This document shows, in pieces, positions 1-64,000 of a stretch of DNA of 64,000 nucleotides. Under the pieces are notes generated by a model. The model saw only the letters and a list, made by a program, of their open reading frames with translations, was not told where the DNA came from and made no database searches. How positions within the stretch are numbered: position 1 is the first letter of the stretch; each line of letters begins with the position of its first letter. The stretch is from Lunularia cruciata (taxonomy: Eukaryota > Streptophyta > Marchantiopsida > Lunulariales > Lunulariaceae), in assembly GCA_948567375.1 (NCBI GenBank), contig OX419756.1:71872333-71936332 (forward strand), read 5' to 3'. The translations under genes were made by a program, and so were the position numbers.

Positions 1-16
1 AAGCCGAGGTGGGTCT

Positions 17-708
17 TGTAACACCCATTTGTGCATGTGTGTGGTATTGTGATATTTAGCTTGGTATTACAAGTACTTGAGAGATATTATTTATATAGAG
101 ATAAAAGATGGTTCTACATAAGACATGATGAGCTAAAGTTACTCATAACTAAGATATAAGGGACCTTACTTTAGAGGAAGTGAAAAAGATGAGCACCACT
201 ATTTTGGATTCTAGTGTGTTGACTTGGTATTATTCCTAGGTGTTTGGCTTTGAGGAAAGAGTTGAGAACTCTAAGGCCCGCAAGCCTTTTGGTTTTGGAT
301 TCTTCTATAGTCCAAGGATAGCCCATGTGAAGGGAATCCTTGACTGAGTGGTTGGGTCAAGATAAGATCACATGCTAGTGGAATATGCCCATGTGAATAG
401 ATATTCCTTTCTAGTTTTTGACTTAACTTGACTTTTAGTCTAGTAACTTGAGTTACTACGGTAATTTGTAACTTTGGTGTGTAACTATTTCACAAGTATA
501 TAAACAAGGGGTGAGGAGGTACTCATCATACTTTCATTTGCAACTATCTCTCTCTCATTGAGTTCTCTAGTGAGCAATGTCTTGAGTCTTGGAGTATTAG
601 CCTTGGAGGAGTATGATGGAGTTGGGATTACTTGTCTTCTTAGTCCATGGTGCGCTACTATAATAGTCATCAGAGGTTCATCTTGAGTGAGAGACAGGAT
701 GGCTCACA
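17..708 (+). repeat. A1 5' LTR
   Basis: It starts TGTAACACCC and ends GGCTCACA. The same 690-bp sequence recurs at 2042, 9691, 14059 (inverted), 25316 (inverted), 26607, 40218 (inverted), 48007 and 51160 (inverted). The primer site follows four bases after its end, which fixes this as a 5' LTR in plus orientation. Confidence 0.92.
497..505 (+). promoter_or_regulatory. TATA box of family A LTR
   Basis: TATATAAAC lies about 200 bp before the LTR end, at the usual place for a U3/R boundary. It is retained in the other family A LTRs that keep this part, for example at 27086-27094. Confidence 0.65.
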
Positions 709-712
709 TTTT

Positions 713-730
713 TGGTTCCGTTGCCGGGAC
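713..730 (+). other. Primer binding site, tRNA-Asp type
   Basis: TGGTTCCGTTGCCGGGAC begins four bases after the LTR. It differs at a few positions from the sequence complementary to the 3' end of plant tRNA-Asp (TGGCGCCGTTGCCGGGGA), the primer known for Athila-type plant elements. The A4 copy at 37228 is more decayed. Confidence 0.7.
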
Positions 731-1477
731 CTCTCTAGAAGGCAAGATAATGTTCCACGTTCAATTCTACAATAGGCAGAAGGAGGCTATGAGAGCTCAC
801 TTGGAGAGAACATTAGGAGAGAAGAGGGCTGAACTTATGTAAGAGAACCAAGATCCATTTTTATACGTTGTAGTTCATTATGATGTCTTTGAAGTGATTT
901 TGTACATCTTGTACACTTGAGAGGATTTGGAGAGATTGTGTGAGGTGGATTGCAGATTTTGGGGATTAAGGTGATTTTTGACAAAATCTCAAGTTTGAGA
1001 TCTGAACTTGAAATTTCTACATATGATAGCATGGGTTGTTCTTCAGTTAGTACACTTGGAATTATTATGAGAGCTATTATGCACATTGGACTAGAACTTT
1101 TGAAAGTTGATAGGGTAAATGGCTCCCACAACTGCATGCTCTCTGGAAAATTGTACATAGTCTGCCATTTCTTCAATTTTTAGTGGATTGCTCTGAAACT
1201 TTCCCACAAAATTCAGTATGTTATATCCTACCTGTTGACTTAAAAATTAGAGAAAGATCATTCTTAAGCAGGGAGTTATGAGTTTTTGAAGTGAGGTGGG
1301 TGGTTTTCAGACCAAATCTGAAATATGTGTGCTGAATAGAAAAGTGTCTAGGCCAAATGGCTCAATGAAAAGATCTGAAAATTTTCGAAAAGGGATGCCC
1401 TAGAGTTGTGATCAAGTGTGCAAAATTTTAGAGGATTGTCAGATACAACTTGAGAGATTTCAACATTTCAACAGTTC
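731..1477 (+). other. A1 untranslated leader
   Basis: This stretch has no open frame of note. It is homologous to the leader of A4 (37241-37920) and, inverted, to that of A3 (24806-25315 and 22920-23099). The junction with RT at about 1470 marks a deletion that removed the upstream zinc-knuckle ORF, gag, protease and the start of RT. Confidence 0.6.
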
Positions 1478-2029
1478 ATGAACAAGGTATTTGAACCTTT
1501 CATTGGGAAATTTGTGAGAGACTTCATTGATGACTTTTGTGTCTATGGGAGCAAGGACAAGCACTTTGAGCACCTAATCAAGGTATTGCAATGATTGGAT
1601 GAGGCAAATGCATGACCCAACCCAAAGAAGTATATTTTTGGATGTGAAGAAGGTTTACTTTTGGGGCACATCATCTCCAAGGATGGAATAGCAATTGATC
1701 TTGAGAAGGTGAGGAAAATCTCAGACCTTCCATTCCCTTCAAGCTTGACAAAGTTATGCCAATTCTTGGTGATTGTTGGGTACTGTAGGAGGTTCATCTT
1801 CTCATTTTCCAGCAAGGCTTATGCATTGACCATCTACATGAGAAAGGGTGTAGATTACATGGTGATTTTGGAGGACAAGGAGGCTCTCAAAGCTTTTGAG
1901 GAGCTCAAGCAATCCCTTATTGTAGCCCCAATTGTTGCTAAACCTGATTGGAGTAAGCTTTTCATCCTCAACAATGATTCTTCTAATGTAAAGAGAGACC
2001 TTCACTTTGAGGACAAAGTGAAAACTTAA
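1478..2029 (+). pseudogene. A1 reverse transcriptase fragment
   Basis: The frame encodes the second half of a Ty3-type RT. It begins at the segment MNKVFEPFIGKFVRDF and carries the catalytic box as FIDDFCVYG. The connection follows with GHIISKDGI, RKISDLPFP and KAFEELKQSL. Two in-frame stops lie near 1592 and 1612; the open part runs from 1661. After SKLFIL the frame runs into the 3' untranslated segment (RDLHFEDKVKT), which is normally thousands of bases away, so the last RT residues, RNase H and integrase are deleted. Non-functional. Confidence 0.85.
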
Positions 2030-2041
2030 TCCGGGGGTAAA

Positions 2042-2732
2042 TATAACACCCATTTGTGCATGTGTGTGGTATTGTGATATTTAGCTTGGTATTACAAGTA
2101 CTTGAGAGATACTATTTATATAGAGATAAAAGACGGTTCTACATTAGTCATGATTAGCTAGAGTTAGTCATAGCTAAGATAGAGGGGACCTTACTTTGGA
2201 GGAAGTGAAAAAGATAAGCACCACTATTTTGGATTCTAGTGTGTTGACTTGGTATTATTCCTAGGTGTTTGGCTTTGAGGAAAGAGTTGAGAACTCTAGG
2301 GCCCGCAAGCCTTTTTGTTTTGGATTCTTCTGTAGTCCAAGGATAGCCCATGTGAAGGAATCCTTGACTGAGTGGTTGGATCAAGATAAGATCACATGCT
2401 AGTGGAATATGCCCATGTGAATGGATATTCCTTTCTAGTTTTTGACTTTACTTGACTTTTAGTCTAGTAACTTGAGTTACTGCAGTAATTAGTAACTTTA
2501 GTTTGTTAGTATTTCACAAGTATATAAACAAGGGGTGAGGAGGTACTCATCATCCTTTCATTTGCAACTATCTCTCTCTCATTGAGTTCTCTAGTGAGCA
2601 ATGTCTTGAGTCTTGGAGTGTTAGCCTTAGAGGAGTATGATGGAGTTGGGGTTCCTTGCCTTCTTAGTCCATGGTGTATTACTATAATAGCCATTAGAGG
2701 TTCATCGTGAGTGAGAGACAGGCTAGCTCACA
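2042..2732 (+). repeat. A1 3' LTR
   Basis: It starts TATAACACCC (one change from TGTAACACCC) and ends GCTCACA. It is preceded by the purine-rich CCGGGGGTAAA, the polypurine tract used to prime the second strand. The TATA box is kept. Confidence 0.9.
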
Positions 2733-3309
2733 AGCCCTGTAAAGTCAATATGGAAGAGGAGGAGAGCTTGCATGTGGAAACCTTGAAAGTACAAAGATCT
2801 TGACTTTGGAGTAAGGTTCAAGAAGGAGTGTTGCCTTGAAGAGGAAGACGAAGGCCGAGCCAATGACAAGAAATGTGACGGGGTGGAGTATCTATCAAAA
2901 GTCATGTCCTTGCTATTGGCATCCCTAAAGTAGGAGAAAGTAGAGATGGTAAGTGCCAATCTTGATGTGCGTGATGAGTTGGCAGTAGTAAAGAAGTGGA
3001 GTGCGGAAACCTTGTTGTTGGGAGATGTAAGCTAACAAGGATAGAGATGGAAGCCAAAGAACTTTTGGTTGAGGAGATTCTTTGGAGTAAGCACTTTGAA
3101 GTATTGAGGGAGGATTTAGTTAAGTGTCACAAGGAGGCCAAGGAGATGACAGCATTGGTTGCAATTCTAAAGGGAGAAATCGTTGATGCCCAAGTAGAGT
3201 TAACACACTCAAAGGCAAGTATGGTGGTAATGGAGTAGGAGTTGGAAAGTCTCAAGAAGAAGGCCGCTGAGAAAGATCATGCCTGGCAGCAAGAGTTAGC
3301 CGAGCACAA
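2733..3309 (+). pseudogene. B1 coiled-coil gene, first fragment
   Basis: Short frames, the longest at 2996-3238, encode Lys/Glu/Leu-rich sequence with heptad character, such as the segment ending HSKASMVVME. The same protein is better preserved in B3 at 10344-12380. I do not recognise the family. Stops and frameshifts make it non-coding now. It is cut at 3309 by unit C. Confidence 0.55.
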
Positions 3310-5530
3310 TGTCGTGTTGTGGTTTGCGTAGCCCGTAAAAAGTGACTTATCATAGTTTATCTCTACGTTAGTGGGGTAGGTTGCATGTTAGTTCCGACGG
3401 ATGAGATGTTGCCATGTGAGCCATCTATGTACATGTATGTGATTGGCCACGTGGGTTACAATCTTATCATGTTTGAGGGCTCTGATGAATAAAGATGAGG
3501 GCGAGTAGAGAGACGGGTGTGTTTTAGTTTGGAGAGTCTTGAGGAGAGAAGGAAGTTGAGAGAGAGTTGTAGCAAAGAGCGAGTGTAAGAGCATCGGAGG
3601 AAGCATTCAAGCATGAGATATCCCATGCTCCCGATCTGCCACTCCTGAATCCTTTTCTCATCAGGCTTCAGATTTTACACCGTGACGACTTACGGGATTG
3701 GTTGGCAGCACGTTTCGGGGTGGTGTTTGTGAAATTGGTGATAGGAAACCTAGATCCTATCGTCCTTCCGGTGCTTACTTATGAGAATGTTTGGGACTTG
3801 ACAATTAATGTTCTTCTATAGTTGGGGAATGCCTTAAATTTCGCTCATAAGCTTCAAGGTGGAGTTGTGGGGTCCATTTGTCAAAAAGTAAAAAGAGTAA
3901 AAGACAAATGTGCAAGAACTTGGGTCCAAGGGGAAAGTCGGGAGTTTTTCAACGATCGGGGGAGTTTGGGGAGGGCATCCGAGGAATGAAGGACATGGTT
4001 GAAAAGAGGAGACAACAGGCTACAATTTGCAGACAGAAATCACTCGATTTGAGCTGAGTATGAGAGGGATATGATCAATTGAGTGAAGGGGGTTGAATTG
4101 ATACCCAGGAGCACAAAATAGTCAAATGAGGGAGTTTCTTGAGACTCTTTCACTATCTGTTAATGGGATTGGAGAGAAGACAATGTTCTCACAGTACTTA
4201 GCGCAATAAATTCCAGTTTCAAGTCAATCTCAAATCTGATCCAATTGATTGAAGTTGAAGCTTATGGGATGTAAGGTGTTGGAGAAGAGCTAATGATCAG
4301 GTTTGGAGTTTTGGTCACTCCCCAAGTTGCAGTTCGAATTTCCTCATGAAAATTTCCAAAGTTGTTGGTGGATAGGTTTCGCTTCTCTGTGTGGAAGTTT
4401 CATGTGAATTCTTTAAATAGAGAAATCAGGATCTTGGATCAAGTATACCTGGGTCTGTAGAGCTCACAAGTTAGCCCAGCTCAGGAATTGATCCACATCT
4501 AAAGACTGGAGTTGGATTAGGCTACAAAAATTTGCAAGAGGTTAGAAAAAAACACAAAAAGCTATTGTGGAAAATTTGGGTGGTTCTAGATTTGTGCAGA
4601 GTGAGATCTGATGCAAAACATCCTTCTGAAAATACTGTTATAAGCTCGGTAGAGCAAATTTTCCTTCCATCTTGATTGGATATGAAGTCTCATGTCCTGT
4701 GACTATGACTGAGAGTTTCAGGTTGCCAGAGTGTTTTTGAGGATCAATTGTATTCCTGAATCAGAAATTTGGGGGAAATTTGCCAAGAACCAGGAGCAAA
4801 CCCTAAAAAGAAGATTTCGAAATTAGGGTGAAGTCCAAGAAAAACCCTGGCCAACTTTCAGAGATTTTCAGGAGAGTTGTAGTAATCTGATTGAAGTGTA
4901 TTTTATATCATTGGAAAGCTTATCTTACAGGATTTCCATTGAATTCTAAATCACTTGAATCAAAGCTATGTAGAAATAGTAACTTGCATATGAGCTGCGC
5001 AGACTTTTCCCCATCAAAAAGACATAGAACTCCCCACATGAAGTAGAAATTTGTTGAGATTTGAAGTACAGATGGGAGGAGGCTTGGAGTACAGGTTGGA
5101 ATGAGCTTGATGACAGAGCACAAAGGCTCTGAAGCTCTTTCCCGACAAAAAGTATAGAGAGTTGTTGCCTTTTTCTTGTGATTGGATCCTCTCTATACTT
5201 GTATGCCTGTTTGTACGCCCAGTTGGCTTGGATTGGTGTGTGGGCGTTGCGCTCAGATTATTTCCTTCTAGGAGTGCTGTGTATTTCTCCTTGGTTATGT
5301 TGGAAGTGATGACCAGCAGACCAGGAGTGCGTGTTGTGATGACAGGTCAGGTTGCCCGGTACTATCCTTCTCGATAGCAAGAATATTAGTCTTGAGAAAG
5401 GAGGGTTCCGGCAATAAGGGTCACACGTGTGTTTTTTCGAGTCATTACGGTTTACCTCTAGCCTCTGATCTGTAGTCTCCACAGCTAGGCACCCTATGTG
5501 TTCCCAAAGAGAGAAAAGGAAAGAACGACA
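3310..5530 (+). mobile_element. Unit C, unclassified 2.2-kb insertion in B1
   Basis: This block interrupts the coiled-coil gene of B1. It begins TGTCGTG and ends GAACGACA, so the tips form a short inverted repeat (TGTCGT / ACGACA) like an LTR. It has no frame longer than about 75 codons, no recognised protein and no repeat of itself inside. A solo long LTR or a non-autonomous element would fit. A possible 4-bp duplication (ACAA) is ambiguous. Strand is arbitrary. Confidence 0.45.
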
Positions 5531-6229
5531 ACGGTAGAGAAGAAGATCAATTGCGAGGATTGGTGAGGGTGGCAGAGGAGCAAATTATTGTAAATTAGAA
5601 GGAGCAAGAGGTGATGAAGGCTGAATTTGAGGACAAGCTCTAGATGTACGACAATGAATTAGAGGAAGAAAGAAAGAAGTAGAAGCTCAAGATAGAAGGA
5701 GAAGCCAATGACGTAATCGGGGTGGTAAATGAAATCAAAGTGATGTTGAGCACGGTGGTTGAAGGTAAACTAGAAGAAGCCAAGATTGCACGAGTTGAAA
5801 TTGTTGGTGTAGGAGACACACAAGAGAAAGTTAAAGGACACAAAGTTGAACAATTTGTTAATTTGTCTATGAGAACAAGTAGATAGAAAGATGTTAGAGG
5901 TAGGAGACAATGTGTGTCTCAGGTTGGATTTTGTAAGGATGGAGTTTAGATAAACTTCATAGTGAGGTACAAGAACTAAGAAGACCCAAAGTAACCGAGG
6001 TAGGAGTGTAGGTGTCTTTGAAGTTGTCATTTGAGATATTAGAGAAGAGTGGGGTGGAGGATAATGAATTAGATAAGATACCCACTAGTGCAATTGTAGT
6101 TTGTAGTGAAGACATTGTAGAAATAGAAGAATTAGGAGTAGGATTGAGTAGACCTAAATAAGGAGAAGTGATAGGAAGATCATCGGGTTTGGAAGCCAAA
6201 GTCGAGATTGAAATTGGATCTGAGTAGTA
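5531..6229 (+). pseudogene. B1 coiled-coil gene, 3' part
   Basis: Fragmented frames continue the B protein after unit C. They are rich in Glu, Lys, Val and Leu and end with a GLEAKVEIEIGSE-like tail, shared with B3 (near 12370) and, inverted, with the copy ending at 17307. Several stops are present. Confidence 0.55.
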
Positions 6230-7019
6230 ATAATTTTGAGATTTGAAGAGCCAGATATGAAGAGATGCATTGTCATTTTGGATCTATAGGTAGGAAGAGT
6301 TGTTAGGAAACGGTAAAGTTGTTGGTTATTGTCAATTGCTCTACTATTTAAAGGAGGCCTTTGCAGTATGTTGTTGTTCAGTATTCCAAATTTCTGAAGA
6401 TATTTAAAGTGAAGTGTTGAAGTGCTCGTCGCTTGAGCTTGATTTTGAGTATCAACTTTGTGTTTGTGTTTGTAAGTGTGTGGAGAATTTTGAAGTGCAA
6501 GTCAATGTGCATGTTGGATGTTGGATTCCACAACCTTGATATTCATTCTGTGTGTTTGATCTTGAGTGAAGTGCAATTGGAGCAATGCCTTGACAGATCT
6601 GAGGGGAATTGTAGTGTTGATAGTATTCTACATTTGTGAGTGCAGCGTAGTGTTGATGTGAAGCAATTTCAATCGAGTAAGTTGTGCCTTTAGTGGAGGG
6701 GTAGAACACAATTATGAGGCAAAGTTGTTTTGCAGTGAAGTGTTGTCTTTGGGAGAATCTAAATCATCACAATCAAGATTTGTTTGTACAGAATTTGCTA
6801 TGTTTTGATTATAAGAGTGTGAATTAGTGACAAGTTGTTGAGATTGAGTGCTTGTTACTCACTTATGGATGTAGTTTCCTCCTGAGAGATTAAAACTGCG
6901 ACCAAGAAGAACTGCTTATTAGTGTTTGACTTCGTATTTGGACAATTTTTACTAGTATCTTTGCAGGAATGAACGTAACTTACCTGATTGCCTCAAAAGT
7001 GATATTTTTTGGGTTGTCA
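6230..7019 (+). repeat. B terminal block, copy 1
   Basis: This 0.8-kb block closes every B element and ends GGGTTGTCA. It recurs at about 8900-9690, 12380-13168 and 24010-24805, and inverted at 16506-17300. It contains a TATA-like box about 670 bp from its end. It could be an LTR or the 3' part of a very long LTR. Confidence 0.7.
6346..6355 (+). promoter_or_regulatory. TATA-like box in B terminal block
   Basis: TATTTAAAGG is followed by AGG. It is kept at the matching place in B3 (12498-12507) and in the short copy at 24129-24138. Conservation across copies inside otherwise decayed sequence suggests a real promoter of the element. Confidence 0.55.
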
Positions 7020-7050
7020 TATGATATTTAGCTTGGTATTATAAGTACTA
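7020..7050 (+). repeat. A2 LTR, left sliver
   Basis: About 30 bp match positions 34-62 of the family A LTR (GATATTTAGCTTGG and following). The right part of the same LTR resumes at 9691, so element B2 sits inside it. The first 33 bp of the LTR are missing where it meets B1. Confidence 0.7.
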
Positions 7051-9690
7051 TGGTACCCACATTTTTCATTTTGGATGAGTTTTGAAGAAGAAGTGCCTTG
7101 TTGAAACCAAATTGAAACCTAATGGAGAAGAAATGAGAGGAAATTTATGTTTTGATCAGGCCTGAGGAAGTTGACTTCATGTAAGGGGAAGAAGGACTTG
7201 GATTGGATCAGACCCAAAGAAGCTTACTTTGTGTCAGGAAGAGGAAGAAGAAGAAGGAGGTCAGACGCTGAAGGAGGATAAACATTGCATTAGAATGGAG
7301 GTTACAAGTCAAGATTACTATGGGGGCTATATCTTGGTGATGAAATGTCCAAATCAAACGTGTTATATCTCGTTGGAAGCATCTCGTTCAGGGCTTGTGT
7401 CTTGTTGAAGGCTTACAAGCATTTTAAGTTTTGGGAGTAGATGTATAGAGTAGTAGTTGAGTGTCTTTAGGTTGGTATCTTTGGGTCTATACGACTTTGG
7501 ACTTATATGACTTTGGGTTTATATGACTTTGGGTCTAAAGACTTTGCCTCAAGACAAATATGATTCAACCCAAGGTAGTCAAACATTGGATGTGGGGGTC
7601 TTTGGGTCAAATATCTAAAGAGTCTGAAATAGTTAAGAGAAAGAAAGATGAGATAGTTAGGATATCCATGACTTCGATTTCAATTTAGATTGAAGATGCG
7701 ATAAAAATTGAAGGAGAAGTAGCAATAGTGAATGAACCCAAAGTGCAAGTTCAAATAGTAAGAGTCTTTGGGTCAGTTACATGAGCGATTACGGGAAAGT
7801 GGGTTGAAAATTGAAGGCATAAATAGTGTACCCATGGTTTCAATTACAATTCTTGATGGGAATATGTAATACTCCGAGGACAAGAGAAGAGAGAAAACAC
7901 AGATTGCACACTCAAACATTCGATGCCCCAAGGGAGCACCTTCTCTTTATTATATAGACAAAGAGGATCTCCTCCAAGGAAGCTCCACCATAGGATTAGG
8001 GACATAGATAGGTGACATGTCAGCAAGCTCCACCCTTGGATTACTTACTTGGATGGGTGACCTGTCTGGTCTAGGTCCTATCTGGTTGGTCAAACAAGCT
8101 TTGACCGGAGGGAATATTTTAGGGAATCTTACTGTAGGAATCTCAGAATCACATGAGTAAGGTACCATTGGAAAGCTCTCAATGAGACAAAGCTAGGGGG
8201 AGGGATGGCCAGCCTTTCCTCTGTGCGGGGGGGGGGGGGGGGGTGAATCTGCATATTTTTGAGGCCTAATTCATCCGTTTAGGCCTCCGAAATTGCCTTC
8301 AAAGGTTTTAGGCATATTTCGGTTCCTACTCTATTGGTAGAAGTCCCCTTTTGGTGATACCTCTTTCTGATCTGTTTAGTCCATCATGTGTAACATTATT
8401 CCAGATGTTACCAAACCAATTCTCACCTTTAAATCATATGTCTAGCTATTGGTTCTAAGGTTCTCAAGTCTATTTCGGTTTTTGCCCTATTAGTAGAAGT
8501 ACTCTTTTGGTGATACTTCTATCTGATCTATTTTGACAATCATGTATAACATCATTCTAGATGTTACCAAACCAAATTTCACATCTAGATCATATGGCTA
8601 ACCCTTGGTATTACAGAATATAGTAGAATTAGCAAAGGAATTGATAATCGTGAAACCCAAAGTACTAGGAGTAGGAGTATAGCTATCTTTGGAGTTGCCA
8701 TTGGAGATCTTAGAGAAAGATGGGTTGCAAGATTAAGAGTTAGGAAGGCTACCTATGAGTTTAATTGTAGTTCCTAGTGAGAAGTAGTATAAATATTGAA
8801 GGATTTGGTAGAATCAGATATATCAAAAGAAGGAGAAGTAATAGGTAGATCATCGAGTTTGGAAGCCAAGGAAGAGGTAGACATCAGATTGGAATAGTAA
8901 TAGTTTTGAGATATGAAGAGGCAAATATGAAGAGGTGCATTTTCATTTCAGATCTACAAGTAGGAAAAGCTGTTAGAAAACGGTATAGTTGTTGGCAACT
9001 ATCGATTGCTTCACTATTGATAGGTGGTATTTGCAGTCATATGTTGTTCAATGCTTATAATTTATAAGAATAAATAAGGCAAAGTGCTGTGAAGCAATGC
9101 TCATCGCTTGAGCTTAATTCCAAGAATCAACATTGTGTGTGTGTTTGTGAGTGTGAAGAATTTTGAAATGCAAGTTAGTGTATTTGTTGGATGTTGGATT
9201 CCGTAGCCTTGATCTTCATTCTGTGTGTTTGATCTTGAGTGAAGTGCAATCGGAGCAATGCCTTGACAAATCTGAGAGGAATTGTAGTGTTAATAATATT
9301 CCGCATTTGTGAGTGCAATGGATTGTTGATGTGGAGAAATTTTCATCAAGGAAGTTATGCCTTCAATGGAGGGGTGGAACACAATCTTGAGGCGAAGTCA
9401 TTTTGCAATGAAGTGCCATTTTTAGGAGAGACTGAATCACCACAATCAAGATTGTTTTGAAATATTTGATGAAGTTGTGATTATAGGTGACAAATTGTTG
9501 TGATGAGATTGCGAGTCAGTGCTTGTTATTCTCTTTTGGGTGTACTTGCTACTTGAGAGATTAAAGATGAAATCAAAAAGGACTACATTGTGACATTTGA
9601 ATTTGTATTTGACCAATTTTGAATTGTATTTTTCCGGGAATGAACTTTACTTACTTGATTACTATAAAAGTAATATTTGTTGGGTTGTCA
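7051..9690 (+). mobile_element. Family B element B2, short form, carrying solo LTR F1
   Basis: It starts TGGTACCCACATTTTT and ends TTGGGTTGTCA, and lies inside a family A LTR. Removing F1 leaves about 1.9 kb: the 5' leader, a short region with repeated ACTTTGGGTCTATA-like units (7490-7545), the last part of the coiled-coil gene and the terminal block. Most of the gene is absent. The copy at 23100-24805 has the same layout, so this is a deletion subfamily. Confidence 0.75.
7865..8615 (-). mobile_element. Family F solo LTR, F1
   Basis: A 751-bp unit starts TGTAATACTCC and ends GGTATTACA, with tips that are inverted repeats of each other. It is flanked by a perfect 5-bp duplication GAATA (7860-7864 and 8616-8620). 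The sequence is 80-90 percent like 59484-60220 inverted, by eye. A CTATATAATAAAG box on the minus strand (near 7946-7957) lies about 90 bp from one end, which sets the likely transcription direction. A run of 17 G lies at 8227-8243. It interrupts the B2 gene remnant. Confidence 0.88.
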
Positions 9691-10323
9691 CTTGAGAGAT
9701 ATTATTTATATAGAGATAAAGGATGGTTCTTCATTAATCATGATTAGCTAAAGTTAGTCATAGCTAAGATAGAGAGGACCTTACTTTAGAGGCAGTGGAA
9801 AAGATAAGCACCACTATTTTGGATTCTAGTGTGTTGACTTGGTATGATTTCTAGGTGTTTGGCTTTGAGGAAAGAGTTGAGAACTCTTGGGCCTGCAAGC
9901 CTTTTTGTTTTGGATTCTTCCATAATCCAAGGATCACCCATGTGAAGGAATTCTTGACTTAGTGGTTGGGTCAAGATAAGATCAAATGCTTAGTGGAATA
10001 TGCCCATGTGGATGGATATTCCTTTATACTTTTTGACTTTCCGTCACTTTTGGCCTAGTAACTTGAGTTACTCCAATAATTAGTAACTTTGGTGCGTAAT
10101 TATTTCACAAGTATATAAACAAGGGGTGAAGAAGTACTCAACATCCTTTCATTTGCAACTATCTCTCTCTCATTGAGTTCTCTAGTGAGCAATGACTTGA
10201 GTCTTGGAATGGTAGCCTTAGAGGAGTATGATAGAGTTGGGGTACCTTGCTCTCTTAGTCCATGGTGTGCTACCATAATAGCCATCAGAGGTTCATCTTG
10301 AGTGAGAGAGAAGCTGGCTCACA
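9691..10323 (+). repeat. A2 LTR, main part
   Basis: It matches the family A LTR from position 62 (CTTGAGAG) to the terminal GGCTCACA. With 7020-7050 it forms one LTR split by B2. Neither a primer site nor a polypurine tract adjoins it, so it is a solo LTR or a remnant. B3 coding sequence follows directly. Confidence 0.85.
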
Positions 10324-10343
10324 GGTCAGGCAAAGTATTGTTG

Positions 10344-12380
10344 GAGCAATGATTGCACTCTTCAAGCCGGATCACATGACGTATGTGATGAAGTAACAAG
10401 CAATGTTCTTTCATTGAATGTTTGCAAGAGTGCCGATGAATTGGGTGAAGTGTTTTCACCAAAGAATGTGGAAGATGGTGTAGTGTTGGAGAGATGGGGA
10501 TACTCCTCACTACTTGGTGTCATTTGCTCCGCATTTCTACTTTGGGTTGAACCTTATGAAGGAGACCAAGCAAAGAAAGATGGTATCCCACTTTCATCCA
10601 GACCCACAAAAAGCTGCGGATGAGAAGGAACAACAATATATCCAACACATCCAAAGTAAAGATAAGCATTACGCAAGAACGGGGCAATACCTAAGGATAG
10701 CAATGAGTATCCCAAAGATGTGGAAGAGAAGTCATCCCGAGGAGAGCATGTTGCTGGTCCAGCCAAAGAAGACAAGGAAGGTGAACCCAAGGCAAGACAT
10801 CATAGTAATCAATGAGTCATCAGGAGCAGGAGAGTGAAAAGGCAAAGTTGAGTACAAGTCAAAAGACTCAAGAGAAGTAGAAGAACCAAAGCTTCCATTG
10901 CAAAGTGAAGGGTCAAGCAATGGAAGTGAACGTGAAATTGAAGTTCAGCAATGGGGCAAAGATGATGCTGGCACCAAAGAATGAGATTTCCATGCGGTGA
11001 TTGATTGCATGAGAGGAGGAGGAATTGTGTGTATATAATTCCCAAGCATGGAGATAGAAGAGACTCTGGAAACTGAGTTGAAGTTGGATTTTCAGAAGGA
11101 TAGAAGATCAAGGAGAAGTTTCCTATTGCAGGTGCAGAAACAAGCAATGTAAGCCCAATAGTGGAAAAGGAAGAGAGCTCGGATGACATGCCCTTGAGAG
11201 TGAGAAGGTTAAGACTTTGGAGTAAAGCTCCAATAGATAAAGTGAGGAGAGAAGAACTTGAGCAACCCAAGAGTTCAAGGGTCTTTGATGGAGTAGAGTA
11301 CTTGTTGTAGATAGTTTGTCCTTTGTTGTTGCATTTAAAGAAGAAGAGAGAAAACCTGAAAAGAAATCACTTAGAATTGAAAGATGAATTGGCAGTAGTG
11401 CAGTATATGAGTGAGGAAAGTTTGGAATCAAGAAGAAAGTTAATTTGTGGAGAGTGGGAATTAGCAGAACTCAAAACTAAGATAGAGCTTAGGAAGAAGG
11501 AGATTGAGAGCCTGAGAAAGGACTTCTTGACGAAAGGCAAAGCCATGGCAAAGCAAGAAGAAGAAAGAAGGGAGCAAAAAATAAGACCTTGAGAGTGGAA
11601 GTGCATAACATATGAGTGGAGGTCATCCACTTGAAAGCTATGGTAGTAGTCATGGGACAAGAGTTGGAGAGTTTGAAGACAAGTGCAACAAAGAAAGATA
11701 GAGCTTGGCAGAGGGAGTTAACTATGCAAAATCAAGAAGAGGAGCACTTGCATGGATTAATCAGAGGAATGGAGAGCAACTTGGGTAGAGTGTGAAAGAA
11801 GCTTTGAAAGCCAAGTTTGAAGATGAGGTAAACATGTATCGAGAGGAGTTGTTAGCAGAGAGGGAGAAGTTATAGACGCCAAGAGACAATTGAAGAAGTA
11901 TTGGTGAGGGCAAAGGCAATGCTTGGTATGATGTCTGAGTGTCAATTGAAGAAAGTGAGTTTGCATGAGTTGAAATTGCTAGTGCAGGAGACAAGGAAGA
12001 AGAAAGCAAAAGATATTGAGTTGAATAAATTATTGATTTTATTATGTTAGAGGTAGGAGACAATGTTTGTCTTAGATTAGATTTAGTACATTTAGAGTTA
12101 GAGAGACTTTGAAGTAGTATGAAGGGAGATAAGAAGTTCAAAGTAGCAGACATAGGAATGCAAGTATCTTCGGATCAGTTATCTGAGACATTAGAGATAC
12201 ATGGGTCAAAAGATAAAGACGGATAGATTACCCATGATCTTAATTACAAAGTGTGGTGAAGAAGTGATAGAATTGGTAGAAGATGTAGTAAAAGAAGATA
12301 GACCCAAAGGATGAGAAGTAATAGGAGAATCATTGGGTTTGGAAGCCAAAGTCAAGGTTGACATTGGGTCAGAGTAGTAA
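10344..12380 (+). pseudogene. B3 unknown protein with coiled-coil C-terminus
   Basis: The N-terminal part reads ALFKPDHMTYVM, then FAPHFYFGLNLMKE and VSHFHPDPQKAADEKEQQ. The B copies at 50423 (minus) and 19590 (minus) share this pattern. A basic linker and an acidic stretch (ESSDDMPLRVRRLRLW) follow. From about 11323 comes a long Lys/Glu/Leu-rich coiled coil with heptads, for example 11323-11592. It ends shortly before the terminal block. I do not recognise any enzyme motif. It may be a captured gene or a Gag-like protein. Frameshifts and stops break it into pieces of 60-107 codons. Confidence 0.6.
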
Positions 12381-13168
12381 CAATTTTGAGATTTGAAGAG
12401 GCAGATATGAAGAGGTGCATTTTCATTTCAGATCTATAGGTTGGTAAAGTTATTAGGAACTTGTATATTAGTTAGATAACTATCAAAGTGCTAAGCCTAT
12501 TTAAAGGAGGCATTCACAATCCTATGTTGTTTAGTACTCATAATTTCTAAAGATGGATAAATCAAAGTGCTATATCTTAGTGCTCGTTCCTTGAGCTTAA
12601 TTCCGAGTATCAAGTTTGTGCTTGTGTTTGTGAGTGTGTGGAGAATTTTGAAGTGCAAGTTAATGTGCTTGTTGGATGTTGGATTCCGCAGCCTTGATCT
12701 TCATTTTGTGTGTTTGATCCTAAGTGAAGTGCAATCAAAGCAATGCCTTGACAGATTTTTGAAGAATTGTAGTGTTGGTAGTATTTTGCATTTGTGAGTG
12801 CAGCGTGAGTTAGATGTGAAGCAATTTGGATCAAGGAAGTTGTGCCTTCAGTGGAATGCAATTTTGAGGCAAAGTCATTTTGTAGTGAAGTAGCCATTTT
12901 CAAGAGAATTCGAATCATCACAATCAAAGTTGGTTTGGACAGATTGGAGAGTATTGTGATTATGAGTGTTAATTGGTGATAAAACTATGATTAGTGCTCT
13001 CTATTACTCTCTTTTGGGTGTGGTTTCTACCTGAGAGACTAAAGAAGAACTCAAGAAGAACTACACTATTACTATTTACTTTGTATTTGACCAGTTTTGA
13101 CTTGTATCTTTGTGGGAACAAAATTTTACTTGCTGATTACCACAAAAATGATACTTGTTGGGTCATCA
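12381..13168 (+). repeat. B terminal block, copy 3
   Basis: It is homologous to 6230-7019, with the TATA-like box at 12498-12507 and the terminal GGGTCATCA. Confidence 0.7.
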
Positions 13169-13614
13169 AAAATTGCTAATTTTGATACTTCTCCTCAAAT
13201 CATTTTTTATTGTATCCTCAAAGGAACAACCTTTTTCTTGCTATTATACCACTTTTTGCTTGACATTAGGTTATCAAAGTAATCCATAGCATAGAAATCA
13301 CACTAAGTGATGCTTCTTTTTACTCTAGTTGTATTTTGACCATATGATTTAGATAGCTTTGATATCCTATGTGTAGCTAGAGAAAATTGCTCATTCAAAT
13401 GCTATTGGGTCTTACTTCCATTTAGCACTTAGTTTTTTTCTTTTTATGTCTTGATGGTGTCTTCCCATCATTCTTGTTATCTATGCAAGTTGCCTCTCCT
13501 TAAATTTTTTGAAGTCACCACCATGATTACTATATATCACTAGCTTTGTAGTTATACCAATATAGCTGTACACAAGCAAGAGTAAATTTCTATCCTTTCT
13601 TCTAAAATAGAAAC
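13169..13614. other. Unassigned AT-rich stretch
   Basis: There is no frame or motif of note. The first 80 bp (GATACTTCTCCTCAAATC and following) resemble 53566-53640, after the B-like element, so they may be old flanking or terminal sequence of that family. Confidence 0.3.
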
Positions 13615-13670
13615 AAGTGGAGGGCCTAGTGCAGCAAGGCAAGGGTCTTGCTACACTAAGCCCTCCACTT
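13615..13670. repeat. Perfect-looking hairpin, 24-bp arms
   Basis: Arms at 13615-13638 and 13647-13670 are inverted copies with two mismatches around an 8-base loop. The right arm is ordinary D-family gag sequence (compare about 34295-34320). The left arm is an inverted duplicate of it. Confidence 0.65.
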
Positions 13671-14058
13671 GCTGCATAAAATCTAGATTATCTACTCTGC
13701 CATTGGAAGCAAACATGGTGTGGTGCATTCTACTACACTATAGAAGAAGTAACAATTGTGAATGAGGTCTCTTTATTAAATCTAGATGTCATCACTCTCT
13801 CTTCCACCATGTTGAGCTTAACATGCTCAACCAAACTAAACACCACCACCAAATTAGGTGAGGTAACTTTTTACAATTTAGCATCATGTATTATATGTTG
13901 TAACTTTATGTCCAAGATCCCATACCAAAACTAGATCAATTAGGTCTCAATAACTCCTTGAGTGCAATTGATTAGCTATCTCATGCAAGTTTATGCCTCA
14001 TGTAGGATCTCTTTGGCCTTTCATTAGAATTCTTGCAAGCTGTTCAGCTTGTTAGTTT
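13645..14058 (-). pseudogene. D-family gag fragment, left part
   Basis: It is homologous to the gag of D at about 34290-34690, read on the minus strand, but full of substitutions and stops. The remainder continues at 25989, so A3 was inserted in this gag. The cut lies in the segment that reads CTTGTCAGTCCG in D. The flanking GTTT (14055-14058) and GTCC (25989-25992) are probably the decayed 4-bp target duplication. Confidence 0.75.
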
Positions 14059-14750
14059 TGTGAGCCAACCTATCTCTCACTCAAGATGGACCTCTTATGG
14101 CTATTATGGTAACGCATCATGGACTAAGAAGGTAAGGAATCCCAAATCCATCATACTCCTCCAAGGCTAACACTCCAAGACTCAAACCATTGCTCACTAG
14201 AGAACTCACTGAGAGAGAAATAGTTGCAAATGAAAGGATGATGAGTACCCCCTCACCCTTAGTTTATATAATTGTGAAATAGTTATACACCAAAGTTACT
14301 AATTACCGGAGCAACTCAAGTTATTAGGCTAAAAGTCAAATAAAATAAAAAAATCTAAAGGAATATCTATACTCAAAGGAATATTCTCCTAATTATGTGG
14401 TCTTATCTTGACCCAACCACTAAATCAAGGATTCCTTCACATAGGCTATCCTTGGAATATAGAAGAATCTGAAATAGAAAGGCTGGTGGGTCCAGGAGTT
14501 CTCAACTCTTCCCTCAAAGGCAAACACCTAGGAATAATACCAAGTCAATACACTAGAATCCAAAATAGTGATGCTTATCTTTTCCACTTCCTCTAAAGTA
14601 AAGTCCTCTCTATTTTAGCTATGACTAACTTCAACTAATCATGACTAATGTTGAACCATTCTTTACCTCTATGTAGAAAATATCTCCCAAGTACTTATAA
14701 TACCAAACTAAATATCACAATAGCACATACATGCATAAACAGGTGTTACA
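14059..14750 (-). repeat. A3 3' LTR
   Basis: On the plus strand it runs from TGTGAGCC to GTGTTACA, the reverse of the family A LTR, 692 bp. The polypurine tract (minus strand, 14751-14765) adjoins it on the right but is decayed. Confidence 0.9.
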
Positions 14751-14950
14751 TTTCCATACTAAGATTTCACTTTGTTCTTAGAGTGAAGGTTTCTCTACCT
14801 TCTATAATACATCTTCAACTTATCATGGTTAATCTTATCAAAGTATCTTCCTTCCAACTCCTTGAGATCATAGGTGTAATTACCTCACATCTTCTCCACT
14901 TTGAAAGGTCCAAAGTACTTGGGCAAAAACTTCTTTTGCATTCTCTTGAA

Positions 14951-15770
14951 TCAAATAGAATCAAATAACATTACCCAATCACCTTCTTTGAAGGGCGCCA
15001 CCTTCTTCTTGCCTTGCCTCTTGTCATAGCTCTCCTTTTGTTTCCTTTGGGCTTGCTCCACTTGAACCATAGCAATTTCTCTTGCCTCCTCCAATTCCAT
15101 GAGTTGATCTTTCCTTGACTTCTTTGCATCACTTCCTTGTGTTTTTTCCAATCTTGTATGAATGCTTTGGAAGGTAGGAAGATCAAAGTGAGTAGGTAAG
15201 GTAGACTCAGTACCATATTCCAAATGAAATGGAGAATATCCGATGGAAGTCTTCATAGTTGTTCTATACTCCCACAAAATTGCATGAATATTCTTGTCAT
15301 AATGATGTTTAGGTCCCTCCATTTCTACATCTTTGGCCAACATCATGCACAAGGTTTGATTGGTTCTCTGATTGGTTCAAGCCACAAGAGTTTGGCTTAT
15401 AGGATGTAGTTACTCTATGTATGATAGAGAAATGTTGTAGCATGGCTGTAGTGATGTTTCTTGTAAACTCTCCTCCTCTATCAAAAACCACTCCAAAGGG
15501 CACCCAAACCTAATGATAATGTGTTCATAAAAAAATTACCAACTTTATCTTCATTCCTGTCCCTCAATGGTCTAGCCTCAACCCACTTGGTAAGGTAATC
15601 AATAACTACCACAATGTAGCAATTGTTCCTTGTGGTTCTATTGAGAGGATCTACAAAGTCAATTTTCCACTTCTCAAAAGGTCCTAACAATGGAATTGAC
15701 CTAAGAGGGGAGGAGGTGGAAGTAAAATTTCTAGCAAAAGCTTGACAAACACGACAAGTTTTTCAATAAA
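14951..15770 (-). pseudogene. A3 integrase
   Basis: Fragments 15690-15481, 15503-15309 and 15352-14951 encode the Ty3-type integrase core, shown by GPFEKWKIDFVDPLNR and VVVIDYLTKWVEA (first Asp), FDRGGEFTRN (second Asp) and NQSENQ (position of the Glu). The C-terminal tail MELEEAREIAMVQVEQAQ matches the intact frame in A6. Several frameshifts and stops make it inactive. Confidence 0.8.
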
Positions 15771-16505
15771 TAAGACAATCCTTGAAAATCCCTCTCCAAT
15801 GGTAACTTGCATCTAAAATCTTGAAAACAATCACTTTTCTTGCAAAGTGTCACCCACACACTAAACCTTCATGAAACTCCTTTATGAGTAGGATAGACTC
15901 CTCCTTACCTATTACTCTTCAAAGTAGACCATCTGCTCCTTAGTGAAAACAATATGCTCCATCCATTGAGTACGGTCTAGATCTTACTACAAGGGCCTTC
16001 CTCTCCCTGGCATGCATCCCTTCTAGATAGTTACCTCTTGTAATCTCTACAATTCCTTGTACTGCATTGGAACCTCTTGAGTGATAGAGATTGTCATGAG
16101 CTCCTCATCTGGGAAGAAATCATCCATTGGTTCAACTCCATCATGATCATAGGCCCTAGATAACAAATCAACATTTGCATGTTTCTTCCCTAGCCTACCT
16201 TCAATCGTGTAGTCATACTCAAACATGAGTATCATCCACCTTGCTAGCCTCCCTTCAACATTAGGCTTGTTGAATATATATTTAAAGCCGTGTGATACAT
16301 GAAAATGGTAGCTTTTCCTCCAATCAAGTAATGTCTAAACTTCTTGAGACCAAAAATCATTGCCAACTACTCTTCTTTCTCCGTGATTAAGTAGTTCTTT
16401 TTTTCTGAAACCATTTGTCTACTAGCATAAGCTATTGGATGATCATGCCCATCTTGGTCTAATTGACTCAGAGTGCATCCTAATTGGAAGTATCAGCATA
16501 GAATG
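15771..16505 (-). pseudogene. A3 RNase H and end of RT
   Basis: Frame 16235-16047 gives MFEYDYTIEGRLGKKHANVDLLSRAYDHDG, the C-terminal RNase H segment (HANVDLLSR). Upstream, 16440-16240 holds the degraded TDHKAL-like region. It begins within the codons for the F-I-L-Y-A-D-T-S-N segment, where B4 is inserted; the other half is at 20316. Confidence 0.75.
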
Positions 16506-19500
16506 TGATGACCTAGCAAGTATCACTTTTGCGGTAATCAGCAAGTAACAATTTGTTTCCATAGATATATTGGTCAAGAATCATCAAATACAAAGTAAAA
16601 TGTCACAAAAATTTCTCCTTGATTGCATCTTTAATCTCTTGTGTAGAAACCACACCCAAAAGAGAGTAACAAGCATTGAATTCACAGTCTTGTCACAAAT
16701 CATAACACCCATAATCATAATTCATCAAAACTTTCCAAATCAATCTTTATTATGATTCACTTCTTCCCAAAGAATGCTACTTCACCATGAAATGACTTCA
16801 CCTTGGAAGTGTGTTCTGCCCCTCCACTAAAGGTACAACTTCCTCAATCAAAATTGCTTCATATCAACCAAATGCTACACTCACCAATGCAAAATACTAC
16901 CAACACTACGATCAATCATAGATTCATCAAGGTATTGCCTCAAATTGCACTCCACTTAGGATCAAACACACAAAATGAACATAAGTGCTATGGAATCCAA
17001 CATCCAACACCCACAACTACAATTTGAACTTTTCCAAACACACACAACAACACACACAAGATTGACACTTGGAATTAAGTTGAAATGATGAGCACTAAGT
17101 TACAACACTTTGCTTTACTCAACTTTAGAATAAAAATATTGAATTGAACTGAATAACAACAACACTAGGAATGCCTCTTTTAAAGAAGCAAAGCACTATG
17201 ACAATTATCTTACTAAATATCATTCTAAATACAACTTTACCAACCTATAGATCCAAAATGACAATCCATCTCTTCATATCTACCTCTTTAGATCTCAAAA
17301 TAGTTATTAATCCGATCTAATCTCTACTTTGACTTTGGCTTCTACACCCAAATTACCTTCAATTACTTCTTCTTCTTTGGATCTATCTACAACTAAAATT
17401 TTCTCTTCTATTGTTGTCCTATATTCAGATTGAACTAAAATTGAAGTCATAGCTATACTATCTACCTTCTCCTTCTCTACTCTAACTTCTTCTAATGTCT
17501 TAAGTAACTCACTTGAAGACACTTGCACTCCTATCTTACTACTTTGCATCAGGTTTCTACTTTCTCACTACCCCAATGTTTCTCTAACTCTGATTTCACA
17601 AGATCTAATCTAAGATAGATATTGTCTCCTATCTCCAACATCTTCCTATCTACTCTTTCTCTTTAGCAAATTAACAATTTTTGCATATCTACATCTTTTG
17701 CTTTTTTCTTCCTCGTCTCTTGCACCAAAAACTTTAATTTGTGTAGTCTTGATTCCTCCATCTTTACATTGGCTTTAATATCACCTTCAACTTCACAACT
17801 ATTTCCCCAGCAAACTTGACTGACTCCTCAAAACTATCTTCTCTCTGCTTCCAACTTGTTATGGTACATCTTCAATTCATCCTCAAATTTTGCTTTAAGT
17901 GCCTCTTTCTCTTCCATGTACTACAAAAATTGAGCTTCCACAATTTTGAGCAACTTTTCTTCCTCTTGATGTCTATCTACCAATTCACATTGCTAGGCCT
18001 GATCTTTGTCCTCCACACTCTTTCTCAGGCTCTCCAATTCTTGATTCATCGCCACTGCCATTGCCTTTGAATGTAACACCTTCAAGCGCACATGCATGAG
18101 TTCTCCCTTCAATTTCTTGAATGCTGCCTTCTGCTCCTCCAATTTTTTAATTTGTCATTTGAGTTCTTTGTTGTGCTTCACACAACTCTCCTTCAAGTTA
18201 TTGAAGCTCTTCCTTTGAAGAATAGCATCCACCCAAAGTTCTTTGGCTTCTTTCTCTCCTTAGATTAACTTCCTCCTCAACTTCAAGTTGTCTTTACTCA
18301 AGAACTTCAAGACATTGAACTCATCCTTCACTTTTGAATGTTCTCTCTTCAACTCTTCCTTCCTCTTTTGTAGCTGCAACAACAAAGGGCATGTAATCTT
18401 TGATATGTATTCTACTTTGGTGTACTCTCCTTCATCATCTTCTCTATCTTTAGCTTTGGTGGGTGCTTCTTAGGCTAGTGCCTTGCCCCAAAGTCTTGCC
18501 TCCCCCTTTGTACCTTTAGTGTCATGTCATCCAAGTTTTCCTCCTCCTCTTTGGCTTTGCTTTGACCTACAGCTACAACTTGCACACTTCTCTTTGATCT
18601 TGCTGCCCTTGGAAACACCAAAGCCAGCTCTTGTTCTCATTCTTCCTCCAACTCTACTATAGCTTACTCCAAACAAGGTCAATCTTCTCCTTCCATATGA
18701 TCAATCGCTGCATGGAACTCCTCATCTTCTTCTCCCATCACTTTGTCTACCAATTGCTGGACTTTGCTTACTTTGCTACTTTGCTTGCTCTCCATCTTCT
18801 TCTCCCATCACTTGTCTACCAATTGCTGGACTTTGCTTACTTTGCTACTTTGCTTTACTCTCATTGTTGGACTCCTTACTTTGCAATGTGAGCTCTTCTT
18901 CTTCTCTTAGTCTTCACACTTTGACTCAACTTTTCCTTTTGATTCTTCCTCCAAAGGTTCTTCACTACTGCCATCTTTGGCTTTGGATTCAATCTTCTAG
19001 TCTTTTGTGGTTGCAATGGTGATCCTCTTTTTTGGGTCTAGTTCTCTTCCTTGGCCTTGGGATTTCCATTAACACTATCTTCTCCTTCCTATGCTGGATG
19101 TTGTGTTCATTGCCTTCACGAACTTGCCTTATGTAATATTTCTCATTTGCATCTACTACTCATCAGAAATCAGGGTGAAAGTGTGACACCATGCTTCTTC
19201 TCTCTTCCAAGTTGAGTAGGTTTAGTCTTAAGTAGAAATGGGCTGAAAAAGGTACAAAATAATGGGATGGCAGGTCCATTCTCCAACTATTAATCATCTG
19301 ACCTACTCACTGGTGCAAACACAACTTGCTGTAAACATTTGGTGGAAAAACACAACCTGCTGCATCATCACATAGGTTGTTTGCTTTGGCTTAAATATGG
19401 CTATCATTTTTCTGACTATACTCCTTTGTATTGGGTCCCTATAACTATCTTCCTTGTACCCGCTCTTGGTTTGAGGAGCATTGAAATAATTTTTCTTTTC

Positions 19501-20315
19501 TGCTATTTCTTCCAAAGAATCACACTTTTGATAGAAGGTGACTCCTCCTACTTCTTTTGTTTCTCTCTCCAAGACTAATCTACAATCCAAATCAGTCCAT
19601 CAAGCTGTATTTCCTCTATTTCCCTTTATCTTGGGACCATCTTTGCAATTGCTAGTAATAATTTTTGCCATGAACCCTGGAAAACTCAAATTCTAGTTCC
19701 ATGCCAAAAAAGTGATACAAAGTCTGCTTCAATCCTTACCACTATGTCTAACTTGAAAATTGCAAGACTCCTCACCAAACTTTGCTTATTCTCCTTTGGT
19801 GGCATTGTGTGCTTTCTAACTCTTAGTCTTTCAACCGTCACCAAAACCCAAGATCCTAACTCCTTCAGGACAATTATTGATAGGCATAGGATATCACTGT
19901 GATATTTTAGAACTCCCTTGACAAAGTCTCAATCTTAAAGTTTTTTGCTGCTTGGTCATTTTTCAATCAATCTTCAATTGATGCACAAATTTTGTGAGTT
20001 GGTTTTTAATCACTCTCAATGTTATCTTGATCATGAGGTAGCCATTTTCATTATATGTACTTTCTTGATTGGACAGATCTAAGGAAAGGTTGTTATAGGT
20101 TCTTTGGATTGGGTTGTGCATTCCAATGGAAAGTATCCTTACTTTGACTTTATACTTCCATAAGTCTGACCTAAGTACTTCTAACTCTAATCCGAGGTCA
20201 ACTTCTTTAAGTCTATACCAAACATACAATTCTTCTCTTTTCTTCTCCATTAAGTTTCAATTTGGTTTCAACAATACACTTCTTCTTTAAAACTTGTCCA
20301 AAAAATGTGGGTACC
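16506..20315 (-). mobile_element. Family B element B4, the most complete long copy
   Basis: Read on the minus strand it starts TGGTACCCACATTTTTTGG and ends AGGTCATCA, 3.8 kb in all. It contains a leader of about 0.6 kb, the unknown/coiled-coil gene and the terminal block (17300-16506). It splits the RT of A3. The flanks CATAGAATG (left) and CATAGAGGATG (right) repeat part of the target. No LTR stands at its 5' end. Confidence 0.75.
17307..19600 (-). pseudogene. B4 unknown/coiled-coil gene
   Basis: The N-terminal region (19590-19303) ends with IAIFKPKQTTYVMMQQVVFF, matching ALFKPDHMTYVM in B3. A long decayed Lys/Glu-rich region follows. The last open piece (17549-17307) is acidic, starts MQSSKIGVQVSSSELLKTLE and ends LGVEAKVKVEIRSD next to the terminal block. 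A local duplication lies at 18743-18855 (two copies of a CTACCAATTGCTGGACTTTG unit). Product unknown. Confidence 0.55.
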
Positions 20316-20820
20316 ACATAGAGGATGAAAAGTTTACTCCAATTAGGTCTAGCAAGAATTGGAGCTACAACAAGGGATTGCTTGAGCTCCTCAAAAGCTT
20401 TGAGAGCTTCCTTGTCTTCCAAAATCACTATGTATCCTACACCCTTCTTCATGTAGATGATCAATGCATAAACCTTGTTGGAAAATGAGAAGATAAACCT
20501 CTTATTACCCAAACATCCCAAGAATTAACATAACATTGTCAAGCTTGAAGGAAATGGAAGGTCTAAGGGTATCATACCCAACTTCTTCATCAACCTCTCT
20601 AACATGGAATTCATTGTAGATCTTCCATCAACAAGTGCATCCTTGATGTTGTGACTATTTGTTATCAAATCAATCTTAGAGGCATAATCACAAGCCTCCC
20701 ATGGTACTGGTTTGGCATCCACCACCCCTATTGATATTGGAGCTTTTGCTTTCTTTTTCCTCTTACTCCTTGTAGAACTCAAACCAGCTTTAAGCTCCTT
20801 TCTCAAGGTGGGATTCAAAG
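20316..20820 (-). pseudogene. A3 protease and RT remnant
   Basis: Frame 20818-20525 runs from the gag/protease linker through VDGRSTMNSMLERLMKKLGM (protease active-site region, normally VDGGS) directly into LDLPFPSSLT, which belongs to the RT thumb. The protease C-terminus and all of the RT palm are therefore deleted. Frame 20521-20330 continues RT (KAFEELKQSLVVAPILARPN) up to KLFILY, where B4 begins. Confidence 0.8.
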
Positions 20821-22075
20821 CAATTAATTAGCCCATTGTGCTATTAACCTTGTGATTACCAACATCCTCCAACATAGTGTAGTTCCATTGTTGCTTTGAG
20901 ATCAAGAGGTCTTCTATCCACAACTTCTTCCTTGGAGTCTTTGTTAATGGAGTTGAGGTGCTAGTGCAAGTGCTCCTAATAAACATAGGAGTATATTTGC
21001 TATGATTAAATCATTGAGAAGAGTGTATATCCTTTGCAAGCTATCTTCTTCTCTTGTGCCAGAAGTTCCAAATTAAGACCTTTGGAGCTTGAGCACTCTC
21101 CTTTCTCATACTTTCTCTCAACCACATCTATGGATGCTATCTCCTTACCTTTATTTGGAGTAGGAGCCACTTAGGTTTCACTACCTCTTTCTTTCCCTCT
21201 ATTGGCTTCCTCATATATCCTTCTTCCATGGTAAGTGGAATTTGGGCAATTCCTTTGGATGTGACCTCTTCCTCCTTAACCAAAACAATTTCTATCATTG
21301 AATTATTAGTTAGTTGGCCACCTCTATATAGATAGCTTTCATAACTCTTAGGCCCTCTCCTTACATTTTGATCCATCTCTCTCTTCTCCCATAATTGCAC
21401 TTCATTGATCTTGAGATCTACAAGTTGTTCTATGATGGTTTGAAGTGGATCTTTTGATAGAGGTGCAAGAACTAGAGCAACTACTACTTGTGGTGCAACC
21501 CTTAACACCAAAGTATCAAAAGTTCCACCATACTTGTAATCTTGAGGAGGATGCACAATCTTCTTCACCACCAAATTACTGTCATCCCTTTCCAAACTCT
21601 CCTCCATACAAATTGCAATCTTGATAGCTTCAACCTTGGAAGAAGGTTTCTCATATCTCACCTTACTTCTAATCTGAGGTCTCAACCCTATCACAAAATT
21701 CTTGTTGAGCATGTAGACTCTAATTTCTCCACTCTTTCTACATAGACTCTCACTTTTTGTCCATCTCCTTGTTTGAGGAAGGTAACCCCACTCATCAATC
21801 TCTTTTAACTCTCATTTGGAAGAAAGTTCATAGTGAGTGCTGAAGTCAAACTCTCCCAAGACTCTTCTTGCCCATCTCTCCTCTCTCTCTTTTGGTATTC
21901 TAACTCATACCATGGAAAGGCTACATCCTCAAAGAAATCTAGTAATAATGAGGCCCACTCATTCTCCCTCCTTTCATTATTTCCTATGCAAGCTCTATTG
22001 AAATCTCTCACAAAGGCCTCCACATCTTCTTCATCCTTGCCAAAGAAACTCAAAAGTTTCACTATCTTTCTCTAT
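20821..22075 (-). pseudogene. A3 gag
   Basis: The N-terminal frame 22062-21805 gives KLLSFFGKDEEDVEAFVRDF and NEWASLLLDFFEDVAFPWYE, the capsid part. Frame 21712-21137 continues with LNKNFVIGLRPQIRSKVRYE. The zinc-knuckle region is frameshifted (EIVLVKEEEVTSKGIAQIP in place of NCFGCGERGHIQRNCP in A6). It is followed by the Lys-rich linker to protease. Inactive. Confidence 0.8.
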
Positions 22076-22149
22076 TCTCTCAATAATTTTTCTTTCACTT
22101 TATAACTAATAGAGTATATACAAGATAAACACCATTTGAGAGTAATCCA

Positions 22150-22950
22150 CCCTAAGGAACACAAAAGGTTTAGGTTACTCCAAGATTTTGGTATTCTGCA
22201 GCAACATCAAATCCTCAAATGTATATTAATCAAACCCTCATGGATAGTTTATCCATAAGTTGAAAGATTATTTCTATAACTAATCTTGAGAACTAGTTGA
22301 TGAAGGTGGTAGTTTCTTTGTTGCTGTACTAAGACTCTCTCAAAGATCTTTCACCAAAGTTTCCAAAATTGCTATTGCTTCTTTACACTCATGTCCTTTT
22401 GTAAGTCCTTCCACTCCACAAACCTCACATAACTCCTTGGTCTTAGGTCTCCTTCCTCCTAATCTTGGTGAGAAAGTCCAACATGCAATCCCAAGTCCAA
22501 TAAGCCTCTCCTTTCCCTCAATCTCTTGCTCTTAAAGGTCAATGGACATAAATTTTCCTTATGTCCTTTCTCTCTATATAAAAGACACTAAGAATCATTC
22601 TTTCCTCCAAGTAATATATTTTTTTAGATCCTCTCGACACTCTCTTCAAATTCTATTCTAAACTCTCTATTCCTCAAATCCACCCTTACAATCACCTCAA
22701 ACCCTTGGGGAACTTTTCATAGCCTTAACTTCCATTGTTGGTGACCTTCCATATTCCCAAGATGAGTCTAAACACTCAAATATGCTTTTGGTTACTCTCA
22801 CATTCCTCATGCATGAGATCTCAACTCTCCAAAATTGAGCACTCCTCACAATATCACTAAATGCTCTCAATTGGTATCTCAAAGTCCTCCAAAATTTTGC
22901 ACACTTTATCAAAATTCAAAGACATCCCCTCTTGAAAAGTTTCAGAAGTT
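22150..22950 (-). pseudogene. A3 upstream zinc-knuckle ORF
   Basis: The N-terminal part is open at 22912-22697 (LRYQLRAFSDIVRSAQFW). The rest is decayed and matches the intact ORF of A6 at 45871-45506. It lies between leader and gag. Confidence 0.6.
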
Positions 22951-23099
22951 TTCATCAATCTGTTTGGCCTATGCATTTTCCTATTCAACACACATATTTT
23001 AGATTTGATTTGAAAACACCCCCCTTCACTTTAAAATCTCAAAATTTCTTGGGAAAGAATAATGTCTCTCCAATTCTTGAGCCAAAAGGTAAAATACTA

Positions 23100-24805
23100 T
23101 GGTACACACATTTTTTGGTTTTGTTATCTTTTGATAAAAAAAAGGTACAGTTAAGGCAGAATTGAACCCAAATGGAGACAAAAGTAGAAAATTTGGGTCT
23201 ACAGGTTGAAGCTAAAGTAGTCAACTTTGTGTCATAGGAAGAAGGACTCAAATTGGACTAAAGGAGTGCAGACCCAAAGGAGGAATGAAGTTGTAGGTCA
23301 TGATTCTTGCGGGGGTTGTATCTCATTGACAACATTCCAAATTGTGCTTGTTATATCTCTTTTGGAACGTCTCTTTTAGGGCTTTTTGTTGCCACCAAAA
23401 TTGTTGAGTTTAGAGGTATGTAGCAGAAGTTACAAGCATTTGAAGTTTTTGTAGTAGATGTTTAGAGTAGTTGAGTGACTTTTGGTTGAGGTTCTTTGGA
23501 TCCACATTACTTTGGGGCTATGTTCTTTGGGTCATTGTTCTTTGGGTGTATAGACTTTGGGTCTATACAACTTCGGGTTAAAAGCTTCTTTGCCTTAGGA
23601 CAAAGGTGACCAGTTGGACCTCGGAGTGCAATGAAGGTGACTTCAAGGGTCTTACGAGAGGTACAAGAGGAAATTAGAGTTGGGAAAGAAGATATTTAGG
23701 ATATCCATGATTTCAATTTCAATTTGAATAAAAAATGGAATAGAAATTGAAGGAAAAGTAGTAGTAGTGAATGAATTTGAAGTGCAAGATCAGACAATAC
23801 GTGTCTTTGGATCAATTGTTTGAGACATTAGAGAGGAGTGGGTTAGGAGATAAAGATGAAAATAGATTAGATATGAGTGCAATTGTAGTTTAGAGTGAAG
23901 AAGTAGTAGAAATAGCAAAGGAATTAGTAGTATTAGATAGACCCAAAGACAGAGAAGTGCAAGAAGTTACTTCAAGGTTAGAAGGTGAAGTAGAAGTAGA
24001 CATTGGATTGGATTCATTACCAATTTGAGATAGGAATTGATAGATATGAAGAAGTGGGTTGTCATTTTGGGATCTAGAGATTGTTAGGCAGTAGTTTAGG
24101 AAGTTAGTTAATTGTTACGTGCTCAGCCTATTTAAAGGAGTCCTTTGCATTAGAATCTTGTTCAATGTTCATTATCCCTTAAATTAGATAAAGCGAAGTG
24201 CTGATCTAAGTACTCATTGCTTGAGTTTAATTCCGAGTATCAATTTTGTCTGTATGTTTGTGAGTGTTGGGAGAATTTTGAAGTGCAAGTTAATGTGTTT
24301 GTTGGATGTTGGATTTTAAATCCTTGATATTCATTCTGTATGTTTGATCCTAAGTGAAGTGCAATCAAAACAATGCCTAGACATATCTGAGAGGAATTGT
24401 AGTGTTGGTAGTATTCTGCATTTTTTAGTGCAATGCTTAATTGAAAGCAAATTCAATTGAGGAAGTTGTGCCTTCAATGGAGGGGTGGAACACAATTCTG
24501 AGGCAAAGTTGTCTCATAGTGAAGTAGCCATTTTTGGGAAGGACTGAATCATCACAATAGAGTTTGTTTAGACAGAATTGAATGATTTGTGATTATGGGT
24601 GACAATTTTTTGTGATGAGACTACAAATCAGTGCTTGTTACTCTCTTTTGGGTGTGGTTTCTACCTAAGAGACTAAAGATGAAATCAAGACAAACTACAC
24701 TATGATCATTTTACTTCATATTTGAACATTTTTGAATCATACCTCTCTAGGAACAAACTTTATGTACCTAATTACCGCAAAAGTGACATTTATCGAGTTG
24801 TCTCA
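23100..24805 (+). mobile_element. Family B element B5, short form
   Basis: It starts TGGTACACACATTTTTTGG and ends GAGTTGTCTCA, 1.7 kb, inserted in the leader of A3 in the opposite orientation. Like B2 it lacks most of the coiled-coil gene and has the repeated CTTTGGGTC units (23490-23585). A terminal block with TATTTAAAGG at 24129-24138 is present. AAATAC occurs on both sides. Confidence 0.75.
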
Positions 24806-25315
24806 AATACCATACAATAAATTGTCTTCACAAGTTTCAAAGCAATCCAATGGAAATTTAAGAAATGAAAATTCCATACAAAATTCTAGAGAGCATACAA
24901 TTTGCGGGAACAGTTTACCCTACCACCTTCCAAAAAGTCTGACTCAATGTTTGTAGTAGCTCATAAAATAATTTCAAGTGTCCCACCTAATACATAATCC
25001 AAAAAATCCTTTGTGAAAATCTCAAGTTCAGATCTCAAACTTGAGGTTTTGCCCAAAATCATCAAAATCCACACAATCTACAATCCACCTCACACAATCT
25101 CTCCAAATCCTCTCATGTGTATGGTATGCATATTATCACCTCAAAAATATCATAATGAACTATAGGGTATACAAATGGATCCAAGTTCTCTAAGATAAGT
25201 TTAGCCTCCTCCTTTCCTAATGTTCTCTCCAAGTGAGCTCTCATAGCCTTAATATAGAATTGTAAGTGGAACATTATCTTGCCATTTAAAGAAGTCTTGG
25301 CAATAGAACCAAAAA

Positions 25316-25988
25316 TGTGAGCAAGCTTGTCTCTCACTCAAAATGAACCTCTAATGGCTATTATGGTAGCGCATCATGGACTAAGAAGGCAAGGAACCCC
25401 AACTCCATCATACTCCTCCAAGGATAACACTCCAAGACTCCAAAACCATTGCTCACTAGAGATAGTTGTAAATGAAATGATTATGACTACCTCATCACCC
25501 CTAGTTTATATACTTATGAAATAGTTACACACCAAAGTTACTAATTACTAGAGTAACTCAAGTTACTAGGCTAAATGTCTATTAAAGCCAAAAGTATAAA
25601 GGAATATCCATACTCATGGGAATATTCTTCTAAGCATGTGGTCTCATCTTGACACAATCACTAAGTCAAGGATTCCTCCTGGACTATCATTGGAATATAG
25701 AAGAATTTAAATAAAAAGGTTTGTGGGTCCAGGAGTTCTCAACACTTTTTTCAAAGCCAAATACCTAGGAATAATACCAAGTCAATACACTAGAATCCAA
25801 AATAGTGGTGTTCATCTTTTCCACTTCCTCTAAAGTAAAGTTCCCTCTATTTTAGATATGAGTAACTTAGCTAATCATGACTAATGTAGAACCATCCTCT
25901 ATCTCTATATAAATAATATCTCTCAAATACTTATAATACTAAACTAAATATCACAATAATATATACATGCACAGATGGATATTACAGT
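25316..25988 (-). repeat. A3 5' LTR
   Basis: It runs from TGTGAGC to ATATTACA on the plus strand, 673 bp. It differs from the 3' LTR at many sites and by small deletions, so the insertion is not recent. A decayed tRNA-Asp primer site lies at about 25294-25312. Confidence 0.88.
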
Positions 25989-26403
25989 CCGCACTCCTTG
26001 GTAGTTCTATCTCAAACACTAGAAGAACTCCACCATGGGGTTAAACTAGACTGATCCACCTCTTGTAGTGGGACTTCAACTTGTAGTGGTACCATTTCCA
26101 ATTAGTCCACCTTTAGATACACCAATGCTACTAGAGCTAGAACTTGGGGTCACTACCAATCTACCCCTAGAAACCAACCTTGAAGTGATGGAGGTGTAGT
26201 TTAGAGACTAATATTGTCTCCATAGCATTTCCAAGTGAGCTCTCTTGCACTCATGGTAATCATCCATTGGTAGAATTTCCAATTGGTGGAGCAACCACTT
26301 CCATGCCATGGAGGGTGTAAACAAAGTTGAGTTCCGTATCTAATATAGATCATACCAACTATTAAAATCTTGGATGAAGTCATCCAACTCAAAGGTACTC
26401 ATT
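25989..26403 (-). pseudogene. D-family gag fragment, right part
   Basis: It continues 13645-14058 and matches D at 34690-35115, including the region encoding MAWHGSGCSTNWKF-like sequence (MAWKGLFQHLEG in D). Stops are frequent. It ends abruptly against family B coding sequence at about 26401. Confidence 0.75.
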
Positions 26404-26606
26404 CTATCACTTCTTCACTATGGATTGCAACTAAGATCATGGGTAATTTATCTACATCTTTATTCTTTGACCCACTCTCTTCTAATATCTTAGGTAATTC
26501 ACCCACAACACTTGCACTCCTACTTCTCCTACTTTGGATGGGATATTTTTCTTTGTCTTACTCCAAAGTACATCTAACTCCTTTCTCACTAAATCTAATG
26601 TGAGAC
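26401..26606 (-). pseudogene. B6 coiled-coil gene, 3' fragment
   Basis: The minus-strand reading matches B3 at about 12060-12270. The gene continues at 48686, so A4 was inserted here. The target duplication is AGAC on both sides (26603-26606 and 48686-48689). Confidence 0.75.
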
Positions 26607-27263
26607 TGTAACACCCATTTGAACATGTGTGTGGTATTGTGATATTTAGCTTGGTATTACAAGTACTTGAAAGATATCATTTATATAGAGATAAAGGATG
26701 GTTCTACATTAGTCATGATTAGCTAGAGTTAGTCATAGCTAAGATAGAAAGGATCTTACTTTAGAGGAAGTGGAAAAGATGAGTACCACTATTTTGGACT
26801 CTAATTTTTTGACTTGGTATTATTCCTAGGTGTTTGGCTTTGAGGAAAGAGTTGAGAACTCTTGGGTCTACAAGCCTTTTTGTTTTAGATTCTTCTATAG
26901 TCCAAGGATAGCCCATGTGAAAGAATCCTTGACCTAGTGGTTAGGTCAAGATAAGATCACATGCTAGTGGAATATGCCCATGTGAATGGATATTCCTTTC
27001 TACTTTTTGACTTTACTTGACTTTTAGTCTAGTAACTTGAGTTACTATGGTAATTAGTAACTTTGGTGCATAACTATTTCACAAATATATAAACTAGGGG
27101 TGATGAGGTACTCATCAACCTTTCATTTGTAACTATCTCTCTCTCATTGAGTTCTCTAGTGAGCAATGTCTTGAGTCTTGGAGTGTTAGCCTTGAAAGAG
27201 TTGGGGTTCCTTGCCTTTTTAGTCCATGGTGTGCTACCATAATAGCCATCAAAGGTTCATCCT
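26607..27263 (+). repeat. A4 5' LTR, main part
   Basis: It starts TGTAACACCC. The TATA box is at 27086-27094. It is cut after GGTTCATCCT by D. The last 24-28 bp lie at 37196-37223 and end GGCTCACA, followed by the primer site at 37228-37240. Confidence 0.9.
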
Positions 27264-27267
27264 TGTC

Positions 27268-27370
27268 GTGCGTATATACATCGCTACACAACATACATTG
27301 CTGTCAACATCATACACTATAGAAACACAACTCACACATAAGTTATACATAGACTCTAAAGTGCCACAAT
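27268..27370 (-). repeat. D segment X, outer copy
   Basis: These 103 bp, from GTGCGTATATAC to GTGCCACAAT on the plus strand, are nearly identical to 27803-27905. They lie outside the 3' LTR core. On the minus strand X contains a TATA box (TGTATATAC) near its end, so it behaves like U3. Confidence 0.85.
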
Positions 27371-27796
27371 AATCAGATTGCTTACCACTCTCAACTCAAC
27401 TCAGATCAGTACTTGATATATCACTCTATAAATTGCTAACAACTGGGCATTGATTATAGTCAAGCCACACCCACTCAAGCATAGAGAATCCAGGTGACGC
27501 TCGCCGGCCTCTGTCCACCATGGCCAGGAACTCAAAGGCTCAACATCAAAGAAGTGAGCTCTCTGGAGCTCACTTCAAAACTATAACCCCTGGACTTGAG
27601 CTAGCTCTGAAACCCTAACGGTCCTGCTGACAAACGGTGCAAAGTGACGGTGGGCCCCACCGTGAAGTTAGTACCCCGAACACAAAAGCTAACCATCGGA
27701 AAGTAGTTGCTGAGAAATTGTTGAAATAACTCTAACTACTATCACTGGAACTCTAGTGTTCGAGCATCTAGATGCGGAACTACAAATGGCGTGACA
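27371..27796 (-). repeat. D 3' LTR core
   Basis: 426 bp match 36745-37195 in the same orientation. On the minus strand it starts TGTCACGCC and ends CAATCTGATTA. The predicted transcription start (25-30 bp after the TATA box of the inner X) falls just inside it, so it corresponds mainly to R and U5. Confidence 0.88.
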
Positions 27797-27802
27797 GCTG
27801 TA

Positions 27803-27905
27803 GTGCGTATATACATCGCTACACAACATACATCGCTGTCAACATCATACACTATAGAAACACAACTCACACATAAGTCATACATAGACTCTAAAGTGCC
27901 ACAAT
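27803..27905 (-). repeat. D segment X, inner copy
   Basis: It is a direct repeat of 27268-27370. On the minus strand it begins TTGTGGCACTTT right after the purine tract GGGGAGCAA, as the start of a 3' LTR should. It runs through a TATA box and joins the core by CTACAGC. Confidence 0.85.
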
Positions 27906-27920
27906 TGCTCCCCTAGCTGG
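27906..27920 (-). other. D polypurine tract
   Basis: The minus strand reads CTAGGGGAGCA just before the inner X. A purine-rich tract at this place primes plus-strand DNA synthesis in Ty3 elements. Confidence 0.6.
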
Positions 27921-28189
27921 CGGTTAGGTCCCTTTAACTCTAGATAGCCATCTACTCTAAGTATATGGTATACCCTTTAATGGGCAAAGATCAGGAGGCC
28001 GGGTGCTATGGAGACCCATTGTTAGTCGCTTGTCTGCAATCTATACCATATAAAGAATGAACTAGTTATAGGTCAAGTACATTTAGGACATAACCACTAT
28101 CCATGAGGAACCACCGTGAGGGGAGGAGTCATACATGCCATATGCCATCCTCTCAAACAGCTATCATTACTAACATAGTAGCAGCTCCA
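27921..28189 (-). other. D 3' untranslated region
   Basis: It lies between the end of pol and the polypurine tract. I see no frame or repeat in it. Confidence 0.5.
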
Positions 28190-28540
28190 CTAGAAGAGCC
28201 ACATAACATACACCTCAAGCATGCACGTACAAGTGCCAAGCTTGGGTTTATCAATGTTTGGAAGGTGACATGGCGCACAATTGGGCACATGATCCTTCCA
28301 AACAACACCATCATGTCCTTCTAACACAAGGACTCCAGATGGCAAAACCTCGCGCACTCTCAAGATAGTGCGGCCTGTAGAAGCATCAAGTGTCATTGGT
28401 GCTGTTTGCTGTAGATATACATAGTCGCCTGGATGAAATCTATGGATCAAGGGTCTATAATCTCCTCCTGGAATGGTAGCATAGCGTAGAGTATCTCTAT
28501 GCTGAGCAATTGCTAAGTTCTCAAAGGCCATCGACATCAC
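28190..28540 (-). pseudogene. D integrase C-terminal tail
   Basis: The 116-codon frame continues pol. It includes RFHPGDYVYLQQ, the usual post-core integrase strand, then GVLVLEGHDGVVWKDH and NCAPCHLPNID. There is no chromodomain signature. It would bind DNA or position the integrase. Confidence 0.75.
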
Positions 28541-29758
28541 TCTCTAAAAGATCTCTGCCCGCTGAGAACATGCACTCATCCATACATCGGGGTCATCCAA
28601 GTCCAAAACTATAGTAGCATCTTGACAAATGGCTGCAGGTAAATCAGGATCTCATCCATAGAGTAGAAAGTATGGAGAGAAGGATGCTAAGGAGGCTTGC
28701 CGGCTGAACCGATAGCCCATGGCCAACCAAGGTAATTGGAGATCCCAATCTCCCAAGTGGCCTCTCTGCAAACCATACTTTTGCAATCCTCTCTTCATCG
28801 TCTGAACCACTCTCTCTGCTAAGCCATCTGCCTCAGGGTGATCTCGGGAGGTAGTACGGTGATCAATCAAAGCCTTGTCACACAAGACCTGAAACTCTCC
28901 CAAGAACTCTGTACCCTAATCAATCAAAACCTTAGCTGGTGCACCAAAATGACTAAGAACTCGATCCAGGAATGAGTAAGCTGTCCCTTCACTAGACTTG
29001 TTAGGAAGTGCCACCAACTCAATCCACTTGGAGAAGTGCTCCACCATCACCAAAACATACCGATGATGTCTCACAGTTAGCGGTAAAGGTCCGGCAAAGT
29101 CCAAACTCCAACGGTAACCCAATCCCATGATAGGTAATGGGTGTAACTATGGCATAGGAGCATTGAATGATGCTCTAACTTGGTCACAAACCATACATCT
29201 GGCAACAAACTGCTGTACCTCGGTCTGCATACCGCACCACCAATAATGACTTTGGAGTAAGCTATACGTACGTTTTACTCCAAAATGTCCTACCTCCTCA
29301 TGAGTATGACGGACCAATTGTGGTCTCTGTGATGGAAGTGGTACTACTTGCACTCTACCATCCTCCCATACACGCAAAAGGTGTCTACCCTCCAATCTGA
29401 TCCGTCTAGCTTGCTGAAGAACACGGTCTCTCTCCTTGGCCCTAATTGTGCCACCCACAACACCAGTGCAAAGATAGTCCATCACTAAGACATCATCATG
29501 AATGTCTCGCTGAATTGTATCAATATCTTCACTCTTTGGATCTGTGACCTCAATAACTCCTCTTGTATACGCTGAGAGAGATAGCACCAAAGCCTCTACA
29601 AATATATAGAGAAAGGCCGATGCATGCCAACCTGGCACCATCTCCTCATCTGTCTCACCATGCCAACGTGCTCCGGTCTGATCCTGTTGGCTGGGACATG
29701 GGTTTCTACTCAACCCATCTGCATCACGGTTCACCACTCCAGGTCTATGAACAACCAT
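28541..29758 (-). pseudogene. D integrase
   Basis: It joins element DNA to the host chromosome. The zinc-binding HHCC domain is visible (HTHEEVGHFGVKR, then CMVCDQ, near 29200-29340). The catalytic core has the first Asp in WSLDFAGPLP (near 29090), the second in VLID followed by a stop and GTEF (near 28910), and the Glu in ADGLAERVVQTMKR (near 28820). All three catalytic residues are kept. Stops after NAPMP, VLID and LLYG break the frame. The stop in VLID*GTEF stands where Ty3 elements usually have Gln or Arg. Confidence 0.85.
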
Positions 29759-30060
29759 GAAATCATACTCCTGTAAAATCAGAGCCCATCATGCAAGCTT
29801 CCCTAAAAGCTTGTCGGACTCCATCAACCACTTCAGTGGCTGATGATCAGTGATAAGAGTGAAGGGGTTACCAAATAGATAACATCGGAAATGTGCTATT
29901 GCCCAAACTGCTGCCAAGCACTCTCCCTCATATGAACTATACTTCGCCTCCGCTGAATTATTGGAGCGACTAGCATAGGCCACCACAAACTCCTTCCCCT
30001 CATCATCATGCTGGGTGAGCACCGCTCCAAGCCCCAACATACTCCAATCAGTGTGAACTT
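29759..30060 (-). pseudogene. D RNase H
   Basis: It degrades the RNA of the RNA/DNA hybrid. Frame 30040-29789 has the first Asp in FQVHTDWSMLGLGAVL, the Glu in YSSYEGECLAAVWA and the next Asp in LITDHQPLKWL. The last motif follows in the next frame piece (VNRDADGLSR, 29730). The catalytic residues appear to be present. One stop follows KLA. Confidence 0.85.
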
Positions 30061-31180
30061 GAAATGGTCATCCCCTGATCGGTCTCTTCAAAATAGGAGT
30101 AGATGTCAACCTCTCCTTGAGCTCTACAAAAGCTCTCTCCTGCTCATCTCCCCAACACCACTCCTATGTAAGCTTGGTCAGCTTCATCAAGGCCTTGGCA
30201 ATGGCACTAAATCCTCTAACATAGCGGCAATAGAAGTTCGCCAACCCAAGGAATGCTCGCACTCTGCTCACATCCGTAGGCCAAGGAATACGTGCAATAG
30301 CCTCCACCTTGGTCTACTGAACACCAAGTCCTCCAGGGTAGATAATGTGACCCAATTACTCAACCTGCTCATGGAAGAACCTACACTTCCCAGGATGTAA
30401 TTTGAGTCCATGAGATCTCAACCTCTTAAACACCTCCAACAACTATCTCTCATGCTCCTCCATAATAGTGCTATAAACCAAAATGTCATCAGTATAGCAC
30501 CGAGCAAAATCCAATCTAGCTAGGATCCTATCCATGACCCTTTGGAACTCAGCAAGGGCATTCTTTAACCCAAATGGTAAGAACCTCCACTGATATAACA
30601 CATCCTTGCCGTGAGGATCAATAGCCCAAAATGTTGTCTTAGACTTATCCTCCTCTCTAATCGGCAACTAATGATATCCTGCTCAAAGATCCAAAGTACT
30701 GAAGATCTTTGCATGCCCAATTGCATCAAAAATCTCCTCCGATGTAGGCATGGCATACCAATCAGCCCTAGTCTACCGGTTGATAGGACGGTAATCTCCA
30801 CACATCCGCCTATTTGTATAGTTGCCATGCATATCCTTCTTGGCTGGCATCACTGTCGCTGATGCATACTCTCCATGTGAAATCTCCACCAAACTAGCCT
30901 CAAAAAGGTCACTACTTCGGCTCTAAATCAATGTCCTCTCCATATCACTATATCAATAAGGACGTCGGAAAATTGGTGTGTTGCTAGTCAGCTTAATCTG
31001 TATACTAGGTCCCTTCAGAGCACCCAAATCCTTCATACTGAAGGCAAAACAACTCGTGTGACTCCTCAAGAACCTCCAAACCCTCCGTCTTTCCTCTCTA
31101 GTAAGCTTGGGTCCAAGATCTGGCTCCCAAGTATCCTCTGTAATTGTAGTAGGAGTGGAAGACGTACTGACTGACTGCTA
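30061..31180 (-). pseudogene. D reverse transcriptase
   Basis: The N-terminal part reads ASATVMPAKKDMHGN and RRMCGDYRPINR (near 30790-30870). Palm motifs follow: FSTLDL, then stop-AGYH, then DPHGKDVLYQWRFLPFGLKN and the catalytic box YTDD (30485-30496; usually YIDD or YLDD, both Asp kept). The connection PGKCRFF, GLANFYCRYVRGF and AKALMKLT is also present. Stops occur after INR, LDL, GYH, EHER and KLT. In several of these the conserved residue is Arg, Gln or Trp. Confidence 0.88.
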
Positions 31181-31489
31181 CACTGGGCCCTTGGGAGCAA
31201 TAGTGTCATGCTCCTGACCACTAGAGGTCCCAACCTTTGTGTGAAAAACTCCCTCCACTCTGGTTGCAAGCTCCACACGTCCTCTAGCTGCATCCCATGT
31301 GGACCAAGGGTGTAATCCAAGTAGCCCACGCTCACCTGGATGGACTCCAAGTAGACCACTCTCCCTAGTAGCTACTGGATGTGTCCCAAGGATACCATGT
31401 CCACTTGGTCCATCGCCCCCAGCATGTGCTTGAATTGTCTCGATAGGCACAGGGCTCACAAGTGTCCGAGTGGTGATGCCTATCAAGCA
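31181..31489 (-). pseudogene. D linker between methyltransferase and RT
   Basis: The frame stays open from 31660 to 31178. After the methyltransferase C-terminus it holds three imperfect repeats of the type LGTHP, LLGVHP, LLGLHP (near 31300-31400) and a Ser/Thr/Pro-rich segment. It is probably a spacer in the polyprotein. I recognise no domain. Confidence 0.55.
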
Positions 31490-32520
31490 CATCCTATGCT
31501 GCTCTGCCAAGCCAAGGCTCACAATCCAAGTCAAACACTTTAGGTCCATAGCCTGACCTAACACCTGACGCATGGATGCCTCTGACATTGCTGGAACAGC
31601 GCTAATACCGGTGTGAAAACCCATCGCCCGCCTTCTCTCATCAACATTGGGCTCCACCAACTGCTGTAACTATGAGTCCCAAACAAGTCCAAGTCCTCCC
31701 TCTCAAAAAGCATGAGAGCCTGGGAAACTCATGAGTGTGGGAAATGCAGCTCTAGGCTGTCCAACTAGGTTCACCACCGCCATAGGTGACCTATCAGCCA
31801 CTACTATTGTTTGAGACTGACGCCCAACATCCAAGATATCATCAACAAGAATGTAAGCCAGTCGTTGAGTCCCATCATAAGCATGCTGTTGAACCTCTCT
31901 GGGTAAGAGGTTTGTCCACCAAAGACAAAGACAATGAGCCTGTGATCACACTCTGGCTGCATCTAACAATACAGCAGGTCCCATCCAAGAATGGACCTGA
32001 TGTGTACTGGCCACCACTCTGGTGCGAGAATCACCCATCAAAGGAACGTTCTCTAAAAGGTAAGCTAGAGAAACAGACTGATGAACATGCAGATGTCGTA
32101 GTATTCGTAACATCTCCCAAAACACACCAAAATGAGGATCCTGAAGACCCAATCCTCTACCAGCACGTGTATGTCCCTGACATGGCCATCCAAAAATCAC
32201 CAAGTGAATAGGCCATGTCTCTCTAGGTCATGCGCCCCCAGTAAGGAAATGTCTCCTGGTAGGGCCTTCTGGTAACCTATGACTGCTGACATCGGTAACA
32301 ACTCCAGATATCGATAGGCCAAGTGTGCCATATGATGTAGAGAGACTCGCCTAGCAGTCTCATCCCTCTCTACATACAAGTACCTCTGTACTCGGATACC
32401 CGCATGTAACACCGCAGCTAGTCCGGTGCTGATCCCACCAAACAACTCCAATAGGCATATCCCCTCTACTAGATACTGCCAAGCAATGAGTGTGGTATCC
32501 AGAGGTGTCAAAGCAATTAC
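31490..32520 (-). pseudogene. C5-cytosine DNA methyltransferase domain of D pol
   Basis: The enzyme class moves a methyl group from S-adenosylmethionine to carbon 5 of cytosine in DNA. Motif I is LELFGGISTGL (32419-32454), followed by GIRVQRYLYVERDETA with the acidic motif II residue. Motif IV is FGWPCQGHTRAGRGLGLQDP with the catalytic Cys (PCQ, 32177-32185), then FWEMLRIL. Motif VI is LLENVP (32045-32053). Motif VIII is SQAHCLCLWWTNLLP (near 31905-31943). Motifs IX and X are ERRRAMGF (from 31639) and RQVLGQAMDLKCLTWIV. The order I-IV-VI-VIII-X is the canonical one, unlike the permuted DRM enzymes. N- and C-halves are in different frames (shift near 32200), and one stop lies at 31945. It sits in frame with RT and integrase. 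Confidence 0.88.
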
Positions 32521-32905
32521 CTCTAGAAGCTCATCCTCACACTCATCTCCTGATGGTACGAAGGCTCCACTCCAAGCTTGCTGCACCAATTGATCTGCAT
32601 ACTGCTGCAATGCCTCCTTTGAACTCCACAATGGAACATCCAAGGTGGATGGAACAATCCCACTCGTACTCCAAAGCCGAGTGATCTCCTCTGGTACTGG
32701 AGTATCCTCTACATGGGCGTTCCCCTCCAACAAGTCACCAGGCCAAGTAACTGCACCACTAAAAGCTAAAATTGATGCTACTATGGTCCTGGACTGTAGT
32801 GAGCCAAGACTGCTACTACTGAAGCGTACTGGTAGGTGACATACCCATCCCTCACCAGACTGCCAACCAGGTCTATAAGAAGCTATTTCCTCCCAATAGT
32901 CAATG
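32521..32905 (-). pseudogene. D linker between protease and methyltransferase
   Basis: It is part of the open frame 32967-32197. It is acidic and Ser/Pro-rich (EDTPVPEEITRLW, GDECEDELLEVIALTPLD) and leads into motif I. I see no separate domain such as PWWP or ADD. The frame is one base off the rest of pol, and a second shift near 32200 restores it. Confidence 0.6.
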
Positions 32906-33199
32906 CTGAAACCCATGAGGTATAACACTGCTCCCCCAACTAGCACATCATATGATTCAGCTATCATCGCAATAGCCTGAGCTCTCTACCACCGAGCTAT
33001 CAGTCGGATGACCAGGCTGAACCTAGACAACAAGCTCTCCACGTGTGATGTACTGTGTCGAACCGCCACCTACAGATGTTTGGATCTGAAATGGACACCT
33101 CTCCACATCGGTCTTCCTTAACTCCAGACCGACAATTGCAGCCTTCCCCAACATAAGGGGCTGCACACCAGAGTCTAACAAGACTCTTTGTGGTGTTTA
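32906..33199 (-). pseudogene. D aspartic protease
   Basis: This retropepsin would cut the polyprotein. The active site is VLLDSGVQPLMLG, with DSG at 33167-33175. The second conserved motif is YDVLVGGAVLYLMGF near 32908-32952, in a different frame. A stop precedes the active site at 33197. Spacing of about 75 residues between the two motifs fits the family. Confidence 0.78.
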
Positions 33200-33915
33200 G
33201 ACCTTCCCTGAAGGTCCCACCAAATGGAAAATCCCCCTCTGGTTATCCAATAGGACAACACCAGGTGTGAACCGCGCGCTCTCAAAGGCCGGTCTAGCTG
33301 GCAACTCCTCCAGTCTAGCCGCTACTGCCTGCCATAAACCACTGGTTGCTGAATGGATCCCATGCTCCTCAACCAAGTCAGCTCCACTACCAACCACCTC
33401 TGCTCTAGTAGTAGGAACTGCACCATCCCTACTCTCACACAATGTGGTAGCCAACGAGAACATTGGGGTTGGGTCAACTCCCAATGTAAACATATCACTC
33501 GCTGAAAACAAAGGATGCCGCATAATCAGCTGAGCCGCCCCCAACATCATGCTAGACTCAGTCTCTATAGTAGCAAGTGGCTGACTGGCAGGTAGTCCAT
33601 CATGTCTTCCATCACCACCTACCACACCTACACTGGGATGTCTAGGAACCATGGATGTCGTCTGCAATGCCTCAGATAGCGTGAAAGACTAGGAAAGTAT
33701 GACCTATCTCCCAACCTCTCCTCTCTGTGGGTCCAACTCCACTGATGCTCCTCTAGGCTCTAGAGCACGTACTACACTCCTAGTCACTGCTGCAGATGCA
33801 TCCACCTGTGCTGCTCTGCACATGAAGTCCAAAGCATCTCTATCACTAGCATATGAGGTGGAAGCCTCAGCACCCGAATCTGATCTCCTCTGAGCAATCC
33901 CCATACTAGCCAATC
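33200..33915 (-). pseudogene. D pol N-terminal spacer
   Basis: Frames 33913-33704 and 33667-33197 are in the pol frame and run from behind the zinc knuckles to the protease. They are Ala/Val/Ser-rich, for example RDALDFMCRAAQVDASAAV and RAEVVGSGADLVEEHG. Gag is in the neighbouring frame, and the overlap (34056-33784 against 33913-33704) would allow a -1 shift. Whether this is programmed or a mutation cannot be told from one copy. Confidence 0.55.
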
Positions 33916-35454
33916 TCTACTCCAATTGCTCAATCCAAGTAGCCATAGCTGTGTCAAAAGTAAGGCAAGTACTACACCCCTACTAGGTGTAGATCCTCTA
34001 CCACCACCTCTACCACCTCGTCCTCCATGAACTGGAGCTCCTCTACTACCTGCCATAGCAGCCCTACCACTCCGTAACTCCGGGTGTAGGTCAAAACACT
34101 TGTCACTAGTGTGACCAAATCTGTGGCAGTGCTCACACTGCCTCTATGTTGGCTGTGATGCACCAGAGGTATCAGGTCCGCTGCCTTGAGTACACTCTCT
34201 CCGATGGTGAGGTCCACCACAAGTCCAACAAGCAACACTACCACTCACTGGCTGTTGTTGACCCAAAAATGAGGGTAAGAGTCTAACTCCACTAGGCCCT
34301 CCACTCGCTCCATAGGGTCTGGGCTGTCCACCTTGTCCTCAAAAACCAATTGGGCGTGGTGCACTCTGCTGCACTCTAGAAGAAGTCATAGCCGTGGATG
34401 AGGTCTTCCTACCAAATCCAAATGTCACCACTCTCTCCTCCACCATGTTGAGCTCAATATGCTCAGCCAAACCAAAGACCACTGCCAAAGTAGGCAAAGT
34501 AGCCTATAACAACGTAGCATCATGAACTCTATGTTGCAACTCCTTGTCTAGTATCCCATACCAAAACTGGATTGTCTGGGCCTCAGTAACTCCTTGAGTG
34601 AAACTAATCAGCCGCCTCATGCAAGTGTATGCCTCATGTAGGCTCTTTCCAGCCTTCCGTTGGAACTCCTGCAAGCTCCTCACCTTGTCAGTCCGTACTC
34701 CCTAGTAGTTTTTCCTCAAACATAAGAAGAACTCCACCATGGGGTTAAACCCCGGTACCACACCACCTCCTACAGCGGTACCTCCAATCGTAGTAGCACT
34801 ATCTCCAGCTAGTGCACGTCCACTAGCTCCACCAACACTACTCGAGCTAGAACTCGTGGGTACAGCCAATCTACTCTTGGCCACCGAGCTTGAAGTGATG
34901 GAGACATAGTGTGGAGACCAATACTGTCTCCATAACTCAATCTCCTCCAAATAAGCTCTCCTAAACTCATGGTAGTCATCCATCAATGGACCCTCCAAGT
35001 GCTGAAACAACCCCTTCCATGCCATGAAGGGTGTGAACAAAGTTGGGTTCTGCATCTGTTGCAGATCACACCAACTATTGAACTCCTGGATGAAGTCATC
35101 CAACTCAATGGTACCCATTGTACCAGAGTAACGCCTAGGGCCTTTGGAGGCCCCATAAATCTTGTCCATGTCCCACAACAACGGTGCGGACACACCAAGT
35201 GCACTCTCAATTGAATCAGCTCTTGTGTTGAACTCCAACTCAGAGTCAATCTCCTCCCTCATTGGGACTTGAGATACAAGCTGATACCAAGCACCACTCC
35301 GAGTAAACCCACTCCGTATTGCAGTGCTAACTCCTCTGGAATCTCCAAAGAACTCCGTCGTGATAAAGTAACCACAACAGCAAACCCAAACCACCAACTG
35401 CAACCGCAAGTCGCAACCGCGAGTGCCAACACCACCACGTGCCAACACCACCAA
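33916..35454 (-). pseudogene. D gag with two zinc knuckles
   Basis: Gag packages the element RNA. The capsid-like region is open at 35454-34702 and includes ELDDFIQEFNSWCDLQQM and ATPFMAWKGLFQHLEG-like sequence, then DYHEFRRAYLEEIELW. After one stop it continues with SLQEFQRKAGKSLHEAYTCM. Two knuckles follow: CWTCGGPHHRREC (34192-34230) and CEHCHRFGHTSDKC (34096-34137), of type CX2CX3HX4C and CX2CX4HX4C. A Gly/Arg-rich tail (GGRGGRGGGRG) ends it. The 35454 start is only the first ATG in the open frame; a later Met near MREEIDSEL (35262) is more likely. Confidence 0.82.
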
Positions 35455-36744
35455 GTGCCAACCCTAACTAAGCACCACCCACTAATGTAACTCTAACCGA
35501 GATAACTACACTAGGGGAAAGGGCAACCTATAACGTGCCATCATAACACGCACTCTCACGATCTACAGGTCATCACTTCTTGTCTCACCAAAGAGAAACA
35601 AAGGTATTCTGATTGGTCATCACTCCAGCCTCACCACCAAGAGCACACCAGAGCACCAACACTCAAAAGTCAGGGCACCTCACACAAACGTGGTGCACAA
35701 ACAGGAAGTAGAGAATGGAGGGGGTCCAATCACAAGAAATCTAAACAAAAACCCTCCATCTCATAAAACAACACGGGACTGACTCTGCAACCATTTGGCA
35801 TTTGACATAAAAGGAGTTCGTATCTAAGTCCTAAGCAACCAAGATCACCAAGAATGGGATCAAATTGCCTCTCCTAGCCAAAGCTACATGTGTATAGATA
35901 ACAGTGGCATAGTCAGTATGACAACAAGTGAGTTAGTATGACAACAAGTGAGGGTGGACCAGTTTACTAGGGCACCAGTCTAGGAACAAGAGATCTAGGG
36001 GTCAAATCTTGTTGTGCACAATCTAGCAAGAAAGGCAGATTTTGCAAACCAATGACCAAGATCTACTCTTAACTTGCTAGCCTCACGCTAGCAAGCTGGC
36101 TTGCTGGCCCTTCTAGACCTTCGTAGCCCACATCCCTATGCCTCGAAGCCTCTAAATGCCCAAATGAGGCCTTTCTTGTTGCCACTTCGAACCTCCTCCA
36201 AAATTGGCAAAACTTCTCCAAATATGCAAAAGTTCTCCAAACTAGCAAAACTCCTCCAAATCTGGCCAAACAGCAAAAACTCCTCCAATTTTGGCCAAAA
36301 TCTAACGTAAATCCCAACCAAAATCTAACGTAAAATCTGACGTAAACCCTAAAGATGGCTGTCCGCCAAATCCCCCGCTAACTTTTCACTCGAGCCAAAT
36401 TTACAACACACGTTTTTCCAAATCACAAATTCATGAGAAGAGCTTCCCAACTCTACCTTCAATTTGACTTTCTGAGCCCAACTCGTAGCAAATTGGTCCT
36501 GCCTTCACCTCCTGAGCTCAAATTCATGACCACTGCTCAAAATTTGCTCCTTCTTTGCTCAAAATTTGGCCAAGGCTTCCGCACACTGTCCGCCTAACTG
36601 CCAAATCTGCATCAATCGATTGAGCTTCTACACACTAGGGAAACACTAAACTTGAATCAAGCTACCAACAATCTACCGAGCTTGGAGATACCACCAACAC
36701 TCACCGTTCCTACACCCGATTTCCCCTTGACTTCACTTCTCTGA
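35455..36744 (-). other. D 5' untranslated leader
   Basis: 1.3 kb lie between the LTR core and gag without a convincing frame. Plus-strand 36140-36300 has short repeats of the type AAAACTCCTCCAAA. Right after the core the minus strand reads TCAGAGAAG, which resembles only the second half of the tRNA-Met site (TGGTATCAGAGC). The primer site is therefore uncertain. Confidence 0.55.
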
Positions 36745-37195
36745 TGTAATCAGATTGCTTACCACTCTCAACTCAACTCAACTCAGATCAGTACTTGATC
36801 TGTCACTCTATAAACTGCCAACAATTGGGCACTGATTACAGTCAAGCCACACCCACTCAAGCATAGAGAATCCAGGTGACGCTCGCCGACCTCTGTCCAC
36901 CATAGCCAGGAACTCGAAGGCTCAACATCAGAGAAATGAGCTCTCTGGAGCTCACTTCAAAGCTATACCCCCTGGACTTGAGCTAGCTTTGAAACCCTAA
37001 TGGTCCCACTGACGGCACACTCAACGGTGCAAACGGTGCAAAGTGATGGTGGGCCCCACCGTGAAGTCAATACCCCGAACACAAAATCTAACCGTCGGAA
37101 AGTAGTCGCTGAGAAACTACTGAAATAACTCTAACTACTATCACTAGAACTCTAGTGTCTAAGCATCTAGATGCGGAACTACAAATGGCGTGATA
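36745..37195 (-). repeat. D 5' LTR core
   Basis: 451 bp run from TGTAATCAG to CGTGATA on the plus strand and match 27371-27796. Segment X, which should adjoin it, is missing at this end; the A4 LTR resumes directly after TCCT. Confidence 0.88.
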
Positions 37196-37223
37196 TCCTA
37201 AGTGAGAGACAAGCTGGCTCACA

Positions 37224-37929
37224 TTTTTGGTTCCGTAGCCAAAAGGCAAGATAATGTTCTACATACAATTCTATATTAGACAGAAGGAGGCTATGAGAGC
37301 TCACTTAGAGAGAACTTTAGGAGAGGAGAAGGCTGAACTTATGTTAGAGAATTTGGACCCATTTTTATACCCTATAGTTCATTATGATGTCTTTGAGGTT
37401 ATTTTGTACATCTTGTGCACTTGAGAGGATTTGGAGAGATTGTGTGAGGTGGATTGTAGATTTTGGGGATTAAGGTGATTTTAGGGAAAATCTCAAGTTT
37501 AGGATCTAGACTTGAAATTTCTACACATGATAGCTTTGGTTATCCTTCTGTTATCACACTTGAAATTATTGTGAGACCTGCTATGTGCACTAGGTTTGAA
37601 AGTTGATAGGGTAAACTGCTCTCGCAATTGCATCCTCTCTAGAAAATTGTATAGAGTCTGCCATTTCTTCAATTTTCACTGGATTGTGGTGAAACATTTC
37701 AAGAAAATTCAGTGTGTTGTAACCTACCTATTGACACAAAAATTAGACATAGGTCATTCTTGAGCACAGAGTTATAAGTTTTTAAAATGAAGGGGGTGGT
37801 TTTCAGACCAAATGGCTCAATGAAAAGGTCTGAAAGTTTGCAAGAAGGAATTTCATGGAGCTATGATCAAGTTTGAAAAATTTCAGAGGACTGTGAGATA
37901 AATTGCAAGATATGACTAACATTGTGTGG
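37224..37929 (+). other. A4 primer site and leader
   Basis: A degraded tRNA-Asp-type primer site, TGGTTCCGTAGCC, lies at 37228-37240. The leader is homologous to that of A1 (731-1450). No frame is present. Confidence 0.65.
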
Positions 37930-38495
37930 AAGGGTCAATTCTGCACAATTTAGATTTCATGCATGAGGAGTATGAGTGCAACAAAAGCATGTTTGAGGGT
38001 TTAGACTCATCTTGGGAACATGGAGGGTCACCAAGAGTGGAAATTGAGGCTATGCAAGGTTCCCTAAGGGTTTGAGGTGATTTTAGGGGTGGATTTGAGG
38101 AGAGAGAGTTTAGAATAGAATTTAAAGAGAGTGTTGAGAGGATCCAAAAACCTACGCCACTTGGAGGAAAGAGTGAGTCTAAGTGCTTTCTATGTGGAGA
38201 GAAATAACATAAGGCAATTTCATATCCATTGACCTTTGAGAGCAAGAGATTGAAGGAAAGGAGAGGATTACTTGATTTAGTTTTGAATGTTGGACCTTCT
38301 TCACCAAGATTGAGAGGGAGAAGATCTAAGACCAAGGAGTTGTGTGAGGTTTGTGGAGTGGAAGGACTTCCAAAAAGACATGAGTATAGTGGAGTAAAAG
38401 CACTTTTGGAGACTTTGGTGAAGGATTTTGGAGAGATTCTTAGTATAGCTACAAAAATACTACCACCTTCATCAACTAGTTCTCAAGATTAAGGA
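37930..38495 (+). pseudogene. A4 upstream zinc-knuckle ORF
   Basis: It is homologous to the intact frame in A6 (45871-45506). The knuckle is broken: CFLCGEK is followed by a stop instead of Gly, and the last Cys is Tyr (near 38185-38225). The C-terminal part is open at 38229-38492 and includes FESKRLKERRGLLDLVLNV and a Cys pair (LCEVCGVEGLPK). Confidence 0.65.
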
Positions 38496-38724
38496 TTGAG
38501 ATAATCTTTCAACTTATGGATAAACTATCCATGAGAGTTTGATTAATATGCACTTTAGGATTTGATGTTGCTATAGAAATCTTGGAGCAACCTGAACCTT
38601 TTGTATTCCCTAGGGTGGATAATTCTCAAATGGTGTTAGTCATGTACATACTCTATTAGTTATAGAGTGAGAAAAAGGAAAGAAAAAAAAATTTGAGAGA
38701 AAAGAAAGGTAGTGAAGGGTTAAG
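38496..38724 (+). other. Spacer between upstream ORF and gag of A4
   Basis: It is noncoding and ends in an A-rich stretch before the gag start. The same spacer lies inverted at 45090-45400 in A6, where a 60-bp part (45255-45385) is duplicated in tandem. Confidence 0.5.
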
Positions 38725-40217
38725 ATGGGGAAACTTCCGGTTTTCTTTGGCAAGGATGGAGAAGATGTGGAGGCCTTTGTGAGAGACTTCAAGAGAGCTT
38801 GCATAGGAAACAATGAGAGGAAGAAGAATGAGTGGGCCTCATTATTTGAAGATGCAGCGCTTACATGGTATGAGTCAAAATACCAAAAGAGAGAGAAGAG
38901 AGATGGAGAAGAAGAGTCTTGGGAGAGTTTGACTTCAGAACTCACTGAGAACTTTCTTCCAGATGAGAGTTATGAGAGATTGATGAGTGAGGTTACCTTT
39001 CCTAAACAAGGAGATAGAGAGAAAGTGAGAGTCTATGTGGAAAGAGTGGAAAAGTTAGAGTCCAAATTTTGCATAGTGTTGACAAAGGGTAGGATGATGT
39101 GGAGACTACTATGATTGGCATAGGGGCCATGCTCACCAAGAATTTTGTGGGAGGATTGAGACCACAAGTTAGAAGCAAGGTGAGATATGAGGAAACCTTC
39201 TTCCAAGGTTGAAGCTGTCAAGATTGCAATTTGTATGGAGGAGAGTTTGGAAGGGAATGAGAGTGATTTGGTGGTGAAGGAGGTTGTGCATTCTCCTCAA
39301 GATTACAAGTATGGTGGAACTTCTGATACTTTGGTGGCAAGGGTTGCATCACAAGTAGTAGTTGCTCTAGTTCTTGCACCTCCACCAAAGGATCCACTTT
39401 AAACCATCATAGAACAACTTGCAGATCTCAAGATCAATGTGGTGCAACTATGGGAGAAGAGAGAGGTGGATCAGGATGTGGAGAGAGGGCCTAGGAGTTA
39501 TAGAATTTATCCATATAGAGGAGGCCTACCAATCAAAACTTCAATGAGAGAAATTGTTTTGGTTGTGGAGGAAGAGGCCACATCCAAAGGAATTGCCCCA
39601 ATTCCACTTACCATGGAGGAAGGAGTTATGAGAGAGCCAATAGAGGGAAAGAGGGAGGTAGTCAAGTGGCTCCTAATCCAAAAAAAGGTAAGGGGATAGC
39701 ATCCATAGATGTGGTTGAGAGTAAGTATGAGAAGGGAGAGTGCTCAAACTCCAAGGGTCTTAATTTGGAGCTTTTGGCACAAGAGAAGAAGAGAGCTAGT
39801 TTTGTAGAGGATGTTCACTCTTCTCAAGGATTTCTTCCAAGAAAGTATACTTTTATGTCTACTAGGAGCACTCGCACCTCAACATCATCAACAAAAAAGA
39901 CTCCAAGGAAAAAGTTGGGGATAGAGGATTTCTTGATTCCAAAACAACAATAGAACTACAATGTATTGGAGGATGTTGGTAGGCACAAGGCTAACATCAC
40001 AATGGGCCAATTGATTGCTTTGAACCCTACCTTGAGAAAGGAGCTTAGAGGTGGTTTGAGTTCTACAAGGAGCAAGAGGAAGAAGAAGGTAAAGCTCTAA
40101 TATCAATGGGGTGGTGGATGCCAAGCCAGCACCATGGGAGGCTTGTGAATATGCCTCCAAGATTGATGTGAGAATGAATGGTCACAACATCAAGGATGCA
40201 CCTGTTGATGGAGGATC
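38725..40217 (+). pseudogene. A4 gag and start of protease
   Basis: Gag begins MGKLPVFFGKDGEDVEAFVR. The capsid segment follows (NEWASLFEDAALTWYESKYQ, SWESLTSELTENFLPDESYE, EKVRVYVERVEKLESKF). The frame breaks at 39110 and resumes at 39187 and 39439. The knuckle region is shifted, as in A3. A Lys-rich linker follows (STRSKRKKK), then the start of protease (GHNIKDAPVDGGS), where A6 is inserted. Confidence 0.8.
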
Positions 40218-40900
40218 TGTGGGCCGGCCTTTCTCTCACTTGGGATGAACCTCTGATGGCTATTATGGTAGCGCACCATGGACTTAGAAGGCAAGGAATC
40301 CCAACTCCATCATACTCCTCCAAGGCTAACACTCCAAGACTCAAGACATTGCTCACTAGAGAACTCAATGAGAGAGAGATAGTTGCAAATGAAAGGATGA
40401 TAAGTACCTCCTCACTCCTTGTTTATATACTTGCTAAATAGTAACATACCAAATTTACTTATTACCATAGTAACTCAAGTTACTAGCCTAAAAGTCAAGT
40501 AAAGTCAAAAAGAAGAAAGAAATATCTATTCACATGGGCATATTCCACTAGCATTTGATCTTATCTTGATCTAACCACTAAGTCAAGGATTCCTTCACAT
40601 GGGTTATCCTTGGACTATAGAAGAATCCAAAACAAAAAGGCTCAAGAGTTCTCAACTCTTTCCTCAAAGCCAAACACCTAAGAATAATACCAAGTCAACA
40701 CACTAAAATCCAAATTAGTGGTGCTCATCTTTTCCACTTCCTCTAAAGTAAGGTCCCCTCTATCTTAGCTATGACTAACCTTAGCTAATCATGACTAATT
40801 TAGAACCATCCTTTATGTCTATATAAATAATATCTTTCAAGTACTTGTAATACCAAGCTAAATATCACAATACTACACTCCTACACAAATGGGTGTTACA
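40218..40900 (-). repeat. A6 3' LTR
   Basis: 683 bp run from TGTGGGCC to GTGTTACA on the plus strand. The polypurine tract (minus strand CCGGGGGTAAA) adjoins at 40901-40911. Confidence 0.92.
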
Positions 40901-41215
40901 TTTACCCCCGGACTAAGTTTTCACTTTGTCTTCAAAGTGAAGATCTCTCTACCTTCTATGATATATCTTCAACTTATCATGGTTAATCCTATCAAAGTGT
41001 CTTCCTCCCAACTCCTTAAGGTCATAGGTGTAATTGCCCTACACCTTCTCCACCATGAAAGGTCCAAAGTACTTAGGCAAAAACTTCTTTTTCACTCTCT
41101 TGAATTGAATAGAATCAACCAACATTACCCAATCACCTTCTTTGAAAGGCTCTACCTTCTTCTTGCCTTGCCTCTTTTCATAGCTCTCCTTTTTTTTCCT
41201 TTGGGCCTACTCCAC

Positions 41216-41983
41216 TCAAACCATAGCAACTGCTCTTGCCTCTTCCAATTGCATGAGTTGTTCCTTCATTGACTTCTCTACATCACCTCCTTGTGCTTTC
41301 TTCAATCTCCTATGAATGATTTGGAAGGTAGGAAGATCAAAGTGAATAGGTAGGGTAGACTCAATACCATATACCAATTGAAATGGAGAGTATCCGGTGG
41401 AAGTCTTCATGGTTATCCTATACTCCCACAAAACTGCATGAATCCTCTTGTCCCAATGATGTTTAGCCCCCTCCATTTCTACATCTTTGGCCAACATCAT
41501 GCACAAGGTCTGATTGGTTCTCTCAAACAAGCCATTGGAATTTGGCTCATAAGATGTAGTTACTCTATATGTGATAGAAAAATGTGGTAGCATGGCTATA
41601 GTAATGCTTCCTATAAACTCTCCTCCTCTATCAGAAACCAACTCCAAAGGGCATCCAAATCTAGTGATAATGCATTCATAAAGAAATCTACCAACTTCAT
41701 CTTCATTCTTGTCCCTCAATGATCTAGCCTCAACCCACTTGGTAAGGTAATCAGTAACTACCACAATGTACTGATTGTTCCTTGGGGTTCTATTGAGAGG
41801 ACCTACAAAATCAATTCCACACTTCTCAAAAGGTCCTAACAATGGAATTGATCTAAGAGGTGGAATGGATATAGACTTTCCAGCAAAAGCTTGACAAACA
41901 TGACAAGTTTTGCAATAATCAAGACAATCCTTGAAAATCCCTCTCCAATAGTAACCTTCATCTAGAATCTTGAAAGTAGTCAC
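41216..41983 (-). pseudogene. A6 integrase, open over 255 codons
   Basis: The frame runs from DEGYYWRGIFKDCLDYCKTC (second half of the HHCC domain, CKTCHVC) through the catalytic core. First Asp: KCGIDFVGPLNR. Second Asp: LVSDRGGEFIG. Glu: NSNGLFERTNQTL. A C-terminal tail QLEEARAVAMV follows. All three catalytic residues are present. The His part of HHCC (LHEGLVCGWHFA) lies in the frame before, separated by one stop at 41984. Further tail sequence continues to 41080. Confidence 0.85.
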
Positions 41984-42600
41984 CTACCTTGCAAAGTGCC
42001 ATCCACACACTAAACCTTCATGTAACTCCTTTATAAGTAGGATAGACTCTTCCTTACCCATTGCTCTTTGAAGTAGACTATCTCCTCCTTGGTGAAAAAT
42101 AATATCCTCCACCATTGTGTAAGGTCTAGATCTTGCTACAAGGGCCTTCTTCTCCCTAGCATGCATCCCTTCAGGATAGTTACCTTGTGTCACAAAATCC
42201 ACAATCTCCTTGTACTCCATTGGAACCTCTTGAGCGACTAGGATTGTCATGAGCTCCTCATCTGGGAAGGAATCATCCACTGGATCATCTCCATCATGAT
42301 CATAGGCTCTAGAAAACAAATCAGTATTTGCATGTTTCTTTCTTGGCCTATCCTTAATGGTGTAGTCATACTTAGACAAGAGTATCATCCACCTTGCTAG
42401 TCTCCTTTCAGCATTAGGCTTGTTGAAGATGTACTTCAAAGCCTTGTGATCCGTGACAATGGTGGCTTTCCCTCCAACGAAGTAGTGTCCAAACTTCTTG
42501 AGACCAAAGATCACTTCCAACCCTTCTCTCTCCATGATAGAGTAGTTCTTTTCTACTGAAACCATCTACCTACTAGCATAAGCTATTGGATGATCATGCC
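41984..42600 (-). pseudogene. A6 RNase H
   Basis: The open frame 42565-41984 has MEREGLEVIFGLKKFGHYF (catalytic Glu segment), IVTDHKALKYIF (Asp) and KKHANTDLFSRAYDHDG (final Asp segment). It then leads to the integrase zinc domain. One stop (near 42567) separates it from RT. Confidence 0.85.
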
Positions 42601-43680
42601 CATCTTGGTCTAATTGACTAAGAGTGCATCATATAGCTACATTAGAAGCATCGGTGTAGAGGATGAAAGGCTTATCCCAATCAAGTTTACCAAGAATTGG
42701 AGCTACAACAAGGGATTGCTTGAACTCCTCAAAAGCTTTGAGAGCCTCCTTGTCCTCCAAAATCACCATGTAATCTACACCCTTCTTCATGCAGATGGTC
42801 AATGCATAAGCCTTGTTGTAATACCTCCTATAGTATCCAACCATCTCCAAGAATTGGCGTAACTTTGTCAAGCTTGAAAGGAATGGAAGGTCTGAGATTT
42901 TCCTCACCTTCTCAAGATCAACTACTATTCCATCCTTGGAGATGATGTGCCCCAAAAGTAGACCTTCTTCACATTCAAAAATGCACTTCTTTGGGTTGAG
43001 TGATGCATTTGCCTCATCTAAGCATTGCAAGACCTTGATTGGGTGCTCAAAGTACTCCTCCTTGCTCCCATAGACGCAAAAGTCATCAATGAAGTCTCTC
43101 ACAAATTTCCCAATGAAAGGTTCAAATACCTTGTTCATAAACCATTGGAATTCTTTACTCATGTTCGTGGAAGTCTCCTCTTCCATGCTTGTGTCCACAA
43201 CTGAAGCTCCTTCTTCAGAATCTGATTCCCAATAATCAGAAGATGGTGTATTTGAATGTGAAGTGTTGGTGGTGTTAGTCATAGGAATTGTGACTCTATG
43301 GTTTGATGGCCCAATCCTCAAGTACCCTTTGTGCCATTGATCAGTTGTGTGTGCTGCTCTGAACCATGGCCTCCTAAGAGGTAAGTCATAGCTTGAATCC
43401 TTCAAGACTTGGAAAGTCATGAGATTTTGAACTCCCATAACTGAAACTACCTCCTTATCCATCACCCCTACTAGTCAAACTTGTTGCTTGTTTGCCATGC
43501 TCACCACAAATGTTGAAGGTCTTGAGAGTAGCATACCCAAATTCTTCATCAACCTTTTTGACATGGCATATACTGCTGATCCTCCATCAACCAATGCATC
43601 CTTGATGTTGTGACCATTCACTCTCATATCAATCTTGGAGGCATATTCACAAGCCTACCATGGTGCTGGCTTTGCATCCA
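42601..43680 (-). pseudogene. A6 protease and partial RT
   Basis: Protease: LVDGGSAVYAMSKRLMKNLG (near 43580) and YDLPLRRPWFRA (the conserved LLGRPW motif, decayed). The frame 43465-42629 continues through a spacer and joins MEEETST directly to NMSKEFQWFMNKVFEPF, so the RT fingers and first palm motifs are deleted. The RT catalytic box FIDDFCVYG, the connection and FILYTDASN follow. Confidence 0.83.
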
Positions 43681-45085
43681 CTACCCCCATTGATACTGGA
43701 TTTTTTGCCTTCTTCTTCCTCTTGCTCCTTGTAGAGCTCAAACCACCTCTAAGCTCTTTTCTCAAAGTAGGGTTCAAAGCAATCAATTGGCCCATTGTGA
43801 TGTTAAATTTGTGGCTACCAATATCCTCCAACACATTGTAGTCCTATTATTGTTTTTGAAAATCAAGAAATCCTCCATCTCCAACTTCTTCCTTGGAGTC
43901 TTTGTTGTTGATGGTTGAGGTGCAAGTGCTCCTAGTAGACATAGAAGTATCCTTGCTTGGAGTAAATCCTTGAGAAGAGTGAACATACAAAACAAGCTCT
44001 CTTCTTCTCTTTGTGCCAAAAGCTCTAAATTAAGACCCTTGGAGTTTGAGCACTCTCCCTTCTCATACTTGATCTCAACCACATCTATGGATGTTATCCC
44101 CTTACCTTTGTTTGGATTAGGAGCCACTTGGGTTTCACTACCTCCCTCTTTCCCTCTATTGGCTTCCTCATAAGCCCTTCTTCCATGGTAATTTGGGCAA
44201 TTCCTTTGGATGTGACCTCTTTCTCCACAACCAAAACAATTTCTCTCATTAAAATTGTTGGTTGGTTGGCCTCCTCTATATGGGTAGTTTCCATAACTCC
44301 TAGGCCCTCTCCCTACATTCTGATCCACCTCTCTCTTCTCTCATATTTGCACCACATTGATCTTGAGATCTGCAAGTTGTTCTGTGATGGTTTGAAATGG
44401 ATCCTTTGGTGGAGGTGCAAGAACTGGAGCAACTACTACTTGTGGTGCAACCCTTGCCACCAAAGTATCAGAAGTTCCACCATAATTGTAGCCTTGAGGA
44501 GGATGCACAACCTCCTTCACTACCAAATCACTCTCATTCTCTTCCAAACTCTCATCCATACGAATTGCGATCTTGATAGCTTCAACCTTGGAAGAAGGTT
44601 TCTCATATCTCACCTTGCTTCTAATTTGTGGTCTCAACCCTCCCACAAAATTCTTGGTGAGCATGGCCTCTATGCCAATCATATTAGTCTCCACATCATC
44701 CCCACCCTTCCTCAACACTATGCAAAATCTGGACTCTAACTTTTCCACTCTTTCCACATAGACCCTCACTTTCTCTCCATCTCCCTGTTTGAGAAAGGTA
44801 ACCTCACTCATCAATCTCTCATAACTCTCATCTGGGAGAAAGTTCTCAATGAGTGCTGAAGTCAAACTCTCCCAAGACTCTTCTTCCCCATCTCTCCTCT
44901 CTCTCTTTTGGTATTTTGACTCATACCATGTAAGTACTGCATCCTCAAAGAAATCTGGTAATTATGAGGCCGACTCATTATTCCTCCTCTCATTGTTTCC
45001 TATGCAAGCTCTCTTGAAGTCTCTCACAAAGGCCTCCACATCTCCTCCATCCTTGCCAAAGAAAATTGGAAGTTTCCCCATCTTA
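43681..45085 (-). pseudogene. A6 gag
   Basis: Capsid start MGKLPIFFGKDGG at 45080. The frames 44865-44341 and 44328-43783 are in register and separated by one stop. An intact zinc knuckle CFGCGERGHIQRNC (CX2CX4HX4C, 44197-44238) is followed by NYHGRRAYEEANRGKEG and a Lys-rich linker to protease. It is the best gag in the family here. Confidence 0.83.
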
Positions 45086-45396
45086 ACCCCTCACTATCTT
45101 TCTTTTCTCTCAAATTTTTCTTCTTCTTTTTCTCTTTTCTTTTCTCTCACTATATAACTAATAGAGTATATACATGACTAACACCATCTGAAAATAATCC
45201 ACTTTAGGGAACACAAAAGGTTCAGGTTGCTCCAAGATTTCTATAGTAACATCAAATCCTAGAGTGCATATTAATCTAACTCTCTTGGATAATTTATCCA
45301 TAAGTTGAAAGATTATCTCCATCACTAATCTTAGAGTGCATATTAATCTAACTCTCATGGATAGTTTATCCATAAGTTGAAAAATTATCTCCATCA

Positions 45397-45960
45397 CTAA
45401 TCTTGAGAACTAGCTGATGAAGGTGATAGTATTTCTATAGCTATACTAAAACTCTCTCCAAGATCCTTCACCAAAGTCTCCAAAAGTGATTTTACTCCAC
45501 TACACTCAATGTCCTTTTGGAAGTCCTTCAACTCCATAAACCTCACACAACTCCTTGGTCTTAGATCTTCTCCCTCCCAATCTTGGTGAAGAAGGTCCAA
45601 CATGCAAACCCAAGTCAAGTAAGCCTCTCCTTTTCCTCAATCTCTTGCTCTCAAAGGTCAATGGACATGAGCTTGCCTTATGTCCCTTCTCTCCACATAG
45701 AAAGCACTTAGACTCACTCTTTCCTCCAAGTGGCATAGGTTTTTGGATCATCTCAACACTCTCTTCAAATTCTATTGTAAACTCTCTTTTCCTCAAATCC
45801 ACCCCTACAATCACCTCAAACCCTTTGAGAACCTTGCATAGTCTCAATTTCCATTCTTGATGACCCTCCATGTTCCCAAGATGAATCTAAACACTCAAAC
45901 ATACTTTTTGTTGCTCTCAAACTCCTCTTGCATGAGATCTCAACTCTACAAAACTGAGCT
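45397..45960 (-). pseudogene. A6 upstream zinc-knuckle ORF (ORF0)
   Basis: A 121-codon frame (45871-45506) starts MEGHQEWKLRLCKVLKGFEV. It carries CFLCGEKGHKASSC (CX2CX4HX4C, 45665-45706), then a basic FESKRLRKRRGLLDLGLHVG and GGRRSKTKELCEV. A second frame (45618-45397) completes it: VKSLLETLVKDLGESFSIAI, then SSASSQD. It lies between leader and gag and is separate from the gag knuckle. It is probably RNA- or DNA-binding. The 5' part is cut at 45960. Confidence 0.7.
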
Positions 45961-46425
45961 ATGTACTAAAGTTACTAATTATCATAGTAACTCAAGTTAC
46001 TAGACTAAAAGTCAAGTTAAGTCAAAAAGTAGAAAGAAATATCCATTGACATGGGCATATTCCACTAGCATATGATCTTATCTTGACCCAACCACTAAGT
46101 CAAGGATTCCTTCACATGGGCTATCCTTGGACTATAGAAGAATCCAAAACAAAAAGGCTTGTGAGCCCAAGAGTTCTCAACTCTCTCCTCAAATCCAAAC
46201 CCCTAGGAATAATACCAAGTCAACACACTAGAATCCAAAATAGTAGTGCTTATCTTTTCCACGTCCTCTAAAATAAGGTCGCCTCTATCTTAGCTATGAA
46301 TAACTTGAGCTAATCATGACTAATGTACAACCATCCTTTATCTCTATATAAATAATATCTTTTAAGTACTTGTAATACCAAGCTAAATATCACAATACCA
46401 CACACCTGCACAAATGGGTGTTACA
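45961..46425 (-). repeat. A6 5' LTR, truncated
   Basis: It holds the U3 part of the family A LTR only (465 bp, ending GTGTTACA on the plus strand). The TATA region, R, U5 and primer site are missing. Confidence 0.85.
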
Positions 46426-46825
46426 AATCAGTAGTGAGTGCCATGTTAGAAAGGTTGATGAAGAAGTTGGGTATGATATCCTCAAGACCTTCAACATTTT
46501 TGGTGAGCATGGCAAACAAGCAACAAGTTAAACCAATAAGGGTGATGGATAAGGTGGTAGTTTCAATTATGGGAGTTCAAAATCTCATAACTTTCCAAAC
46601 TTGAAGGATTCAAGCTATGACTTACTTCTTGGGAGGCCATGGTTGAGAGCAACACACACAATAGATAGATGGCACAAAGGGTACTTGAGGATTGGGCCAT
46701 CAAACCATATAGTCACAATTCATGTGACTAACACCACCAACACTTCACATTCAGATACACCATCTTTTGATTATTGGGAATCAAATTCTGAAGAAGGAGC
46801 TTCAGGTGTCGACACAAACATGGAA
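46426..46825 (+). pseudogene. A4 protease, second part
   Basis: It continues the protease begun before A6: ERLMKKLGMISSRPSTFLVS, then DSSYDLLLGRPWLRATHTID with the conserved LLGRPW motif. The spacer DYWESNSEEGASGVDTNME follows, and unit G interrupts there. Confidence 0.8.
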
Positions 46826-47329
46826 ATTGGTTTGTAGGTTTTACAACTGCTGAAGGTTCAGTCAGATCTTTCAACACAGCTGCCCTCAGAACCGTCCGTG
46901 AGGCTTTCACCTCAAACGGCTCGCAACTCCGGTCTCCACTTATTGCTATGAACTTTCAATCTTACAATTGAACATCTCTCCATGGATTGTGTACAAAGAC
47001 AGTGCTAACATTTCCGACTCAGATAACTGGCCGTTGTGACGCATAGGAAACAACGGTGAGACCCTATAAAGCCAAAGAAGCACACGTAGTGCCTAGAGAT
47101 GCCGTAGGATGTCAGAGGGCCCCCACCTAACCAAAAGGACTAGCAATAGGAAAGCACTTGATAACAAGCAATACCTGCAGGCCGTCACCAAACCATATGT
47201 GATGGTTTCCCTTGCGCTCTATAAGATTTGACACATCATTGACATATTCCAAAATGCCATAGCGGAAGGAAATAAAAAATCTAGATTTTTCTTTGGGCCG
47301 TTGGTCAAGAGCTTTGCATCTCTTTCTCT
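46826..47329. mobile_element. Unit G, unclassified 0.5-kb insertion
   Basis: It splits A4 codons that read VDTSMEEETST in other copies. TGGAA (left) and TGGAG (right) may be the target duplication. It is less AT-rich than its surroundings and has no frame or terminal repeat that I can see. It could be a solo LTR of another family or a small non-autonomous element. Confidence 0.5.
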
Positions 47330-47924
47330 TGGAGAGGAGACTTCCACGAAGGAGGATGAAACTAAATTGGATTCAGATGTGTACCCCTTGTGTGCTATGG
47401 ATTTTGCACCTAAGCAAGAGGTTTTGAAGGACCCAGATAAATCACCATTGACACTTGAGGAGGTAGAGAGAAGGTTAGCTACCCTCAAGTATGGCCCCAA
47501 TATTACCAAGGAAGAGAAGGTGAGATTTGAGGAGATTTTCCGTAAGTTCATCCATGTGTTTGCTTTTAGTTACAAGGATTTGAAGGAAGTCACCTTGGAG
47601 GAGCACAAGATAGAGGAGGAGTCACATGCAAGACCAATCCGCCAAAAGCAACATTGCATTAGCCCACCAATATCTTTGGTTGTGAAGGAGGAGATTGATA
47701 AGCTCAAGGAGACCAGATTTATCTTTGAGGTGGAGAATTCAGAATGGGCGTCTCCGATTGTCATTGTGAATAAAAAGAATGGCAAGCTTTGTGTATGTGT
47801 GGATAACAAGAAGCTCAATTATGTTACCAAGAAGGACTACTACTCATTGCCATTCATTGATGAGATCTTGGAGGAGGTTGCAGGTCGTGAGAGGTACAAT
47901 TTTGGAGATGGTTATAGTGGATAA
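47330..47924 (+). pseudogene. A4 RT, N-terminal part
   Basis: Open for 198 codons: SDVYPLCAMDFAPKQEVLKD, KEEIDKLKETRFIFEVENSE (finger region), SPIVIVNKKNGKLCVCVDNK (RT motif 2; usually VDYR) and YSLPFIDEILEEVAG. Then NFGDGYSG, after which the frame joins the 3' untranslated end. Catalytic box, RNase H and integrase are deleted. It complements A1, A3 and A6, which lack exactly this part. Confidence 0.83.
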
Positions 47925-48006
47925 CCATGATAAGTTGAAGATGTATCATAGAAGGTAGAGAGACCTTCACTTTGAGGACAAAGTGAAAACTTAGTCTTGG
48001 GGTAAA

Positions 48007-48685
48007 TTTGTGCATGTGTGTGGTATTGTGATATTTAGCTTAGTATTACAAGTACTTGAGAGATATTATTTATGTAGAGATAAAGGATGATTTTACATTA
48101 GTCATGATTAGCTAGAGTTACTCATAGCTAAGATAGAGGAGACCCTACTTTAGAGGAAGTGGAAAAGATGAGTATCACTATTTTGGATTCTAGTGTGTTT
48201 ACTTGGTATTATTCCTAGGTGTTTGGCTTTGAGGAAAGAGTTGAGAACTCTTGGGTCCGCAAGAATTTTTCTTTTGGATTCTTCTATAGTCCAAGGATAG
48301 CCCATGTGAAGGAATCCTTGACTTAGTGGTTGGGTCAAGATAAGATCACATGCTAGTGGAATACGCCCATGTGAATGGATATTCCTTTCACTTTTTGACT
48401 TTACTTGACTTTTAGTCTAGTAACTTGAGTTACTATAGTAATTAGTAACTTTGGTACGTAAATATTTCACAAGTATATAAACAAGGGGTGAGGAGGTACT
48501 CATCATCCTTTTATTTACATCTATCTCTTTCTCATTGAGTTCCCTAGTGAGCAATGTCTTGAGTGTGGGAGTGTTAGCCTTGGAGGAGTATGATGGAGTT
48601 GGGGTTCCTTGCATTCTTAGTCCATGGTGTGCTACCATAATAGCCATCAGAGGTTCATCTTGAGTGAGAGACAGGCCGGCTCACA
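48007..48685 (+). repeat. A4 3' LTR
   Basis: It starts at TTTGTGCATG, so the first dozen bases (TGTAACACCCA) are lost, and it ends CCGGCTCACA. A decayed polypurine tract (TCTTGGGGTAAA) precedes it. AGAC follows, matching the left flank of A4. Confidence 0.9.
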
Positions 48686-50860
48686 AGACAAACATTCTCT
48701 CATGCTTCTAAAATCTTCCTATCTACACTCTCCCTTAAACTAATCAATAACCCATTCAAATTCACATCCTCTACTTTCTGCTTCCTCATCTCATGCACTA
48801 GCAATTTTAATTCATGCAGTCTTACTTCCTCCAACTGAACTTTAGATATTGTACTTAACATCAACTTCACTCTCACTACTACTTCATCAATTGTCTCTAG
48901 CCTAGGTATCTTCAATTTTTCTCTTTCCACCTACAACTCCTCCTTATACATCTTCAAGCTCAACTTTCAATGCTTCCTTCTCCTTTGCATTTTGTCTGAG
49001 TTGCACTTCCATTCCTCTAATTAAATGTCACAATCTTTCCTCCTCTCGACTCCATGCAGTCAATTCTCTTTACCAAGCTTGATCTTTCGCAGCTGCACTT
49101 GTTTTCAAGCTATCCAACTCTTGTCCCATCATTGTTGCTATAGCTTTCAAATGAATAACTTCTACTCAAGCGTCATGCACTTCCACCCTTAATGTTTCAG
49201 TCTTCACCATCTGCTCCCTTTGATCTTTGTCTTGCTTTGCCATTGCTTCACCTCTCTTTAGAAAGTCTTTTGTCAGGTTCTCAATTTCCTTCCTCCTAAA
49301 TTCTACCTCAGCCCAAAGTTCTTTGACTTTCTTTTCTCCTTGGATTAACTTCTTTCTCAACTCATATATTATACTACTCTCAATTCATCCTTCAACTCTA
49401 AATGACTTCCCCTCAACTCTTCTCTCTTCTTCTTCAACTACAATAGCAGTGGATAGGCAATCCTTGACAAGTATTCCACCCCATCAAAGTCTCTTGCAAT
49501 TTCTTGATCTTTGAGCTTTGCACCCTTCATCACTTCTACTTGAGCTTTACTCCAAAGTCTCAATCTACTTACCCTTAGAGGCATTTCATCTGAGCTTTCT
49601 CCTTCTTCATCTATTGGACTTATTTTACTCGGTTCTACAACTACAATATGCGTACTTCTCTTTGATCTTGTCCCTTTTTGGAACTCCAACTTTGGTTCAA
49701 CTTCTTGGGTTTCTTCCATCTCTGTCCATGGCAATTCCAAACAAGGAATATCTCCTCCTCCCATGCAATCAATCATGGCATAGAACTCCTGATCTTCTTC
49801 CTCAACATCGTTCTCTCCTTGTTGCTAAACTTCAAGTTCCTCTTCACTTTCACTGCTCAACTCTTCACTTTGCGGCATGAGCTCTGGTTCTTCTTCTTTG
49901 CCTGAGTCTTTTGACTTATACTCAGCTTCTCTTTTTGATTCTTTTGATCTCAATGACTCATCAATCATTACAATGTCATGCTTTGGGTTCACCTCCTCAT
50001 TTTTCTAGGTTGAATTAGTGACACAATCTCCTCGGGGTGACTTCTCTTCTCCATCTTTGGAATATTCACCGCTACCTTCATGTGTTGGCCCATTCTTGCA
50101 TAGTGCTCATCACTACTTTGGATATGTCAGATGTATTGCTGCTCCTCCTCATCCGCTTCTTTTCATAAATCTGGAAGAAAGTGAGACACTATCTTCTTCC
50201 GCTCTGCCTCCTTCATTAGATTCAACCCAAAGTAGAAATTTGCTGCAAATGGCATCAAAGAGTGTGGAGCTGCTTGATCTCTCCAACTCCACACCATCTG
50301 CCATGTTTGTTGGTGAAACACTTTTCCCAATTCATCGGTGCTCTTGCAAACATCTGGTGGAAAAATACTACATGGTGCTTCATCACGTATGGGGTCCAAA
50401 TCTGGCTTGAAGAGTGCCATCATTGCCTTAAGAATACTTCAGCTTATCGAGTCTTGATAGGTTTTGACCTTATACTTGTTCTTCATATGTGGCATAGTGA
50501 AGGAATTGAGGATTCTATAGTCTCCTCTGTAGACTCTCCCTTCCCAAGGAATGTTGCTCCGCTTTCCTCACCAGCCTCTTTCCCCAAAACCAATCGCCAA
50601 TCTGACTCTGTCCATCAAGCCGGATTGCCTCTCTTCTCTTCTTCCATAGGCCCCTCCTCACAATTGCTCACAACTACTTTTGGAAAACTCAAGTTCCAAT
50701 TCCAGTCCAGTCAAAAGCCATTTTTTGATATCATGATCATGGCACGCAGAGGTCTAGAGAGGAAAATACAATTATTTGATTTCCTTGTTTTCTCAAAATT
50801 GGAATTTTTGCACTTGATTCTCATAGTTAATTCTCATAAAGGAAGATGTAGTTCATGTTA
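48686..50860 (-). pseudogene. B6 unknown/coiled-coil gene, main part
   Basis: Minus strand, from the N-terminus: MMALFKPDLDPIRDEAP, VCKSTDELGKVF, ANFYFGLNLMKEAERKKIVS (50423-50163). An acidic segment follows (ISPIDEEGESSDEMPLRVSR, 49776-49438). Then come heptad-rich coiled coils such as KELWAEVEFRRKEIENLTKD (49360-49166) and KVQLEEVRLHELKLLVHEMR (48930-48700). The 3' end is at 26606-26401, beyond A4. Upstream leader sequence (50424-50860) matches B4 near 19400-19760. Function unknown. Confidence 0.6.
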
Positions 50861-51159
50861 GGACTAATTTCTTTGTGAATACTAGTCCAAATAGGTGTGC
50901 TTCATGTCTATAGAAGCACTTTCTTAAGAGCTTTCCATGGACACCAAAATCTTTGCATACAAAGGTTTGAAGAAGAAATTACAACATTTATGATTGAAGT
51001 ATTAGACTTAGATTTATGATTGAAGTATTAGTACTTAGACACTACAATCATTGAAGTATTTTGGGTTGTGGACACTGAACTAGGTTCAAATGATGGTTGT
51101 CATGCTTTAGGATTAAGGATGATAGAGATAATGGATTGAGGACATTGGGAAGGAAGTTC
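50861..51159. other. Unassigned stretch
   Basis: No frame. A short tandem duplication (TATGATTGAAGTATTAG, at about 50989 and 51015) is present. Confidence 0.3.
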
Positions 51160-51840
51160 TATGAGCCGGCCTGTCTCTCACTCAAGATGAAACTCTGATG
51201 GCTATTATGGTAGCGCACCATGGACTAAGAAGGCAAGGAACCCCAACTCCATCATACTCCTCCAAGGCTAACACTCTAAGACTCAAGACATTGCTCACTA
51301 GAGAACTCAATGAGAGAGAGATAGTTGCAAATGAAAGGATCTTGAGTACCTCATCACCCCTTGTTTATATACTCGTGAAATAGTTATGTACTAAAGTTAC
51401 TAATTACTGTAGTAACTCAGGTTACTAGACTAAAACTCAAGTAAAGTCAAACAGTAAAAAGGAATATCCATTCACATGGGAATATTCCCCTTAGCATGTG
51501 GTCTTATCTTGACCCAACCACTAAGTCAAGGATTCCTTCACATGGGCTAAAGAAGAATCCAAAACAAAAAGGCTTGCGGGCCCAAGATTTCTCAACTCTT
51601 TCCTCAAAGCCAAACACCTAGGAATAATACCAAGTCAACACACTAGAATCCAAAATAGTGGTGCTCATCTTTTCTACTTTCTCTAAAGTAAGGTCCCCTC
51701 TATCTTAGCTATGACTAACTTTAGCTAACCATGACTAATATAGAACCATCCTTTATCTCTATATAAATAATATCTCTTAAGTACTTGTAATACCAAGCTA
51801 AATATCACAATGCCACACACATGCACAAATGGGTGTTACA
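51160..51840 (-). repeat. A8, family A solo LTR
   Basis: 681 bp run from TATGAGCC (one change from TGTGAGCC) to GTGTTACA on the plus strand. No internal element sequence adjoins on either side. The flanks GTTC (51156-51159) and ATTC (51841-51844) fit a 4-bp duplication with one change. Confidence 0.85.
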
Positions 51841-53640
51841 ATTCCAATTATGATGATTCAAGCTTTTTGATAAGGAATTACATATTGATCAGGCTTACAA
51901 GATTGAGAGCATGGGAGTAGAACATATTTTTAATTGTTTGACATAGGTTGATTGAGAGAGAATTCATGATTTTGGAATGTCAAGAGAAGGATGAGAGAAA
52001 CAATAATGTTACTTTTGATCAAATGAGATGTTTAGAGAGTGTGAGCTTTGATAGAAATAATACTTTAAAATCAAGGTTCTAAGTAGATTTTGGAAAGAGT
52101 TTGGGATCATCAAGAAGTGAGATCAGAGATTTTTTTCTTCATACAATTATGAAGAAAACTGTACTTTGTAAAAATATGTGTAAATGTTTTGCATTTAATC
52201 AATTTTTTGTTCTATGGAAATCTAAATACATTTCACTCATTTTTTTGGAAAAAAAATGAGTTAGGAGAAGTAGTTAGATCAAGCTAGTAGTTATATCCAA
52301 ACAGATCCATGTCTATTTAGCAATGATACTAGTCTTCTAGCAATTAGAAATAAACTCCACAATAGCATTTGCATAAAAAGATGTATGAATGAAGTAAAGG
52401 AGAAGGTGAATAAATTGAAAGGAGACTTAGGAAGGATGAAATATATATACAAAGACAAATGCAGAAAATTGAGCACCATAATGCAAGGGAATCACAAGGT
52501 CAAGATGCATAATAACTTGCTAAGTGAAGAACAAAAAACTTATGAAGAAGTTGTCTGAAGAATCTAAGGAGAATGAAGAGCTCTTTGGATAGAAAGAAGA
52601 GGCAACAAGACTACAAAGAACAACTCCAAAAGGAAGATAAGGAAAAGATGCTCATCAAGGAACTATTAGCAAATAAAAATTAACCATTTTTACTTTGGAA
52701 TTGTAGATGGTTGAATACCACAAAATAGGCAATAGAGTAGTACAAAAGATCCTTTACTAGAGGAAGATTCTTTGCAATAGTACATTCCTTCTTAGTTGTG
52801 TAGTCTTTGGAGTAGGAGTCCACAGAGACAAGATAGATTTTCTTCAAAGAGAACTAAAACAGTTTCCCAAGACACATGTTAGTTATTTAATAGTGTATAG
52901 ATCAGCAAATTAAGATAAAACAAGATAATAAGATCTTGACTGTATATTCTAGATGCAAGAAGTGTAGTTTTGTAGATTCTAGCACTTTTGCATCTATCAA
53001 ATTTATTTGGGCAAGCATAGCAAAAGCTATTTAATGATTTTTGTCACCAAAAATATTCATTTAGTCCATGTAAGAGAGTAAAGTGAAAGAGCAAAAGATC
53101 TTTGTTGCTTTTGATGAATTTTGAGTATTGTCAGTGATTCTTTGGTGATTAGTGGTAGGAAATTTTGTAATTGGAACTCAAGTAGCTAAGTGTGTGTGAT
53201 CACTAGTACTTGTGGCTAGGATCTAGGATCCTTAGTAATTTTGAAGGAACAAAGCAATGTCTTGATGGATCTTAAATGAGCTATAGTATTGAAAGTACCA
53301 TGGAATCAAAAGGCAAAGTTTTATATCCCATGCAAAGAACCTTTGTAGTTATACCTTCTAGAAAGTATAGAACAAATTCTTTGGATTTGTATTCCTTGGA
53401 GTGGTTGGATCATCACTTTAATAATTAGTTGGAATTTAGCTTATGTGAAAGTAATTTGGATTTTCTTTGTCCCATAATGCATCATAGTTGGTGACTCTAC
53501 CATCTTTTGAGATTGGCTCTTGCCCAAGAGCATAAATAAGAATCAATAAAGAACTACATTAGTGATACTTCTCTTCAAATCTACCCATTTCAAAATTTTA
53601 TCTCTAAGAGAAAAAGCTATTTTTACACATTTACTACAAG
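51841..53640 (+). mobile_element. Diverged relative of family B
   Basis: The middle (52340-52680) encodes broken Lys/Glu-rich coiled-coil sequence. The last 450 bp follow the B terminal block in layout. For example, AAAGCAATGTCTTGATGGAT at 53252 parallels GCAATGCCTTGACAGATC in B, and the CATCAC/AGAGTGTGATTA-type blocks come in the same order. It is too diverged for exact borders. Repeat history beyond that is unclear. Confidence 0.45.
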
Positions 53641-53659
53641 GTGTATGATATCACAAAGA

Positions 53660-54530
53660 GATTTTTTCACCAAAAGACAAAGACAATGAGCCCATGATCT
53701 AACTCTAGTTGCATCTAGTAAAATGATAGGTCCAATCCAAGACTAATCTGATGTGTACTCTATCATCCATATGCAAGAATTGCCTAACAAAAGAGATGTT
53801 CTCCAAAATGTGCTAGAGAAATTACTTGATGAACTTGGAAATGTTGTAATATATGTAGCATATATGACATAATATATGCCAGATCAAGGATCTTGTAGAA
53901 TTTTCCCTTGGCAAGACTAAACCTGATGTTTAAGTCCCACAACTCATGTGCAAGAATCACCCATCAAAGGGATTTTCCCCAAAATATGTGCAAGAGAAAC
54001 TACTTGATGAACCTTGAGATGTCGTTACATATGTAGCATACATATCATAATATTAGTATGCCTTTGTGTCTTTTGGACACAATAAATACCTCTCCGCACA
54101 TGGATGTCAAATGCCTATCCATATGTTATCCAATTCTCTATTGCCAAATGCCTATCGCAAATCCAATGGTTGATAGTAAGAGTTTTGTTTCTAGCTAGTC
54201 TATTGCATGTCATCCATGAAATAAAGAACTCTATATGTCTGACTGTAATACTAGAATTTGATTACTGCATGCCAACACCCATTCATCCATCCATCCATCT
54301 ATCTATCAAAACATCACAATCTAATCACCACTAAGGACCATATTCTAGTGCCATTAAGAATCACACCAAAATCCAAGTTTATTACATCTATAAATATGCC
54401 AAAGCAAGGATCTTGTAAACCTTGACCTTGGTAAGTATTGGTATCCCCTTGATATGGCTATCTTGAAGTCACCAATTGAATAGTACCATTTCTCTCCAAA
54501 TCATGCATCCAAAGCAAGGAAATTGTAAGG
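53660..54530 (-). pseudogene. D-family methyltransferase fragment, left part
   Basis: It is homologous to D at about 31905-32255 (motifs IV to VIII), strongly decayed. A stretch corresponding to D 32030-32110 occurs twice (53790-53890 and 53935-54050). About 350 bp without a match, including an ATCC-repeat run at 54283-54305, are inserted. It continues at 60684 beyond element E. Confidence 0.7.
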
Positions 54531-54708
54531 TGTAAAAGACCACATCTGAGGAGAGAAATAGGAGAAGCTTCTAGAAGCTACCTGCTTGGAGTGCAAGTTA
54601 ACTAGTTGGGAAGCTTCCTAGATGCTTTTGGAATATTCCAGGCTAATTTGGCTTATTCTTTACTTCATTAGCCTTATTAACTATGTCGCTAAACTCCATA
54701 CTGTTACA
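54531..54708 (-). repeat. E 3' LTR, internally deleted
   Basis: 178 bp against 409 bp at the other end. About 230 bp are missing between AATAGGAGAA and GCTTCTAG, removing the TATA box and most heat-shock-like repeats. AGAAGC at the junction suggests deletion through short homology. One perfect trimer, GAAGCTTCTAGAA, remains at 54564-54576. Confidence 0.88.
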
Positions 54709-54786
54709 TATTCTCCCACCGCTAGTTGGTGACGTCCTTGTCGCCATTGAAGCTTCAAACTCCTGGATGGTCATTTTTGCATTTTG

Positions 54787-56159
54787 GAGGTGAGAAAGAG
54801 GTTCCTATGTGGCATCATGAAGGAGGTACCCTTTCCAAAGGACCTTGTACTCTATATGGTGGCAGCATCCTTGTTGGATGTGGCACCGTGCAAGGACACT
54901 ATCAACTTTATACTCCTCATGATCATTGATAAGGATAGGGGGAGGAGGAGGTTGCACTTGAGAGGAGAAAGAAGAGGGGTTAGGAACAAAGGGTTTCAAC
55001 TTGGAAACATGAAAGACATGATGGATGCGCATATGACAAGGTAAGGCAAGTTGATAAGCAATAGGAGAGATAATTTGGGTGACATCAAAAGGTCCTATCC
55101 AATTAGGGGCAAGTTTACAAACTTGGGTATCAAGTGGGAGGGTTAGATTACTAGAGGATAACATAACTTTATCACCAACTTCAAAGGTGAGATCACGACA
55201 ATGATGGTCCGCATATTGTTTTTGACAATTTTGAGCACCAAGGAGGTGAGATTTGGCTTGTTGGAGAGATTTGGCTTGTTGGAGAGATTCGGACTTGGTG
55301 GTCAAGAAGGTTGAAGTATAGAGAACTTGAGACGGAGGAGGAGCAAGAGAATCTAAGACAAGCGGATCTTGGCCAAAATTGAGAAAGAAAGGAGAGAATC
55401 CGATGCTTGCTTGTTTAGAATTAATGTATGCAAACTCCGTAGCTGCAAGACATTGATCCCAATTGGTATGGTGAATGTTGACAAAGGCACAAAGCATATC
55501 TTCCAAGGTGCAATTTGGATGTTTGGTTTTTCCATCAGTTTGAGGATGATAGGTTGTGGACAAAGCAAGCTTGGTACCAAGTAGTTGGAAGAGTGCTTGC
55601 CAAAACTTTCTAGTGAAGTAAGGATCACGGTTAGAGATGAGTACACATGGCATCCCATGATGTTTGAAGACATTATCAAAGTAGAGTTGCGCCAATGTTG
55701 GAGCATCCACATTATCAACCGTTGGTGCAAATGGATTTGCTAACTAAGCTTATCCACAAACATCACAATTGTTGTGTGACCTTGTTGTGTCTTGGGTAAG
55801 GAGGTGATGAGATCTAAGCTCACATGTTCCCAATGAGTAGCTAGAATGGGAAGTGGCTGAAGGAGTCCACTCGGCTTTTGGTTACTGGCCTTGTTATGTT
55901 GAAAACTCTCACATGATCGGACAAAGTCCCAAACATCTCGTGTCATGTTGGGCCACCACCATTGTCATTGGAGGGTGCCCAAGGTCTTGTCCACTCCCAT
56001 ATGACCAGCTATTGGTAAATCATGGGCTTCTTGAAGGCACACAAGTCGAAGATCACCTTTGGCTAGAATATAGATCTGGTCCACATGGAATAGAAGGCCT
56101 TCCTTGAAGGAGAAGGTGTTGTACTCCTTGTTGCATGCTATCAGACAACTATGTACCAT
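54787..56159 (-). pseudogene. E integrase with chromodomain
   Basis: Zinc domain: HDLPIAGHMGVDKTLGTL (two His) and SCESFQHNKA, where the second Cys is lost. Core: HVSLDLITSLPK (first Asp), LISNRDPYFTRKFWQ (second Asp) and QTDGKTKHPN, where the catalytic Glu is Lys. Later GDKVMLSSSNL, GPFDVTQII and HHVFHVSKLKPF. The chromodomain is at about 54787-54927 (EEYKVDSVLARC, then EYKVLWKGYLLHDAT with a stop in place of Trp). It would target histone-marked chromatin. A frameshift lies near 55735. Confidence 0.88.
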
Positions 56160-56273
56160 ATGGAAGAAGGGATTTTATTGTAGAGCTGATTAAAACTTGT
56201 TATGGACCTTGGGGTCAATTCACACCGTTGTAGTTGCCGCCATGATGAGAGGAAGAGCCTTCAAATCAGGTCG

Positions 56274-56720
56274 TCATGATAGAGCATCAGGGATGACGTG
56301 GAACCGACCTGGTTTGTACTCAAGTTTGATGTCAAACAATTGGAGTTGCTCTTCCCATCGATGATGTCCACTCTTCATGTGCTCCAAGTGTAGGGTTTGC
56401 AACAATGGCTTGTGATCAATTTGCATGATCACTTGGTTCCCCAAGAGATAATGCCTCCATATCTTGGTGGCATATACCATTGCAAGTTGTTCATGATCTT
56501 GAGTAGAGTAATTTCTTTCAGCTATATTTAGTCGGTGAGACACAAAGGCAATGAGATATAGTCTATTTGGGAATTCTTGTTGCAACATAGCTCCAATTGC
56601 AAAGTTAGAAGCATCAAAATCAACCGCACAAGGTAGTGGGGGATCATATGGTTGAAGAATGGGTCTTGAAGACACCATATGCTTTAAATTTTGGAATGCT
56701 TCTTCATGCTTGGTGGTCCA
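56274..56720 (-). pseudogene. E RNase H
   Basis: Frame 56678-56274: CAVDFDASNFAIGAML (first Asp), YSTQDHEQLAMVYATKIWR (the usual Glu position is decayed), QIDHKPLLQTLH and FHVIPDALS (final Asp). The first motifs and the tail fit Ty3 RNase H. Confidence 0.85.
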
Positions 56721-57560
56721 CTAGAAGCTTGAGTTCTTTCCTAAGAGGTCAATCAATAGTGCAGCCACATGAGCATAATAGTGGATGAACCGTCGGTAAA
56801 AGCTGGCCAATCCATTGAATGCCCGTACTTCTGTAGCATCCTTCGGGGTAGGCCAATCAGTAATGGTCTTGATCTTCTCTTCTTCCATCTTGATCCCCTC
56901 TGATGAGATCTTATGACCCAAGAAGGTAACCTCCTTCTGCCAAAAGGCACACTTTGACTTCTTGCAGTAAAATTTCCATTGTTATAGTCGTCTTAGGACT
57001 TCTCGCACATGATTCATGTGTTCTACCTTTGTCTTGCTATAGATTAAGATATCATCCAAGAACACCACCAATTACAACCAATCCAATAGTCCATCCAACA
57101 CTCAATGCATCTGATCCATGAAGGTTGTTGGAGCATTAGTGAGTCCAAAAGGTAGAACTCTCCACTCAAAATGCCCATACCTTGTGTGAAAGGCAGTCTT
57201 TTGCACATCCTCTCTATCAATAGAAATTTGCCAATAGCCGCTACAAAGATCCAACTTGGAAAAGTAGCATGCTCCACTTAGTTGATCAAGCAAGTCATCT
57301 ATCCAAAGCAAGGGATATGCATTCTTCACAGTTTGATTATTGAGCCCATGATAATCAATACAAAAACAAAGTCCTCTATCCTTCTTTGGAACAAATAGTA
57401 CTGTTGCTCCTCAATGAGAGGTACTATGTCATATGAAGTCCTTCTCCAACAACTCTATAAGTGTTGTTTGCAACTCCTCCAACTCCTTTGTTGAGGGCCG
57501 ATAGATCGGTCTACTCATTGGAGTACTTCCTGGCAATAATTGATCTTGAAGGGCATACCT
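56721..57560 (-). pseudogene. E reverse transcriptase
   Basis: The N-part has [21 protein letters not shown] and [20 protein letters not shown]. The palm has [33 protein letters not shown] and the catalytic box FLDDILIYSK (near 57042-57066). The connection has VTFLGHKISSEGIK and FNGLASFYRRFIHYY. Stops lie near 57440, 57100, 57060 and 56975. Confidence 0.88.
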
Positions 57561-57838
57561 CGACCAGAGGGTAATCCCTTTGGCAGATCATCCAGAAACA
57601 CGTCCATAAACTTCTTAACTATCCAATCAACCATTGCTTGATGAGGCTCTTAGCCCTCCGTAGATTGTTCTTGTGCAATTGGCTTGATCCACATCGCAAA
57701 TACAGACTTATCTTCCTCCAAAGCTTGCTCTATGGCTGCTTTACTAACAAACTTCCCTTCTAGGGATTCATCTCTCTTCCAAGCTTGCTCCCTGGTTTCC
57801 TTCTTGGCAAACTTCCCATCTTGGGACTCATCTCCCTT
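57561..57838 (-). pseudogene. E linker between protease and RT
   Basis: Decayed polyprotein linker. The segment near 57700-57840 is partly duplicated: two AAACTTCCCATCTTGGGACT-type units lie at 57803-57830 and 57866-57893, with a weaker one at 57750. Confidence 0.5.
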
Positions 57839-58240
57839 CTAGGTTTGCTCTGTGACTACCATCTTGACAAACTTCCCATCTTGGGACTGACTATTCTTAG
57901 GTGTCTTACTTAGAGGTGCCAGACAACCTAATTGGAAATTCCTAACTTGGTGTTGTACTTGAATTTGGCATCGGGTCCAATCAAATTGAACCTTATGATG
58001 TTCAAGCCAAGGCAGACTCATAATGATATCATAGTGTAGAGGTGCCACTACAAACCTCATACACTCTAAATACTCCTTCCCAATCTTGAAGGTAACAAGA
58101 TGCGAGGTGCGGAATGCAAAACCCTTTCTATTATCCACCATCATCAAACTACTTCTAATCATTGGCTTGATAGGAATACCCAATTCCTTTGCTACTTGCA
58201 TAGACATGCAATTCTTTGAATTTCCAGAATCAACCAAAAT
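57839..58240 (-). pseudogene. E aspartic protease
   Basis: 132-codon frame. Active site MVDSGNSKNCMSMQVAKELG (DSG near the start), then VTFKIGKEYLECMRFVV and DIIMSLPWLEHHKVQFDW, the second conserved protease motif (usually ILGMPWL). Length fits retropepsins. Confidence 0.83.
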
Positions 58241-58299
58241 TCTACAGCTTCAATTAGATATCATACCTTGCAAGTGAAGCAAACTTGCATAGGTCGAGC

Positions 58300-59256
58300 C
58301 TTCATTCCCATTGGAACTAATTAAGCTCCCAATAGGTGGCTCAAAATCTCCTATTGGGATTCCTTGTTTCCTTGATCATTCCGCTCCACAACCTCCACCT
58401 GGGCAACTTGTTGAGGTCATCTATTCTTGAGTGGATATTCATCAATGCAATGCCCAAATTGGCGACAATAAAAACAACCACAATTTTGTTACAGTTTCTC
58501 TCTATCCATCGTGCTAAGTAGTCTTTGTTGAATAGCATCAATCTCCATTGGTTTTGGCTCCTCCACTTGTGTGTAGTGTATTGGCAGGCTCTGTGGAGGT
58601 CAAGATCAAGACCAAGTTGTTGCCACCAGTCAATCAAAATGTTTGGCCAACCGCATGGCTTCCTCCAAGTGTTGAGGCTCTTGCATGGTTACCTCTAATT
58701 TGGTTCTTGCCTTCAAGCCCCTCACACATCGATCCAGAGCTTCACCTTCCAATATATTTGGAATTTGCATGATGGTGTTTTGGAATTGCGTGATGTAGCT
58801 TCTTACAAAGCCAATCTATTTCAACTCTGCCAACTTATCCCATGCAGCTCGTGTGGCATTTGTAGCTTGGAATTGACTAATTGTTGCACTCTTGAATTCT
58901 GCCCATGTCAAGATTTGTGCAACAATTTGTCATTCAGCTTGCTCTACTTGAAATCTCCACCATAGCTTTGCTACTCCATCCAATTGGCCAGAAGCCAAGA
59001 GAATTTGTTTTTGCTCAACTTGTAGATTGGTAGCTTCAAAATAACATTCACAATCAAACACAAAATTCTCCATTGCACCCAGAAGATTCTTGCCTTCAAA
59101 TACCTTGGGTTTAGGGAATCTGATCCAATCTTCTTCTTCTTAAATTGGTACTCTCTCCACTTGCTCTTGTTGTCGAAGATCTTGTTCATCCAAAAATTGA
59201 GTAAGGTGCTAGATTTGTTGCTGCATAGCAAGGATAACATCGGGTATTGCCGCCAT
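58300..59256 (-). pseudogene. E gag
   Basis: It begins MAAIPDVILAMQQQ at 59256. Capsid: KLWWRFQVEQAE, AEFKSATISQFQ, RSYITQFQNTIMQIPNI and EALDRCVRGLKARTKLEV, typical of chromovirus Gag. The knuckle CFYCRQFGHCIDEY (58430-58480) has Tyr in place of its last Cys. Multiple stops. Confidence 0.83.
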
Positions 59257-59483
59257 GGTTGCTACTCTATCACACCACTCCCAATCTATCAAATTTATTA
59301 ACACATAGAAATAGCACGTCTAGCGTTCTCCATAAGTTACAATCGGAAGCATCAAGGGCTCCTCAAATATGGTGATCATATGCAGAAAATCTTGTCCAAA
59401 GTGCAAGGTGATGAATTGTGTGAAACGATGCTTGGGTAGTATTTGGACATAAAAATCCCAATGGTTTGGTGGAAGTGGATTTG

Positions 59484-60220
59484 TGTAATACCAAGAGCTA
59501 GCCATATGATCTAGATGTAAAATTTGGTTTGGTAACATCTAGAATGATGTTATACATGATGGTTAAACTAGATAAGATAGAAGTATCACCAAAAGAGTAC
59601 TTCTACTAAAAGGGCCGAAACCAAAATAGACTTGAGAACCTTAGAACCAATAGCTAGACATATGATTTAAAGGTGAGAATTGGTTTGGTAACATCTGGAA
59701 GGATGTTACACATGATAGACTAAACAAATCAGAAAGAGGTATCACCAAAAGGGGACTTCTACTAATAGAGTAGGAACCGAAATATGCTTGAAATCTTTGA
59801 AGGCAATTTTGGAGGCCTAAACGGATGAATTAGGCCTCAAAAATGTGCAAATCCCCCCCCCCCTCAATTGAGAAAAGGTTGACCTTCCTCCTGCTTTGTC
59901 TCATCAAGAGCTTTCCAACTGTACCTTACTCACATGATTCTTAGATTCCTACAGGAAGATTCCCTAAAAGATTCCCTCTGGTCAAAGCTTGTTTGACCAA
60001 CCAGATAGGACCTAGACCAGACATGTCACCCATCCAAGTAAGTAATCCAAGGGTGGAGCTTGCTGACATGTCACCTATCTGTGTCCCTAATCCTATGGTG
60101 GAGCTTCCTTGGAGTAGATCCTCTTTGTCTATATAATAAAGAGAAGGTGCTCCCTTGGGCATTGATTGTTTGAGTGTGCAATCTGTGTTTTCTCTCTTCT
60201 CTTGTCCTTGGAGTATTACA
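59484..60220 (+). mobile_element. Family F solo LTR, F2
   Basis: 737 bp with tips TGTAATACC and GTATTACA, flanked by a perfect ATTTG duplication (59479-59483 and 60221-60225). It is homologous to F1 inverted. CTATATAATAAA (60129-60140) lies about 90 bp before the right end and may combine TATA box and polyadenylation signal, so the plus strand is taken as its sense. A run of 11 C (59853-59863) matches the G run of F1. It separates the primer site and gag of E. Confidence 0.9.
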
Positions 60221-60256
60221 ATTTGGTGGTCCATAAATTCCATCCATCCCATTCCC

Positions 60257-60268
60257 GCTCTGATACCA
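60257..60268 (-). other. E primer binding site, initiator tRNA-Met
   Basis: The minus strand reads TGGTATCAGAGC, the canonical plant Ty3/Ty1 primer site for initiator tRNA-Met, one base after the LTR end. Confidence 0.92.
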
Positions 60269-60371
60269 ATGTAAAAGACCAAATCCGAGGAGAGAAATAG
60301 GAGAATGGAAACTCACATTGGGATACTTGAATGAGGAAAAACTCTGAATGCTTAGCATGAACTTCGGCTTT

Positions 60372-60381
60372 GGTATTTATA
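60372..60381 (-). promoter_or_regulatory. TATA box of E
   Basis: The minus strand reads TATAAATACC. It lies just downstream, in the sense of transcription, of the heat-shock-like cluster and about 110 bp before the LTR end. Confidence 0.75.
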
Positions 60382-60402
60382 GGTAGCATACAAGGCCCTT
60401 GA

Positions 60403-60610
60403 GAAGCTTCTCAAGAAGCTTCCTTGAGTCGCTTTCTTAGAGTGCAAGCCAAGTTAACTAGGAAGCTTCTCAAGAAGCTTCCTTCTAGAAACCGCCTACT
60501 TGGCGTGCAAGCTAAGCTAGTTAGAAGCTTCTAGAAGCTACCTACTTGGAGTGCAAGTTAACTAGTCGGGAAGCTCCCAAGAAGCTTCCTAGATGCTTTT
60601 GGAATATTCT
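60403..60610 (-). promoter_or_regulatory. Cluster of heat-shock-element-like repeats in E U3
   Basis: GAAGCTTC occurs at 60403, 60415, 60462, 60474, 60524 and 60581. TTCTAGAA lies at 60483, and the trimer GAAGCTTCTAGAA at 60524-60536 fits the nGAAnnTTCnnGAAn consensus exactly. GAATATTC lies near 60602. They sit in three imperfect tandem units of about 60 bp, each with a TGCAAG(C/T)..AACTAG core. Confidence 0.7.
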
Positions 60611-60683
60611 AGGCTAATTTGGCTTATTCTCTACTTTGTTAGCCTTACTAACTATGTCGCTAAACTCCATACTATACATAAGG

Positions 60684-60934
60684 TCTTTTGGTAGCCTTTG
60701 ACTATTGACATTGGTAATAGCTCAAGATACCAATTTTCCAATTGCTTCACATGATGTTTAGAGACTTTTCTTGTAGTCTCATCCATTGCTACATATAAGT
60801 ACCTCTAAACTTGTATGTCTGCCTACAAGACTACAACTAGTCCAATGTTGATCCCACTAAATAAATCTTATAGGCATACTCCTTCCATTGGATATGTATG
60901 GTATCCAAAGGTATGGTATGGTATCCAAAGGTAT
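60684..60934 (-). pseudogene. D-family methyltransferase fragment, right part
   Basis: It continues 53660-54530 and matches D at 32262-32500, the motif I region. Decayed. The right end has a small tandem repeat (GGTATGGTATCCAAAG) and then meets the LTR of A5. Confidence 0.72.
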
Positions 60935-61363
60935 TAATACTAGAGTAACTCAAGTTACTAGATTAAAATTCATATAAAGTTTAAGTCTAAGGGAATATCC
61001 AAGCTCATGGGAATAATCTACTCAACATATGTTCAGCATACTTAAGAGATCTTGACTCAACAACTAACTCAAAGATTCCTTCACATGAGCTATCTTTGGA
61101 CTAATCCTGACCAAAAAGGCTTGTGGGTCCAAAATTTCTCAATTCTTTCCTCAAATGCAATAAACTAGAATCCAAAATATTAATGCTCATTCTTTCTACT
61201 TCTTCTAAAGTAGAGCCACCTTTATCTTGACTACAACTAACTCTAGCTAATCATGACTAATATAGAAGCTTAGTTAAACTCCATAGAGAATAATATCCTT
61301 CAACTACTTGCAACACCAAATTATATATTCCCATAAAGCATACATACACCAATAGGTGTTACA

Positions 61364-62350
61364 TTTACTCTCAAACTAAGATTTTATTTCATCCTCAAAG
61401 TGAAGGTCTCTTTACCTTCTATAATACATTTCAAATTATCATGGTTTATCCCATCAAAATGTCTTCTTCCCAACTCCTTCAGATCATAGTTATAATTTCC
61501 TCACACCTTCTCCACTATGAAAGGTCCAAAATGATTAAGCAAGAACATCTTTTGTACCTTCTTGAATCAAACAAAATCAAATAACATTATCTAATCATTT
61601 TCCTTGAAGGACTCTACCTCTTGTCATAGCTCTACTTTTGTTTCAGTTAGGCTTGCTCCACTCAAACTATATCAATTGGTCTTGCCTCCTCCAATTCTAT
61701 GAGTTGACTTATTTGACTTCTATGCATTACCTCCTTGTACCTTTTTCAATGTGCAATGTATGCTTTGGAAGGTAAGAAGATCAAAGTAAATAGGTAAAGT
61801 AGAATAAATACAATATACCAAATGAAATGGAGAATACACATAAATCTCTTCATGGTTACCTCGTTGCACTTCAAAGTAAACCATTTGCTTCTTGGTGAAA
61901 TCTTCCAAAATGGCTCCATCATTGTATAAGATCTAGATCTTGTTGCAATTGCCTTCCTATCCCTAGCATGCATCCCATCCAGATAGGTTACCTCTTGTAA
62001 AAAAGTCCACAATATTCTTGTACTCCATTGGAACCTCTTGAGTGGTTGAGATGATCGTAAGCTCCTTGTCCAAGAAGGGATCATCCACTAGCTCAATTTC
62101 ATCATGATCATAAGCCCTAGATAAAAAATGACCATTTACATGTTTCTTTCCTAGTCTATCCTCAATGGTGTAATAATACTTGGATAAGTATATCATCCAC
62201 CTTGTTAACTTCTCTCCACATTAGGCTTGTTGAAGATGTACTTGAAAGCCTTGTGATCTATGACAATGATGGTCTTCCCTTCAATCAAGTAGTGTCAAAA
62301 TTTCTTGAGATAAAATTATTGCTAACCCTTCCTTTTTACGACTAAATAGT
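61364..62350 (-). pseudogene. A5 integrase tail and RNase H remnants
   Basis: Frame 62196-61963 has YYTIEDRLGKKHVNGHFLSR (RNase H end). Frame 61908-61720 has FHLVYCIYSTLPIYFDLLTF from the integrase tail. Most of the integrase core is deleted, because the RNase H tail lies only 200 bp from the integrase tail. Confidence 0.7.
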
Positions 62351-63893
62351 TTCTCTCTAATAAGACCATTTTCTACTAGCATAAGCTATTGGATGATCAT
62401 ATCCATCTTGGTCTATTTGACTTAGAGTGCATCCTATACATACATTGGAAGCTTCAATGTAAAGGATGAAAGCTTACTTCAATCAGACTTTGCAAGAATT
62501 TCAGCCATAATAAAGGATTGCTTGAGCTCCTCAAAAGCTTTGAGAGTCTTTTTGTCTTCCAAAATCACCATATATTCCACAACATTTTTCATATATTTTT
62601 CATATATATTCAATGCATATGACTTGTTGGAAAATGAGAAGATGGACTTCCTGTAGAATCCAATCATCCCCAAGAATTGACATAACTTTTTCAAGCTTGA
62701 AAGAAATAGAACCTTTGAGATTTTTCTCACCTTTTTAGAATCTATTTTTATTCATTCTTGGAAATGATATACCTCAAAAGAAGACATTCTTCACAACCAA
62801 TTGAATAATCCATTTGCCTCAACTAAGCATTACAAGATCTTGATCAAGTGCTCAAAGTGTTCCTCCTTGCTCCCATAGACACAAGAGTCATCAACAAAAT
62901 CTCTCATAAATTTCTAATTAAAGGTTCAAATACCTTATTCATGAACCATTGAAATGTAGCTAGAGCATTACAAAGCATAAAAGGCATCACTTTAAAGCAT
63001 AAGTAGTCTAAGGTGTGGTGAATGTGATAAGTTGTTGATGCTCTAGTGCAATCTTAATTTGGTTATAGCTACTATAACCATCTCTAAAATTATATTTCTC
63101 AAGACCTACAACCTCCTCCAAGATTTCATCAATGAATGGTAAAGGGTAGTAGTTCTTCTTGGTAGAAACCTTGAGATTCTTGTAATCTACACATAATCAA
63201 AGGTTGCCGTTCTTCTTCTTTACAAGCACAATTGGAGACATCCATTCCAAATTCTCTACCTCAAAGGTAAACCTAGCTTCATTAAGCTTATCAATCTCTT
63301 CCTTCATGATCAAAGTTGTTGGTGTGCTAATGCAAGATTTTTTTTGCAAATAGGTCTTGCATGAGACTCTAGCTCTATCAAGTGCTCTTTCAAGGTAACT
63401 CCTTTAGATCCTTTTAATTTAAAGCAAATACATGGGTGAACTTATGGAAATCTCCTCAAATCTTACCTTTTCCTCCTTGGTAATGTTTGGAACATACTTG
63501 AGTGTAGATAGTCCCCTCTCTATCTCTTCAAATATCAATAGTAATTTATCAATGTCTTTCAAAACCTTTAGTTTAGACACAAAATCCAAGGCACACAAGG
63601 TATACACATCTGAATCAAATTCAAACTCATCCTCATCAGTGGAGGTCTCTTCCTCCATGCTTGTATCCACACTTCAAGCTCTTTCTTTTGAATTTGATTC
63701 TCAATAATCCAAAGATGGTGTATTTGAATTTGAGGTGCTATTGGTATTGGTTACTAAAACTTTGACTCAATGGTTTGATACCCAATTCCCAGGTGCCCTT
63801 TGTGATGTCAATCAATTGTCCAAGCTGCTCTCAACCATGGTCTCTCAAGTAGCAAACCATAGCTTGAACTCTTCAAGACTTGGAAAGTCATGA
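62351..63893 (-). pseudogene. A5 reverse transcriptase and protease remnants
   Basis: Frame 63670-63419: SDVYTLCALDFVSKLKVLKD. RT follows with EEIDKLNEARFTFEVENLEW, YYPLPFIDEILEEVVG and DGYSSYNQIKI (63050-63300), then the thumb LKKLCQFLGMIGFYRKSIFS (62730-62479). Many stops. Confidence 0.75.
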
Positions 63894-64000
63894 CCTTCAA
63901 AGTCAGGAAGGTCAAAAGGACCTTAAATTAGTCATCATGTAACATGATGGACGATGATGATGACAACATGTCATTGAGTCCTTGACCTTAAATTAGTCAT
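63894..64000. other. Window end with a 17-bp direct repeat
   Basis: GACCTTAAATTAGTCAT occurs at 63919-63935 and again at 63984-64000. Otherwise no match to the families above. Confidence 0.4.

What the first reader, a model, noticed from the sequence alone, without database searches (positions are those of the whole stretch)
31490..32520. A Ty3-type retrotransposon whose pol includes a C5-cytosine DNA methyltransferase
Seen: motifs I (LELFGGISTGL), II, IV (PCQ with catalytic Cys), VI (ENV), VIII (WWTNLLP), IX and X in canonical order, between protease (DSG at 33167) and RT (YTDD at 30485). Protease start, the methyltransferase C-half, RT, RNase H and integrase share one reading frame; only the N-half is shifted, and a second shift restores it. 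That argues for an original polyprotein domain rather than a chance neighbour. Known: cytosine methyltransferases in retrotransposons have, as I recall, been reported in dinoflagellates and charophyte algae; I do not know of a description for this kind of plant element. Inference: the element could have methylated its own or host DNA.
Basis: partly seen in the sequence, partly recalled or inferred. Interest (0 to 1): 0.92.

Follow-up and report, generated by a model that had tools for sequence, protein, structure and literature searches.

The report
Jumping gene carrying a DNA methyltransferase
A plant retrotransposon present in more than a thousand copies carries its own DNA-methylating enzyme, of the kind plants use to silence such elements, and the copies show signs that natural selection kept that enzyme while the element spread.

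Summary
The finding is real. Window 27370-37194 (minus strand) is a decayed LTR/Ty3 element with gag, protease, a DNMT3-type C5-cytosine methyltransferase, RT, RNase H, integrase and a PHD-finger remnant. It belongs to a recently active family in the same 566-Mb genome. Of 20 copies sampled through the methyltransferase, 20 have RT directly downstream and 18 protease directly upstream. Of 20 sampled independently through RT-integrase, 20 have the methyltransferase directly upstream. The domain shows in-frame purifying selection.

One refinement: in this family the methyltransferase ends the gag-protease ORF and is separated from pol, in the same frame, by UAG CARYYA, the plant-virus readthrough signal; the junction has 1552 exact matches genome-wide.

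A DNMT3-carrying Gypsy element is known from the alga Klebsormidium (PMC5890265). New, as far as my searches show: bryophyte relatives (Marchantia, Calypogeia, Sphagnum), the Gag-side position before a readthrough stop, the PHD finger, and trees indicating one old acquisition shared with charophyte and Volvox elements, with one relocation of the domain.

The window copy is dead. Methylating activity and its target are inferred, not shown.

The parts
36745..37194 (-). 5' LTR of the element
   Evidence: 88.1% identical over 447 columns to 27370-27794; matches the LTR start of copy L096
34066..35169 (-). gag with CCHC zinc knuckles, broken
   Evidence: 57% identity to residues 1-357 of Marchantia P0003
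32993..33973 (-). end of gag, linker and protease start (LLDSG), main frame
   Evidence: 46% identity to P0003 389-700
32212..32979 (-). protease end, linker and methyltransferase N-half (motifs I-III), in another frame
   Evidence: 59% identity to P0003 705-963
31208..32209 (-). methyltransferase C-part (motifs IV PCQ, VI ENV, VIII, IX, X) and ORF1 tail, main frame
   Evidence: 56% identity to P0003 965-1271; PF00145 over cut-off at 31946-32227
31172..31180 (-). ORF1 stop TAG followed by CAGTCA, a match to the UAG CARYYA readthrough consensus; pol continues in the same frame
   Evidence: same junction in other copies
28805..31144 (-). pol: reverse transcriptase (YTDD), RNase H, integrase; one frame, interrupted by stops
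   Evidence: 73% identity over 753 residues to Calypogeia fissa P0104 (31036-28805) and 63% to P0106 from 31144
28076..28804 (-). integrase C-terminus and degraded PHD finger (about 28226-28076)
   Evidence: alignment to P0106, whose PHD finger is residues 978-1032
27370..27796 (-). 3' LTR
53656..54053 (-). degraded methyltransferase remnant of a related element
   Evidence: 73% nucleotide identity to 31905-32113; 76% to copy L096 over 114 bases
54374..54523 (-). short methyltransferase-like remnant near the previous one
   Evidence: tblastn with P0005, 44% identity over 50 residues, E 4e-7
60679..60894 (-). methyltransferase motif I-III remnant of a related element
   Evidence: tblastn with P0003, 58% identity over 72 residues, E 1e-17

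Best explanation
The window holds a dead copy of an autonomous Ty3/Gypsy LTR retrotransposon whose lineage acquired a DNMT3-type de novo cytosine methyltransferase long ago and kept it. ORF1 encodes Gag, protease and the methyltransferase; ORF2, in the same frame after UAG CARYYA, encodes RT, RNase H, integrase and a PHD finger. Shown: identity and DNMT3 type of the domain, constant position, conserved catalytic motifs in the family, conserved readthrough-type junction, high copy number, recent insertions, in-frame constraint. Inferred from that anatomy: most ribosomes stop at the UAG, so the methyltransferase is made in Gag-like amounts and is present in the virus-like particle, whereas Pol is made in small amounts by readthrough; the enzyme then methylates the element's own double-stranded cDNA, or the freshly integrated copy, so that the copy arrives already marked like resident heterochromatic DNA. 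Benefit (least certain): evading a response to unmethylated incoming DNA, or lowering damage to the host while the PHD-finger integrase chooses the chromatin.
For: Homology and fold. DNMT3A is the best PDB match of the family profile (3.7e-26), then DNMT3B; a plant DRM follows at 6.3e-13 and M.HaeIII at 5.2e-9. Position: 20 of 20 copies sampled by the domain have RT directly downstream and 18 of 20 protease upstream; 20 of 20 sampled by RT-integrase have the domain directly upstream. Junction: TAG in 18 of 18 readable copies plus the window, CARYYA in 17 of 18 plus the window, pol in the same frame in all; 20 of 20 TAG CARYYA in the second sample; 1552 exact pattern matches, 0 in the reversed control. 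The peptide between UAG and the first in-frame AUG is conserved in a distant relative. Constraint: 19 sequences, non-synonymous:synonymous 16:24 for shared against 44:20 for single-copy changes (OR 0.30, p 0.0047), no such deficit in the other two frames. Recent activity: LTR pairs 94.6-99.1% identical in 11 of 20 stretches. Catalytic PCQ and ENV in 40 of 40 copies. Published precedent for activity: two SymbioDIRS-Dnmt3 domains methylate CG in yeast.
Against: No activity, expression, particle or methylome data for this family. The nearest published relative, the K. nitens Gypsy Dnmt3, showed no activity in yeast (called inconclusive by its authors). The AHRxR motif is lost in 8 of 20 and 3 of 20 sampled copies, as in the window. 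Constraint tests on RNase H, integrase and the PHD part show no signal, and 21 region-frame tests were made. Two rows inside the DNMT clade show little or no such domain where one is expected (P0183, P0164). Readthrough is read from a motif, not measured; an AUG lies 144 bases after the stop.
Confidence: 0.6

Rival explanations
1. Chance neighbour: a methyltransferase pseudogene or an assembly join lying beside a Ty3 element.
For: In the window alone the frames are broken and the domain spans two frames.
Against: 40 of 40 sampled copies have it in the same place; 1552 junction matches; relatives in other plants and algae with the domains in one reading frame.
Confidence: 0.01
2. Recent, independent capture of this plant's own DNMT3 gene.
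For: The host has DNMT3-type genes (L081, L084), and independent capture is what the 2018 paper proposed for K. nitens.
Against: Retrotransposon domains form one clade (33 rows, 99*) apart from the host genes, and RT/RNase H/integrase of DNMT-bearing elements form one clade. Caveats: quick trees, few host genes, K. nitens methyltransferase itself not retrieved.
Confidence: 0.06
3. The domain is kept for a non-catalytic job (binding DNA or RNA, particle structure).
For: Several copies lack AHRxR; no activity of the K. nitens domain in yeast.
Against: PCQ and ENV in 40 of 40 copies; invariant columns across 19 diverse relatives include the catalytic Cys and Glu and the AH..R of motif VIII.
Confidence: 0.12
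4. The enzyme acts in trans, on host promoters or on competing elements, rather than on its own cDNA.
For: DNMT3 enzymes act de novo; Gag-side expression would give much enzyme; the 2018 paper discusses effects on the host methylome.
Against: Selection on each copy's own coding sequence is easier to explain by an effect in cis or inside the particle (inference).
Confidence: 0.2
5. Pol is made by internal initiation at the AUG 144 bases after the stop, or from a spliced RNA, and not by UAG readthrough.
For: The Calypogeia record starts at that methionine; Marchantia gene models join the two parts (P0007).
Against: UAG CARYYA kept in 37 of 38 readable copies plus the window; same frame; the peptide upstream of that AUG is conserved in a relative. 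Conservation among young copies is not independent evidence.
Confidence: 0.25

Closest known systems
KnitGypsy-Dnmt3 of the alga Klebsormidium nitens (PMC5890265; sections 10-11 and passages read)
   Same: LTR Gypsy element with a linear, DNMT3-type methyltransferase in its coding region; multi-copy; domain under purifying selection. Three K. nitens RT proteins fall inside the same RT clade.
   Different: There the domain is described in the Pol ORF and the repeats as DIRS-like; here it ends ORF1 before UAG CARYYA, with ordinary direct LTRs, plus a PHD finger. There it is described as an independent acquisition in the K. nitens lineage; the trees here suggest shared ancestry. The K. nitens methyltransferase sequence itself was not retrieved.
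SymbioDIRS-Dnmt3 of dinoflagellates (PMC5890265)
   Same: DNMT3 in a retrotransposon polyprotein; two domain orders coexist, as in the clade here.
   Different: DIRS elements with tyrosine recombinase, not Ty3 with DDE integrase; activity on CG shown in yeast.
Unnamed Marchantia polymorpha, Calypogeia fissa and Sphagnum proteins
   Same: Gag-protease-methyltransferase and RT-integrase proteins collinear with the window, 57-73% identical by region.
   Different: Annotated in the database as hypothetical or unnamed proteins; no description as an element found in my paper searches.
Plant host DNMT3 and DRM (PMC6453930, passages)
   Same: Same catalytic fold and motifs.
   Different: Host genes with introns outside any element; DRM has a rearranged motif order (L082); separate clades in the tree.

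Membership tests
LTR/Ty3-Gypsy retrotransposon | Direct LTRs | tested here: met
   27370-27794 and 36747-37193, 88.1%; LTR pairs in 11 of 20 other stretches
LTR/Ty3-Gypsy retrotransposon | Order protease - RT - RNase H - integrase | tested here: met
Ty3 chromovirus branch | Chromodomain after integrase | tested here: inconclusive
   No chromodomain seen; the relatives' PHD finger lies there instead; the last window piece was not scanned against Pfam
C5-cytosine methyltransferase, DNMT3 type | Motifs I-X in linear order with PCQ Cys and ENV Glu | tested here: met
   Window; PCQ and ENV in 40 of 40 copies
C5-cytosine methyltransferase, DNMT3 type | Closest to DNMT3 among known families | tested here: met
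C5-cytosine methyltransferase, DNMT3 type | De novo methylation activity | not testable with these tools
   No wet-lab data
KnitGypsy-Dnmt3 kind | DNMT3 domain inside the Gypsy coding region in many copies | tested here: met
KnitGypsy-Dnmt3 kind | Domain in the Pol ORF; repeats arranged as in DIRS (PMC5890265, Fig. 4 legend) | tested here: not met
   Domain ends ORF1 before TAG; direct LTRs
KnitGypsy-Dnmt3 kind | Common descent of the methyltransferase with the K. nitens one | tested here: inconclusive
   K. nitens RT rows lie inside the clade but carry no methyltransferase in those partial proteins
Type I (UAG CARYYA) stop-codon readthrough | UAG followed by CARYYA, downstream ORF in frame | tested here: met
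   motif definition in PMC3542737
Type I (UAG CARYYA) stop-codon readthrough | Measured readthrough product | not testable with these tools
   needs reporter or proteomics

The most novel reading that the evidence does not exclude
One capture of a DNMT3 by a Ty3 element, before the green-plant groups sampled here separated or spread later by transfer between them, founded a lineage that is still active in bryophytes and algae. It treats the methyltransferase as a particle component: in the bryophyte branch the enzyme sits on the Gag side of a UAG CARYYA readthrough stop, so it is made at structural-protein level and marks the element's own cDNA before or at integration, while a PHD-finger integrase reads chromatin. 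An element thus carries both a writer and a probable reader of silencing marks.
Probability: 0.45. Interest if true: 0.85.

Novelty: new variant of a known kind. Interest (0 to 1): 0.72.

Why it matters
Cytosine methylation is the standard weapon of plants against transposons. An element that has kept its own de novo methyltransferase through repeated transposition, in more than a thousand copies, makes the question of why a parasite would methylate DNA testable in a land-plant group that has model species: Marchantia carries relatives. It also bears on how many times retrotransposons have captured such enzymes (the published view is independent captures) and gives a prediction about dose, since the enzyme lies before the readthrough stop. 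Annotators should know that many bryophyte 'DNA methylase' proteins are parts of retrotransposons.

Tried and rejected
Rejected: chance neighbour or single-copy insertion; a bacterial-type enzyme; a rearranged DRM-type enzyme (motif order is linear); a recent capture of the host's own DNMT3. My first reading of the LTR ends (a 537-base LTR beginning TGTGGCAC) was wrong and was replaced after comparison with another copy.

Led nowhere: IMG/VR scans with P0073 and P0104 found nothing; the scan with alignment A1 gave 315 relatives, 80 kept, and the nine I used are phage-type enzymes serving as outgroup only. A search of the own genome with P0005 did not complete, nor were the patterns with an open stop codon or open hexamer, so how often the stop is replaced by a sense codon genome-wide is not known.

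Results against or beside my reading: N-half piece alone has no Pfam match and only E 0.37 to DNMT3A. RNase H, integrase and PHD parts show no constraint signal; with majority-based counting integrase had none either. In one search the DNMT-before-RT rows branch both inside and at the base, they form a weakly supported group (87), so the direction of the domain's move is open. 68 of 148 rows are RT-first proteins whose upstream part is unseen. Rows dropped: L107 and L108; P0100, P0101, P0173 and others (56 of 148 rows kept); rows with weak RT or RNase H. The six DNMT-free rows lie outside the clade, but they are few, and many rows were found by searching with the methyltransferase.

Full report
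What is in the window. On the minus strand, 27370-37194 is an LTR retrotransposon: LTRs at 36745-37194 and 27370-27796 (88.1% identical), gag, protease, methyltransferase, RT, RNase H, integrase and a PHD-finger remnant. Marchantia P0003 (1278 residues) aligns from residue 1 to 1271 in four pieces over 35169-31208 at 46-59% identity, and Calypogeia fissa P0104 (753 residues) aligns in one frame over 31036-28805 at 73%. The methyltransferase piece 31946-32227 passes the Pfam cut-off for PF00145. This copy is dead: frameshifts, many stops, and cysteines in place of the motif VIII arginines. Of the 13 stops met in the P0104 alignment, 9 stand where the relative has Gln (TAG, five) or Arg (TGA, four), as C-to-T decay would give.

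It is a family, and the domain is part of it. PF00145 gave 123 scored matches there, of 2161 first-look candidates, many in long open frames; a few are host genes. I took 20 of these places at even steps down the list: 20 of 20 have RT directly downstream, 18 of 20 have protease directly upstream, and in two (L090, L091) the 5' part has been replaced by another element. In 11 of 20 both LTRs are inside the stretch, 94.6-99.1% identical over 330-449 bases. To avoid choosing by the domain I then searched with RT-integrase (60 scored of 63487 candidates) and took every third: 20 of 20 have the methyltransferase directly upstream, with PCQ and ENV in 20 of 20 and AHRxR in 17 of 20. In the first sample PCQ and ENV are in 20 of 20, AHRxR in 12 of 20. 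Both lists favour young, well-kept copies. Intact-looking copies exist.

The junction. In 18 of 18 readable copies of the first sample, and in the window, the methyltransferase ORF ends with TAG and pol follows in the same frame; the next six bases fit CARYYA in 17 of 18 and in the window (two copies were not readable there). In the second sample it is 20 of 20. The junction pattern with TAG CARYYA has 1552 exact matches in the genome and none in the reversed control. UAG CARYYA is the readthrough motif of tobamoviruses and other plant viruses (PMC3542737, passage). The peptide between this stop and the first in-frame AUG, 144 bases on, is conserved in relative P0106, which argues that it is translated. 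Several relatives have protease, methyltransferase and RT in one uninterrupted frame (for example P0022, P0038), others as two proteins. So the enzyme most likely counts as a Gag-side product here. This step is inference from sequence.

Selection. Among 18 copies and the window, changes shared by two or more sequences, which passed through transposition, are compared with changes seen in one sequence only, mostly decay. In the methyltransferase frame the non-synonymous:synonymous counts are 16:24 shared and 44:20 single (OR 0.30, p 0.0047); in the other two frames OR is 1.50 and 2.36, not significant. RT gives 3:13 and 23:11 (OR 0.11, p 0.002). Gag (OR 0.47, p 0.10) and protease (0.55, p 0.13) lean the same way; RNase H, integrase and the PHD part show nothing. 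That is 21 region-frame tests. Mean pairwise Ka/Ks, with approximate borders, is 0.41 for the methyltransferase, 0.36 for RT and 0.37 for gag. Within the methyltransferase region C/T differences between copies are 4.6% in CG, 5.9% in CHG and 2.2% in CHH, against transversions of 0.6-1.0%: the copies themselves look heavily methylated, by whatever enzyme.

Relatives and history. Homologues come from Marchantia, Calypogeia, Sphagnum, Closterium and Volvox, and from many unnamed metagenome contigs. Two orders occur: methyltransferase before RT, as here, or between RNase H and integrase. In the RT/RNase H/integrase tree of 148 rows all methyltransferase-bearing rows fall in one clade (131 rows, 99*), the six rows with protease and RT but no methyltransferase lie outside, and the second order is one clade of 46 rows (44 of them with the domain so placed, 100*). 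A 56-row tree under a mixture model agrees (41 rows, 99*; 15 rows, 100*) and holds three K. nitens RT rows inside. The methyltransferase tree gives one retrotransposon clade (33 rows, 99*) apart from two host DNMT3 genes, the host DRM and DNMT3A. This suggests one acquisition and one relocation. The 2018 paper describes an independent acquisition in the K. nitens lineage; my K. nitens rows are partial proteins without the methyltransferase, so the conflict is not settled. Transfer between hosts is not excluded.

What is known. Read: PMC5890265 in parts, passages of PMC12344493, PMC6453930, PMC9516144, PMC8566409, PMC5784723. The 2018 paper established Dnmt3 in K. nitens Gypsy and dinoflagellate DIRS elements, showed CG methylation in yeast for two SymbioDIRS domains and none (inconclusive) for the K. 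nitens one. A 2025 paper still cites streptophytes and dinoflagellates only by that work, and a Marchantia methylome paper lists five methyltransferases, MET, CMT and DRM, in the passages seen. My ten searches listed no bryophyte element of this kind.

Mechanism, with certainty marked. Shown: domain, type, position, junction motif, copy number, constraint. Probable: catalytic activity. Plausible: Gag-level dose, packaging, methylation of its own cDNA. Open: what the element gains. Scores follow: the identity of the thing is close to certain, the mechanism about 0.6, and the kind is known from algae, so I file it as a new variant of a known kind.

Noticed in passing
27264-27370 and 27799-27905: A 107-base piece of the element's own 3' untranslated end stands on both sides of the 3' LTR (97.2% identical); in copy L096 it precedes the 3' LTR only. 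Tandem or recombinant end, unexplained.
   Followed up: partly
54805-59139: Another Ty3-like element on the minus strand with RT, RNase H and integrase frames, about 33% identical to P0104 in RT and without a methyltransferase hit between.
   Followed up: no
13638-14056 and 25985-26409: Two gag remnants related to the methyltransferase family, about 75% identical to it, abutting other repeats at 14056/14059 and 25985.
   Followed up: no
L081, L084, L082 (host genome): Host DNMT3-type genes (two loci) and a DRM with rearranged motif order lie outside any element seen.
   Followed up: partly
P0041, P0053, P0073 and other relatives: A PHD finger follows the integrase in many relatives, 44 of 102 proteins; a possible chromatin reader joined to a methylation writer.
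   Followed up: partly
27370-37194 against the rest of the window: The element is richer in G+C (0.476) and less CpG-depleted (0.378) than the flanks (0.174 and 0.145), in keeping with a younger insertion.
   Followed up: no
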